64,000 bases of DNA. It comes from Pseudophaeomoniella oleicola (Eukaryota; Ascomycota; Eurotiomycetes; Phaeomoniellales; Phaeomoniellaceae). Below, in pieces: positions 1 through 64,000 of this stretch. A program made the position numbers and the translations under genes. Every line of letters begins with the position of its first letter. The first letter of the stretch is position 1. Location of the stretch: the NCBI GenBank assembly GCA_003868215.1, contig QWDQ01000033.1:220324-284323 (forward strand). The letters are read 5' to 3'. A model generated the notes under the pieces. It made no database searches. It was not told the origin of the DNA and worked only from the letters and a program-made list of their open reading frames with translations.

Positions 1-1
1 T

Positions 2-250
<249 letters not shown>

Positions 251-1105
251 ATGGGAAAATGGTTGTATTTGTGTCGTGTGGGGGAAAAGCTATCGCTTCT
301 ACTTATTGCGAAAGGAAGGATGGTGGAGGTTTATGTGGCATATCACGAATACTCTTTTTATTCGCAACTTGTACCGCATCTACAAGTGTTGATGCGCTGC
401 ATGAAAGGCTTTATGCTAGCAAATTCGGAACGAGCGTCAGGGTAGACAAATAGGAAAAATTTGTCACCATTGATACAAAATCTCCCTCTGCCTACGTTGT
501 ACTTGTGCTGTAGAAGGATAGAGTGCTTGCGGTCTGTCAGTGCGTCATATTCAGCGGCCGATGTAAGATCATCTGCCAGCCCTTTGAAGGGCCATGGCCA
601 CTCCCTCAAGGTCGTACATTCACGTCAGCAAATCTTCGACATTTTCAAACCGTCCAAGTCTTTCCCTTTCCCCCCCTTCTCCGCCTCGCTTCAGATGCAT
701 TGAGGCAAGTTGTAGCTCTCCCAGTACAGCGTAGGTATATACATCTATAGGTAGGTACATGGGTTCATCGACGTCTTACGGAGTCATGTCATCTAGAGGG
801 CTCTTCGGACAGATTGCATAGGAAAGGTCATATACCCCAAAATTGGACGAAAAGGAACAGATGAGATCTGGACAGTTGGAAATTCGGGGATTGAAGCGTG
901 ACCACGATCGCTGGTAGTTCGAGGAAGGGATTGCGCTCTGTGGACGTGAAATTAGGACTGTAATATGTCCTCTGCAGCAGTCGACCTACCTAATACATTC
1001 ATCAACGGAGGAGGTGAAAATGGCAAGACGTGATAGACACATGAGGAGACGATGGTATATTCTGCGCTGGCGATTGGACAAGCGCTAATCCGTACCAGCG
1101 GTGTC
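251..1105. other. rps5 3' region, no gene seen
   Basis: This 855-base stretch follows the rps5 stop and precedes the 3' end of the transposase remnant. The first few hundred bases are presumably rps5 3' UTR. It contains a TAGGTA-type repeat near 730-760. I searched the minus-strand extension of the transposase frame here and found no DDE catalytic domain. Confidence 0.6.
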
Positions 1106-1498
1106 TTAGGTCCTACCCAAAATCATAGAAACCGAAGGGTTACGTTGTCGGAAGCGGTTGACCCAATTGATGCCTAGTGAAGGTAGAGGTTGAGGAGCGC
1201 CGTATATCGTCTGAATAATCTGTGCCGTATCTCGTACCAGAGCATGCGTAGGCGCATGCCCCAGCCCATCCAGGTCTAATATCCATTTGACAAGCGTTTG
1301 CTCTTGTATGCGCGTCAGTAGTTGTTGGCCTTGGTGGCCTATACTGGCGTTGGAATGGCCCTTCATTCGGTACCGCAAAGTGGCTTCGCTCACGTTATAC
1401 ACCCTTGCGCATCCACGTATTGAGGAGATTTCATTGTTTTGGAGAGCCAGCAGGGCCGTCTGGATGCGCTCTTCTCGCTCCTGTGATTTGAACCTCAT
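1106..1498 (-). pseudogene. Truncated pogo/Fot1-type transposase, DNA-binding half only
   Basis: A 130-residue frame starts at an ATG (1498-1496) and stops at TAA 1108-1106. Residues about 10-45 form a psq-type helix-turn-helix (NNEISSIRGCARVYNVSEAT) and residues about 55-125 form a CENP-B/Tc5-type HTH (LVKWILDLDGLGHAP, then GINWVNRFRQRNPSVSMILGR). Pogo/Fot1 transposases have these two DNA-binding modules at the N-terminus, followed by a DDE catalytic domain of roughly 200-300 residues. Here the frame stops right after the second HTH and no DDE-like sequence follows in the next 400 bases. The simplest reading is a truncated, immobile remnant. Its HTHs are free of stops and frameshifts, so a small domesticated DNA-binding protein cannot be excluded. 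It is transcribed divergently from SDA1 with 231 bases between the start codons. Confidence 0.75.
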
Positions 1499-1729
1499 TT
1501 TATAAGTGTCGGTCGAGATATAGGTGTTGGTGCATGGCTGTGTGAGGGTTTGTTGTGAAAGGTGGAAAGATGAGCCAAATCGGCCTAGTGAGGTTGAGCG
1601 ATAAACTGGGTGGGGCGATTAATACCCCAGACTAAAAAAAGTTGCCCGCTGATAAAATGTTGCGGAATTGCATCTGTCTTGCTTGTCCTTGAACTCTCTT
1701 CGACGACAACGATTCTGAGGGTCGACGGA

Positions 1730-4033
1730 ATGGTCAAACGAAAGGTCGGAGCCTTGGAAAAGGTCGAGGCAGATCTGCCAAACCTCCAACACAAAATCCG
1801 CAGAGACCCTCTTTCTTACACTGAGGACTTTCGCTCCCAGTATCACCAGTATCTCAACCACCGTGAAATTTTCCTTGCCTCCCCGACTTCTACGACGGAC
1901 AGCGGCATAGTCTCCTTTCGGGACTTGATCGATTTCATATCCCATGTTGCAGACTGCTACCGAGAAATCACCAAAGATTTTCCAAATCAACTCATCGAAA
2001 TCCTCACACAGTACCACACAACACTCGAGTCCGAGCTGCGGGAGAAGATCGTTGGAAGTCTTGTATTGCTGAAGAAAAAGGATATAATCGATTCTATAAC
2101 CCTCTTGCAGACCTTTTTTCCTGTCCTCACGACAACGCCGAGTAAGAGTCTACGGGCACTGTTGTTCCAGAAAATATTGAGCGACCTGCGGACAGCCAAT
2201 GCCAAAACCACCAATCACAAGTTGAACCGGACGATACAGACCGTTCTATTCAATATTCTTACATCAGACCGAGCCTCATCAAAGGGGTTATGGGCGATCA
2301 AGATAACGCGCGAATTATGGAAACGCCAGATCTGGACAGACGCGAAAGCGGTGGAGATAATGAAAGAGGCTGCCTTATCAGAAAACGAGAAAGTGGTAGT
2401 GGGCGGTGTGCGATTCTTTCTTGGGGGTGATAAGGAACGCGAGGAGCAACTGGAAGAGGACAGTGATGACGATGGTATCGACATCGCAAAACTCAAGCAT
2501 CAGGCTGGCATCAACAAGAAGACTAAGAAAGTCTCGAAGCAGCTCGAGAAAGCTGCGGCTACTGTCAAGCGAAAAGAGAAGAAGAAAAGCCAAGCTCATC
2601 CATTGAACTTTTCGGCCCTACATCTCCTATATGATCCTCAAGGGTTCGCCGACTCGTTGTTCTCAAAACATTTGCAGAACACCAAGTCGAGACTCAATCT
2701 GGAACACAAGCTCTTAGTGCTCCAGCTCATCTCGAGGTTGGTTGGTTTACACCAATTGACCCTGGTTAGCTTCTATTCTTACTTCCTCAAATACCTCACA
2801 CCAAAACAACCTTCGGTCACCTCATTTTTGGCATCATTAGCACAGGCCACTCATAACCTAGTCCCACCAGATGTGCTGGAACCTCTGATAACGAAAATCG
2901 CCAATGAGTTTGTCTCAGAGGCGTCTGCGGCAGAAGTGGCATCAGCAGGGTTGAATGCAATTCGAGAAATATGCGTACGACAACCACTCGCCATGAACAA
3001 AACATTATTGGAAGATCTGGTCAGGTATCGGAAAAGTAAGGATAAGGGAGTTATGATGGCAGCTAAAGGATTGTTGAGTCTTTACCGCGAAGTCGATCCA
3101 GAAATGTTACGACGTCGGGATCGTGGAAAGGAGGCGTCAATGGGAATGCGGGCAGGAGAATTGCGACAACGCAGGTTTGGAGAAGAAGCGGCTGGTCAAA
3201 TCGAAGGAATTGAACTTCTCGAGATATGGAAGGAGCAAGAAAAACAGAAAAGAAGGTTGGAGAAAGGTTTACCAGCAGATGCCGAAGATGACGAAGAAGA
3301 GGAGGAAGACGAAGGTGCTTGGGCGAAGTGGAATGTGGAGGATGATGAAGACAGTGACGACTCTGGGGGTTGGATCAATGTCTCCGACGATGATGAACCG
3401 ATCCAGATCTCTGATTCCGAAGACGACGAACCTCCTGTTAAGAAAACCAAACTGAACGGAGAAGCCACGAACGGAGATCTAAAGGATGGCAAGGAGAAAG
3501 AGGAACGCGATTCGGCGACAGATGATGCTGTCAATCAGGACGCTCTCAAGACGATATCAAATCTTGCGACCACCCGAATTTTGACCCCTGCAGACCTTGC
3601 CAAACTACAGGAATTGCGCAATCAGGCATCAGTCAATGCTCTACTCCCTGGCAGCAAGCGTACACAGAGGAAATCTCAGGCCACGACTCAGACTACGCGT
3701 CATATTGATGATCCCCTTACTGCTGCTGAGATCGAAGGACTTGCCGCATTATCCGCGGGGAAGAAGACGAGACTGGAGAGGATGGCTCTCCTGGCAGAAT
3801 CAAAGACAGATCGCTCAGAACATAAGAGCAAAGCTTCCAAAAAGCAAGAAAGGAAGTTGACGGAGGGAAAATCTACGACAAACAAGGAAAAGGCTAGGAA
3901 GAAGAATTTTTTGATGACTTTGGGCAAGGCGAAGAGGAAGGGAAAGAGAAGTCTAATGGAACATAAGAAGATTCTGAAGGCGCATCAGGATAGGCAAAAG
4001 AGAGGCGGCAAGCGAGGAAACCAAGGACAATAG
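1730..4033 (+). CDS. SDA1: SDA1 family 60S ribosome biogenesis protein
   Basis: An intronless frame of 767 residues from ATG 1730, where the family-typical start MVKRKVGALEKVEADLPNLQ begins. Sda1 is a nucleolar/nuclear factor needed for maturation and export of pre-60S particles; in yeast its loss also disturbs actin and G1 progression. The N-terminal half (about residues 10-380) is the helical NUC130/SDA1 N-terminal region with the KIRRDP and FYSYFLKYL segments. A very acidic stretch lies at about 519-567 (runs of D/E with WAKW and GGWINV inside). The C-terminus is strongly basic, with NFLMTLGKAKRKGKRSLMEH and a KRGGKRGNQGQ tail, as in the SDA1 domain. Length fits fungal orthologues. The frame is open 40 codons upstream of this ATG, but the only upstream initiator is a GTG at 1610, so 1730 is preferred. 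Confidence 0.93.
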   Translation: MVKRKVGALEKVEADLPNLQHKIRRDPLSYTEDFRSQYHQYLNHREIFLASPTSTTDSGIVSFRDLIDFISHVADCYREITKDFPNQLIEILTQYHTTLESELREKIVGSLVLLKKKDIIDSITLLQTFFPVLTTTPSKSLRALLFQKILSDLRTANAKTTNHKLNRTIQTVLFNILTSDRASSKGLWAIKITRELWKRQIWTDAKAVEIMKEAALSENEKVVVGGVRFFLGGDKEREEQLEEDSDDDGIDIAKLKHQAGINKKTKKVSKQLEKAAATVKRKEKKKSQAHPLNFSALHLLYDPQGFADSLFSKHLQNTKSRLNLEHKLLVLQLISRLVGLHQLTLVSFYSYFLKYLTPKQPSVTSFLASLAQATHNLVPPDVLEPLITKIANEFVSEASAAEVASAGLNAIREICVRQPLAMNKTLLEDLVRYRKSKDKGVMMAAKGLLSLYREVDPEMLRRRDRGKEASMGMRAGELRQRRFGEEAAGQIEGIELLEIWKEQEKQKRRLEKGLPADAEDDEEEEEDEGAWAKWNVEDDEDSDDSGGWINVSDDDEPIQISDSEDDEPPVKKTKLNGEATNGDLKDGKEKEERDSATDDAVNQDALKTISNLATTRILTPADLAKLQELRNQASVNALLPGSKRTQRKSQATTQTTRHIDDPLTAAEIEGLAALSAGKKTRLERMALLAESKTDRSEHKSKASKKQERKLTEGKSTTNKEKARKKNFLMTLGKAKRKGKRSLMEHKKILKAHQDRQKRGGKRGNQGQ

Positions 4034-4398
4034 TTCGTAGGGTGATCCTAGAATACTTTCTTATACATGCATCGTGTTTCCCACGTCTGAATAGCGCTCT
4101 GCAACGTAGATGCTTATCCACGCATTTCCCAGATATTGATCTTGAACCCCTGGCCTCATTTCCATTTTAGGTCAAGACAAGCCGTTTTATCTTACAGTAA
4201 AGTTCTCCCCACCGCGTGAAACATTTCTCTTCTCCACGCGACTTTTCTGACGCATTACACGAGGATAATACGAGTAGTGACGAGCTCATCGCATACATTC
4301 TAATGTCTCATTATGGCATGGCAAATGACTGCGCATAACGTTGCGATCACTTCGATCCCATGAAGAGGGCAACATCGCTAAAATCGTAGACACTTAAC
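4034..4398 (+). other. SDA1 to coilin-like intergenic region
   Basis: 365 bases holding the SDA1 3' UTR and the promoter of the next gene, both on the plus strand. I see no RNA gene, repeat or recognisable motif. Confidence 0.5.
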
Positions 4399-7300
4399 AT
4401 GCGTCTTCAACTCTCCATACAACGCCATAATCTGCCGCCGACACATATCCTCTGGACTGTGTCAGGTCCCCGATGCGCCCCAAATGCGGCCAGTCTGCAG
4501 GCGCACCCTCATATCGAATCAGCTCATAGCTCGGTTACCATCGCGCAACTGCTGGAAGACATCAACCAGGTAGTACCTTTGGAAAGTGCGCACTGGGGCC
4601 TCGAAGACTATGCGGTGGAGGTCAATGGTTATGAGTGCTTGCACTACATGACTGTTGGAGAAGTCTTGAAGGAAGAAGATCATGTCGTGTACGTATAGGC
4701 TTACCTTTTGATTTTATATCTTCAGTGCTATATGCGCATCGTGGGGCAAGTAGCTGACTTCTATCTACATATAGTATTCGCGCATTACAGACGCACGACC
4801 TGCGGCTCCGGAGACTAAGCGGGCGGCACCAGATCTCTCTCGATGGGCGCCATCTCATCGACGGTGTCTCTTTCGGTAAGCCTTGGCTTAAGAGGACTAG
4901 GAGGCCGCCTATCCGCATTCCACCAAGGAAGAAAGTCAAGCTTGATCACGAGGAAGACCTAGACAGCATCGAAGCCGCTACTATACCCAGTCTTGAAGAA
5001 TCGGATCAGCATGAGTCCGTCAGGTCAATAGAATGGCCACAAATGGCTCGCCGCGATGACGAGAGCAGTGAGGAGGATTCGGATTACGATGACGAGTCTG
5101 TGGAAATGGTTGACGAGGATGACACCGCCGCTGAAGAAGATGAAATCGAGGAGGAACTCCGCGCTCTACGAGAAGATTTGGGTGGAGAAACGGTTCAAAG
5201 CCATGCGCAACTGAATCACAGTCATTACAAGCCTTCTGACCAGGCTCCCTCTCAAGATCGTCGCGTACACTTCCATGGTAGTCACGTTGAAGTTATTCAG
5301 CCTGCTGCAGAGGCTGTTGCCGATTCTAGCATAGCGCCGCATTCAATTGGCATGCCAAGGACAGCAGCGGATACTGTAGAAGATGCAGTCCAAGGGCATT
5401 CTCGTGCAGCACTTATAGAGAATATTCCCTACATGGAAACTAAGACAGAAGTTACGCAGAATCCTCTCACCTCTGGGGCGATTGTCAACTTGCTTGGAGA
5501 GCCGCGAGCTGGAGAAGGAACGGACCTGGATACATCCGAGACCAGCAGCGAAACGAGTAGTGACATCAGCGATACGTCGAGAGATAGTGAGGTCTCTAGC
5601 GAGGATGATTCCAGCAGCAACGATGACGAAAGTTTTGCTGAGTCGTCATCGTCGTCGTCAGATAGCACGACGTCCTCAACGAACTCAGATTCAGAGTCGG
5701 ATTCTGGCTCGGAAGCGGAATCTGAAATTACCTCAGAGGAAACCCAGGATACGACAGTAGAATTACCAGAGAAACGAGCTCAACAGAAGACATTGTATAT
5801 ACCACCTGGTCAGGGGCTCCAGCGCACTAAAAAGAATAATATACGGATAAAGCGACGCAAACGATTGGCCAGACTGAAAGAGCAAGGCATTCTCTCACCA
5901 AACGCAAATTTCGCTGACATGGATGCATACGAGAAGTCCGAAGGGGTTACCGATAGACCTGAGGAGTCGAAAGCAGTGTCAGCAACAGTCGCCGATAAAG
6001 AGATGCCAGACACAGGTACAGAAGACATGGAGACCAGAAGGCGTGAACTTCTTAGCCGCCTCTCTGCCGGAATGGATGTGACCAATGAGGAAGAAGTTAG
6101 TAACGCAGCTGAAGTAGAGCAAGAGAATGACTCGCCTCCTGATACGGGTGGTGTCACTGCTGCGAAGAAGTCCCCGAACGTTGAGATTGACGAACCTGAG
6201 AACGAAGTTAGCGCAACTGCAGACGATGCATCAGCCAGGCGCAAAAAGCTTGATGTCGCCAGTTCTCGAAGATTGTTATTCGGATCTCTTGGGTTGCGGG
6301 CGCCGCGAAACCCAGAAGAAGAGGCTAAGATGCGTGCTAGGTTCCTTGGAGAACAGCCGAGACCAAATCATGAATGGCGGACCAAGCTTCGCCTCTTCGC
6401 CGTTGAATGTGAACTTGAAGGAGTGAAACTCAAACCTCCTCCATTTCCATTTGAGCAGAGATGGGATTCGGAAGCTGAAACTCAGATTCAGACAATCAAG
6501 CAGAGTAGGGAGAAGAAAAGAAGACGCCAGTCATACGGCAATTTCGGCGATGCTGTCGACCAGTACCCCGAAGAGGAACTCGATTTCGAGGCTTTGCAAG
6601 ACGAATCGACTCCACAAGACCATCAAATACCGGAATCCGAAGATCTTCCCCAATTACCAGTAGATTTGTCTACATTGGAATCCTTGAAACCAGAACTCGT
6701 TCAGACAGGAGCAGTCATAGCTTTCCAACAACTTGAAGTATCCGAGGCAACTGGCTGGGCCCCGAGCGTCTCGCCGTACCGCACAGCAGAGGTCTGCTCC
6801 AAGGCGGTGGATGGCGTGATACAACTAAAGCTTGCTCAGCGAGACATCCCTGGGAAGGTTATTCGATATGACGACGAGACCGGAAAACGTATCTACAGTA
6901 AGTTCGACGTGCCTGATGTGGAAGACGTCGAGGAAGAGGACACGGGTGACCGCGAACTCACCTTCGATGAGCTTCTCAATGGGAGACTTCTCGTACCAGG
7001 CCGCGACGACTCCAAACAGGACTCGAACGGATCGGTCCAGCGAATACCGGAATCGTTTCCTGAAGCCCAGGAAACTGTCAATATTCACGATACCCCCGAG
7101 GTATCCCTGACTGCGATGGATGTACCTGAAGACCACGCATCCTCTGACGAATATCCACAAGGTGCTATAGACGGTACACCACCCCAGAACGGGGGCTCTG
7201 GTCCGTCTGTTTCCCAGAAGAGCGGCGACGATACATCGGCTAATCAATTGAAAGAGAGTATCCATCAAGAAGGTCTGCAGTCCTCTGAATATCCCGCCTC

Positions 7301-8381
7301 GCCTCGCTTCAACGGCTTTAGTTCGCCTCCAAGGATCGAGAGCGATATTCCCAATGGCCGTTTGTCATTTCTAGATAACAGCGAAGAATCAGCTGGACAG
7401 GAAAATAACTCTGGGCGCACACATGCCCAAGAGGATATACATCATCTATCAGCCCGTTCTCCCTCGTCTCCAATGCTCGAACCAACGCCGTTCAACTTTC
7501 AACCGCTGTCAAGTCGAGAGGACGCGGTCGATTCCCCTCCTGCTGAACAATCCAGCGGTTCGTCGCCAGCGCAATCTCAGCACTCCGCTGTCCCTCAGAC
7601 ACAGTCCCCGGCCGAGGGTTCTCTTCCCACATCCACCACTCCCGCACCACCATCGCTTCCTCGCCGCTCCTCCGAAATAGACCACCTCGACAAACCCTTA
7701 TTTACTGGCTTAGACGGCACTAGCTCTGACGAAGACGATTTCCCAAGCCTAGAGCAAATAGCCAGTCAAGTTCGTGCTTCGCAGGTTGAATCGGAAATGT
7801 CTGGTTCTTCTCCCGCGACAGAACGGAAAGCAAACGGCGATACATCGAAAAGGGCTAGTACAACTAAATCGAGTCCAAAAGTCACGAAGAGGTATACCCG
7901 TAGCCAGGGCCAGAGCATCGGAAGTCAATCACAGACCAAAAAGCGCAAAGCGAAAACAGGACTTCGCTCTCAATCCCAAATCCTCATCGACCTTACTCAA
8001 TCCAGCGACCAAGGCCTTGACTTTGACGACGACCACGACACCGACGACGACGGATCTAAAGACGAAACGACCAACCACGCCGAAGCCGATGATGGCCTCG
8101 TCGAATTTCGATCTCCGCCTGGATCCATTGCAGAGTCTGAATCTGCTTCTGCTTCGTTCATGTCCTCGTCTGCGTCCTCTAAGCTCCGCCACCCCGAACA
8201 AGACGAAGGAGGAGACGGGGATGAAGATGGAGATGAAGATGGAGATGAAGATGAAGAAGAAGAAGCATATCTGTCACGATATATTCATCCACCGCCGAAA
8301 CGGAAGAATAAGACTAGTAAGAGTAAAAGTGGTGGTGGTAATGGGATTACGAAATCGAAGGTGAATAAACGGAAGCGTTGA
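4399..8381 (+). CDS. Coilin-like nuclear protein (fungal DUF7357-type N-terminus)
   Basis: Two exons, 4399-4688 and 4775-8381 (intron GTACGT...ATAG), give 1298 residues. Residues 1-135 form a conserved beta-grasp-like block beginning MRLQLSIQ, with HILWTV, ITIAQ-type helix residues, GEVLKEEDHVVIRAL and GRHQISLDGRHLIDGVSFGK. It resembles the coilin N-terminus in layout (basic beta strand, W at about residue 19, 'rdxDxv' turn). Residues about 588-662 contain SSRRLLFGSLGLRAP and LKPPPFPFEQRWD, a conserved central island. Residues about 724-840 contain TGAVIAFQQLEVS, APSVSPY and TFDELLNGRLLV, which line up with the atypical Tudor region of animal coilin (VGEKIAFKLLEL...SPDVSDY...WKELIDPRLII). The rest is Ser/Asp/Glu-rich and disordered, with a basic KRRKR NLS-like patch near 450 and an acidic run near the C-terminus. 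Coilin scaffolds Cajal bodies in snRNP maturation. The gene model is secure; the coilin identity is my inference. Confidence 0.72.
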
Positions 8382-8824
8382 TGGTGATGAGTTTGAGTTG
8401 AGTAGAGTTGGGATTGAGAGAGAACTCTCTAGGAGCTATTATGTTTCACATTTGTCTTGTCGGACTGTCTGTCTGTCTGTCTGGACACCTTGGGCTAGTT
8501 ACGATAAGTGCAAGCTCTCTCTCTCTCTCTCATCATCGTCGTCGCTGTGTGCAAGGGTACATGCATATTAGCGAGCTAATCACTGGGTGTAATGATGATG
8601 ATCTGTGGTATCGTCAAACTGTATGAAGTCATGTCATTTCTTCGTTCTTCTTCGTCGTTCGTAGTAACTACGAATCCTAAGTAGTACACCAGGGAAAAAA
8701 AAGAGCAAATCTCGTCATGTTTCCTTTTCATGCCGTTGCATGAAGCATCTTCAATGCACTGGCCACGAATGTGCAGATCCATGTGTCTTCACATCACGTA
8801 TCATCCTCGTAACTCAATCTCTTT
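8382..8824. other. Convergent 3' intergenic region with simple repeats
   Basis: 443 bases between the convergent coilin-like and AIF-like genes, presumably both 3' UTRs. It holds a (GTCT)n run at about 8465-8482 and a (CT)n run at about 8515-8531. No gene seen. Confidence 0.5.
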
Positions 8825-10776
8825 TTATATCTGAATGTTCTTCGGCAGGTCCAACTGCAATATATCAACGCCACCTTGGATCTCGCTCTTCGTTGGCATC
8901 TTGCCTCTCCTCATCAACTCCGCCGCCTTTGTCATCGCCGGATCCTTCATCATGCTAGCCACGGCGACGACAGTTTCACCCTTGGTATAGTAAGCTACGA
9001 ATTTGGCCTCATCCGGTTCGCCCGTCAAGATGACGTCGTCGTAACCGTGAGGTGTGGCGCCGCAGTAGCGAAGTTGAGAGCCGAGGGCAGACCAGAAGAC
9101 AGGTATGAAAGGTTTGGGAGTATTGCCAGTTAGGACAGCTGCAACACGCTTACCGGCGTTTTGAGCCACGTTCTAAAGAATTATTATCAGTTGGTGAATG
9201 AAATATAGCGTGGACGTTGACTTACCCAGTGCTCGATGCGGATAGGGGTACCGTCGCCGCCAGGACCGTGGTAGGGATAAGTGGCAATGTCTCCGATAGC
9301 GAATACATCTTTGAGGCCTACAACAGCGTAGTTCTCATCCGTTCTCAACGAGCCATCCTTTTCGAAATCGACTCCTGTTCCTTTCAAAAATTCCGTTGCT
9401 GGTGCGACACCCACGCCCAGAATAACCACATCCGCATCAAGAACGGTGCCATCCTTGAGCTTGACACCACCAACTTTTGAACTGTCACCAGAAGACGGAG
9501 TCGCCGAGTCGACGGAAGCGTCAAGCTGGAACTTCACGCCGTTCTTCTCCAAGAGCTTTTGAAAGATACTTCCTACCTCTTCGCCCATGACTCTTTCCAT
9601 GGGAGCTTTCTCCATCCCAACGACAGTAACCTGGTGTTTCTTGCCAGCGAGGGCATTGGCAACTTCCATACCTATGAAGCTAGATCCAACTACGACTATC
9701 TTCTTGTTGGATCCTTCTGGAGCTGCAGAGACGATATCATTGACGTTGCCGACATTGCGAAGGACAAAGATGTTGCCGAGTTCCTTGAAGCCTGGCAATG
9801 GTAGCTTCTTGGGTGTGCCACCAGTGGCCAAAATCAGGGAAGTATATTCATATTGCTTGCCAGACTTCCCGCTAACGGTTTTCTTGGAGAAGTCAACTGA
9901 TGTAACAGTCTCCGGGATGATGTCGATAGCTGCATTTGAGTACCAGTCCGGTGAGCGGAGAGTAAGCTTGGACGCATCATTGATAAGTGCTTTGGACAGC
10001 TTCGTTCGGTCAATTGGGCCAGAGTCTTCGCCAGTCAAGATAGTGATGGCACCTTTGAATCCAAGGGCCCTTAATCTCTCGAAAGCCCCGAAGGTGCCAG
10101 AACCTCTATGAGCAGATCCGTCAGTGTATACTTCGCGAAAAGACCAAACGTCACGTACCCTCCAATGATGACGACCTTCTTTTCCTTCTCCGCGCTGATC
10201 TTGATCGCTTGTGATCTCCTCCCATTCTTGACATGTGTTTCTTCTCCCTTGACGTACACTCCACCATCCTTCTCCTCGACCGAAAAGACACCCAGAGGGT
10301 CTGGAGCTGGTGCATCTTCGACATCACCAGTGCGAGTGTTAAAGCAAGCTGATTGCAGTACATGGTCAGCTCCTGTCAACAACAAAATATGAAAAGGAAG
10401 CAGACATACCACCATGCCATGGACATGTCAATCTACCATCTGGGGTCAATACTCCGTTCTTGAGGGGTGCGCCGTAGTGCGAGCAGTTGGTGTTGATGCC
10501 AGAAACCTTTCCGTTCATCTTGATCAAGAGCACCTTGCCGCCTTCAATGCCTTCAACTTCAGCCTCAACCTTGTCGCCATCTTGCAGGTCAAGAGAAGTG
10601 AGGCTCTTCAGTTTGAACTCCTTTGCCATTTTGGAGGAGGAAGTCGAGAATGCTTGTTGGGCTTTGTTGACCAGCGTTTGAGCTGCTTCCATCGAAGACG
10701 ATGGTGAAAGAGGTTTTGAAACTACAGGTCTGAGAAGTGAAGCTGTGATGGGTCTGAAGGAACGGAATGAGAGCAT
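8825..10776 (-). CDS. Rieske-domain AIF-like mitochondrial oxidoreductase (AIFM3/Nfrl type)
   Basis: Four exons on the minus strand (10776-10410, 10348-10159, 10105-9226, 9172-8825) encode 594 residues; introns are 61, 53 and 53 bases. The N-terminus MLSFRSFRPITASLLRP is Arg/Ser-rich without acids, as in a mitochondrial presequence. A Rieske [2Fe-2S] domain follows, with ligands C98-x-H100 and C118-x2-H121 (NCSHYGAPL, CPWHGAC). Next comes a class II flavin-dependent reductase fold: FAD GxGxxG in VVIIGGGSGTFG (about residue 185), a second dinucleotide motif KIVVVGSSFIGMEVA (about 320, NAD(P)H), and the FAD-closing VFAIGDIATYP. A reductase C-terminal domain ends the protein. The Rieske plus AIF architecture is that of AIFM3 and bacterial ferredoxin reductases of ring dioxygenases. 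I infer NADH-dependent electron transfer; the acceptor is unknown. The first in-frame initiator upstream (10782) is GTG, so ATG 10776 is used. Confidence 0.9.
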
Positions 10777-11762
10777 GAACACACGCTGTATTGAGAGCTA
10801 GAGGAGGGCAGATGAGGGGCAGAGAATCAAATCAATTCGGTCAATTCGAGGAGAGCTTTCTATAGGTGGACAAAGGACGATTGGGACGATGGAGTCAGTA
10901 CAAGTTTGACCGAAGATAGGTAGATGTTCAGGTAGTCGCGTTTTGCACAAGATATCCTAATGTAGAGTACAGCAATCACTGATCGAACTGTCATGACATT
11001 GCATACTTCATAGGTACGTGAATAGCTCATTCAAATCCTCATTCATTACATTTACCACGGTACTACGTAGTATATCGCGCACGTCATCGTTAACAATTCA
11101 AGCCCCAGAGACACACATGTGGAGACTACAAGACACTCCATCAGCCAATCACGACAACGTTGTTTCTAAGTTGCAAGTAGGCGATAATCGTATTTCCGGC
11201 GATACTCACCATGCCTCAGGCAGGTCATTTATTCTGCTACGTAGTACTACGTAGTAATACGTACACCTGGTTGAATATCAATAACCACGATAGGCGTCAT
11301 GGCCCCATTGTAATTGTTGCAACAGGTGAGCTGAGACTTCGATGCTGGAAATCAAGCAGATTTGATCTTCTGTATTATCAAGTTCAATCTACTACTCCCT
11401 TATCCCAAAGTCACTGGCCAAAGGACCTTCAGCCTCTTTCGGAATTTCCCGAGGAACGTCGATCGAGATGACCTTCAAGGGTTCATCAAAAGGGATCCGA
11501 GAAAGGACACGCAGAAGGCAATATCTAGGTGTGTGGATGAGTCAATGAGCCGCATCCAAAGCACAGTATCTGTATGCAGGACCACGTATCGGTGACTCTG
11601 CATTTACGTTCTATTCTACACTCGCCATGTCGTTATATAACTCCTGAGCGCTTCGACGTCACTCTGAGCCTGAAGCTGATGATGTAGCAATCGAATACCT
11701 ACGAGGAACGGATAAGCTGGTTGTCAATAATAAGAAGCCAGCAACAGCTAGATCACATTCTG
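10777..11762. other. Intergenic region with clustered TACGTAGTA words
   Basis: This 986-base region lies between the 3' end of the Sfr1 gene and the start of the AIF-like gene, so its 10.8-11 kb side is a promoter. It has a TACGTAGTA word at 11064-11072 and a tight triple cluster at 11238-11263. One short plus-strand frame (11362-11595) looks faintly protein-like but has no promoter, splice support or recognised family. No other gene seen. Confidence 0.5.
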
Positions 11763-12581
11763 TTAATCCTTCCAAGTCTGGCTATCTTTGTCATACCCGA
11801 TTAGACCAAGGTCTATGCCCATAGATCTAAGCATCATTTCCATCGTGAAGGTCTGGCAAGAATCAGCTATGGCACCCTATCAAGCATTCGTACTTACGTT
11901 GTCGTCTTCGACCGTTTCCTCTTCTTCCGGCTCATTAAGACCGTACTTCTCTGCCTCTTCCTGCATCTCTTCTCTTCTCATCTGAACCTCTTCCCTTTGT
12001 TCGTTGGTCAAATCGTCTAGACCTGGGTCTTCTTCCTCCCAACCTTGAGGTCTCTTACTACTACGTTCACGCCAAGCTCTGACTCCCCCCATACCATCAA
12101 TTTTCTCTCTTGCTGTCTCGAAGACTTCTTCGGCTGCAGCACGGCTGACTCGTTTCCATTTCGTAATCAGTTGTTCCAGTTCTTGGTTCGATTTCACAAT
12201 TTTCAGTGCTGATTGAGCAGTGTGTAGCTCATCTTTCAACATTTTGAGTTGCAACAAAAGCATACGATGCTGCTCCTGGTGTACTTCAACATCTGGATCT
12301 CTGCTTTCAGCGGTAGAAAAATTTTGGGCTGTGCCAGATGCCACAGAAGATTTCGAGGATCTACTCACGATGGGTGATGGAGCTGGATCTTTGAGAGGGC
12401 TGGTAGTGGACGTTGGCCTGTTCGAGAGTGTGACGACTTGGCGAAGGATAGATCCTGTAGGGGTGTTCGGTTCCTCGGCGTGCTCAGTATCGGCCTGGTC
12501 TGTTGTCTGGCGTTTGATGACAGGTGACTTGAACGGCTTCAGCAGGGCTGATGAAGTATCGTTTAGCTTACGCCTTTTCAT
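11763..12581 (-). CDS. sfr1: Swi5-dependent recombination protein Sfr1/Mei5 (Dds20 family)
   Basis: Two exons (12581-11898 and 11852-11763, 45-base intron) encode 257 residues. Sfr1/Mei5 pairs with Swi5/Sae3 and stabilises Rad51 (and Dmc1) filaments during homologous recombination in the nucleus. The signature LLKPFKSP is at residues 13-20. A long disordered linker follows, then a coiled coil at about 100-151 (leucine heptads in RMLLLQLKMLKDELHTAQ). The conserved C-terminus lies partly in the second exon: an acidic stretch leads into FTMEMMLRSMGIDLGLIGYD, the hallmark end of the family. Without the second exon the protein would stop after the acidic stretch and lack the conserved end, which supports the intron. 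The open frame extends 56 codons upstream of ATG 12581, but that part is not conserved in character. Confidence 0.88.
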
Positions 12582-13548
12582 TGTCTTGTGAATGTCAGGA
12601 GTCGGGCGACAAAAGACTAGAATTGTATGAACGTAGTAAGATGCGTGGCTAGAGCAGTCATTACATTGCTTGACGTTTCGAGTAGTCAGAATTGTCTTGC
12701 AAAAGATAGAATATATTGTACACGGTCTGTCGGAGGCAACTAAAATCAAAATGCTTGGTGGTCATTTACCACCACGTTCACGACTGTCTCTGTGTCCGCA
12801 TGGAGAAGAGGAACGTAGCTAATTTATCCCTGGTAGGTGTGTACCTAGCTCGAGGTACAGTTGAACTTATAGTAAATTACTTATGTAGATAGTTGACATC
12901 GGAAGACGGTAGAGGAAGAACATGGTGAATATACACTGACGCGATAAGGTTGATAGGCTAGGACACCGATGCCTGCGCCACTAGATTTTAAGCTGAAGCT
13001 CTTAACCATACCGTGCCTACCCACTTGGATCAAGTGAATCTTATGTAAGTTGAGTTGATCCATCTCAGATCATGTTACCTAATTATTACCTGGTAGGTAC
13101 CTAATTAACTCCATCACCAGAATTTGAATGCTTTAGGGAAGTCCAAAACAAAACACCATGACGCCCAGTGAATATTCACTCACGCGGCGATAACAGTTAC
13201 TACTACATACCGTACTATCTAGGATGATGTAGCTGGTTACCTGGGTATTGGATACTAATTTGCAAGGCACTAAAAAACTACCTGACTTTTCAATGCAGCT
13301 TTGTCGGAATGCTACAAGACTCAGCTGTCAAGCAAAGAAAATCATTCCTAGCCTATCCCACCTCTCCTACAAGCGAAGCATCCCATCACATATAACCCCA
13401 AACCAATCATGATTTCAAAGCTTCACCGAGTCCCAGCTACTACCCGTCGAGTTCATCACAGACCTGGTCTTTCTGGTTTGTGACCGTAGACGACATAACT
13501 AACAGAAAACGTGAGCATGACTCGGCCATGACGGGACGAAGAGGGAAC
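12582..13548. other. Intergenic region, no gene seen
   Basis: 967 bases between the 3' end of the LaeA-like gene and the start of sfr1; the left part should be the sfr1 promoter. It contains several TAGGTA/GGTACCTA-type words near 12830 and 13080-13105. No coding frame of any promise was found. Confidence 0.5.
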
Positions 13549-14714
13549 TCACAACGGATAGTAAGCATGATACCTGGAATTGCAAATTTCCTTTCTCACC
13601 GCTGAAAGATAAACAGTCGTCTCTTCCGGAGTCCATCCCAGCCCATTCTGAAAGATTCTCAAACTCATGCCTTCCAAACCCGTTACGAAGTTCTCACGCT
13701 CGAAAGCGCCAACAATCTTCAATCGCTCCTCTTTCGCCCATGGATTGCTCGGCATTTTGAATTTTCTCTCCACACACTGGTCAAATCCGACGGCTTCGAA
13801 CCATTCTTTAAACTTGCCAGGGTCGTCGAGCGGTGTCTTCACGTGTTCTGCTGCTTCGCGAATGTACCGATCGTACTTTTTGAAAGCGCCGTCTTCCGGT
13901 AGACTTCCATCGTCACAACCCAGTACGCCGTAGATTGACTGGAACTCGATCCATCCGCCGGGCTTCAACCGGCTGTAACACTGATTTATCAGTTTCGGAA
14001 AGTCGCGGACGGAAAATATGAGATCCCTTGCGAAGATATAGTCGAAACATTCCTCCTGCCACGTCCACTCCGCTTCGATGTCATCAATCTCAAACCTACA
14101 ATTCGGCGGCAGCCTGAAATGATGCATCAGCCTGTTGCCAGGAAACAAGTCCCATTGAGACGTACCATCGGGGCTGCATTGGAGCAATATCGACGCCCAC
14201 GACTTCTGCAGAGGGATACTGGTCCGCAAAATCGATGCTCCATAGACCGGTTCCGGTCCCCAGATCGAGAACCTTTTGCGGAGTTTCACCAATAGGTGCA
14301 AGAAATCGCTGTTTATCTAGGAGGATGAAGTATTTGGCGTGGGCCATGTCAATCCGCTCCATTTCTGCTTCATCCATTGGCATCTGATATTCTGACTCCC
14401 GTTCAGCATCGCATCTAAGAGGCGAGAACAGCGTGGTCACCTTGTTTTCCGTGGGATGCGTAAGTTCTCCCGTTCTCCGTCACTCCTCTTAAAAGACTGG
14501 ATGTCAACGATGCGAGCTCGCTCCGAGTTGAAGCAGCATCATATCCCTGTAAATCCTTTCAAATCATGCTCGGAGATCGAGCACCAAGTCTCTAGCGTAC
14601 CTCATCTTCGAAATCGGTTGTATCATCTGTTCCAGGAGCAATGAACTCTTCTTGCGTGTCACCTAGTCCTTGAGGCTCGGCTGACGGTGATGCTGCGTTG
14701 ACAGGCTCTGCCAT
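13549..14714 (-). CDS. LaeA-like SAM-dependent methyltransferase
   Basis: Four exons (14714-14601, 14546-14441, 14391-14166, 14113-13549) encode 336 residues. The order of conserved blocks fits the fungal LaeA-like/methyltransf_23 group: an acidic N-terminal leader, then SLTSSLLRGVTENGRTYAS (the 'ENGRxY' motif), MERIDMAHAKYFILL, and the SAM-binding motif I KVLDLGTGTGLWSIDFA (about residues 113-129). Next come the acidic motif II EVVGVDIAPMQP, LPPNCRFEIDDIEAEWTW, FDYIFARDLIFSV and LKPGGWIEFQS. LaeA itself is a nuclear regulator of secondary metabolism. The many paralogues are often enzymes or of unknown function, so only the fold and cofactor are secure here. It is divergently transcribed from an O-methyltransferase 1048 bases away. 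An ORF call from ATG 14440 would miss the first two exons. Confidence 0.88.
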
Positions 14715-15762
14715 ATCTGGCGCCGTACACGTTTGAAGTGACTGGTCTTTCTTGATTGTGTTTTCCGATGATCAATAGAATTGGGGCTTACTTATAGAGA
14801 CAATTCTTGGGAACTCATTCGGAAACAAAACGATGAATTGCCTCTTTCGTCCCAAAGCGACAGCAAAGCGATCCGTGGAGTGACTTGCGGGGGTATGTAT
14901 ACGCAGATTGGGAAAGACTTGAGGTACCAAGTATTAAGTACGTATGTACATACAGTACCTTTGCTACCGACCTACATCACTCAAGCCAGGAACAACATCG
15001 CGGTTAATGCTTGAAGGTGAGCGTCGAGAGACAGGAGACTCAGACGTTTGAGTGGAATTTACCATCCCCAACGAAAGGACACTAGGAATTCGGGATTAAG
15101 ATCGTAGTAGAGAAAAGGAGCAATGCAGTGGGTTCTCCCGTGTCCCAACCAAATATGCGATGGATGGACCTGCCTCGCTGGTTCCTCTTGTTGGAAGTTA
15201 TTACGGTAGCGAAATAGGTTCCCTGCAGTTGGCATTCCAGTTGGAGCAAAGCACGCCTCCAGGCGAATGAAATGGCGGGGTCGGGTAAAAGCGGACACGT
15301 TCTAGGGCCGCCTCTTGCTCTGATTTAGTGGTTCGTTCGGTCGAGACCACAGCGCGTGACAGCACCACTAGATACTGTACTACAATGGTACTGGAGTTAA
15401 CAGACCACAGAAACAGATCCTACGTGTAGCCCGTTATCTTCATAGACACTTATAACGTCGAAAAGGCCGTGTAGGCTTTGACAGCTGTGCAAAAGTTGAC
15501 AATGTAGCGCCCAAAAGTTGTCAGCGGTAGTTTCCAGTCTACGGGAGCTATCATAGTGGCTGCCGGCACCAGATGACCGTCGTCGACCCAGTAAATGGCG
15601 GGGTATCTCAATGGCGTATCCATTTCAATGATATGCCATTCATGTTATCTATGACCAACTGAGTCTTCTGATATTATCTACCTGGATATAATTTCTGCGG
15701 GTGACTTGACGACGCGAAAACGCCACTTGAATTGATTTCAACAACCTACCTACTATAGGTAC
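14715..15762. promoter_or_regulatory. Shared divergent promoter region of two methyltransferase genes
   Basis: This 1048-base region separates the start codons of the LaeA-like gene (minus) and the O-methyltransferase gene (plus), so it must hold both promoters. No convincing ORF lies in it. I see no extended palindrome or known zinc-cluster site that I would assert. Confidence 0.5.
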
Positions 15763-17202
15763 ATGCATAAGGCGAAAACAATGGCCAGCTCTGGAAACGC
15801 ACAGTTAGTGGAGGCTGCTAAGCAGTTTCTTGCAGCAGCCGAGAGCTTCCAAGGAGATATGTTCGAGCAAATGGCGTTGCTTAAGCAGGCAGATAAGCTT
15901 CGGTATCTACTTGAGGGACCTATGGACACTGTACTTCGACAGTGGGACACCGTAAGGCCAGCCTGATTTTCTAGACTGCAACTGGTGTAACTGGGCGTAG
16001 ATTCACTTGACCGCGGCTGTGAACGTTTTGGTTTCATCAGGCGCTCTCCAGAAAATCCCGACCGAAGGCACTATCACTGCTAAAGAGGTAGCGGATGCTG
16101 TCGGTCTGGACGAATCAGTCATCAGTGTGTCTCATTGACGCCATTCCTACAGCAGGCATTGTTTACTGATCTGGATCAGCTCGATCAATGAGGCTACTCT
16201 GCGTTCAAGGTATCGGAGAAGAGCCGGAGCCAGACACCTATGCTCATAATGCCAAATCACTGGCGTACCAGACAGGTACCAGCAAATACTTCTTCGAATG
16301 CCTGTAAGTAACTAGGATTCTGTGGTCAGCGTATTTGTCCTAGCTGAGGTCTAGAGACTCTGACCATACCGCAGTTTGGACCAAGATTACGCTTTTAAGA
16401 AACTACCCGAGTACTTCAAAACCCACACAAAGAGCGACTTCTTTGACCTAAAGAAATCGCCTTACGCTTGGGCTTACGATCGGGAGGGCATGACTTACTA
16501 CCAAGTAATTTCGGATGATCCACAGCGGTTCGAGATGTTCAACAACACTCTCGTGCAAATGGAACAGACGCTTCCGGTCCTGGGAATGTTCCCGTTTGGG
16601 TCATTAAAAGAGCAAGTTGAAGGAGAGCCTGCCCGTCCGTTCATCGTTGACGTTGGTGGTGGTCGGGGTCAAGTCCTGAAATCCATCCAGAAGGAAGCTC
16701 CTGACGGATTTGGAGCCAAAATGATACTTCAAGACCGACCGGATGTCTTGAACTCGATTGCGTCAGAAGAGATACCAGGAATCGAGAAGATGGACCACGA
16801 TTTCTTCACTCCGCAGCCCATTAAGAGTATACCACCTTGAAGCTCTGTCAAAGAACGCGAAGCTGATCTGCTGGGTTTCTAGATGCACACATTTACTTAC
16901 TGCGCCGCATCCTACACGATTTCTACGAACCAGTATGTGTGGAGATCATCAAGAACATTGCAAGCGCCATGGGTCCAACTTCTCGTCTGTTGATTGGAGA
17001 TTTTGTCATTCCGGAAAAGACCAAATTCGGCGACGAATTGATGGTATACTGGATGGACTTTTCGATGATGATGTTGTCAGGCAAAGAGAAGACGGCGAAG
17101 CAGTTCAAAACGATCCTCGAAGAGGCAGGACTAGAGTTGGTGAAAATCTGGCCGCTACCTGTGGGGGCACAAGCAATTGTCGAAGCGAGGTTGAAACAAT
17201 AA
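15763..17202 (+). CDS. COMT-like O-methyltransferase
   Basis: Five exons (15763-15951, 16001-16124, 16180-16303, 16375-16826, 16883-17202) encode 402 residues; an alternative start at ATG 15781 would give 396. The N-terminal dimerisation/winged-helix part contains TAAVNVLVSSGALQKIPTEG, then TITAKEVADAVGLDESVITR and SMRLLCVQGI. The SAM-binding motif VDVGGGRGQ is near residue 234. The acidic D of LQDRPDV, the KMDHDFFTPQP segment and the catalytic-base motif RRILHDF (His near 305) follow, so the class I plant-COMT-like fold appears intact. Family members methylate phenolic hydroxyls, usually on polyketide or other secondary metabolites. The substrate here cannot be told. No polyketide synthase or other backbone enzyme lies within the window, so this is not a complete biosynthetic cluster. 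Confidence 0.9.
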
Positions 17203-18146
17203 CAGCAGTGTCGATGAGCAGACTGTTCTCTCTTCTGAAGACCTACAAGATCACATGATTCAAACCCCGTTGCCCTTTATTGCTGACTCGGATTTATTTG
17301 GAGAGATCATTAATTAAGGTATTTACGTGTTTACTCCAATAATTGTATTACCACAAGCAAGAAGCTGTACACCGTAGGCGACCGCAGACATGAGGTATCG
17401 GACCAGTCAGCAATCGACGACCATTTAAGTTACCGCCTCGACATCCCCCCGCTTAACCTTATTAGGATAGACGCGTAGGTACCTTACTTACTGCCCAGCG
17501 AGCCAGGTAAGAGTAAGATGTAAATCATCATGGATCCAGGAAATATTACCGAGACATACCGCCGGGAGCCCGGTAAAGACGACGAAGAAGGGGGACGAGC
17601 TGTATGTTTACCGTATCATAACCATTCTGACCCCATATCCTCTTTTTCCCTTCCCTTCGTTCCCCTTCAAGGTTCCTAATGATTATTTCCACTTCCCAGC
17701 AAAATCCCCAGTGCCAAACCATCGCCGCGCAAATAAAATAAAGACAGCCAAAGAACGCTCGCTCTACAAGGCACAGTAGCCATGGATGACATGACAATAA
17801 TGAAACAACTTCATTCCCTTCCATCCTCCCCTTCCTTTCTCCTTCCATCCACATCACCATCCCATCATCCATCCTGATCATCACTTCATACCTTCACCAT
17901 CAACTAAGCTATACACTATTTTCACCGTCACGAGATTTGATCAATTCACCCTTCACGATTCCCACAAACTCTGACCAAGCCATCTGTCCACCGTTTCCCT
18001 TCACGCTACGACAACAACCGAAAGAACACCGGTCGCCATCACGTTCACCACCACGCCTGATTAAATATCACCATCGGTCCGGATCGTCTTTCAACAATAC
18101 TCAGACTCACCTTGTTGACTTCGCCTCTTTGCTGTAGCTCACCACG
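17203..18146 (+). promoter_or_regulatory. Intergenic region with pyrimidine-rich leader before IES4
   Basis: 944 bases between two plus-strand genes. From about 17790 to 18060 the plus strand is C/T-rich with CCTTCC/TCCATCC runs, as in many filamentous-fungal core promoters and 5' leaders. I assign this to the IES4 gene. No gene seen in the rest. Confidence 0.5.
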
Positions 18147-19122
18147 ATGTCGACCATGACGGAAACTGTCACCATGTCGACACCAAATACTAAGACAGAC
18201 AAGAAGTTCAAGCTTGCTCAAAAGAAGATTATCATTCTCAGATTACCGTCGCAGCTGCTCGCGCGATTTCCAGCGACAATCATGCCGTCGGGTGAAAAGG
18301 ATACAACAATCAAATCGGACCCTGATTCCACCACCACTTCGAATGGCGCTGTTAACGGCGAAGGCAATGCTACACCCGCTGATAATATTTCCGAGTCTCC
18401 TTCCACCCCTGCGCCAAGCGACCTGGCGAATGGTGACGCTAAGAAAAAGAGTGCTCCCGGTTCTAGAGGCGGTGTGAAGAGAGGGCTCACCGAGAGCACA
18501 TCAAGGCCAAGAGGTCGTCCAGGTCCAAAAAAGAAAGCTAGACTGTAAGTCGTCAATTTCCAGAGCATGGCTCAATCAAACCCTGCCTTGTAACGTCATC
18601 CCCCTCTGCTGTTACTATCATGTCCTCCCAGGCATAGCAGGTTTGAATGGAGTTCTTATTTGCATCATTTCTATTATAATGCAGATGCTGACTGGGTGAA
18701 ACAGTGATGATGGAGCCGACTCGGGGGTCAGGACCTCGTTTGGTGGTGCAGTTCCCCTATCCAAACTTGGTCCACGAGCGAATCAGGGTGCTATCAATGC
18801 TCAACTCCGTGCTCTTGACCGCTCAGGCAAACCTTGCCGCAAGTGGGAGAAGAAAGCTTTCACGCTTAAGAGCTTTACAGGCGTGGTCTGGGAGATTCCA
18901 TCTTGGAAAGCTCCTGCACGTCAAGATATCGTTAATGGGGACGCGAACGGCGCCTCGAACACTGCTGAGAGTGATGGAAAGCCCAACGAGAGCAGTGCTG
19001 GCCTTGTCAGCGAGAAGAGCAATCAAGGCGATCAGAGTGACCAAGTCGAACCAACCGGTCTTGCAACACCTGCAGCCAGTTCACCTCCGCCACCCCCTCC
19101 AGCTATTGCCGCCGAGACTTGA
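18147..19122 (+). CDS. ies4: INO80 chromatin remodelling complex subunit Ies4
   Basis: Two exons (18147-18544 and 18705-19122, 160-base intron) encode 271 residues. The Ies4 family pattern is clear. An N-terminal KKIIILRLPSQLLARFP segment is followed by a Ser/Thr-rich disordered part, a basic GVKRGL...RPRGRPGPKKKARL patch (AT-hook-like, residues about 110-133), and the second-exon core LGPRANQGAINAQLRALDRS, GKPCRKWEKKAFTLKSFTGV and VWEIPSW. A Pro-rich tail ends the protein. Ies4 is a small INO80 subunit; in yeast it is phosphorylated by Mec1/Tel1 and links the remodeller to checkpoint signalling. The exon join occurs inside 'ARL', and the frame continues cleanly across it. The long pyrimidine-rich leader upstream fits a nuclear housekeeping gene. 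Confidence 0.87.
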
Positions 19123-19985
19123 TCGCACTTTACACACTTGATTATGTATTAATATTCTTTCGTCGACTTCCCAGGGCAACATCGCATTTTAGCATGGCGT
19201 TATGGCTTATGGCATGGATCAAAGAGGTGATATAAGGAAAGGTCAAAGGCGGAAAAGGAGTGATCACAATGTAGTAATACACCATGTACTAATAGAACGG
19301 TCAGGTTGGTCCTGGCTGTATCTGCAGACCTCACAAGCTGGCCATCTTGGATCACGTGTACACTTAGAGGCTTCTAGCAATCGTTGACGTTCACATCATG
19401 AAGAGCTAGAGTGATGTGGCTACCGCCATAGAAACTGAGTTGTTTCTTACCTATTTCCAAGCTCTGCAGTCTTCTATGATCATCTAGACCTCTTATTATC
19501 AACCTCCTGTAGGCACAAGATTTTTGATAACGTGCAAAAGGCAAATAAATGGTTAAGTGTGAGACTTATTCCTATAACTCAACTCATACTTAAGACTGTG
19601 ATTATTAGGAATGGGCTGCGAACAGGTTCGAGTGGTCCCCGCATATCGAAGGGGCATGACATCGTAACTCCAGGTATGGACATCCCCCGTATCTACACCG
19701 AGTGATAACCAAAGCCTCTCAAGCTTTCAACGATCAATCCCAGTCCACCAGTCCACAGCCATTCAAGACATATGAAACTATTGTATTCACCATGAACGCC
19801 GTTTCCACGACAACTTGAGAGCATCGAGGTCGCTGGCCGTTACGCTTGAGCACCCTCTCTGTGTTGATCGACCGTTACAACACTGCTACCCGAGTTGATA
19901 CAAGTGCGCATGCAAAGAATACCCTCACAGCGATTGGATTGCAACCCCAGTCTGTGCATGCGCGCATAATCGTTGAAACAAGACC
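19123..19985 (+). other. IES4 to gid1 intergenic region
   Basis: 863 bases holding the IES4 3' UTR and the gid1 promoter. I looked for an upstream coding exon of gid1 and found none with convincing splice signals. No repeat of note. Confidence 0.45.
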
Positions 19986-22255
19986 ATGACGAACGGTGCC
20001 GGAGGTGGAGCACCAAATTCATATTCCACAGGACCCAGCGCAGGCTCTGGAGCCGGGCGACGGTCTTCCTATGCTTCAATTACACCTGGACCAGCCTCAC
20101 ATCTCTATCATTCACCATCAAGACCTTATCTCGGTTCTTCAACCATGCAGAACTCGTATCCGCCACTCTATACATCAGATCCTCGTAGTCGGAGGCAGGG
20201 ACAAAGCTCTGACGCAGACATGACTGCCATAGGTGGCAGCGGGCCCTTTGGTAATTCTTGGAGGAAGCCAAATGCCCTCCCTTCGTACTCTAGACAGTTC
20301 TCGAATGGTTGGGTATCAGGGCAGAATGTGGCGGACAGTTTCTTTGTACCTTCGTACCTTCGGAATTCAAGATATATGAGCAAGTTAGAAAAAGCGCATA
20401 AAGAGAAGCTTTCAGCGCCTCGAGACACCACTTCAGCACACAGCTCGAATCCGCCTTCTCTGTCAACAAGCGCAAGTAACGTTCACCGCACTCCCGCGTC
20501 ATACAGAGGCATGGCATACGATGTTATTGAACACGCACCGCAGCAGGAAGATGATACACTGGTACCTTTGCCTAGTCGTTGGAATGAAGAGGACAAACAC
20601 ATTGGTTTAGATGTCCTACAAGAGGGCTTGGAGCTCAGATATAATGGACCGAACAACAAATTAGAGCATGAGGCGGCTGCAGCAAGGACAGATCATCCGA
20701 TATCTCCTCAATGTGGTATATACTATTATGAGGTGATGATTCTGTCCAAAAGCAAAGACGGGTAAGCCTTGCCAGGTGTGGATTTTTTTAATTTGCTCTA
20801 ACCATTGCGTGCAGTATGGCAGCCGTTGGCTTCTCTGGCAACAAAGCATCTCTGGAAAGACTGATAGGGTGGGAAAATACAAGCTATGCTTACCATGGGG
20901 ATGACGGTAAAGCCTTCGGAGGTGAGAGCACAGGAAAGAACTATGGTCCTACCTTCACAACGAACAACGTCATTGGTTGTGGTATAAATTTCACTACCGG
21001 TTGTATCTTTTTCACGAAAGATGGGATATTCTTGGGTAAGTCATGCTTCTGCCACCGCTGCATGTTCACTAACAAAGGGCAGGAAATGCATTTCGGGAGC
21101 TGAAGAATCTAAAGCTTTATCCTGCTGTTGGTGTCAAGAAACATCCAGGCGTTCACGTTCGAGCAAATTTCGGGCAAAGCCCTTTCATTTTCGATATTGA
21201 TCAGATGGTAGCCGTAAGTCATCTTTTACCAGATTCGAGGGCCCGGCACTGAAGTCGTATAGGATGAACAGCGTAAAATCGAGGCCGAGGTCAACCGAAC
21301 CAAGACTTCGTCGTTACATCCTCCCCTTGATGAAACAAGCCTCATACAAGAGCTCATATCTCAATTTCTCGCCCACGACGGTTACGTGGAGACTGCCAAG
21401 GCTTTTGCGAAGGAGCGGAAAGTACAAAGTATTGCTCTTACAAAACTTCAAGAGCAGACACCGGAAGAGCCCGTGGTGGAAGATGACGTTGATGCGATTA
21501 ATCGACAAAGTAAGGCAATGCCTCATGTTGACAAAGCTCCCGCTGACCTTCCAGGAATACGTGCGGCGATACTCGACGGAGATATTGACAAAGCGTTGAA
21601 ACTCACGAATGCCTTCTATCCCCATGTACTGGAGGAGAGTCCGCAGATTGTTTTCCGGTTGAAATGCCGGAAATTCGTTGAACTCATTCGAAGGTATTCG
21701 GATCTTCAGAATGGCTACGTCGACAAAGGGGGCAGACATAGCCATCGAGCGAACACAGTATCAGACGTTTTCGAACAAGACATGGAATTAGATGATCAGG
21801 GAGACGGTGCCAACTGGGACAGAATGGATACCGACGATGTTGAAAGTAAAAGAATGGCTCTCCTTTCGGAAGCTATGGCCTATGGACAAATCTTACAACG
21901 TGAATATCGAGACGAAAGAAGGGAGTACAAGAAAGCATTAGAAGACATATTCTCACTCATGGCATATGATGACGCCAAGTCATCTTTACACGGACACCTG
22001 CTGGAGTCGTCGGGACGGGTCGGTGTAGCTGAGGAATTGAATTCAGCGATCCTAGGTAAGACCCCGGTTCTCCCCAACAACATCCCTGTCATTCTACCCC
22101 CATCCTAACTGTCCTCCGAAGTCTCATTAGGAAAACCGTCAGCCGCGGCGCTGGAACGCGTCTATCAACAGTGTGAAGCCCTCCTCGACGAGATAAGCGA
22201 AGACGGTGGTCCAGGAGCCTTTGTCAATGTCCAGAGCGAATCTGCTGGTTCATGA
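19986..22255 (+). CDS. gid1: GID/CTLH ubiquitin ligase scaffold Gid1 (Vid30/RanBPM-like)
   Basis: Five exons (19986-20761, 20815-21035, 21083-21213, 21263-22055, 22131-22255) encode 681 residues. Gid1/RanBP9 is a scaffold of the GID (CTLH) E3 ligase, which in yeast degrades gluconeogenic enzymes on glucose return. A disordered N-terminus of about 200 residues has WVSGQNVADSFFVPSYL. The SPRY domain spans about 207-368 (LEVRYNG-type start, VGFSG, LIGWENTSYAYHGDDG, NNVIGCGINF, FFTKDGIFLG). LisH is at about 398-422 (IQELISQFLAHDGYVETAKA), CTLH at about 475-520 (IRAAILDGDIDKALKL, then FYPHVLEESPQIVFRLKC), and CRA from about 569 (MALLSEAMAYGQILQREY). This is the full RanBPM order, so the gene looks intact. 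The stop codon is the first TGA of a (TGAT)5 microsatellite. Confidence 0.93.
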
Positions 22256-22272
22256 TTGATTGATTGATTGAT
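22253..22272 (+). repeat. (TGAT)5 microsatellite overlapping the gid1 stop codon
   Basis: Five perfect TGAT units begin at the TGA stop of the gid1 reading frame. Changes in repeat number would add or remove 3' UTR sequence but not the stop itself. Confidence 0.9.
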
Positions 22273-22954
22273 CGACCACACCGGGAGGTGGAAGATGGGA
22301 AAGGAGAATATTTTTCAAGTTATACGTACGTACATACATAACCTAGGAAAGGAAAGGAAAGGAAGGGAGAGAGTTTCCTTCTCTTCATTTTTTTTTTCTA
22401 CTCAAAGTATTATCTATCTACCTAACCTATTTAACATGGGAACAAGGCCGAATCTTTTTGTTTGTTTCCTTTTTCTTTTCTTTTCTCACACACACACACA
22501 CACACACACACATATAACAAAAGGGCGTATAGCGGCGGTGGTGGCGCGATATTATCGGCCTTTTTTTTTATATCTTCTTCTGGAGATATTGTAGATTTTG
22601 CGGCGATGGAATTTATATATGATTAGGCTAGTAATAAAGTACCTAGGTAAGTAGGTAAAGTAGGAGGTAGTTTTTATAATAAGTTAGTCCTTATTATATG
22701 CTAGCTATCCTATTCCATCCTATCTATCTCTTGTAAAGGGAGGAAGGGGAGAGGGGAGGGGAGATGGGAGATTTCAGATAGACTTGGATTGTAGATTGTA
22801 GGAATGGAAGAGAACGGAAGACGAATGATATTGATAATTAGCTAAAGATACATAAGGTAGGTAGGTACCTAGGTAGGTAGTTGTACAAATCATCATGGAG
22901 AGACACGAGCGTGCGAGCGAGCGTGGCGTACGTGCATTGCATGCATGCATACAT
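22256..22954. repeat. Low-complexity intergenic block with many microsatellites
   Basis: 699 bases between convergent genes. It contains GGAAA repeats near 22347-22366, a (CA)13 run at 22487-22512, homopolymer T runs, and palindromic TACCTAGGTA words at 22640-22649 and 22866-22875 inside GTAGGTAGGTA arrays. No coding frame seen; it presumably contains both 3' UTRs. Confidence 0.7.
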
Positions 22955-23809
22955 TCACAGATCCTTGACTTCAGCGTCCGCGGTCCCGCTACCGTGTTTG
23001 TGCACGGGTTCTTTCGGGGCGCGTTTGTCGGCGGCGAATTGTTGGACGCGCGGGTCGTCCATTCGAGAGGCTACGGTGTCTGCTTGCCATTTCTATATTT
23101 CCGTTGAGCGAATTGGCGAGATTGGGGAGGGAGAGGGGTAGAATTTGAGGGAAGGGGGGTATACCTTGAAGTGAAAGCCGAGGCCTTCGTGGCTGTAGTC
23201 TTTTTCGTTGGCTTGGTCTTTGTGGTATTTTACGGTGATGAAGCCTTTGCTTTGGGGGTGCTTGGATACGGCGTCGACGCTATCCGGGTCTAGGCTGAGG
23301 GAAACGAGGGCGTTGATGGTAGCGGTCTTGGGGATGCCCTTGAAGGTCCAGCTCTGGGCGTTTTTGAATTGGATCAGGTCGCGATCGTTGACGACGACCT
23401 GCCAGCCTTCGTTTTTGGAGGCATTGAACAGCTTGGGCAGCGCGAACCATTGGCCGGCCATTTTGTAGCGGTCGTTGGCGTAGACGAATTGGTCATCATA
23501 TACGCAATCGGGTGTGTAGCGGCGGACTCGTTCGACGGTCGGGTCGCAGGAGTAGAGGGCAATGATGTCTTCAATCAGTTCCTGGCGGGCTGGAGATAGG
23601 GGGAGTGATTTGGAGGGATCTGGTTGCCAGTCGGCCGAGGAGGATGTTTGACGGACTTCGAACTTCTCACCGGGATCCGCGCTGGTGAGGTTAGGGAAGT
23701 GGCGTGTTGTAGGTTCACTCGAGGCCATCCTGAATTGTTGAGTTGTTGTTTTACACTTCAGGGCTGACGATATCGGAAAAGATGTACGATATAGATAGGT
23801 GCGAAACAT
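22955..23809 (-). CDS. NTF2-like (SnoaL-type) conserved fungal protein
   Basis: Two exons (23809-23165 and 23092-22955, 72-base intron) encode 260 residues; an internal ATG at residue 28 (23728) would give 233. The conserved block includes LSPARQELIEDIIALYSCDP, RVRRYTPDCVYDDQFVYAND, MAGQWFALPKLFNASKNEG, SWTFKGIPKTATINALVSLS and KYHKDQANEKDYSHEGLGFH. The layout (an N-terminal helix with a D/Y-rich hinge, then beta strands) is that of an NTF2-like cone fold. The second exon adds KKWQADTVASRMDDPRVQQF and a basic tail, continuing the frame after HFK. The first 27 residues are basic and Ser/Thr-rich and could act as a mitochondrial targeting signal if the first ATG is used. No enzymatic activity can be assigned. 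Confidence 0.82.
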
Positions 23810-24978
23810 GGATAGGAGAAAGGAGATGTTAAGAGAAAGAGTCAGGAAAACAGAGGTCCCGCTTTCAAGGAGAAACAGATGGATTCACTTCATGTGTATA
23901 CACACTTACTCTTAACTCCCCCCTGGTGCAGGCCATTTCAGTCATGATGCATGGGTCGAGACACGATATACTTCCTGACGTAGTCGAAGTTAGAAGATGT
24001 GGCGGAATGATTGGAGTGTTCCGGAGGTGGAAGAATCATGATGAAATCAGTGTTGCTGGACCCCAAATCCTTTCCACAGAGTTGACCATCATCAGAATAT
24101 CATTGAATGGGATTCAACAGGACAACCCACGGTGAGACAATGAGCAATAAAAAAATATAAACAGAGACAGAAATGGTAGAGATTCAAGGATGGGAAGAAA
24201 AACATTTCGTGCTGACAGTTGGTGGAAGAGGTTCAAAGGTCACGTGTTCCTATCGCTTTTGCGTCCAATGAGTAGCAGTAATTACGTCTGTCTCGATAGA
24301 TGCCTGAACAGTCTTGACAAGTGCATACAGCATGTATGATGAGACAAGTGGTTCAGTCCATCTGTATAATCAGCATAGAATACTAGACTGTCGTAACCTT
24401 GTCTCAGTCATATAGAAAGGTCGAACTGGTTGTTGACCGGCCCTCAGCGAACACCACCAATGCACAGTGCTGCAATAGACATCCAGACTCCTCTGATAGT
24501 TCCAGATACATTATTTAGAGCCGTACAAACGAGCAATAGGTGGCTCTGCTCCCTCTCGTGCAAATATAGTACAGTTTTGGTTTCAAAAGTCTGAATCTGG
24601 AATTGACCGAAGCAGGCGGCCGAGAACACAAACACAGCCACGATTTGTCGATGCTTGGCTATCGCGAGTGTTATGTACAACAACGCTTCTCAATGCGTCT
24701 CCCTGGAGAAAGCACAACCAATGATCATTTCGCAAGTGTGTCACATCATAGTGAGTGACCTTAGGAACTGTTGGTGTGCTGTTCTGCTATTCTGCTTCGG
24801 GCGCGTTTTTGCAAGGACACAGTTCGTGGACTCTGTGCACGCCCTAGCACGTCTTACTACCCATTTCGCATAAGACCGCGTTGTAGTTCGCTCCTCCTGC
24901 AAACTATTACGTTTCTGACACAGAAAGAGGAGCTCGCAAGACCGGTTCATCGTGCTCGTGGTCATTAACTTTTGAGGA
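23810..24978. other. Divergent intergenic region, no gene seen
   Basis: 1169 bases between the start codons of the NTF2-like gene (minus) and the SPRY gene (plus), so both promoters lie here. Short frames such as 24444-24683 (minus) look like chance: no conserved block and no splice or leader signals. Confidence 0.45.
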
Positions 24979-26099
24979 ATGGGATTATTCAAATCGCTCA
25001 AGGGGAAGCATCCGGATAACATCGGCGGCGAAAATTCGGGTCGATACGACCAATATCAGGATTCGAGTGAGAAGCGCAGGATATTCGGGCAATCAGGTAC
25101 TGAAGGTATGTGCCAGCAACCGATGCAAACTTGCTTTTTCTTCAAGGTGTTTCTGACCCTTAGCTATAACCAAAAGAGGAAGGGTATCAACAACCTCCGA
25201 AGCAACTAGCCAAGCGGGCTGAGACAACATATCAACCTCCACCTGGACCTCCACCAGATTACGGCAATTTCGGTTCCCTGACCAACCCTCCTCCCTATCA
25301 TGATTGGCAGTCTATAGAGGACACGGCGAATCTGCCGCCGCCGCCGACGGTGCGATATGAATCTTCGATTAACAATGCATCAGAAGAAGATTCTGCTCGT
25401 GCACAAGCATGGTGTGATCAAAATCCGCTCTATACACCGTCCAAGCCACATATCGGGATCTACCGCGCAATTCAGTCAGGTGACGTGAACCTTGTCAAGC
25501 CACCACAACTACATGGTGACCTGGTCAAGACCGGCCTGGGCCAATTCCGGGGCAAGACGAAAGGAAGTCGGGATGCACTCCTCTTGACAGGGCTTCCCCT
25601 GTACTTCGCGGCTGCGGATTCGCCCTTGCAGACAGAGCTCGGTAAGACCATATATTTCGAGGTTAGGCTGGTTCGGCTAGGCTGGCGAAGCAATGAATCT
25701 GGGTTAGCTATTGGCTTCTGTTCACGACCTTACCCTACCTGGAGGCTTTGCGGTTGGGAACGTGCTGGGTTGGGGGTCCACGGAGATGACGGCCGCCGGT
25801 TCATCAACGATTCATTCGGGGGTCATGATTTTACTGAACCGTTTGCGGAAGGGGACACTGTTGGCATAGGCATGACATTCACCTCGGGGACTCCAGCCTT
25901 CGTCGACGTTGAGGTATTTTTCACTCGGAACGGCAGGCGAGAAGGGGCATGGAACTTGTTCGAGCAACGAGATGAAGCATGTGGAGATGTGGAGGGATTA
26001 GAAAGTCGCTGGGATCTCTACGGTGCAATTGGCGTCTTTGGCGACGTTGATTTCATCTCAGAATTCTCTCCGTCGGCCTGGCGCTATCAACCGGGATAG
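24979..26099 (+). CDS. SPRY-domain protein
   Basis: Two exons (24979-25105 and 25177-26099, 71-base intron) encode 349 residues. The N-terminus MGLFKSLKGK could be N-myristoylated (Gly2, basic cluster), but that is only suggestive. A Pro-rich linker (YQPPPGPPPDYGNFG) follows. The SPRY domain covers about residues 170-345: TIYFEVRLVRLGWRSNESGL, AIGFCSRPYPTWRLCGWERA, GVHGDDGRRF, GDTVGIGMTF, VEVFFTRNGRREG and a closing LYGAIGVFGDVDF. SPRY domains bind peptide ligands. Fungal SPRY proteins with PY motifs can be Rsp5 adaptors; a PPPYHDW stretch near residue 100 contains a PPxY-type motif (PPPY), so adaptor function is conceivable. There is no transmembrane segment, unlike Ssh4/Ear1. It sits 2.7 kb beyond the other SPRY gene, gid1. 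Confidence 0.85.
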
Positions 26100-26741
26100 A
26101 AACGCGAGGACTGACTGATCAGGTCTCTGGAAAATGTCTTCACTTGGGGAAGTGCCGATAATGATCAGACTATTGTTCGAGCTTGCATTTTCTCTGAAGG
26201 GCTATAATCCATGTACTGTATGGTAGTATCGTACTCGTGCAGTAAGTTGCCTACTATTGAATTGTGAGCGGCGTCGTGGATCTAGTTATGCGATCCCAAC
26301 CGATTGAGGAAAGTGACACGATGGAGACATTGATGCCAGCAGCAACATCTAGCTTGGTCTAACCTCGTCAAGCCCAAGCCCATGGCCTTTCGAGGGGTTG
26401 CCGTTGGGGTATCATCGAAGTCAGATACGACTGTATGGTGTAGATTGACCGTCAGTGGATTCACTGTTTTGTTGGGCAGAAAGATCATCAGGGGTGGTAG
26501 CCGACTTATCATTGATAACTTAGCTCCGAGTAAGCTTGATCGTAAAGAGACTTGGAAAGAGAGGCCAGAGAATACAGTAAGTTAATGAAAAGGGTTTCCG
26601 GGTTGCTAAGTTACTGAATATAGCAAGTTTCTTGTTGGAGATCTTTAGAGGAGGAGGCGATGATAATGTTACAGTAACTGGGAGGTTTCCTTCTTTGCCC
26701 ATAGTGGGATGTGCGCCGAGATTGGGAAATATCACGTTGAT

Positions 26742-26768
26742 ACTGTAGTCACTGTAGTCACTGTAGTC
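26742..26768 (+). repeat. Three tandem copies of a 9-base unit
   Basis: The unit ACTGTAGTC is repeated three times without mismatch. Confidence 0.9.
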
Positions 26769-29700
26769 ACCATAGTATTAGTTAGGCTCTACGTAGTAAT
26801 AACCAATGCTTCTTTCCAGGGTTCACAGGTTCAATGTTGATTTGACATCTGCCTCGACGGTACGAGACGATTTCATGATTTCTTATTGCTGCCTGCTGCC
26901 AGCTGCCAGACTTTATCTTATAGGCAACACTGAGCCTCTCTTTACCCTTCTTGAGTCCCCCGAAAAGGCCCCCTCCCTTTCCTATCTTCACCGCTACTTG
27001 TTTCCAGAGGTAGCCGGCCCCTCCCTGTTGCTTTCTGGATTTCGACTATGTACACCGTCTCTGCTTCCTGTGCTTCCGCGAGATCTTAGAGCCATCCTCC
27101 CTGCTGTTACCCGTCGGTTCATCCAGCATGAATGATTTGCATGAACAGCTCTTCGTCTCATCTCTCCACAAACGTCGTGCCGTCCCGTGGATAGGGTTGA
27201 GTCCTATCTGCCTTCGAACGTTATTCACACATCATTCCTTCAATGTCGCATCTATGAGCGTGCTCCTCGACCGGTCTCACGGCGCTCTTTTGCTCAAAAT
27301 TAGCACCGACTGTCTGTTCACGTGTTTACCTCTGTTATCTGAGTCTCTGTTGCCGAGAAAGGAGATTCCCGATCAACCTTTGCAAGTGGCATAGAGAAGA
27401 GAACCTTGGCATTCAGATAGGTCCTTGACCACCATTCCGGCATAACCAAGCAGCACACCATCTTTTCTCTATAAGCCCTGCAACACTCCATGCATTAGAG
27501 GACTCTACATGCAGCTGCATAAGCGCGTGGAAAGCGGACATACTCTTCCGCGTGTTGATCTCTACAAGGATGCATCGTTGATCGTATGTTGTTTACGGTA
27601 AAATAGATCGTGATTTCAATGTCCAGAATTTCTCGTGGCAACGGTCATGATGCATTGAACCTACCACGTCATCTGCGCTCTTTGTGGCGCTAATCGGCAA
27701 ATGAAACGAGTGAAAGATAGGAACCTCACGCTGCTACTGGCATAGAATCATATGATATCACCATAGCAGTGCATAACGACTGTATCGGTTAAGAGCACTG
27801 CAGTCCTTTGGAAAGGTCGGGGCGAAGTCATCGTCGTAATGTACAATTCTTGAGGGGTGCCATTGGGGGGGTTGCGGAAGTGCTCACCCCAAACATCAAC
27901 AGGATGAGTCCTAGCGTCGTGCAGTTGGTACCTGTTTACTCTGTTGAGAGGTGATCGTCAGAGCAATCGAGAAAGCATGGGAGGCCTGCGACGTAGTATA
28001 CTCGATTGGAACCTGGGAGGCAAGAGGCTCTGTCTGCTCTGCGAATCTTCAGACAGGCAACGTAATGGTTGACGCTGCCTGTTCATCCAATGCGCTAATA
28101 TAGCGACGATAAGCTTCCCTAGTGCTGAGAGGTATCATGTGCGTCAACGCCTGAGATGCTTTCCCAGTGGTAGACACCAAAATCGAGCGTCATTGCTAGG
28201 GACTCCAGATGTAATGCAAGTTGCCAAAGAGGAAGCTATTCCATACACATCTCGATGCACAACATCGAGGTTGGGGCAAACGATGCCGAACTGCATATAA
28301 GGTATGCCCCGTGACATACTTGCTGTCATCTGTTCTTTTCCGAACTTGTTCGAAACTCGAGCAGCAACGTAGTCGACGGGTGTAGTGAACTTGCCATGTA
28401 CCTGGAGGGGTCGTCGCGAGGGGTAGCTCAGCGACGGACTGCGCTCATGTGGGGCAGACGGATTCGAAATGTCAATGCGCTGATAAGCAGCTGACAAGCC
28501 CGATGTCGCCGAGATCTCAAAGTTACAAGCCCATGATGCCGAGATGGGACCGTCACAGATTGGCCGTGGTGTACTCTGTTTCTTTGCCCTGGTCTTTCTC
28601 CACAAGGTGATTCAATGATGAGTATATCCTCAAGTTGGTATGGCAGCTGACGCAGGACTGTCTCTGTCCAGTCGAACTGTTCACACACTCTCGAGGCATT
28701 CTCTGAGGTTGTTGACCTGCATGACACGAAGTTTGCAAGATGGCGCAACTCGATCGCTCCGTAAATGAATGTCGGTCTTTGACGGTTTGGGATTTAGAAG
28801 AACGCAAAGCTGGTGGGGTATGGACTGTAAAATTACAGCCACGGCAGTAAGCTTGCATGTAACTATTGCTCTGTCCAATACTTGCATAGGACTATGGTAC
28901 AGTAGTATCCAGCCATGAGTGGATGGTAGCACGAGCCATAGTCCCTTAGCGGGCCAGCGATGCTAAAGTGGCTCCACGCACGAGAGGAATGTTGGCGTTG
29001 ATTGACTAGACCCAGCAGGACCTAGAGGATTTCAAGGACGCAGGACGTTTCTGTATTGGACATGCATCCGAATCCGAATTTTATGCATTGGATGTTGTCA
29101 CATAGACGCTCAAAACGGTCTGGGTGATCGGCTCTACCAAAGTTGGTACGCTTCGTAAGAGCTTCAGAGGATTGGTTCATCAGCAGCGACGGCGGCAGTG
29201 GCGCGTCAAGATTCCATTTCCAATGGTAGCGACAGTATAGGTGGGATGACTTTGCCAATGGTGTACATATCAGTTGACGCCATGGTCAAGAAGGCAGTTT
29301 CAACAAAACGGGCTGGTCCGGTCAGAAAGGTGGAAGTTGGCGGGTGATTGGCTTGAGGTAGTTTGCTGTTTTCGAAAAAGTCCGGGGCAAGCTATCGTTG
29401 CGAAACATTGAAGCTTGAAGCTCGTGCCCATGCCTCCAACCACTTCTGGGAGGGATCAGCGTCGACTTGTGCGCCATTGTCCGGTCTGATAGGCAAAAAT
29501 CTTTAGCATGCAGGTTTCTGTTGTTTTTTCCTGTCATCATTTGAAACCTGTCATCACTGGTAGCTACACGGTCATGCACGGTCGCACACGAGGTCCTAGT
29601 CAACCGCCAGGCGCAAGTCATAGTCATCGATAGCTCGGCCTATCGCTTGCCGGGCATGACCGCAGTAAACAGCCGATGGGAAAATCTCGATGGCAGCCAC

Positions 29701-30172
29701 AAACCCCTAGAGATCGCTATCGTGTACCTTCGGTTTAGTATGATACAGATACAGTATTGTGCGAACGGACTTTGCAAAATGCGAGCCGCTTGACCTAAAG
29801 TTGATCCTCCAAGATGACGACTTCTAGTAGTAATAATTGAGGGTCGAACGGCACGGCAGGAAGCTGGATGGGGTCTCCTGATTGCAAAACCCTTCAACGT
29901 TGAAGCCAGCGATCGTGGACCGTAAGCTTCATCTCCAGCCATTCATGCGATTTTTCACCGTAAGGTGGAGTACGGTAGTAATATACAGGCGAGCGACCCT
30001 GCGCATGTGAACAGGCAATAGCTCCATCAAGTAGGGAGGAGGCGACCTCAACGTAATTTATATCTGCCATACCCGGTTGGCTCCTTTGGCCTCTCGTTCA
30101 AGATGGTTGTCATATCTCCATATCCATGCTGTCGTAGTGGTTACAGTATGTCCATTTCTATGTTTCACCATC

Positions 30173-30210
30173 ATGCTCATGCTCATGCTGATGCTTATGC
30201 TGATGCTCAT
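30173..30210 (+). repeat. Hexanucleotide ATGCTC/ATGCTG array
   Basis: Six adjacent six-base units differ only at the last position (ATGCTC, ATGCTG, ATGCTT), forming a short imperfect minisatellite. Confidence 0.85.
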
Positions 30211-31929
30211 TGCTGGCTGGTTCGTAGTCTTTCCATGTGCCGGTAAATACGAGTCATGACGGCCAATGGCAAGCTGGGAGGGATGCGCATAATCCTCTTT
30301 GCCTATAATGTGGCTGCATTAATGCCTGCAAACTGGAGCATAGTACTGCGGCACCACATGCTGGGGCATGGTCATCATCCCTTCGACCACGCCTCGTGTG
30401 TTTTGAGAAGCGCTCGTGAGTTTGTCGCCTAGGTACGTATGTACGAGGTGGGCAGGTCATAGCTGAGAGACCGTCTCAACTCGATTGGCTATTGTGTTCC
30501 TCAATTGACGCGATTGTCGGGCGAATTGAAATGATTTTGCTCTACTTAAGTATCATGATTATTTCAGCCTACGATGTATATTGCCACTAAAGGCCACTTG
30601 GTCTGTTACCCTTGGTCTGTTACCCTTGACTGGGGCTGCGTCAAACACAGTCAATCATCAGTTGATACTGTTCCATTGAAAGCTGGCAAGCGACCATGGG
30701 AAAAACCGGTAACATCTCGAGACTCATGGGTCATCGAACACTTATCATACCTTACTTCTTCACACAAGTGCTGCGAACGCCTAGGAAACGAGCGACTGAA
30801 GCCATGACTGGGCCTATACTAAGTAAGTCTATGTACCTACTTTAAAGTAGTAGTGACGGTCCACTCCTCCGTCCTTTAGCATTCTCTGCCAGTCAAAAGT
30901 GTCACAGTTCTATACCCGTAGCTATTCGAGACATTCTATGTATTACTTCGTACATGATGGATATTTGGCAAGACAAATCGGACCCAGGAGCCCCAGAGAC
31001 AGCAATTACCATAGTGTAGAGAACAAGACGGTTATGTCCCAATCATGCTGCAACACCATGCCTTTGCACTGTTACTATCCTGTTCCCTTTTGTTCTGTTC
31101 TGTTCAGTCCTGTCTTTATGCTTGAGCACGATTGATCCTACAGTCCCTGATTGATAGACACCAAAGCTGGATCAAAAGAGATGCATCGCTCTGGGATACC
31201 TGCCAACCTACGTACTAATTACCTAGGTACTCAAGATATCCCAGAGGGTACATACCTACCTAGGTAGTATCAGGTACCTTGCTTGATGGTTATGACTACG
31301 ACATCACTATCAGTTGGTAGTTCCGAATGGGTTTGAATTGCCGTCTCTCCATACTGAGGGATCTACTACCTATTATGTCTTCAATGTTACTCTACCCTTT
31401 GGCTCTATCCCGGGATCAAAAGGCCTTCATTCTACTACGTACCTGGTAGTATTATAGTCAGGTATGTGTATGAAATCAATTCGATTCAATACGATACCGG
31501 CCACCATCTCGTTCGTCCCTTACCCGAACGGGGACAGCGACAAGAACAGGCATTATTATCATCGCGTCGCTCTAAAACTTCTCTCCACCCTCCACTTCCT
31601 CTATCGCTTCGGCCATTTGCTCCATCTGGTTCTCGAACTATGACTTAGACGCCTGGGTTTGCCTTACTACTCTGGTAGACCTGCAGATGACTAGGTGAGA
31701 CTGTTCCTCTATCAGGGCACTGTAGACGTGCCAATTCCACTCAGTATCAGCCGAAAAAATAACCTCACATGCACTACGGCGCGAACGCCTGTCGGAGCGT
31801 CAATCCTAAAGTCCCTCGATTTTGCCTAGATCAGTGAGTGAGGTTGCTGATCCAAATGAATCCGGCAAAAATACACATGCGTGCATTGACACTGTTCGTG
31901 CACTTGGTGACTGCCACTGCCATCATCGT

Positions 31930-32115
31930 CCTTTCATAAAGTTCTCACCTCCCCTCCCCCACGCTCTGTTCATTGCCTTCATCTTTCCTTACTGGACTTC
32001 AACCCCCCAGTGTGGCCTGTGTTTGCCCTCCTCTGCCTCTCCTCTGGTCACCCTGTTCAGGTCGAGGCTGAGATTTGCCTTCTCGCCTCTCACGGTCGTT
32101 TACTCTCCAAACAGT
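31930..32115 (+). promoter_or_regulatory. Pyrimidine-rich leader of the polysaccharide synthase gene
   Basis: The plus strand is dominated by C and T (CCTCCCCTCCCCCACG, CTCCTCTGCCTCTCCTCTGG and similar) up to a few bases before the ATG at 32122. CT-rich tracts next to start codons are common in filamentous-fungal promoters and support the start chosen for the gene. Confidence 0.55.
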
Positions 32116-32121
32116 GTGAGG

Positions 32122-33743
32122 ATGGCGGACTTTACCATGAACTCACAGCTTAGGTGCTTTTTTGCTCTCTTGTAGGTGACGAGTCCGCTCGCAATTCTCC
32201 CGTCTACCTGTTAACCCAATTGCTTTGTCATCTGCAGTCTCTATCGTTTCGTCAGACTCCTTGTGAACATCTATGCGGTATTGCGCCTTCAGCCCATACG
32301 ACCCTCGGAGAAACAGAGCCTCACGTCTGAGGATGTGACGGTGATTTTACCAACGCTGGATGGAGAAGGGGAAGAATTAGAAAGGACTATCGAAAGCATC
32401 TTACGGAACAGGCCTTACGAACTGTTGTTGGTGACAATTGATGCGAACCTGAAGAAAGCCAAGGCGCTGGTGTCAAAAATGCCTGCTTTTCAAGCTGGTC
32501 ATGTACGTTGTCTTTCAGTGGGCAATCCCAACAAGCGCAGACAGATGGCTAGAGCCGTACCGGAAGTGAAGACAACTATCACAATCTTTGCCGATGACGA
32601 TGTCATATGGCCGAGCACCTTGATGCCATGGATATTAGCACCCTTTGAGGATCCAAGCATGGGAGGCGTTGTCACCAAGCAGCGTTTGATCCGCCCCAAG
32701 ATTGAAGGCCCTATGCACTGGTTCTGGGTCCACCTCAACTCATTATACCTGATTCGCCGTACCTTTGACTGCAGCGCATGCACATACATGGATGGTGCAA
32801 TGCCATGTATCTCTGGTAGAACGTGCGCGTATCGGAGCAGCATATTGTGTGAAGAGCGATTTCTAACCCGATTCATCCACGAGTCCTTCTGCTTCGGACG
32901 GTACCGGCTGAACTGCGATGACGACAATTTTATAACCAGGTGGCTAATGACACACCATTGGAAGATCTACATTCAGTGTGATCGGGAATGTGAGGTCCAG
33001 ACGACGTTAGAGGCAAATCCCAAGTACCTCAAACAGTGCGTTCGATGGGCTAGAAGTAATTGGCGCTCAAACCTGACAACATTATTCCGGGATTGGCGTG
33101 TAGTCTATAGGTGAGTGCCTTCCATATTACCGTGGTGTCAGCATCAATTGAATTGGCGCACGTTTCAATGTTTGGGGGCTAAACCGGATGGCATAGGCGT
33201 CACTTGTGGAGTGTTTATGCAGTCTTTGCAACGACTTTAAACCCTCCTGCATTCATTATCGATACTCTCTTATTGGGCTTGCTCTACCATGGCACTACAG
33301 AGTACGGAACAGACGTTCAAAGGACCGCAATGGTCTCGATGGGAATATTGATGTTTTTCGCCAAGTGGTCTAAGAATTGGGATCACTATCGATACTACCC
33401 TATCGACATGTTGCTCATACCGTTCTCCATCCTTTTCGGCTGGTTTCATGGGTTCATCAAGATTTACTCGGCTTTGACCATGAATGTGGTGAGTTTCTCC
33501 CTGCACACTGGACTCGGAGGGGGCCAACCCGTTTCTGCAGCCGCGTTACTTTGAGCAGGGGACGACAGGCTAACTCGGAAATCCGAACAGACAAGTTGGG
33601 GTTCACGTGCAGCAGCGGACGTCGATGCCAACTACGGACGCATGCCGCTAGCGAGCGTGAACGACAGGTCCGACTCGCACCGAAAGATTCTAGAGGCGAT
33701 GACTCCCGAAAAAGAGAAGCTGTTGGCGGAACAGCTAGATTGA
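32122..33743 (+). CDS. Type 2 glycosyltransferase, polysaccharide (hyaluronan/Cps1-like) synthase
   Basis: Four exons (32122-32171, 32238-33110, 33197-33488, 33591-33743) encode 455 residues. A tiny first exon (MADFTMNSQLRCFFAL) joins RFVRLLVNIYAVLRLQP, giving a membrane segment before the catalytic domain. GT2 motifs are present: VTVILPTLDGEGEELERTIE, IFADDDVIW (DDD), PCISGRTCAYRSS, RLNCDDDNFITRWL and the processivity motif Q-C-V-R-W near residue 293. C-terminal membrane helices follow (FAKW and FSILFGWFHGFIKIYSAL). The last exon starts TSWGSR, as in fungal relatives. Relatives include Cryptococcus Cps1 (hyaluronan synthase) and the Zymoseptoria/Fusarium GT2 needed for hyphal growth on solid surfaces. 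The product is an extracellular polysaccharide, identity unknown. Sits alone after a 6-kb gene-free region. Confidence 0.9.
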
Positions 33744-35785
33744 ACGATGCGACGAGAAATGATGATATGATTGATAAATCCGCTCAAAAACAGTGAGCCC
33801 AGAGACGACAGAGACACGAAAAGTTACGACGTTGCTTTCTTCCTTTTATGGTACCATTCAAATTGGGCGTGGCTGCCTCCTTCTCCGAATACCCCTGATC
33901 GGGCCTCGATGAGGTGGTCCAGTGTAAGTTTGTTTATCTTAAAGTGCATCCTGCATGACGGCGCGGTGGGATACTGGAACAAGTCTTTGCTTCCAAGGGT
34001 ACATGGGATTTTGTGGTATTCGAGACCGCCATTCAAGATTAATTGCTTGTTTTGTCTTACATCCTCTTCTTCTTCCCTTTCTCAGGACATGGCTGTTCAT
34101 CATAGAGCTCAGCTTTGTGTTCACATTGGGGATGGCATTGTGGTTTATTGCGGTTCGAAAACAAAAAGGCACGGCATTACAAATTGTACACAGGTGCAAA
34201 AGTTTTTTGCTGGCTTGGTAGAACGTTCAGTTACTCAATTACGAGCGGAAGATTGGCATCGGTTTGCTAGGTAATAATTGAGGAAGCGCAATGAGCACCA
34301 CTTCATCTTTTTCAGGCTTTTGCGTGTATATGCTACATCTCCTTGGTTCCAGGACAATTACTCCAGAAAAGGCAATGAAGTTCTGACGAGAGGACAGCTT
34401 ACACTATCATACGTATGATGAAATGTTGCCAGTTGCACATGCGTGTCGTCACTGCTTCTCGATCATCTTAGGGAAACACTCGAATTGCATGGTCCCGACG
34501 ACGCATGAGAAATCCAATCGGAGAGCAATTTGCGAAGTGTATAAGCCGACGGGCCATTGATTCGCCGTCTATATACAATTGTCTCGCATTTGTGCTATTC
34601 CCTAACATGCAGACACTGTGGTAGCGAAAAGGCAGCGCTCGTATAATCTCCGTACCGAAGGCCTTCCTCCCGGTCGGAATTACGGACTGAGATCAGAAAT
34701 GGCCTTGCGACGTTCCGTCCTCATCTATTTGACGCCACAAGTGCAGGCATCCTAGTATTATATCACAGCCTTGGGTAGACGCCATGGGCAATGGGGAAGC
34801 ACACCTTCTGTCCACGTGTTGGATGGCGGCAGGGATCTCCTTGCCGTTACCGACAGAAACGAGAGTCTACTGACTGCATATGAACAGAGCGAGACGTCAG
34901 AGAGCTTGAAAAAGAAATGTGATATATAGCCATCATATCACATTTCGCTTTATCCTTGTTCAGTGGCTGTCGGTTGTCTTCATTTTTGGACAGAGTACGG
35001 TTTACCTCAACGGTTCTGCAGCCTTGCCGCAATGCTCGAACCCGGTCGCTATCGTGAAATTGTACGCAACATCTTTTACATCTTTCTTATTGGAAAATCC
35101 CAATGCTCCCATCTCCATGAATCCCCTCTTGGATGTCCTATATCCCTGCTCATATCGTGTAGGCGACTTTACGTCAATGACAGGGGTTGCTGTATGCCAT
35201 ATCTGGCTTCGCGCATATCACTGGGGATCTTATCTAACTCACGCAACCACCACTGTTACCAATTGACCAAGCAGCTGTCTTTTCGGAACAGCTCTAACGG
35301 CGTTCCAAGGATAACGCTGCCTTTCCAAGAAAGCGCCGAAGCATATATATTTGAAGCAACAACGTCTCAAAAGTCTATGTCGAAAGCGATCTGATCGCAG
35401 TCGTGTACTGAGACATTGCTAGTTCCCTGCACTAAGAATGGTTGCCAAAAGGCTTTGCTGCGGTCGTGTGCACTTGGATGAGAATCGCAAGGATTTCACG
35501 TTTGCTGTGGTTGCAATCAGGTGAGAACTTGACACGAAAACCTTGGGGTAGGCTGTACCTCAGCCTATCTGGTATTGATTATAACTGCCACGAGTCGATC
35601 TTGTGATGCAACAAGACGGAGTGACAACCCACAAGGAATCAGTTTCCGCATCGGGCACTTTATGTCGCTCTCAAGCGGCACTCGAACGCAACTACGAAAC
35701 TCATCATTTAGTCCGTCAACCCCAGAGAGAGATTTTATTCTTAGAGCGCAATTCTAGAGTGTCAGAGAAGATTTCCTTCTTATTA
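33744..35785. other. Convergent intergenic region, no gene seen
   Basis: 2042 bases between the 3' ends of the polysaccharide synthase and the MFS gene. Several short plus-strand frames (33771-34274, 34963-35394) overlap each other in different frames and show no family signature. I see no repeat or RNA gene. Confidence 0.5.
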
Positions 35786-37441
35786 CTACAGCATCATTTC
35801 CGTTTGAGACTGCCTGCCTTCCTCTACGCTATTTGGGGTTGTTCCGTTCTTTTCTTTTTTCCTATCAAAAAGCCACCCGCCGGTGAAAAGTACAGTCGGC
35901 AGCGCCGTTGAGCCCAACACTACCCCCATGGACAACGTCATGGTCCCCCAACCGGCATCATTATAAAGAAAGCCAGCCCAAATCGGACCCACGACCATAC
36001 CTGCTGAGAAGAAGAAATTGGCCAGACCGTAAGCTTGACCAGTGGCACCATTTCCATCCTTCCCTGCATATCTCTCCGGTTGTTTCTTGGTGACCTCATC
36101 GGTCACTTTGATGATTTCGACCCAGAGAGGTATCTCAAAGAACATCATCAAACCACCGAGAAATGCCAGAAGGACCGCGAGGACTATTTTGTCGTGCATT
36201 GAATCATGACTCACAAGTCTAAGCAAGATGAGTGGTACGCAAGAAGCCACATATCCCACAGAGCACCACCATCTCACTCCTCCCCATTTATCGGCGAGAT
36301 AACCGATCACAGGAGAGATGAACGTGGGAATCACCAAGGCAAGGAATATCAGGCCAGCACCGTTCGAATTCCAACCGAAAGTTGCTTTGACAAACAGTGG
36401 CAGTGTCGCATCAAGGGATGTGAGAGCGACTGATTGCATGAAGGCTCCCCAAAGTGAGATTAGGATGCGTGGGATCAGTAATAACGTTAGGATCGGAGGA
36501 CAACGGTCAATAAATCGGGAGGTCTTGTTGCGAGTCTGTTGGATTGCGCCAGGGTCAACACCGCTTGCCGTTGGGCTTTCCCCATCGAGCGAGGCGGCGG
36601 GTGGGCTCGTCTCGGTGGGAAGAGTAGCAGGTTCGATGTCATGGATTTGCTCGCCGGTCTCGTCTGTTTGGGGTTGCATAGCATCAAGAGAACTTTTCCT
36701 GTTGCCGTCCTCCTCCGAGTCACTGCTTTGCGGTGGCCCAATGGTCGGATCCCACTTGTTTGCCTCTCGTGCCTCGATGAGCCATAATCTGAGGACGACG
36801 TCAAAGACTTCGAGGCCGAAACAAATGCCAAACACGGCATAGTAGCCAGCGTGGGCGTACACGATACCCCCGAGAAGCGGACCAAGCACGATGGCCACAC
36901 TTCTACCCAACGTCATGTAGCCCATTGCTTCACCTGTTCCCTCGACGCCGACACGGTCGGTCATCAACACAGTTGCGACTGTCCACACGACCCCAGCAGA
37001 CATCGCCTGTAGAATGCGGCCAACCACCATCACGGCGATTGAGCGTGCGAGACAGAGCATCAAGGTACTGCCGATCAAGAAAGCGAGACCGCCCAGATAC
37101 GACCATTTCCTCAAGTTAAATTGATCAACGAGCCATCCACCGAATGCACAAGTCACAAGCAAGGCCCCTCCGTAGACAGCCAGAAGTACGGATATCCAGT
37201 GCTGAACGTCTTCTGGCTTAATGCCTATGCGTCTCGTCAGAGCAAAGGGTAGAACAGGCACAATAATGCCGTAAAGGAATACGTCCACAAAGACAGCGTA
37301 AGTTGTTGTCAAGATGACGAACCATTTTGATGATCGTTGATGTAGGCACCGTGGTGGTGCTTTACCGTGTGCATGGTTGGCGGCACCGGCAGGTTTGTTT
37401 TGCTTCTCCTGCCATCTGCTGCGTGGTGACTTTTCTCCCAT
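35786..37441 (-). CDS. MFS transporter, DHA1/vesicular-amine-transporter-like
   Basis: A single-exon frame of 551 residues. The first membrane helix (about 42-68) carries DVFLYGIIVPVLPF, the DxxxYGxxVPxLP motif of the DHA1 drug:H+ antiporter and SLC18-like group. A loop 2-3 motif resembling 'GxLxDrxxxr' is seen as FGGWLVDQFNLRKW. Twelve hydrophobic segments are discernible, six on each side of a disordered, Glu/Ser/Thr-rich central loop (about 240-320). The second half contains VIGYLADKWGGVRWW, a repeat of the loop motif. Such transporters export or sequester small organic molecules; the substrate cannot be told. It is divergent from the metallo-beta-lactamase-fold gene, 920 bases away. Confidence 0.9.
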   Translation of the reverse strand: MGEKSPRSRWQEKQNKPAGAANHAHGKAPPRCLHQRSSKWFVILTTTYAVFVDVFLYGIIVPVLPFALTRRIGIKPEDVQHWISVLLAVYGGALLVTCAFGGWLVDQFNLRKWSYLGGLAFLIGSTLMLCLARSIAVMVVGRILQAMSAGVVWTVATVLMTDRVGVEGTGEAMGYMTLGRSVAIVLGPLLGGIVYAHAGYYAVFGICFGLEVFDVVLRLWLIEAREANKWDPTIGPPQSSDSEEDGNRKSSLDAMQPQTDETGEQIHDIEPATLPTETSPPAASLDGESPTASGVDPGAIQQTRNKTSRFIDRCPPILTLLLIPRILISLWGAFMQSVALTSLDATLPLFVKATFGWNSNGAGLIFLALVIPTFISPVIGYLADKWGGVRWWCSVGYVASCVPLILLRLVSHDSMHDKIVLAVLLAFLGGLMMFFEIPLWVEIIKVTDEVTKKQPERYAGKDGNGATGQAYGLANFFFSAGMVVGPIWAGFLYNDAGWGTMTLSMGVVLGSTALPTVLFTGGWLFDRKKEKNGTTPNSVEEGRQSQTEMML

Positions 37442-38361
37442 TGAACGAAGAGGTATGTGGCCGGCGGGTTGGACCCACGACGATAGAGCACCCGAAGGAG
37501 CAAGGGATAATGATAGGTGAAATCCACGAGAGAATTACATGCAGGACCGGTTAGACGTGATCGAGATACCTGTTCAGACACTCGCAAACTGAGATTTGGC
37601 GGGTGGCGGTGTCGTTTGGAGCGTCCACGAGCGAGCAAGGGCATATGAGATGTTCATGACGGTGATAACACAAAAGGAAAATCTTGCTCGGATCTATTAA
37701 TTGTCGTATCTACGATAACTAGTACGTGGTGATTATGACTATGACTACAGTAGAGTGGCTTGCCGATGCCCACTTCCCAAGTACAGGAATTCGCTTGCCG
37801 AATATGGAAGGTTCCTATCTTGACGATCTCATAAAGAAGAGAGCAGAAAGCAACCGAGCACAGAGCACAGAGCAGACACTCACAGATTGACAGATAATAA
37901 TATCAGTCGGAGGAAGACGATGAGACGACCTAATTAATTACCTGAGATGCTAAGTGACGGAGTAAGTGACTAGGCATCATTCCGGCAGGCTATCGTCATG
38001 TATCCGGCACACCCCACCGCCCATACACCAACCATCGATCATCAACCATCAACCATCAACTATCAATCATCACCTATCAGCTATCAATCATCAACCATCA
38101 ATCATCAATCATCAAGATCCACGTCAACTACGATCCATGTCATGTACAATCTAGATCAGACCATCGTCGAACCGAATCAACGCGATATTCTAGCAAGTCT
38201 GCTATTATTCACAGAGATGCTGCCATCGTCATCGTCATCATCCTGGATCCGTCGTCCATAGGGGAAAAAGAGCATGGAGCATTCCCTCACGTAGGGATAC
38301 CGGAAACACATCATCTATCTCACACACAACTATCTTCTACATCACAACTTACTACCTCAGC
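37442..38361. promoter_or_regulatory. Divergent promoter region of MFS and MBL genes with ATCA-rich repeat
   Basis: 920 bases between the two start codons. It must contain both promoters. An imperfect ATCAACC/ATCAATC array fills 38031-38116. No ORF of note. Confidence 0.55.
38031..38116 (+). repeat. Imperfect ATCAACC/ATCAATC tandem array
   Basis: About twelve 7-base units of the form ATCAAYC/TATCAAC follow one another in the divergent promoter region, with small variations. Confidence 0.85.
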
Positions 38362-40029
38362 ATGTCTGGGGCTCTACCCTGGACCATCCGAACTCTCAAT
38401 CCTACGACCTACCTTATCCGAGAAAGAGATCAATTTGGGGAGTACCCCAACATATATGCGCGACCTATTTCACTTCGAGAGACGAGCTCACCACCTCGAT
38501 CACCGGATGACTACGATGTGATCCTCCTGATAGATACGGGATGTGGTACGAAGGGCTCATCGGATAGATCTTCACGACTTCACGATGACCAAGGTATCTT
38601 GTCACGCCTGTGGGATGGGGCATGGGATTACACCTCAACCACCAAGAGCAAAGAGCCTCCGACGCTCCATTCGTTTCTCTCAAGTTATCCAGTGCCGGCA
38701 CTTGGAAATCAGCCACTGAACCCTGAAGGGAGACTCCCGTACCTTGTGGCTCTCAGTCATTGCCACTATGATCACATAGCAGGCCTCGAGCATTTCCCTA
38801 CAAGATCGAATAAGCCATCGGAATCTGAGTCACTATCCTCCAACTCATCCACAGTTTCCGTTGCTCCTGTCACAGCTCTCGTGTCGTCATATGACCCCTC
38901 GTTCATCTCACCCCGTTTTCCGAATCTTTATCGCCATTCACTCTGTGAGGCCGTGGGTCTTAGGCTCCCTTATTACAAGATAGGCTATTGGTCAAGAGAT
39001 GGAGAAGAAATTCTATGGCCTCCCCCTGATTATGTGACCAAACCGGTATCGCCCTTCCCCGACGTGAGAGCTGCCAGAGACCACAGTTCAGAAGCTTTAG
39101 TGGGTACGGGTATAGCAACATATCACACTCCCGGGCATACTGCGGATTCTCTATCCGTTTACGACAGCGTGTCTCGCCACTTGTTCATCGGCGACATGAT
39201 ATACGAACGGGAGAGCCCGGATACAATGGCAGCCGGAGAACCACCGATGCCGATCCTGTTCAGTGATGAGTCGGACCTAGCCGATTGGTATGGCAGCATC
39301 TGGTTTCTGTGGAACGTTGTGCTTGGGTGGAATATGGAACGTGAGGACGCTGGTCAGAGTCAGGAACGTGTGGTAGTTGAAGTCCTCGGAATTGTCCCCG
39401 TTGCGGAAACGGGGGACAAAGATATGCGACGTGAACACGGCTCTCAATGGCTTCTGGTCAGGGAAGAAAGCAACGGCGATTTCGTGGAAGCCGATGATAG
39501 GTCCTGGCCAATGGCTGCTAACGATCGAGACTACTTCTCATGGATTCATGTTCGGGATATAGATGCTGAGACCGACGCACTATCTGAACCAGATGCTCTT
39601 CGCCTGCACCCTACTCCGTCCACAAACCCCCATAGCACTCTCGCTAACGACGAAGACAACGACAACGACTGGATCATCCTCGCCGTCCTCCACCGCCACA
39701 AACGCCTCCCGCGCGTAAAATGCGGCTCCGCCCACGTAACCACCTCCGCCGACGCCGAATCCCTCCTCAGCTCCGCCCTCCTCTTCATCGACCGCGTCAT
39801 CTCCGGCGACATCCCCGGCCACCGAGTCCGCAATCCCTACAGACCCGACAGCGAGACCTGGCATTGGGGTCTTACGGATAAAGGCGGGAAAGAAACCGGT
39901 CGCTTTTCGCTGCGGTCGCCGCTGTCGGTGATCAAGCAGGAGAGAGAGCGGGTGAGGAAATATGGGAAGGTTTCACGAGGGGCTTCTTTGCACGGATCGG
40001 AAGGAAGCCATCATCGTCGTCGTGGGTGA
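38362..40029 (+). CDS. Metallo-beta-lactamase-fold hydrolase
   Basis: A single-exon frame of 555 residues. The MBL zinc-site signature HxHxDH is present as SHCHYDHIAG (about residues 132-141). Further ligands fit H254/H258 in YHTPGHTADSLSVYD and the bridging Asp in HLFIGDMIYE (about 276). The N-terminal strand pair contains VILLIDTGCG, normal for the fold. The core is interrupted by two Ser-rich, probably disordered insertions (about 85-110 and 150-165), and a C-terminal extension of about 150 residues ends in a basic tail (SHHRRRG). Third positions from 39640 to 39840 are strongly C-rich, a local codon-use shift. All zinc ligands appear intact, so a hydrolase is likely; the substrate is unknown. 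It is divergent from an MFS transporter. Confidence 0.87.
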   Translation: MSGALPWTIRTLNPTTYLIRERDQFGEYPNIYARPISLRETSSPPRSPDDYDVILLIDTGCGTKGSSDRSSRLHDDQGILSRLWDGAWDYTSTTKSKEPPTLHSFLSSYPVPALGNQPLNPEGRLPYLVALSHCHYDHIAGLEHFPTRSNKPSESESLSSNSSTVSVAPVTALVSSYDPSFISPRFPNLYRHSLCEAVGLRLPYYKIGYWSRDGEEILWPPPDYVTKPVSPFPDVRAARDHSSEALVGTGIATYHTPGHTADSLSVYDSVSRHLFIGDMIYERESPDTMAAGEPPMPILFSDESDLADWYGSIWFLWNVVLGWNMEREDAGQSQERVVVEVLGIVPVAETGDKDMRREHGSQWLLVREESNGDFVEADDRSWPMAANDRDYFSWIHVRDIDAETDALSEPDALRLHPTPSTNPHSTLANDEDNDNDWIILAVLHRHKRLPRVKCGSAHVTTSADAESLLSSALLFIDRVISGDIPGHRVRNPYRPDSETWHWGLTDKGGKETGRFSLRSPLSVIKQERERVRKYGKVSRGASLHGSEGSHHRRRG

Positions 40030-40605
40030 AGGGTTTGAAAGAAAAAAGGATGGGGGTTTTACGATCCATCCAGCTCTCCATCATCCATCTGAACCTACCT
40101 ACTTCCTACTTCCATAGCCAGTAACCAGTAGCCAGCAACCCAGTCAGTCAGTGTATTATTTGTTTACTTCTGTAGATAGAACTTCTGACTTATCATCAAT
40201 CAATCAACCTTCATTCCAACAACAGACTCAAAATCAGATATCTGTTTGTTCATTTAACTGCTGCTGCTGCTGCTGCTGCTTATTATCTACCTGGTGAGGT
40301 TGATTAAAACTACTGTTTTCATTAATATCATTAATCATAATAATAATAGTACTACCTAATAATCCAAGGCCATCCCATCCCTCCCTCTTCATCCCTCCCT
40401 TTTTCCCCCCTTTTGCCTCCTTCAATCACCCTGTTAATAAACCCCGCCCCCGGTATTCCATGAAAAAGTCTATTGATTTTTTCCAACCCTTTTTTTTTTC
40501 CTTTTGCTGGTTTCTCCCCCTGACCATGCATGCACGTAACTCAACGCTCTTTAGGAGGAATGCAAGAAAGAAAAAGCAAAGGAGGGTTGATGAATGCTCG
40601 TTCAA
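40030..40605. other. Convergent 3' intergenic region with CTG repeat
   Basis: 576 bases between the 3' ends of the MBL and cell-wall protein genes. It contains a (CTG)7 run at 40258-40280 and homopolymer T/C tracts around 40390-40500. No gene seen. Confidence 0.55.
40258..40280 (+). repeat. (CTG)7 trinucleotide repeat
   Basis: Seven perfect CTG units plus CT in non-coding sequence. Confidence 0.9.
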
Positions 40606-41730
40606 TCAGTCAGAGATAGGCGCTATGCTTCCACACCCGCTCTGCACGAAAAACCCTTGGCCGGCACCTCCGACCATCCCATTATCTCCGTACGAGAATG
40701 CTGGGCCACAGACACCGGTGTCGTTGGAATAGTGCGACGACGACGACGACGGAACCAACGTAGCATTCGTAAAGAAGATCTCGCAATTGCCGGCGTCGGG
40801 TTGGGCGGACATGGCGGCACATCCTTCGGTATCCTGGCACAATTGGCAGCACAGGCTCGGGTCATTGCCGGCTGCGGCGCCGCCGACGAAGAGGAGGGCG
40901 GTTCCGCTGGCACTGTCGAGTTCTTCGATCTCATTGCCGGAGTTGACAGACGAGATCAGGTTGGTCGGGGCGCAGGCGGCGGAGTAGGTGGTGGTGGTGC
41001 TTGGAGCGCACGAGGTGGAGATGGTGGTGGATGTAGCGACGGCAACGTAGGACGTGCCACCGGACGTGATGGTTGTGGTGCCATTGTACGGGAGGTAGCT
41101 GTCGTAGGTAACAGTCCGCATTGTTGTTACCGTCGCGACCGTCGTGGCTGGGGTATAGGTGAACGTGGTTAAACCTGATGTGAGGGTCGGGTAGAGGCTG
41201 TATGTGGTGTACATATCCGTCGTACAGTTGACGGAGATGGGATAAGCTGTCGGGGCCGCCGTAGGAATCGTCTGACCGCTTGAGGAGACATAGGTGCCTG
41301 TGTAGACTGTAGCAGTTGAAGTTGGTGTAACACCATTGGTGCAGTCTATCGACGTCGACGTGTACGTTCCGATGACCGAAGTGTCATACACGAATGTCAC
41401 CGTCGTCGATATTCCTGGAGTGATGGTGCTCGTAATGGTGACAGTACTCCCCACCGTTCTCGTATATGGTGTCGGAGAGGTTGTAATCACGGTTGTACTT
41501 GGTATAGTAACTGTTGACTCTGTTGTCACGACAGGATTCTCATGTATTGTTGTAGATCCAGTCGGTAGAGGGTTCACAGCTGCTGTGGTGTTCCCATACT
41601 GGGTGTGACATTGTACATCTGATGACAGCGAGCTGCGAGTGAAGGTGACGACTGATGAAGAGTTGCTAGCAGGAGCAGCTCGAACTAGTAGTCCTGACAA
41701 AAGAAGAAGAGTAGGCACAAGAGCAAACAT
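40606..41730 (-). CDS. Secreted Ser/Thr-rich cell-surface protein with PAN/apple-like C-terminal domain
   Basis: 374 residues from ATG 41730, which sits just before a clean signal peptide (MFALVPTLLLLSGLLVRAAPA, cleavage likely after residue 18-20). An upstream in-frame start would bury this signal behind 14 polar residues. Residues about 40-270 are a mucin-like stretch dominated by Thr, Ser, Val and Pro, with repeated TTVTxTSTxT strings, expected to be O-glycosylated. About residues 275-350 contain SLCCQLCQDTEGCAAMSAQP, then GNCEIFF, a Cys pattern typical of fungal PAN/apple-like domains. No hydrophobic C-terminal GPI signal is visible, so the protein is probably released or wall-trapped by other means. 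Function unknown; adhesion or carbohydrate binding is a guess. Confidence 0.8.
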   Translation of the reverse strand: MFALVPTLLLLSGLLVRAAPASNSSSVVTFTRSSLSSDVQCHTQYGNTTAAVNPLPTGSTTIHENPVVTTESTVTIPSTTVITTSPTPYTRTVGSTVTITSTITPGISTTVTFVYDTSVIGTYTSTSIDCTNGVTPTSTATVYTGTYVSSSGQTIPTAAPTAYPISVNCTTDMYTTYSLYPTLTSGLTTFTYTPATTVATVTTMRTVTYDSYLPYNGTTTITSGGTSYVAVATSTTISTSCAPSTTTTYSAACAPTNLISSVNSGNEIEELDSASGTALLFVGGAAAGNDPSLCCQLCQDTEGCAAMSAQPDAGNCEIFFTNATLVPSSSSSHYSNDTGVCGPAFSYGDNGMVGGAGQGFFVQSGCGSIAPISD

Positions 41731-43524
41731 CTTGACGGGAGTCTGCGATACACAGGCAGGTTGATGCTGCACGCCTTAGGGTCAATATGTTTTAGAGGTT
41801 GTTTGTCTCTCGAAGAGTTGTGAAGAGGGTGCGAGATGGTTGCCTTTATAAACTAGTTCTAGTCCATAGCAATGATGACAGATGAACCAAACATGCAGTT
41901 TATAACCCGAGAAAGGAAGAGGAAAAGTAATCAATGTAATCCGGTGAGGGAATAATGATGCCGTGTATTGTTGCAGTGCATCTTACCTTCCGACTGCATC
42001 CAAATACGAGTTATGATCGGGTAGAGAAGCAGGTGACGGTAAGCTACTAAGACGCCAACCTTCCTACTGGCAATGATTCATAGGGGAATACTAAGGTACG
42101 TAGTAGTCTGTAGGTCGGTGGATTCGCTTCCTTAGGTGAGATTAGTAGCACCATAGTCGTAACTCGTATAACAACAAGGACACGATGACGGTTGATCTGG
42201 AGAGAGAAATCCGAGACATTTGTTTACGTTAGTGAGGGAAAAGGAACATGTCGGTGCCGATCCTGGGAAAAAGCGTTTACTGGTGTGAATTTGCTTGGTT
42301 TGGGTCTAATTAAATTAATTCGCTCCTTGTTCGTTGCAGGTTAAATACACCCAGAACGCAGCACTGCAACCTCTTTCCCCTTCTTGAGCTTCAAGATGAT
42401 GACTGTGATTGAAGAGCCTTCAGTCTCTCGTAACAATAGACCTCAATCACCAGCATCAAGATCAAAGTTGCGTTACAACAGTAATGACCGACTACTTTCA
42501 CAACGGTCTCCTCCGTGTAGTGTAAACTACATTAGTAAAAAGGGGATCTCATCTCTCCGGCAACGCATGCAACCCTGTACTGTGAAATCTTGCATGCGTA
42601 GTAATCCTTTCTGTCATACACTCCCTACGGACGACTCTGCTCATGTCGGTCATCAAAGGTAATAAGCGCTTGAGAAAATGAGTTCAACGATGCAGAGTTG
42701 AGATAGAACCTACGGGCCGTGGTCATGGAAACACCCGATACCGCTGCAAGTCATCAGTAGGGACGTTTCATGTTGACTGTGTAGCTATTATCACCCTTCT
42801 CCTATCAAATTGATATGATATGCAGCCAAGCATGATCCCTGATGTCCATCATCGAGCAATGCCTGTCTCTGTTTGTCTGCTCAGAACATCGGATTGGCGT
42901 TCCCCCGCAGTGATCATACCGGAGCCGCAACAAACAAGCCCAAGCCTGAGTAATTATATCCTTCCCCTGCAACTTCATACCTCTGCCCTTACATTTTCTT
43001 GCCTCACAATTACTTCCTCCTGATACATCAGACATGGCGGCAGCTCGTCAACTTATCTACAGGATATTACTCAGCGAGTAGTGAGCAGATTAAACATGGC
43101 AGAGCTCTTTATGTTGTCGATGCGCTTGCGTCTCTTGTATCATCAATGTATCACGTGAAACATGATTATCTTGATCGCTGGGAAAGTATGAATAAGCTAT
43201 AATGGTATATGTTCAGCTATGGACGCAAGATAGCAGATTTGAGAGCTCTCGAGTCAGGGAAACTTAATGAGATAGGTAGGGACTGGGAAGATATGGGAAT
43301 CATATTGGCTTGACTGAAGCTGCTCAGATTGAGGTATTAACCAGGCAAGTACGAGAAGGCTGAGTGCTGTAGCTTGGGTGAGTGAGTGAGTGAGGAAGAG
43401 TAATTGCTAGCTACAAAGACAACGGCTGACATGACGTTGACGACGTGACGGTAGCAGACATACTAAACAATGCTGTGCCAATGTTTGATCTTGACACCCA
43501 CCGCCTCTCCTATCTCATGTTCTC
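41731..43524. other. Sparse region between two secreted-protein genes
   Basis: 1794 bases. The left part is the promoter of the Ser/Thr-rich protein gene. It holds one possible small plus-strand gene (42396-42662), a TACGTAGTA word at 42097-42105 and a (GTGA)n run at 43378-43394. Nothing else recognised. Confidence 0.45.
42396..42662 (+). CDS. Possible small protein of 88 residues, unrecognised
   Basis: ATG 42396 opens an 88-residue frame. What argues for it is the context: a TTAAATA element about 50 bases upstream, then a C/T-rich leader (ACCTCTTTCCCCTTC), then a double ATG, which looks like a fungal core promoter. The product is basic and Ser/Arg-rich with five Cys (for example MQPCTVKSCMRS), has no signal peptide and matches no family I know. 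It could be the first exon of a longer gene, or chance. Confidence 0.22.
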   Translation: MMTVIEEPSVSRNNRPQSPASRSKLRYNSNDRLLSQRSPPCSVNYISKKGISSLRQRMQPCTVKSCMRSNPFCHTLPTDDSAHVGHQR

Positions 43525-43998
43525 TTAACTACCTGCAGGGCTTGCGGACTCCGCACAGGCTCCGATACAGTCTACATAGATGAAACCTGTGCCAACCGTA
43601 TTGTAGATGTACCTCCCTTCTTTGTCGACACCGGGATGGAACTTGTTCTTCCCATTGCAGTATTGCAAGCTATCATCGCAGACGCTGAATTGGGTTGCTC
43701 CGTCTGTGTCAATACAGTTGGTTCCATGGGCGCAGATCTTGCCGGGAGTATCGCTGTTGCAGTTCGTTGGATCACCAATATAGTAGATCGTACAGGGCCC
43801 ACCACAGCCGCCATCCTTGGAGGGAGATTGTCCCATGTGGCCCTTGCAGTAGAAGATGAATTGGCGGTTATCGCGGTGGGAGATGACAGAAGTCTCATTG
43901 AGGGGATGAGACGTAACAGGGGCAATATAGAGGAGGAATAGGACGAGATACATGATGAACCTCGGGTTGATATGATGAGAGTTCCTTTGGGGAGACAT
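43525..43998 (-). CDS. Small secreted cysteine-rich protein (effector-like candidate)
   Basis: 157 residues from ATG 43998. An internal ATG (43953) begins a textbook signal peptide MYLVLFLLYIAPVTS, and I favour that start (142 residues); with the longer form the hydrophobic stretch would still be near the N-terminus. The mature part after HPLNE is about 125 residues with ten cysteines (YCKG, GGCGGPC, TNCNS, ICAHGTNC, VCDDS, QYCNG, VDCIGAC), enough for five disulfides, and has no repeats or membrane segment. It is rich in Gly and Asp. No enzymatic motif is seen. Small size, secretion and even Cys number match the general profile of fungal apoplastic effectors or surface proteins; a specific function cannot be given. 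It lies in a gene-sparse region. Confidence 0.72.
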   Translation of the reverse strand: MSPQRNSHHINPRFIMYLVLFLLYIAPVTSHPLNETSVISHRDNRQFIFYCKGHMGQSPSKDGGCGGPCTIYYIGDPTNCNSDTPGKICAHGTNCIDTDGATQFSVCDDSLQYCNGKNKFHPGVDKEGRYIYNTVGTGFIYVDCIGACAESASPAGS

Positions 43999-46864
43999 TG
44001 GTGAGCTGCGGGATCTGAAATTCTGAGTGTTTGGGCGCTTTTCTTCGTAGTCGTTTTGGAAGTGGCATATTGAACGGGTGTCGGTGGTCTATGCCAGCGT
44101 CTTTATCTCCTGAAACCATATCTCGCTGTCCACCTTTGGACAAAGCAGGATTTCGCCAGATATGAACGAGACCAACGGTGTGTGGCGTGGCTTGACAATC
44201 AGATGAAGGTAGATTTGTTTCGAAGACGACATTTCCGCGATATTTAGCAATCATATGATGCTTATGGTGATACAGAAGACCACGAATGGTTCCCTGAAAA
44301 GGTAGGCGTGTATGCATCGTCTAGCAAGGAGCCATGATTATGACTATGAAGGTGTAATCGAGAGGAACTGGATCATCTCGTCGGCCTCGGCGCTGGTAGT
44401 CAACAAATGATATGAGAGATGTGACCCAGCATCGATGTCATGCAATAGATTAGCTAATCACAACCGGCATCGGTATGTCTGTCACAGAGTTTGAGAACCC
44501 GACGTTGTACAAGATCGAATCCTCTGTGACCTCATGCAAGAATGCTCTGCTCTGTCAGAAAGTACATCGATTGGACAATCAATCGGGATTGCACACCGTG
44601 ACCTGCTTGGGGATCCGACTTGATGGTCGCACATCAAGACGCGATTATATATTGGTCGAACCTTGGACTGAGCTGTAAACATGGCTACAGTTGTCTGACC
44701 AGCTTTCTCGGACCGGAGCACCATAATGGTCCACTCGTCGGCATCCACTTCCCACAGAGCCGTATCTGAGCGAAGCCTAGACCTCCAAAACTCTATCAAC
44801 TTCGGCGAGGTAGCATTTCGACAGTCTGCCCCGGTACAGCCACCTCGGCTATCGTCGTTGATGTGTCGAATCTCGAATGTAAGCCAAGAGAGTGCGACGA
44901 TTCCCCTCCTCGAGTGGTCACAAGGTAGGAGACCTTGAGCTGAAGAAAGAAGAACGGTGAACACACCGTCTAGGTGGGAGCAACTGTATGTCTCATGCCT
45001 GCGAAGTGTATTCTATTCCCCATGGAGATGCTCATGACAACAGACGTCCCTCTCCATGGCCGAGGTTGAGGCATTTCACATCCTGGATTTCATCTCCATT
45101 TTCGTACCTTCGGACCTCTTCCAAGATAACTTGCTCCTCCGCAGCAAGGTGAGATCATTCCTCAGCTTGTCTTCATCTCGATGTACGGGCCAGCCAGGTA
45201 TTATATTATGGTTGCAGAATCCTTCGCGCTTTCCAGGTGCTGTGTGCTGCAATATTTCCCTTCGCGGTGAAAGGCAAGTATATATCATGTGACCATGGGC
45301 TCATCCGGCGATCAAGCGGTTGAAAAGAGTCTGCTTACTTATATCATGCAGGTGCAGATAACGGCCCCCTGCCGATGTCGAAGCGAACGTGCTAAAAGCG
45401 ATGAAGATAGCTATTGCAGCACAGTGGTACAGAGCTTTGGAAGGTGTATTTCAATGACAGCCTAGGAATGTCTTCATGAACGTACTAGATTCTCAACGAT
45501 CTCTACTCATATCTCAAACTGTTCCTCACGACGGTCGTTATAATGAAACGTAAGAGGCTATGCCACGCTAGAACTTCACCCGAGGATAGATCAAGTCCTT
45601 GAACAAGTTACATCTAGAACTAAGTTGAATTCCTGGAGATGATAACTTCAGCAGTAGCGCATCCTTATCGGCACTCTGCAGCCCTGCTACATATATAGCA
45701 ACTGTGGGTAATAGCAAAATGAAAGAAATATATTTTGATATGACATTGATGATCTGATGGCTCTACGATTCTCGTCATTGTTGGCCACATGAGATTGGAA
45801 GCCATAGTTTTACTAGGTACGTAACAAGTAGACGGGCAATGGGATGACATGATGTCGTGTACTAGTACATTGAAGCCCTTGTCAATAAGCGGATAAATGA
45901 CTTCAAGTTTGTAATAGGATCCTGGCCATACGTCACCGTTCTGGCCTGCAGACAAAACAAGGTTGTTGTCTTGGCGGTTGGTTCTGGCCTGCGCTCAGGG
46001 AAGAAAAGACTGTCAATATATTCGGATTCGTAAACTTGAACCTGTTGACCTTATTCATATCCATCATATTCATCCAGAGGGTAAAGAAGAGAGAAGTGTC
46101 AGGTTGTCTGTCTATCGATCTAGGGGACAGAACAAGGACAGGACGACCTTGTACCAAAATCACAGATGCGTAAGTACCGTCTTTCTTATCTCCGTCTCCC
46201 TCCTCCGCCTTCCGCTGGTACCGACGGTGTTCGGTCTTGGGCTCGGTCTTGTGCTTCGGTCTGGTGGCGGTGCACCCACCCTTCGGTCAAAGGAAGCCTC
46301 AGAAGCTTTGAGAACGTGTTGGATTGCAGTACACTACCACCGAAAGGCGATTTGCCATAGCCAAGCACGTAACAGCAGCAATATGGCCAAATGGCACTGG
46401 CGGACGCGATTCCAACGACATTGAGAACGCGACGCAGTGACGCCCAGAGGAGGTAAGCGACTGTTGGTCGCCGATAGCTTCACAACGCCTCACTTTGCGA
46501 GGAAGGTGTCAAGAGCAGCCAAGGGTCTTTGCATCCTGAACCGATACCTGGGTTCGCTTAGCGCTAACACCAAAACCCGCCAAGCGTGTCCGCTTTTCGT
46601 ACCATGATCAGCATTCAAAGGCAATTCCCCAACTTGTCCAAGCCCTGGAATTCGCAAAAGGTCTTTCGAAGCCTTCTCTGGGTGATCAGCCTCGCCCGTT
46701 ATCTTAGGCTCCATCGCCCCCGTTCCAGGCTATCCTTAACCAATATCATCCAGATCCCTTCTTCCATCCATCCATCCCCAAACCATCTGATTTAATCCTC
46801 CCTTCTCTTCTTTTCTATCTTTCTTTAAATCATCTGCATCCTCGCAGCTCTGCTTAACACGCCG
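43999..46864. other. Gene-sparse region before the Ca2+/H+ exchanger
   Basis: 2866 bases. The left end is the promoter of the cysteine-rich protein gene. Minus-strand frames at 44482-44964 and 45665-45955 have protein-like composition but lack ATG starts, leaders and family matches; they may be decayed gene pieces. A pyrimidine-rich leader precedes the exchanger at about 46737-46830. No RNA gene seen. Confidence 0.45.
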
Positions 46865-49376
46865 ATGAACAACGAATCCGCTGACGATCCTCCTTTATCA
46901 GACCGAATCCGTTCTTGGGCTCGCTCAAAGGCACATGCCTCAAGCTTCAACCCTTTCGGTGCTGATGATCCAAACCAACATCCATCGACCCTAAGCACAT
47001 CTCCTTCTAACACCAGTACCCTGCGCCAATATGGGCGGCCTTCAAATTCACACGCAACAGCACCAACCAAGGTTAACGATGCCGACGAAGAGAAGATACC
47101 AAAGCCAGATGTGGCCGAAGAGGCAAAGTCAGGATCAGCACCCCCAGTTGCACCTCCTATGGATGCGCATAGAGAGGGAACGGAAGCTGCCTCTTTAAGT
47201 TCCAGCGAGAAGAAGAGTGTTTTGACAAGATTTTGGGAGGATACGAAAATGATCATTATGTACAATCCATGGATAAATTGGCTATTGATCTTCGTCCCGG
47301 TGGGAATCGCCTTCGGTGCCTTGATGAAGGCCAAGGGAGATGATTCGCCAATCAGTCCATCAGCTGTCTTCGCTATCAACTGTGTTGCAATCATCCCATT
47401 AGCTGGACTCCTCGCCTTCGCTACTGAGAGCGTGGCGACTAAATTGGGGGACACCATTGGTGCTTTGATGAACGTTACCTTTGGGAACGCTGTTGAGCTG
47501 ATCATCTTCATCATTGCCCTTGTGGCTAAGGAGATTCGGATTGTTCAAGCATCACTCCTGGGCTCTATTCTGGCCAACTTGCTTCTTATCCTAGGGATGT
47601 GCTTCTTGTTCGGTGGGCTCAGGTTCCGCGAACAACTATACAATCCCACGGTTGGGCAAATGAGTGCTTGCTTGCTCAGTCTCAGCGTTATCAGTCTTCT
47701 CCTTCCGACGGCCTTCCACTTTTCTTTCAACAATGCCAGTCAGACGAAAGCAGACCGTGTTGTTGTCAAGGTTAGCAGGGGTACCAGTGTCGTAAGTATA
47801 ATTTGTCTGCTCTCTTGGACTTGACTGATGTCGATATGATCAGGTCCTGCTGCTGGTATACGTGCTTTACCTGCTCTTCCAACTCAAGTCTCATGCGTAT
47901 ATGTATGAGAGCACTCCTCAGCACCTAATTGACGAAGAGTCGCACCCTGGCGTGCTCGCAGAATTCTTGGACTCATCCAGCTCTTCCGACACCTCGTCAT
48001 CAAGCGACAGCGACAGTGACAGTAGCTCCGGTTCGCATACAACGGCTAAGCGGATCAAAAGAGCTTTCCGTAGAAGACGTAAGTCTAGTGCAAGCTCGAA
48101 GGAGAACAACTCGGTGCCATCCATGGTCAGAACTCCTTCGTCTCTCACGAGCCATGTCATCGAGGAATTTCCGATGACTGCATCTCCTTTCGAGATTCCC
48201 GACAGAAATCCGCACGGACTAGAGTCTGTCATGAGTGGTGATGAGGCGGATGATGACGGTGAACGTGTGCCTTCTCATCATCGCCGTGGAACCGAGACAA
48301 GCTTTGGTGTGACATCTCGAGACTTTCAACCAGAAAACGAGTCCCACCTTTCGAAAGAGGAGAAGAGAGAAAAGAGGCGCAAGAGAAAGCAGAGCAAGAA
48401 GTATTCGAAGAAGCACAGGCACGATGATACAACGGAAGAGCATCCGGAGAAGATGGAGCAGCCTGGGGAAACTGCCGTAAACGGTGCACGCTCTACACCG
48501 CGTGTCGAATTTGCACCCCAACCCGAGCCTGCGCCTACACCTGGTGACCCCACGAGGAGACCGTTTCCTCTGAAAAGTTTACCGTTACCGGCTTTGCCGA
48601 AGGTGCTTTCGAATACAGTGTTCTTCGCTCAGAATAGTCAGGGCCTTCCACCTCCGGCCACTTCTGGATTACAGGGTCAAACAAGGACCATCCGTCGTAC
48701 CAACTCGTTACCAGATCGCCTCAACAGTAATACTGCCCAGTCTCGACCTCCGGTAACGACTAGACCTTCTGGTACTCTACCACTTTCAGCTAAGCCTCTT
48801 CCACACCTTATGCCGGTACCTGCACAGAAAGCTGAAGACGCGGAAGAAGACAAGAAAGATCATCTATCTCGAACTACGGCTATTGTCCTTCTGCTGACCA
48901 GCACCGGACTCGTCGCTGCCTGTGCCGAATTTCTCGTTGATAGCATCGACTACCTCGTTGAAACGTCAGGCATATCCCAGGCTTTTATCGGTCTGATTAT
49001 CCTACCTATCGTCGGAAACGCGGCTGAACACGTCACTGCTGTCACTGTGGCGAGCAAGAACAAGATGGATTTGGCTATTGGTGTCGCTCTGGGTTCATCA
49101 ATCCAAATAGCACTATTCGTAACACCAATCATTGTTTTGCTTGGTTGGTGTCTCGACACGGATATGTCGTTGTACTTCAGTCTGTTTGAGACCGTCAGCC
49201 TTTTCGCAAGTGCGTTTATTGTCAATTATCTCATGATTGACGGCCGAAGCAATTACCTCGAAGGAGCATTGCTCCTTGCTTCGTATATCATCATTGCAGT
49301 CGCTGCCTTCTTCTACCCTAGTTGTGAGAATCTGAGCGGTGCTGCGGGACCGGCGGATAGCAGTGGAAGTTGTTAA
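46865..49376 (+). CDS. Vacuolar-type Ca2+/H+ exchanger (CAX/Vcx1 family)
   Basis: Two exons (46865-47791 and 47844-49376, 52-base intron) encode 819 residues. CAX proteins move Ca2+ into the vacuole in exchange for protons. A disordered N-terminus of about 125 residues is followed by the first transport repeat with the GNAVELIIF cation-selectivity motif (about 208) and helices INWLLIFVPVGIAFG and ILANLLLILGMCFLFGGL. After the sixth helix (VLLLVYVLYLLFQLKS) comes a cytosolic loop of about 310 residues: a Ser/Asp run (SSSSSDTSSSSDSDSD), an Arg/Lys patch (KRIKRAFRRRRKS) and a long Pro-rich stretch. The second repeat has GNAAEHVTAVTVASKNKMDLA near 699. Both GNxxE motifs are intact, so transport should work. 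The central loop makes the protein about twice the size of yeast Vcx1 and looks like a phospho-regulatory insert. Confidence 0.92.
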
Positions 49377-49854
49377 CGAAGCGGAGGTTGATGCTGGGAG
49401 AGAACGGCGTGTACCAGATTCAGGGCTTTCATCCAGGCAGCTGAGAAGTGAAGTTGTCAAATTGATCAAGCTGGCATCACGAGAGCAAGTACCAAAACAA
49501 CGAATGATGATATGATTTTCGGGAGTTTCAATTTTATGCTATTGTTACAATTGTCTGCTCAAATTCCACAACAAGAATGGGCCAAACACACACACACACA
49601 CACACACACACAAGCACACAGGTTTAGTGCTGGTATTATCACCGGAGTTCGGTTGAGGCCGTAGGGGAAGACAAAGGGAAAGGGAAACATGGGACTACTA
49701 CTATAGCTGACTGGCTGAGGGTACAGTAGCTTAGCTTACTTTCCCGCCTAAAGTAGGCGATGAATGAAAATTTCCTTAGTTGAAGCAAGTTCTCGGTTCC
49801 TCGTTTCTCGCTTCTCGTCTTGAAGTTCGTGTGTGTATGCGTAGTATGGTATGG
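49377..49854. other. Convergent 3' intergenic region with (CA)n
   Basis: 478 bases between two convergent genes; includes a (CA)13 run at about 49586-49612. No gene seen. Confidence 0.55.
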
Positions 49855-51858
49855 TCAAGTACCGAAAACTCCACCGAGAGGCCTCATCTTCCTCCTAGTA
49901 TTACTACGACTAGTACTAGTACTAACATCTTTCCCCATTCCCATCAACGGACTATCAGACCGTCCTCCTCTTCTCCATTCTATCCCTTTCTCTGTTACCG
50001 TCGTCGTCGTTCCACCACCGTTTGTAGTACACTCCTTCAAAACACCACCGATACCAACACCAGCAGCACTACCAGCGTATCCGTATCCATTCTTGTTCTG
50101 TTTGGTAGTAGCAGTAGTGGTAGTATTGGTGGTACCAGCGAGGATTGGGACATGATTTTCCAAATACACGGTCCATGGTTCGTAGCATTCGTCCCATTGT
50201 GTTGTCATTGTCGTGAGGAGGATGGTTGATGGGGAAGAGGATGAAGGAGGAGGAGGGGTAGATTGTGGGGGGGATGATGTGTAGTGTTTTTGTGGTCGGG
50301 TTGGTGTCGCAGAAGAAGAAGTTGAAGTTGTTGAAGAAGAATAAGAAAAAGAATTGGAGGGTATAGGTACAGGAGGAGGAGGAGGAGGGGAAAAAGAGTG
50401 GATTGCTTCCCAGGGGTTACTTGGTTGGTATTGGTATTGGTATGGGCGACGGAGGAGATTGGCTGGAGGAGACCTTGTTGCTGTTGTTGTTGTTGTTGAG
50501 GAAGAGGAGGTGGTGGAAGGATGGTGACGATGGTGATGACGATTGTGATGATAAGAGAGAAAGAATTGGGGGATGGCGAGGGAGATGTTTCGGTGGTGGA
50601 GGAGGGTTGGGATGCCGATTATGCTGGCGGCGAGGGGGGAATCGGTTGTTGATGAGGATGATGGTGACAGTGAGGAAGAAAAAGTAGGGTGTAGTGGATT
50701 TGATCTTTTGGGTTTTGGATGGGATTTGGGAGGGGGGTTGTTAGAGATATGATGGGATTTTGGGGGTGGGGATGTGAAGGGTGATGCGAGGACTTTGGAT
50801 ATTGGGGTCGTGATCATACAAGAATCGTGATCGGTTGAGGGATCGTTAACAGTGGTGGTGGTGGCGGTGCTGATACGGCTGTTGATGCTGAGGTTGAGGG
50901 TGATATTGCTGCTGTTTTGGTTCATTGAGGCTAAGAGGCGGTCGATGTCTGCTTGGATTTCGACGGCGTTCTGCTTCTCTTCCTCGATGGAACGGGATAC
51001 CTTGGGGGTAGTCGCATTCGCCGTCTTGGCGGATGTGTTGTAGCAGTCATAGGTTGTACTGTTTAAAGACGCTGACGGCATATGAGAGCTTTCCTTGTTT
51101 CCACGGGTACTAACTCCCTGCTGCTGTTGGTGCTGCTGCTGGGACAGGTAGATCCTCCGGTTCGTCTCCTGACGTGCCCGATCCTGTGCGTCCACCATCA
51201 AGGTCGAATCGTATCTCTCCCACAGCCGTTGCAGGTACCGAACTTCCGCTTTGCACAGCGACAGCAACTGAGGCAGGATCGGTCGCTCGAGGAAAACTTC
51301 ACGACTACCGCCGTATTTCGGCGTGATGAGCCCGAGTCCTTTCTCGCGTTCGTTCTGCCAGTGGAAGACTTCTTCTTGGGCCAGACCGGAGTCTGCCTGC
51401 ACGCAGTCGGTGAGCGTACGGTTGACGGCCCAGCGGCGACCGGGGCGGGCAAAGTCCATGACTTGCAGGTCATGAATGCCATTCAGCTTGATGCCATACT
51501 GCGCGAACAGAGCCGTGGAGATTGGTCGCACGTCGAATGCGACTTTGGGAGCCCCTGGAGATTCCAATATGTCCTTCAGTGTCACGCCTGTTGCTTTGCC
51601 TTTGGTTCGGACGATAGTGAAGGCGGTCCTGTGGAGAACGTGGAGGTCAACGAAGTAGGTGAATGGATACAAGGATGCGTGGATCACGAGCATCGATAGC
51701 GCCCCGTTGTGAGATGGCAGGACTCCCTGGACGTCAATACACATGTCGGGTGGGAATGAAGATGGGAGATCAATAACGGAACAGAGAACTTCAAGCATGT
51801 CAAGCATGCCATCTTCATCATCGACGATGGTGTAGTTTGGCCTTAGTCTCAGGGTCAT
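49855..51858 (-). CDS. EXD1-like 3'-5' exonuclease-fold protein with degenerate active site
   Basis: A single-exon frame of 667 residues. Residues about 38-235 match the fungal DEDD exonuclease-like (EXD1/egalitarian-type) group: DMCIDVQGVLPSHNGALSML, FTYFVDLHVL, LKDILESPGAPKVAFDVR, FAQYGIKLNGIHDLQVMDFA, GLGLITPKYGGSREVFLERP and AEVRYLQRLWERY. Catalytic residues look lost. Motif I, normally DxE (DLEG), reads DVQG at 42-45. The 'FDVRNDSDAL' of active relatives reads FDVRPISTAL. The third-motif Asp (QDV) reads AEV. The other 430 residues are low-complexity, with Thr/Ser, Pro and His/Gln runs encoded by trinucleotide repeats, plus a conserved-looking WDECYEPWTVYLENHVP near 575. An RNA- or protein-binding role is likelier than nuclease activity. 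The tail could be partly an accidental frame extension. Confidence 0.75.
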   Translation of the reverse strand: MTLRLRPNYTIVDDEDGMLDMLEVLCSVIDLPSSFPPDMCIDVQGVLPSHNGALSMLVIHASLYPFTYFVDLHVLHRTAFTIVRTKGKATGVTLKDILESPGAPKVAFDVRPISTALFAQYGIKLNGIHDLQVMDFARPGRRWAVNRTLTDCVQADSGLAQEEVFHWQNEREKGLGLITPKYGGSREVFLERPILPQLLSLCKAEVRYLQRLWERYDSTLMVDAQDRARQETNRRIYLSQQQHQQQQGVSTRGNKESSHMPSASLNSTTYDCYNTSAKTANATTPKVSRSIEEEKQNAVEIQADIDRLLASMNQNSSNITLNLSINSRISTATTTTVNDPSTDHDSCMITTPISKVLASPFTSPPPKSHHISNNPPPKSHPKPKRSNPLHPTFSSSLSPSSSSTTDSPLAASIIGIPTLLHHRNISLAIPQFFLSYHHNRHHHRHHPSTTSSSSTTTTTATRSPPANLLRRPYQYQYQPSNPWEAIHSFSPPPPPPVPIPSNSFSYSSSTTSTSSSATPTRPQKHYTSSPPQSTPPPPSSSSPSTILLTTMTTQWDECYEPWTVYLENHVPILAGTTNTTTTATTKQNKNGYGYAGSAAGVGIGGVLKECTTNGGGTTTTVTEKGIEWRRGGRSDSPLMGMGKDVSTSTSRSNTRRKMRPLGGVFGT

Positions 51859-53472
51859 TTCGAAGTCAGTACGGCGACGAGAGGGAAATTCACCAAGGTG
51901 ATTTGCATGAGGGGAGGATCTGATGGTTCATATATGAACTAAACACAACACCTTTCCACACAAGACAGGGTGTAGTAGCTCATGGTCGCTTGGGGGGTCA
52001 TAAACTGCTCATATCTGATGTCAGCGATAGGAGTTTCCCAGATCTGCTCTATGTTGTACACAAGCAGGATCAACTATGGCCGAAGTCAAGAAATGAGATA
52101 GCTCTGGTTGCATATGGAACCAACAAGCTTTGGCCCCAGGAGAATCACGATATTTGCCACCCACCAGGAACATGGTTTTATGGTCCAAAAGCCCATGGCA
52201 CCGTTTGGTTGACTAAAGCCGTGTAGGTTCAACAGTAGACCCTCTACTTCAAGTTTGTCGTAGGGCTTGTCCATGTCAAATCGTATCCGGGAGTAGCCGC
52301 ATCGTCGACATAGCTATAGGAAGATGGTCGGCCGGATATTCTTTCTTGTTTAGAGGTAAAGCCAGCGAAATAGCAGAATCAATTGTTCTTCCTTAAAACA
52401 TGTCTCACGCTTCTCAAAATGATATATCTCGATCAACCGGGCTGACGGTAGCTAGCTGGGGTGATCCTCCAGCACCCCATTTGATCAACAGGCGGTGAAT
52501 ATCTGATACTTTGGCTGACAGTCGTGAGAACACATTAGTTGCGCCTTGACCGGACATTGTAACATAATCCAGAAGACGGGTGTGGATGGGTGGTCATTGG
52601 CCCAATTTCCGAGGCGGCGTACAGTAATATGCATTGCATGCAGCCGACCTGCAGGACAAATCTGCCTGAATGTCAATGAGGGAATCATTAACAAAGTGTC
52701 GTCTGTCTGACTGGAGGTTTGCATTTTCTGAAACAAGAGGAGAAACGCCATTGAGAGACTCGATGGTTGGATTCGAGCTCTTGTTTGCTTCTGCTGATGT
52801 GTCCATCTGTCCATATCTCCAGTGTTCGAATACGTGAAGACATGTATCCGGATGTCATGATCCGATGATGAATTTACTGGCGTCGCTGTACAGATGAATA
52901 TCGCTGGTCAAGATTCATCAGTTCAGACCTTCAAACCTCATGCGGGAACTTCATCTCTGCATCGATCGTATCCAGATAGGAATCCTTATGATTCCATCGC
53001 CAGCTTCCCTACTTTCTACGTGCTCTCGTCAAGTTGGAATTGATTTGATCGATGATTGCCTGTGTTCAGTCAGTATCTTTCTTGGTCCGCAGAAGATGGT
53101 TCATCCCTGTTCGATTCAACGCCAGTTTTCCGCTAGTCTTTCCGCCGTGCATAGCAGTACACACCACAAGATAAGTTACATGGTAATTAGTATGTTCATT
53201 ATTTTTTGTGATATTTGCTTTTGTTGTTGACGCACATATTTCCCGACAGTCTGAATTACAATGTGCTTTGTTGGCAGGAAGATATCTTCCGGCAGAGGAC
53301 TGTTTGGATTAGCTTCTCTCCGTACAAGTGTGGGTACCTATTTTAGTAATGGTTGATGAACAGTCATGTTGACGCTACAGTATTCTTCATAGTGATCATA
53401 CGTCTCTATTGTTACATAGTTTACACCTCCTCCATTGACTTGGATGTCTAATATACAACATTCGGCCGGCAT
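51859..53472. other. Intergenic region, no gene seen
   Basis: 1614 bases between the start of the EXD1-like gene and the 3' end of the phosphatidylserine decarboxylase gene. The left part is a promoter. Short frames (52485-52814, 52940-53230) have no supporting features. Confidence 0.5.
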
Positions 53473-54651
53473 CTACTGCTTGGCGCCCACACGCCATCCG
53501 ACCTTCATCTTGGTCTCACACTGCAAGTCGACCGAGTTGTGGACCAAGTCTTGATCCAGAGCCACCTCTCCCTTCGGATATAGCACGGCTACTGTGCTGC
53601 CGCCGTACAAGAACTTTCCTAGACACTGACCTCTCTTGATCGTCTTGCCCACTGCGGCTTCGGGGAGGTATTCAATTGAACCGACCAGCATGGCTCCAAT
53701 GGCAACAATGACGACAGGAGCACCGGTCGGGTTCCGTCGAACCGTCATGACACTTCTTCTATTCTCACAAAATACGTCTAATGTTCCTTCCTCGTTGATA
53801 GCCTGTGGGTTGACCGTATAGTAAGCTCCTGGGATCTCCTTGACCTTCTCGACGGTGCCCGAGACTGGAGCATGCCAACGATGATAGTCCTGAGGTGCCA
53901 ATCTAGCGATGACGATCGACCCTCCGTCAAATTGGCTGGCCAAATCCGCGTCGCCCATCAGCTTCTCGACCGAAAAGCCAAATCCTTTGATCCAGTATTT
54001 GGTTGCCAAATCCACTGTTGGGAAAGCGGTCAAGCGGCAGTCAGCCACACTCGACGTGACCAACTCATTCTCTGCTTCATCGGCAGGTCGAGCATCAGGT
54101 CTGATCTCCCTGGCAAAAAACTCATTGAAGTTGGGATACTTGTCTGGATCAGGTTCCACCATTTCTTTCATACTGTCCCACAGATTAAAACTGTCAATGA
54201 AAGGCTTGATGTGCTGTTTAGATTCCGGGACGTTATATTCCCGTCCCATCTTCACAGACTGATCCTTCAACAACTCCAGCGTCCGATTCCAGTGCAATAG
54301 CTTCTCCTGCTCAGACCCGTAGTACAACAGGTGCATCCCGAGTCGGACGTACATACTCATGGCCTCGAATTCTTTTTCTCCCGTCTTGCGATCGAGCACA
54401 TAGTTGCCGAGGTGGTAGCGAGTCTCGAGTTTCTCGAGCTGCTTGGTCGCCAGTGAAGTAGGAAAGTGTTTCCGCAGCCATGCATGAGATTGTTCTTGGT
54501 GGGCCGGTGCCACAAGGTGCTGTTGTGGGTCGGCGTGATGGTTCTCGGTGGCAGAAGTGGTCAGCGATTTGAGAGCGGAGGACGTTGCGTCGAAGCCCGT
54601 GTCGGTGAGGTTCGAAGAGTCTTCCTGCGTCGGATCGAGTGACGCTGCCAT
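53473..54651 (-). CDS. Phosphatidylserine decarboxylase-like enzyme, soluble type
   Basis: 392 residues from ATG 54651, single exon. PSD enzymes convert phosphatidylserine to phosphatidylethanolamine with a pyruvoyl group made by self-cleavage. Family blocks are clear: FNEFFAREIRPDARPAD, SSVADCRLTAFP, KGFGFSVEKLMGD, IARLAPQDYHRWHAPVSGTV (the DYHRxHxP site near 255), VVIVAIGAMLVGSIEY and, near 348, KFLYGGSTVAVLYPKG. The GGST there is the self-cleavage motif, so the enzyme should be active. There is no mitochondrial presequence, transmembrane segment or C2 domain, unlike yeast Psd1 and Psd2. Length and the N-terminal helical region (AWLRKHFPTSLATKQLE) match the soluble fungal PSD-like group, to which tryptophan-decarboxylating relatives such as PsiD also belong. 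The substrate is therefore probably phosphatidylserine but not proven. Confidence 0.9.
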   Translation of the reverse strand: MAASLDPTQEDSSNLTDTGFDATSSALKSLTTSATENHHADPQQHLVAPAHQEQSHAWLRKHFPTSLATKQLEKLETRYHLGNYVLDRKTGEKEFEAMSMYVRLGMHLLYYGSEQEKLLHWNRTLELLKDQSVKMGREYNVPESKQHIKPFIDSFNLWDSMKEMVEPDPDKYPNFNEFFAREIRPDARPADEAENELVTSSVADCRLTAFPTVDLATKYWIKGFGFSVEKLMGDADLASQFDGGSIVIARLAPQDYHRWHAPVSGTVEKVKEIPGAYYTVNPQAINEEGTLDVFCENRRSVMTVRRNPTGAPVVIVAIGAMLVGSIEYLPEAAVGKTIKRGQCLGKFLYGGSTVAVLYPKGEVALDQDLVHNSVDLQCETKMKVGWRVGAKQ

Positions 54652-55412
54652 TGTTACTTTGATATACGTGTATTCAAGTGAACTCTCTAGGTCTGTTGGT
54701 ATGATGTGTTTGTATAGACACGCAACTTTCGAAGGATAATTTGAAGGCCGAATCCCCAGGATGCTTTTCAAACCCCACGTACTAGTTCTCTTGCAAGAAA
54801 TATATCTAGCTAACTTCCTCCCTCGAGTTTCTATATGTTATGTAGAGACGTCGAAGAATATGTAGCGTATCGTAGCAGTAAGTATCCTTGAATCCAAGGA
54901 AACTAAGGTAGATAAAGCTTCCGGGAAGATATTGCCAAAAGGCTTGAATTGATCCAAATCCTGGTCTTACATATGATAGTTAAACATCATTCCCAATCCT
55001 TGTTTTGCTTGTATGGCCTGATGCTGCATTTTTCCTTGTTTTCGACTGTCGAATTGGTTTATTCGGGGGGAGTGGCTAGTTGATGTGTGACGTCATGGGG
55101 AAGTCTTTCAGGTGAGGTATGCTAACAATTACTGATAAGGAGATAATAATAGATCATATAGTAATAGGGCAAGAATGAGAAGAGTTTAAACATTGGCACA
55201 GTAGAAGAGAATAGGATGACTTGAGAGAGAGAGAAATGAGGACTTTGGGGTTTTTGCGAAGGGGAATGGATAGGTATAGTAGGAGTTTTCTGGTGATGTG
55301 CCCATGCTCTGTACAATAATATGTGATATGTCTGGGAGTTTGTAGTGGGAGAATATTGGATACAAGGCTGCAGTTCTGTAATTCTGAAAGGACAGTACGG
55401 CAAAGAGCACCT
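54652..55412. other. Intergenic region, no gene seen
   Basis: 761 bases between two minus-strand genes, holding the PSD promoter and the 3' end of the TIM-barrel-like gene. No gene or repeat of note. Confidence 0.45.
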
Positions 55413-57169
55413 TCAGGTCAGTATCAAAACATCAACTTCCAGTGGGCCCAGTCCATACTTGGAAAGTTGGTTGGTGCCATGCACATGCCAACCACTAGCA
55501 CTACCCCAGACTGTCTGGGTGATGGCCGTGACAGAAGCAGGCAGTGTGAGGATAACGGTCCCGTTGACTGCGGTGTAAGCCTCATTTACAATGCCAACCA
55601 TGATGCTGCCGTTGTACTGCCAGGCTGACGCGTCGATGCTCGAAGCTGAGGTAGCATTCGAGACGGAGACAGGGATCGTTTGTAAGGGAAGAGAGTTCAA
55701 CAAGAACGACGCAGCGGTGCCTCTTGTGATAGCAGTGGCGTATGCAGATGTTGCGTTGCCCAGCTCATCGCTGCTTGGGTAGATCCATGTCGATATCCCC
55801 ATCGCATGATGGTTGATAGCGAGTTGTTGCATCACCACTTCCTCCACCCCCGTTGGATACCTCGGCCAGTAGGTGTCGTTTCCGAACCCTTGTGGAGCAG
55901 CCCATATGGGCTTATGCTGTCGATAATCCTCCTGATATGCGCGCAGGATATCTATCCGTGTAGGCACATCACTGACAGAGCCGATGCACCCATCACATCC
56001 ACAGTCGCCTTGATCCCAGGTGCACGGGGTATCGTATTGAGTAGACCATGTAGCGTTGATGCCTATTGGATAAGCATCTTCGAGTATGATGTCTGCTCCA
56101 AGTGAATACGCCTCGTAATAGAAGTCAATGCAGTTCAAAACCAAGCTAACGGGATGGTACGGATTCAATGCCTTGATCTGGTTGTAGGCAATCTGCGTTG
56201 AATTCAGAGGGTAAGACCATCCATCAGGTTCATCAGCAGTATACCACATGAGAAGACAAGTACGATTCAGGTACTGCGAGACTTGAGAAGTAACAAGACT
56301 CGAGTTCATGTATGTACCCCGCATGTCGTAGACGAGATAAAGCCCGATTTCTTCCATCCGGTCCAGGAATGTATCGAAGGCAGGTTGTGCAAACGGTGAT
56401 GTTAGGTTGCTATCGTCAGGGACAAAATGTATGAAGTTGTAGCCGGCATCAAGGTAAGCATTGGCATTGTCAGGGTTGCTTGTGATACCGGAGTTCGCAT
56501 ACCAACCGTAAGGAAAGAGTTGCGTCCATGCCGTCAGATCTGACGCTCTGGCAACGAGGAGCCCCTCGAACAGATTGTCGATTTTCGTGACACTGCCGGA
56601 TGAGGGATCTGGAAGGTAGGAGAGATGTGTATGAGCCGTGAATACCTGTGTGGTCCCCGGCGCTGTCAAAGAAATAGTAATGTCATAAGGTGTGCTCCGG
56701 GGACTCAAAGAGGACAATGAAAAGAAAACCTCATTGGATGTCGAGTCGAGAGAGGCACCACCGGTAGCAAGTGTAACACTTCTATTACCAGAGACCGTGA
56801 TGGTGAAGTTCAGCACAGCAGTGGTACTATTCAATCCATGGTAGGCGACGCCATGGTAATTCGAAAGCGGAACGTCTACAATGAACGACCCGGAACTCTC
56901 GGACTCCAAGTAAAGATTATATCGCGGTTGTATAGAAAGATCCAGTAACGGGGTGGATGAAAAGGTAGGGTTCGGAGTCTGACCTCCGGGGTCTTGTGGT
57001 GCAAGACTGTCTCTGCTGTTAGATCTCATGAAGCAATACCGCCGGCATCATCTCACTTAGGCTCGTATGGTTTTCCACACCAAGAATTCCCAAACGGCGT
57101 GAAGGCGTTGACGCAGTTGCTGGTCACAAGTCCGGCCAGGACGAACACATCAAGTCGAAATCGGCGCAT
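55413..57169 (-). CDS. Secreted glycoside-hydrolase-like (TIM-barrel) protein
   Basis: Two exons (57169-57057 and 57006-55413, 50-base intron) encode 568 residues. The small first exon supplies the signal peptide (MRRFRLDVFVLAGLVTSNCV, cleavage probably after NA) and NSWCGKPYEP, joined to NLAPQDPGGQTPNP. Residues about 60-200 are a beta-rich domain. From about 210 a TIM-barrel-like order of segments appears: GYNFIHFVPDDSN, LDRMEEIGLYLVYDMRG, CLLMWYTADEPDGWS (a candidate acid/base Glu), YHPVSLVLNCIDFYY, GADIILEDAYPIG, KPIWAAPQGFGNDTYWP and HHAMGISTWIYPSSDE. A C-terminal beta domain closes it. Many N-x-S/T sites and a Cys-rich CTWDQGDCGCDGC loop fit an extracellular protein. I cannot name the CAZy family or substrate. 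Calling the gene from the second exon alone would lose the secretion signal. Confidence 0.8.
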
Positions 57170-58153
57170 TTTGATAACGAGCTACACATCTCCCTGAAGA
57201 ACTTCACTGCCTCAAGTTACCTTACAGACCTTATGTATCCGAGAAGAGAGGGAACCTGGGCCAGATAAGCACAACAATAGCTCAAATACATGGGAAGGGT
57301 CCCCCAATACTACATAATATAGGAGGTATACACTGATTCATCGATTATCTGCTGAAGTCTAGGGTTCTTCCGGAGCTAGAGACCGTGGTTATTAGAGCTC
57401 ATCCCCGTTATCATCGCCTAGGAGAAATTGCATGTCGATCAAAAGCAGACCTCTGACCTCGGTTGGCCTACATAACATCCGCGACTTCCTGTGACCATGA
57501 GAAGCAGGTAACGTTACCTGTGCTTCCATTAAATGCCTACCACACGAGCACGGAACGTCGGAGCATAATGTCAGATATGAGTTGTTTCCATATTATGCGA
57601 TTCTTCGTTCTCTCGGAATCTATCTCACGTTGATCCCGGATGTTCTTACTGTAGTATTATCACGTAGTATATGATCAGTACATCCATTACATACTTCTAC
57701 GTAGTACGCAACAGCCCCCCACCTTCAATGCAACGGTTCAAGTGTACGTAGTATAGACTGCCGGCTCTACGCTTGATGATCCGAGACTCTTGTGGGGTTA
57801 CGTTCACATGTCACCTCATAGTAAAATCACACATGGATTACTTTGCACTGTTGCTCCATGATATTGGGAGAGGTTATTACATTGGTATTGGTATGCTAAC
57901 TTAACGCTGATACTTTCACCGCCCATAATGCGCGTGGAAGAGAACAATCAAACAATGCCACCATAGCCATCATGGTACAGGCAAGCATCCCTCTTCTCTA
58001 AAAACATGAATCGTTTCGAGGATTCGGACTGGGATCCTTCACCTTCGGCACCAAGTCTCGCAGCCGCGAAGTCCAAAGCTCTTACCAAGAACGCCCCTTT
58101 GTCATTGACATGAGAGGCCCATTGAAGCCGACTTACCACCCGACATATATCGA
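57170..58153. other. Intergenic region with TACGTAGTA words
   Basis: 984 bases between the start of the TIM-barrel-like gene and the noxD stop. Two TACGTAGTA words (57698-57706, 57745-57753) and a near copy at 57661 lie here. The minus-strand frame 57948-58193 runs into noxD in another frame and is judged spurious. Confidence 0.5.
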
Positions 58154-58649
58154 CTAAGCCTTGCCTCTTGGAATCCTTCTTGGTATCGTCCATGGTTCAG
58201 CGCAGACGACCTCACCCTCGCTATATCCCCAGAAGTATGCAACCATCCCAATGACGTAATATATCGCCGGGTTCGTGGCCTGATACAGCAACGCTGCTGC
58301 TAGGGCAAACAACGGATACACAACTAGCCTCGCCTCGATCGATCGATGTATCATTGTCCCAGCGATGGGCTTGAGTGGCCATTCGAATGCGACTGTGGCC
58401 AGGCCGAAGAGTAGATTCAATATCTGGAGAATGGGAAACGGTTTGACGGCTCCATCAAGGTTGTGGGTAAGAAAATCCCAGAATATCTTGGGCCAAAAGA
58501 ACCCTTCTATTGCGGCGCCTACCTGATCTGATGAAACGGGAGATGTTAGTTGTCCGGTCTTCCGAAAAAAAGAGATCACGATGGCACGTACAAGCTCCCG
58601 CAGTAAGAATGATGAGTCGTGCCCAGTGGTTCTTGATCAGTTTACCCAT
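58154..58649 (-). CDS. noxD: NoxD/PRO41 small membrane protein (p22phox counterpart)
   Basis: Two exons (58649-58592 and 58527-58154, 64-base intron) encode 143 residues. PRO41/NoxD was described in Sordaria, Podospora and Botrytis as an ER membrane protein needed for NoxA (Nox1) function, and is regarded as the fungal counterpart of p22phox. Visible features: start MGKLIKNHWARLIILTAGAY, then AAIEGFFWPKIFWDF and GAVKPFPILQILNLLFGL, and four hydrophobic segments at about 11-30, 50-67, 87-101 and 106-121. Two short matches to p22phox support the link: F-E-W-P at 67-70 (LEYP in human) and G-E-V-V-C-A-E-P-W at 124-132 (GEQWTPIEP in human). The short basic tail RRIPRGK replaces the long Pro-rich p22phox tail. 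The gene faces noxA across a 2.9-kb intergenic region. Confidence 0.85.
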
Positions 58650-61542
58650 GGTGCCTGTAAGATGTCTAATCTAAGTTGGAGGTAGACGGCGGTTGTCTTG
58701 TTGGTAGGAATAATGATGATGATGATGGTGGTGGTGATCCAATTAAGATGATATAATGAATGTCAAGGCCGGCCGGCGGCGAAGTTCGAATCGAAAGAGA
58801 GGCGAAGGTCGGTGAAAGGGAGCGTATTCAAGCTCGTCGTCGTGGTCAGTTATTCGCACAGCGAAACGGCTTGACCTCTTTCAAATCACCTTCCAAGCAT
58901 GCGAGGATGCCAGGGTATATGAGAGCAGTCTGATAGACCTTCTTGACAATATTAACGGAGTAATGGTCGTGTATGTCAATGCAGTGAGTGTTATCCACCT
59001 AGTCGATCAATGCTGCTGTGTCGAGTGATCCTGAGACGACAGTTCCTGAGCGGAAATCGGGCGAAGCGAGCATGAAAACATGAAGTGTTACAGAATCCGA
59101 TCTTGCCTCGGAGGGGGGACAATGGCGAGATGATAGGGCATTGACAGTCACTTCACCGCATTGCTACTCATCGTGTGTGACCATCAATGGTCTGCTGTGG
59201 CGTACAGCCACCCCTGTACACACCTACACATCTTTTCGACTTAGACTGCGATCTGGGCGGCACTGGGGAACAGACCATGCAGGGTCGAGGGCACATCGAT
59301 TGGACGAATCACCTCTCAGGCACAGCATCAATGGCTGGGATTGGATGCGGTTGGGTGAAAGGATCAACACGGTTGTATGATGTCGACCGGGACAATGGAG
59401 GTAAGAAGATAGTGGAGGAGGGTGATGGAGGGCGATAGAGGGGTCTGGTTCGATGTGCACATCCAGGCAAAGCGAGGAACACGCCAATGATCAATCATAG
59501 GCGCCAAGGGTCAATCATAGGCGCCAAGGGTCAGGGATGCGACGAATGATGTTGGAGAGTAGGGTGTTCTGAGACCGATCTGAGGCGTCTTCGCCTGTAA
59601 GTCTTAACTAAATGGGGGTTAGAGAGCGGATACACGCCTACTACGGGTATGCAATCACTCACAGTCTCGCAGTATCACCTTTTGTGCACTTGCAGCGACA
59701 GGCACTATTCCAAGGTTTGATCATGACCCGGATTCCATGCAGCAGAAGACGCCAGCAATCGTCAACAATAGTGTCTTTCTTGACTTGGGCGCTTACATGA
59801 CTGTTGCTATAGGATCACCAGAGCTCGCTACTGTGACTTTTGCTCCATGTTACGTCGTCCTCCGTCCGGGAAAACGAATGGCATTGCTTCCTTCGCTCTG
59901 TTAATCGAGACTATCGGCTACAGTCATTGATTCATAGGTGCCCAAGAGGAGAGTGACAGGTTGTGACGGTGAAAGAACACGGGCATGTCCAGCCAGCTAA
60001 ACGGTGCATCTTGACCTTAAATTAGAACACTTTCGCTAAACAGTTGATGGTTAAGGTACGTAGTAGGTAAGATATTGCCCTGGGTGATGAGCAAGATGAA
60101 TTGGATAATTGCACGTCTTCAACAATGTAGAGTGTAGAGTGTAAAGTGTAGATTATAGGATACCTACACGTACCTACCTTAGTTGACTAGGTGTTCACCT
60201 GATGTATTATCCCAGATATCTACTGAAAAGTCAAGGACAAATAATGTTCCGTATGTTGATAGTATTGCTATTAAGTCACTGCTAGATCAACTAAGGTAGT
60301 TGGGGTTCCTCTTGTCTGCTAAAATTGGGTACAAAGTTGACCAAGTCACATCCCATCAGCGGTTACATTCGCTCTACACCGCCCATACATGCATAGTCTC
60401 TCTCTGCATGGAGCCAATCATGCAAAGAAGATCAATCCAAGTCATGAGCTTTGATGTCTGGCAACCGGCGTCGACCCAGCATCCAGCCTCTATCACGGTG
60501 AATCATCCGTCTCTGTGTGATCACCCCCGCCTTCTCATCTGCTTCCAGTCGAATTGGCAATGGAGGAGACTCAACGCAATGTCATCGTCGTCTGCCTCTG
60601 TAAACCTTCTCACCATTTCTTCTTTTGCATAGATCAACACATATAATCTCCAGGTGCATTTTGCGTGAACTCATTGCAAAAGTCGCTGAAACACATCACC
60701 AGTTTGAACTTACTCCGTACATCAGAGGCCATTTCCTGATCTGGTCTAGCAAGTGACCCCTGGTCGCATATCAACCATACTGAAGCACTACTCGTATGAG
60801 ATCTCTCAGACATCGTTGACAGAGCCTCAACGTCCCGACAATCTCGAAGTGTCATTTCAGCCGTCACTACGAACATCCTGCAACGCCCAGCCGTTTGACC
60901 TAGCAGTTACCGAGTCCACGGAATCAAGCCATTTTAGATCTTCCTCTTGGCTCCATCATCACAACCATAATGCTTCTTCGCCTATGATCGCTTCTGCCAT
61001 TTGAAGCGTTCTCTGTTTCCTGTCGTACCCGGAACGTCAGACTACAAGCAGCGTGCTTGAGAAAACGCCTCTTTGGTGATCCCTACTGGATCTATCTGGC
61101 GATACCGATCAACCTCAGCGAAAATTATCGGTCCTCCCGCAAACGAGAGACGCTCTCCCAACCCATCTTATCACCAGCGGAGCCGTTGAGATCATCCTGT
61201 TCCACCGGCTGGACGCTTGTCCGTTGATAGTCCATTCTCATCCAAGTAGAAGTCCTTGCATCTTTCACCTTTTAATACCTGAACCTATCCCTCCGCCCAC
61301 ATTTAGTCTTGGTTCAGGTCTGCAGGACAACCTCTACAACATTGTGCTCGAGCCTTCTTTCCTCTTCGGTCGTTCACTTCTCTTGTACCTGGCGGCGCCA
61401 GTATACTTGGTCCAACGCGGACATTTCAACTAATATTTCCATCGCTGGTCGACGATCCTATTTCGAACCTGCTTCCAAATCACCAAATACGACTTATTCC
61501 TGACATATCTAATAATATTGTCATTTCTCGACACTTTACAAA
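58650..61542. promoter_or_regulatory. 2.9-kb divergent intergenic region between noxD and noxA
   Basis: This 2893-base region separates the two start codons and must contain both promoters. It holds a perfect 20-base tandem duplication (59491-59530), a TACGTAGTA word at 60057-60065, and several GTAGAGTGTAGAGTGTA-type short repeats near 60127-60150. Many stop codons in all frames argue against a gene. The last 330 bases before noxA are C/T-rich in places (61330-61400), as in a transcribed leader. Confidence 0.6.
59491..59530 (+). repeat. Perfect 20-base tandem duplication
   Basis: The unit TCAATCATAGGCGCCAAGGG occurs twice in direct succession within the noxD-noxA intergenic region. Confidence 0.9.
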
Positions 61543-63301
61543 ATGGGGGCTTCTCTAAAATCCCATTTTGCTGGCTCGAAGATCATCTTCTATGTTCTCT
61601 TCTGGTCATTGCACTGGGGGTTGTTTGCGTTGGGATGGTATGTCTCGCTCTCAGTCTGTGTTGGGGGATGAAAGCTTACAGAATAACAGGATCAAGCAAG
61701 CTGATGACAAGAGGCTAGCGGCTCTCAATGGTCTCAAGTTCTCCGTCTGGATCTCTCGAGGTGCTGGACTTGTTCTGTCTGTCGACGGATTAATGATTCT
61801 GCTTCCTATGTGTAGGACCATATTACGGGTTGTCCGACCTAAAATCAAATGGTTACCGCTGGACGAAAGCCAGTGGTTCCATCGACAAGTCGCGTATGCT
61901 TTGCTCTTGTTCACGATAATACACACCTCAGGGCACTACGTCAATTTCTTCAACGTCGAGAAGACACAAGTCCGACCAGAGCTGGCCGTCCAGATCCACT
62001 ATACGCAGGCTGGTGGCATCACAGGCCATATCATGCTTCTTTGCATGCTGCTCATGTACACCACAGCTCACTACAAAATCAGGCAGCAATCATTCGAGAC
62101 ATTTTGGTATACGCACCATCTGTTCATCCCATTCATGCTTGGCCTTTACACCCACGCAACAGGTTGTTTCGTGCGTGACTCGGTCGACCCATTCTCACCT
62201 TTGGCAGGAAAGCCATTCTGGAACCATTGCTTGGGTTATGAAGGATGGAGATGGGAACTTTGGGGAGGTGGCTTGTATCTTATTGAACGCCTCTACCGCG
62301 AAGTTCGTGCTCGACGTGAGACTGAGATCATCAAGGTTGTCAGACATCCATATGGTGAGACTGCTTGAACCTAACCAGACTACAAACACCCACTGACGGA
62401 ATCTACTACAGATGCGATGGAAATTCAGTTCCGAAAACCCAGCATGAGATATAAGGCCGGTCAATGGTTGTTCCTGCAAGTCCCCTCTGTGTCAGCCCAA
62501 CAGTGGCATCCATTCACGATCACATCGTGCCCATTCGATCCATATATCAGTGTGCATGTCCGCCAAGTGGGTGACTTCACTCGGTCTCTTGGTGACGCCT
62601 TAGGCTGCGGCCCGTCCCAAGCCAAAGCTTATGACGGTCTGGATCCCATGGGCATGTATGAAATCGCCTTACAAAATGGCCAGCAGATGCCGAAACTGCG
62701 CATCGACGGCCCTTACGGAGCTCCTGCTGAAGATGTGTTTGACAACGAAATCGCCGTTCTGATCGGTACTGGCATCGGTGTCACCCCGTGGGCGTCTATA
62801 CTGAAGAACATCTGGCATTTACGTAGCGGGCCCAACCCACCCCAACGTCTCCGCCGTGTAGAGTTTATCTGGGTCTGCAAAGATACGACTTCCTTCGAAT
62901 GGTTCCAAACCCTCCTCTCCTCCCTCGAAGCCCAATCTGCGTCCGCCGCCTCTTCAGTTGGTGGACCCGAATTCCTCCGCATCCACACCTACCTAACCCA
63001 AAAGCTCGACCAAGACACGGCCGCCAACATCTACCTCAACAGCGTCGGCGCTCAAGTCGATCCCTTGACCGAACTCAAGACACGCACCAACTTCGGGCGA
63101 CCGGACTTCAAGCGTCTCTTCTCCGCCATGCGCGACGGTCTGACTGACCAGACCTACATGTCCGGTCTCTCAGGTTCAATTACCACCGATGTCGGTGTAT
63201 ACTTTTGCGGCCCCAGCGCCGCTGCTCGGGATATCAAGGTGGCAGCGAAATCCAGTTCTTCGAGAGACGTCAAGTTCAAATTCTGGAAGGAACATTTCTA
63301 G
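61543..63301 (+). CDS. noxA: NADPH oxidase NoxA (Nox1)
   Basis: Three exons (61543-61637, 61690-62354, 62412-63301) encode 549 residues, the usual NoxA length. NoxA transfers electrons from NADPH through FAD and two haems to O2, making superoxide for sexual development, hyphal fusion and infection structures. The start MGASLKSHFAGSKIIFYVLF is joined by the first intron to FALGW-IKQADDKRLAALNG. Haem-ligand helices carry FHRQVAYALLLFTIIHTSGH (near 95-115) and FETFWYTHHLFIPFMLGLYT. The FAD motif QWHPFTIT is near 285, the NADPH-binding IGTGIGVTPWASILKN near 371, a second nucleotide-site CGPSA near the end, and the terminal KFWKEHF matches NOX C-termini. There is no N-terminal EF-hand (excludes NoxC) and no NoxB-type N-terminal extension. 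All key residues look intact. Its partner noxD lies head-to-head upstream. Confidence 0.95.
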
Positions 63302-64000
63302 TCTACTTTTTTTTTAAAAAGAAAAAAAAAAACGTATAGCCCCTTGGTGTATATCCCTCTTTTGTGTACGTGTATCGACCCAATTCGAAATTTTTCTCCT
63401 AAAGATTCTTGCCCTATAAACCTCTCACTTTTCTTACCCTTGAGAGATTGAACAAACGACGTGTAACAAATTACAACAGAGACTCTACTACGGGGGGGAA
63501 AAGGCTAGTTTATTTGTCTTTCCCTTTGTGTCTGTCTTACGCTATGTAATTAGTGATAATTAGATGGGGGGAAACAAGGGAATGAACGAACGAACGAATG
63601 AATGAATCAAGAATATCCATTTAGTAGTTAGTTTCTTAATGTACATACGCAGATGGGGGGGCAGGAGAGATGATGTAAAGAAGTTAATTAACACAGTCCT
63701 TCTGCTTCTCCTCCACCTTCATCCTCCCTCTCTGGGTATCTCTTACGTACATATATACATACATATGTACCTACCTTCATAGTAGTAGTAGCCACCCCAT
63801 CGATATCTCAACAACCAAAAAGGATTACATCTGGAGATTCTATTCATTAATGATTCCCTTGGACGTCATGAATATATATGTATATCTTTGTTGTGGCAGG
63901 CATGAGTCGTAGATCACCGAGGGTACGTAGTGCCACCAGTAGGTCCTACGGGTGTCAAGGGACTAGAGGTGGTACTATTGTAACCATAGCTTGAGGACGA
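63302..64000 (+). other. noxA 3' region with T/A run
   Basis: 699 bases after noxA. A T9-A5-G-A11 stretch (63307-63332) begins six bases after the stop codon and could form a short A/T hairpin. A GAAC/GAAT tetranucleotide run lies near 63585-63605. No gene seen up to the window end. Confidence 0.5.

Follow-up and report, generated by a model that had tools for sequence, protein, structure and literature searches.

Head-to-head arrangement of noxD and noxA

In the window, i.e., the whole 64-kb stretch of DNA analysed here, noxD (58154..58649, minus strand) and noxA (61543..63301, plus strand) are both intact and lie head-to-head, with start codons 2,893 bp apart. The original prediction had named these two genes as intact, which is supported by gene models, profiles and homologue names, and had described them as divergent with a spacing of 2.9 kb, in agreement with the gene models. 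Alternative frame-keeping splice pairs exist; the chosen pairs yield the conserved protein.

The gene noxA (nox1) encodes a gp91phox/NOX2-type catalytic subunit of 549 aa, according to its gene model, its Pfam domains and its match to human NOX2 (E 4.3e-78). Two introns with GT-AG borders, 52 and 57 nt long, separate its exons (61543-61637, 61690-62354, and 62412-63301, plus strand). PF01794, PF08022, and PF08030 were above cut-off and no other family was; the ferric-reductase transmembrane, FAD-binding, and NAD-binding domains are all present, and the EF-hand extension, a feature of NoxC/NOX5, is absent from the 549-aa protein, which matched only these three Pfam families at E 0.001. NOX2 residues H101, H115, H209, and H222, the four haem ligands, were aligned in the closest NoxA homologue, and the NoxA of the window carries FHRQVAYALLLFTIIHT and YTHHLFIPFMLGLYTHATG with the haem-ligand histidines.

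Homologues of NoxA are named NADPH oxidase or NoxA by several sources. Besides noxA, the genome search returned one high-scoring Nox-type gene (C45:99099-100712), and NoxA is 40% identical to this paralogue versus 76-91% identical to the best 120 homologues listed. The gene was assigned to NoxA rather than NoxB, being nearer to named NoxA/NADPH oxidase 1 proteins than to the other Nox of the genome. Three tetraspanin matches, candidates for Pls1, the partner of the noxB product, sit on contigs other than that of noxB.

The gene noxD (PRO41, HAM-6), of which the genome search found a single copy, encodes a p22phox-like membrane subunit of 143 aa from two exons (58649-58592 and 58527-58154, minus strand) with a single 64-nt intron (GTACGT...CAG). 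A profile search with the 143-residue protein, proposed earlier as a check on its PRO41/NoxD identity, gave a strong match to PF24853 (DUF7727; 179.9 bits, cut-off 27; residues 1-125 against positions 1-139 of 139), and its homologues are named PRO41 or pro41 by several sources. In both structure comparisons, the top three matches to the fold modelled for a near homologue of NoxD were human p22phox chains, suggesting that NoxD shares the p22phox fold. Because a Protein Data Bank search with the NoxD sequence profile gave no match, the link to p22phox is based on fold. The C-terminus of NoxD, read by eye, has no proline-rich stretch, and the protein stops a dozen residues past a conserved EPW. 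In p22phox, a proline-rich cytoplasmic tail binds p47phox; since NoxD has no such tail, the gene was classed as NoxD and not as p22phox itself. Physical interaction of NoxD with NoxA has been reported in Botrytis and Magnaporthe. As the modelled fold of the NoxD homologue is most like human p22phox, noxD and noxA are, on this model, a gp91phox/p22phox-type pair, which agrees with the subunit roles originally proposed.

Linkage in other species

Linkage was scored from homologue lists holding the best 120 each of 1,356, 2,021, and 1,725 matches, the two NoxA searches having scored the 7,994 candidates that shared most words. An organism was named for 54 of the 120 NoxD entries; for 35 of these, the species had no NoxA entry, and they were left out together with the unnamed ones. 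As the linkage fingerprint, each protein cluster was represented by the length of its longest contig. noxD and noxA are on one contig in 14 of the 19 species named in both lists, and over the same 19 species the fingerprint lengths were identical in 14/19 same-species versus 0/342 cross-species comparisons, so the linkage check suggested with the original prediction turned out in its favour. The linked species cover Eurotiomycetes, Lecanoromycetes, Candelariomycetes, Xylobotryomycetes, Thelocarpales, Coniocybomycetes, and Dothideomycetes. Adjacency is kept across species: seven of the 14 linked species (Loxospora, Polytolypa, Pycnora, Cirrosporium, Heterodermia, Thelocarpon, and Sclerophora) have consecutive locus tags, out of nine for which the numbers of both genes are given. 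The other two, Rasamsonia (10003/10001, a difference of two) and Aplosporella (289279/231644, far apart), carry numbers in the JGI style, whose order can differ from that of the genes, and therefore neither support nor exclude adjacency. The four linked Dothideomycetes are represented by a shared contig only, and adjacency there, like divergent orientation in the other species, is probable. For Coniosporium, the NoxA cluster is named C. apollinis and its longest contig matches C. tulheliwenetii.

The five unlinked species are all four sordariomyceta and one Aspergillus. Amorphotheca and Ophiostoma are clearly unlinked, on megabase contigs; the tags of Pseudogymnoascus (V501_04490/05865) are far apart, and its NoxD cluster has four contigs, the longest of which may be another strain's. 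Lachnellula was counted as unlinked, but its noxA contig of 5 kb is uninformative, and in Aspergillus oleicola, also counted as unlinked, a contig break is possible. Linkage was found in 14/15 species outside and 0/4 inside sordariomyceta (Fisher P 0.0013, for species that are not phylogenetically independent). A scan of viral contigs with the closest NoxA homologue found nothing, a genome-contig scan based on the NoxA profile yielded 14 pattern matches with no relative among them, and no Paracoccidioides tags were found in the literature. The original prediction knew of no description of this linkage in fungi, and likewise none was found in the parts of the literature surveyed; the synteny parts of a 2007 analysis of Nox regulators treat vertebrate genes in the portion available (PMC2121648).

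The shared intergenic region and PRO1

The intergenic region (58650..61542; 2,893 bp, GC 48.3%) contains no recognisable gene. Among ten of its open frames (62-117 aa), the best Pfam match had an E of 0.042, below its cut-off, and the 64-kb window contained no Rfam family at gathering score and no tRNA by ARAGORN in its bacterial setting. A hidden gene between noxD and noxA was ruled out by these blanks and by the consecutive tags in seven species. Bidirectional promoters are defined by transcription starts less than about 1 kb apart, and with 2,893 bp between the two start codons the spacing here may exceed this classical one.

The region holds GGCGCTTA (59788..59795, plus strand), an exact match to the PRO1/ADV-1/ProA binding consensus (PMC6162560 and PMC6589725; here and below, PMC numbers refer to the parts of each paper available to us). 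It is the only exact copy in the window (0.042 expected in the region, P ~0.04, post hoc); genome-wide, GGCGCTTA is not enriched (377 copies versus 468 for a reversed control). With at most one mismatch, the motif occurs three times in the region, where its frequency in the window predicts 1.04. The gap upstream of the noxB-like gene is free of exact PRO1 motifs, and one lies about 1 kb past the stop of that gene. Neither TGAAACA, a Ste12/Mst12-type site motif (12 in the window versus 11.3 expected), nor GCGCTTA (3 versus 3.9) is enriched, each occurring once in the region. In rice blast, NOXD is also under Tpc1/Mst12 control, and PRO1 is therefore not the sole candidate regulator.

Sordaria PRO1 is reported to bind GGCGCTTA at two unlinked genes, nox1 and pro41, in the promoter of each (Steffens 2016 as cited in PMC6589725). 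The Neurospora ADV-1 targets include ham-6 (noxD), and nox-1 is not named among them in the accessible part of PMC5217103. In Podospora, the sequence upstream of PaNoxD has no site above a strict cut-off (PMC6162560). Co-regulation of noxD and noxA through the shared region may be envisaged.

Origin of the pair and comparison with known systems

We rate at slightly better than even the chance that the locus is an old conserved pair for both membrane subunits of the NoxA complex, held together by shared regulatory DNA, with PRO1 as the best candidate. NoxA transfers electrons from NADPH over the membrane to oxygen, with NoxD as its putative p22phox-like partner. The pairing would date to the common ancestor of Eurotiomycetes, Lecanoromycetes-type lineages, and Dothideomycetes, and the two genes would have come apart in sordariomyceta and at least one Aspergillus; the lineage to which the model species belong probably either lost the old gene pair or did not acquire it. 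Most likely, the two genes would have been kept together by regulatory DNA that both need, contained in the shared 2.9-kb region, and the best candidate regulator would be PRO1 (ADV-1/ProA), a fruiting-body and cell-fusion factor. A doubtful and more tentative proposal is that the region is an ancestral leotiomyceta control block, in which one PRO1-responsive region would balance both subunits of the heterodimer, and that sordariomyceta, to which most laboratory models of this enzyme belong, split the block and rebuilt the coupling in trans via separate PRO1 sites for each gene.

Chance linkage confined to this lineage would carry no meaning. One in four neighbouring gene pairs is divergent by chance, and orientation alone is therefore not informative. 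Its recurrence in other species sets the linkage apart from chance: with a 30-Mb genome, random placement, and independence assumed, the product of the same-contig chances is about 1e-25, and consecutive-tag pairs recur in seven species. Chance as a full account is refuted by the recurrence in 14/19 species, and we regard it as very improbable. An assembly artefact, for which the end of contig C40 only 699 bp past noxA might speak (the window is C40:220324-284323 of a 284,323-bp contig), is hardly credible at all, as noxD, noxA, and the intergenic DNA form one continuous stretch without N and independent assemblies show the same linkage.

A serious contender, though below an even chance, is that the pair is ancestral and conserved without joint control, either because breaks in the long 2.9-kb region would hurt the promoter of one gene or because synteny is slow to decay at this locus. 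The large spacing is wide enough to hold two promoters that act independently, a point against joint control, and the unlinked Podospora genes each have long upstream regions (3,774 and 3,630 bp; PMC6162560 Table 1). PaPro1 acts on one Podospora gene only, its loss halving PaNoxD and leaving PaNox1 unchanged (PMC6162560), and linkage is dispensable because sordariomyceta lack it and still have a functioning enzyme. However, Nox1 and Pro41 of rice blast are both reduced in progeny with dysfunctional Pro1 (PMC10320130), and gene order is generally poorly kept in filamentous ascomycetes (PMC3219968), so that linkage of two subunits over seven lineages invites a functional reason. If the pair is old and widely kept, this would suggest cis-linked subunit expression in much of Pezizomycotina, and comparing linked with unlinked species would address the evolution of subunit balance and the control of cell fusion and fruiting bodies. 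Adjacency of noxD and noxA is also an easy additional mark for true orthologues of both genes.

Subunits of the gp91phox/p22phox type act as a unit, and their genes are separate in humans and in fungal models. Human CYBB (gp91phox) and CYBA (p22phox) are on separate chromosomes, whereas noxA and noxD adjoin here, and NoxD lacks the long proline-rich tail of human p22phox. The NoxD/PRO41/HAM-6 and NoxA/Nox1 proteins of Podospora, Sordaria, Neurospora, Botrytis, Magnaporthe, and Fusarium belong to the same families as those of the window. Unlike in the window, the two genes are not neighbours in these six sordariomyceta experimental models by published tags: Pa_1_2410/Pa_1_7250 (PMC6162560), SMAC_05007/SMAC_04848, NCU02110/NCU02767 (PMC5217103 for part), Bcin05g00350/Bcin01g08690, MGG_00750/MGG_09956, and FGRRES_00739/FGSG_01268, respectively. 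Among fungal divergent pairs sharing one regulator, a precedent in arrangement is Epichloe esdC/EF320, which, like noxD/noxA, diverge around a region with a PRO1/ProA site; ProA binding between them has been reported (PMC6589725), whereas noxD/noxA have the motif alone and their products are partners of one enzyme.

The divergent noxD and noxA genes and their products

The window forms the final 64 kb of contig C40 in a genome of 26.1 Mb and 112 contigs, and carries noxD at 58649 to 58154 on the minus strand (two exons, 143-residue protein) and noxA at 61543 to 63301 on the plus strand (three exons, 549-residue protein), with three short GT-AG introns in all. The two genes are divergent and lie 2,893 bp apart from start codon to start codon; the coordinates, 143-residue length and 2.9-kb spacing of the original prediction were right by the gene models. 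Its NoxD/PRO41 identity was borne out by a Pfam profile search, in which the 143-residue protein covered the full PF24853 (DUF7727) profile at 179.9 bits, and by the name PRO41, borne among the matches listed by NoxD homologues in Phaeomoniella, Coccidioides, Pseudovirgaria and others. The same kind of search assigned the 549-residue protein a ferric-reductase, an FAD and an NAD domain; an EF-hand was not detected. This NoxA also matches human NOX2 (E 4.3e-78), and the four haem-ligand histidines of NOX2 are conserved in the closest NoxA homologue, with identical strings in the window protein.

Among the best 120 homologues, the top named relatives were Phaeomoniella chlamydospora for NoxD (79%) and Pyrenula ochraceoflavens for NoxA (86%), both Chaetothyriomycetidae, Eurotiomycetes, by taxonomy look-up; the window is therefore probably from this subclass. 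No NoxA of P. chlamydospora was present within the best 120 homologues, perhaps owing to a broken or absent gene model. One noxD copy was found in the genome, which has, besides noxA, one more high-scoring Nox (40% identity), probably NoxB. Its open frame (99099-101048, minus) was viewed within 96000-105999 of another contig, C45, close to frames resembling, by eye, ubiquitin-conjugating enzyme and acyl-CoA dehydrogenase.

Past the noxA end, 699 bp (63302-64000) are left on contig C40, and the downstream neighbour falls outside the assembly contig. The next long frame past the noxD stop (55416-57047, minus, 544 aa) is without a Pfam match. Two neighbouring frames at 46829-49373 match the sodium/calcium exchanger family and are probably a single spliced gene. 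A tandem pair of a 20-bp unit, tcaatcataggcgccaaggg, was spotted by eye in the intergenic region (59491-59530).

Linkage in other species

Relatives were compared via protein-search listings, in which each homologue comes with its longest contig and, in many cases, a locus tag; one NoxD list was set against two NoxA lists (best 120 homologues each), and 19 species were named for both proteins. The synteny check proposed in the original prediction placed noxD and noxA on the same contig in 14 of the 19 (longest contigs identical to the base), and 0 of 342 cross-species comparisons among the 19 agreed. The tags are consecutive in seven of these 14, namely Loxospora (MMC20_005271/005272), Polytolypa (AJ80_09734/09733), Pycnora (M1827_001331/001332), Cirrosporium (M1834_003831/003830), Heterodermia (HETSPECPRED_001330/001331), Thelocarpon (M1832_003044/003043), and Sclerophora (M1837_000549/000548). 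Rasamsonia, Thermoascus, Coccidioides, Patellaria, Lineolata, Aplosporella, and Coniosporium are linked at shared-contig level only, and the tags are non-consecutive in the two for which both genes carry a number. By taxonomy look-up, the 14 belong to Eurotiomycetes, Lecanoromycetes, Candelariomycetes, Xylobotryomycetes, Thelocarpales, Coniocybomycetes, and Dothideomycetes. The linkage is conserved, which goes beyond what the original prediction could know.

Possible reasons for the kept linkage

Because gene order between filamentous ascomycetes is reported to be scrambled in general (PMC3219968), a functional reason is plausible, and common control of both genes by PRO1 (ADV-1, ProA) is the best candidate; slow decay of synteny may be the explanation instead. 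The published PRO1 consensus GGCGCTTA occurs once in the window (1.04 expected), at 59788-59795 between noxD and noxA; its 377 genome-wide copies in 26.1 Mb give 0.042 expected in the intergenic region (P ~0.04, post hoc and weak). PRO1 is reported to bind both Sordaria nox1 and pro41 at GGCGCTTA (Steffens 2016, as cited in PMC6589725), Nox1 and Pro41 are both reduced in rice blast progeny with dysfunctional Pro1 (PMC10320130), Neurospora ADV-1 targets include ham-6, the noxD gene (PMC5217103), and Epichloe offers a precedent, ProA being reported to bind between two divergent genes there (PMC6589725).

Against joint PRO1 control, Podospora lacking PaPro1 reportedly shows halved PaNoxD expression and undiminished PaNox1 (PMC6162560), nox-1 is not among the ADV-1 targets named for Neurospora in the available part of PMC5217103, and Tpc1/Mst12 are described as also controlling rice blast NOXD (PMC5542705). 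GGCGCTTA is not enriched across the genome (377 copies vs 468 for the reversed control), nor is its shorter form in the window, and it is absent from the upstream gap of the noxB-like gene; an exact copy lies past that gene's stop, at C45:98081. The 2,893-bp region has room for two separate promoters, and the Podospora genes are reported to have >3.6 kb upstream for each alone (PMC6162560). Joint control of noxD and noxA, as originally proposed, is plausible.

Species with separate genes

In five of the 19 species the two genes are on different contigs. Four of these are sordariomyceta by taxonomy look-up (Amorphotheca, Pseudogymnoascus, Lachnellula, and Ophiostoma), and the fifth is Aspergillus oleicola. 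Podospora, Sordaria, Neurospora, Botrytis, rice blast, and Fusarium are also sordariomyceta. The NoxD studies we met come mostly from these six, with hamF of Aspergillus flavus as one exception, a focus that may explain why the linkage was overlooked; no description of it was found in the portions of the literature searched, a scope that leaves the founding papers (Lacaze 2015, Siegmund 2015) outside. The components were known before, as were conserved divergent pairs as a type of arrangement, and the linkage is relevant to researchers on fungal oxidases and on gene-order evolution. According to published tags, whose numbers are only a rough guide to position, noxD and noxA are non-neighbouring and in none of the six close: Podospora (Pa_1_2410 and Pa_1_7250; PMC6162560), Sordaria (SMAC_05007 and SMAC_04848), Neurospora (NCU02110 and NCU02767), Botrytis (Bcin05g00350 and Bcin01g08690), rice blast (MGG_00750 and MGG_09956; PMC5542705), and Fusarium (FGRRES_00739 and FGSG_01268).
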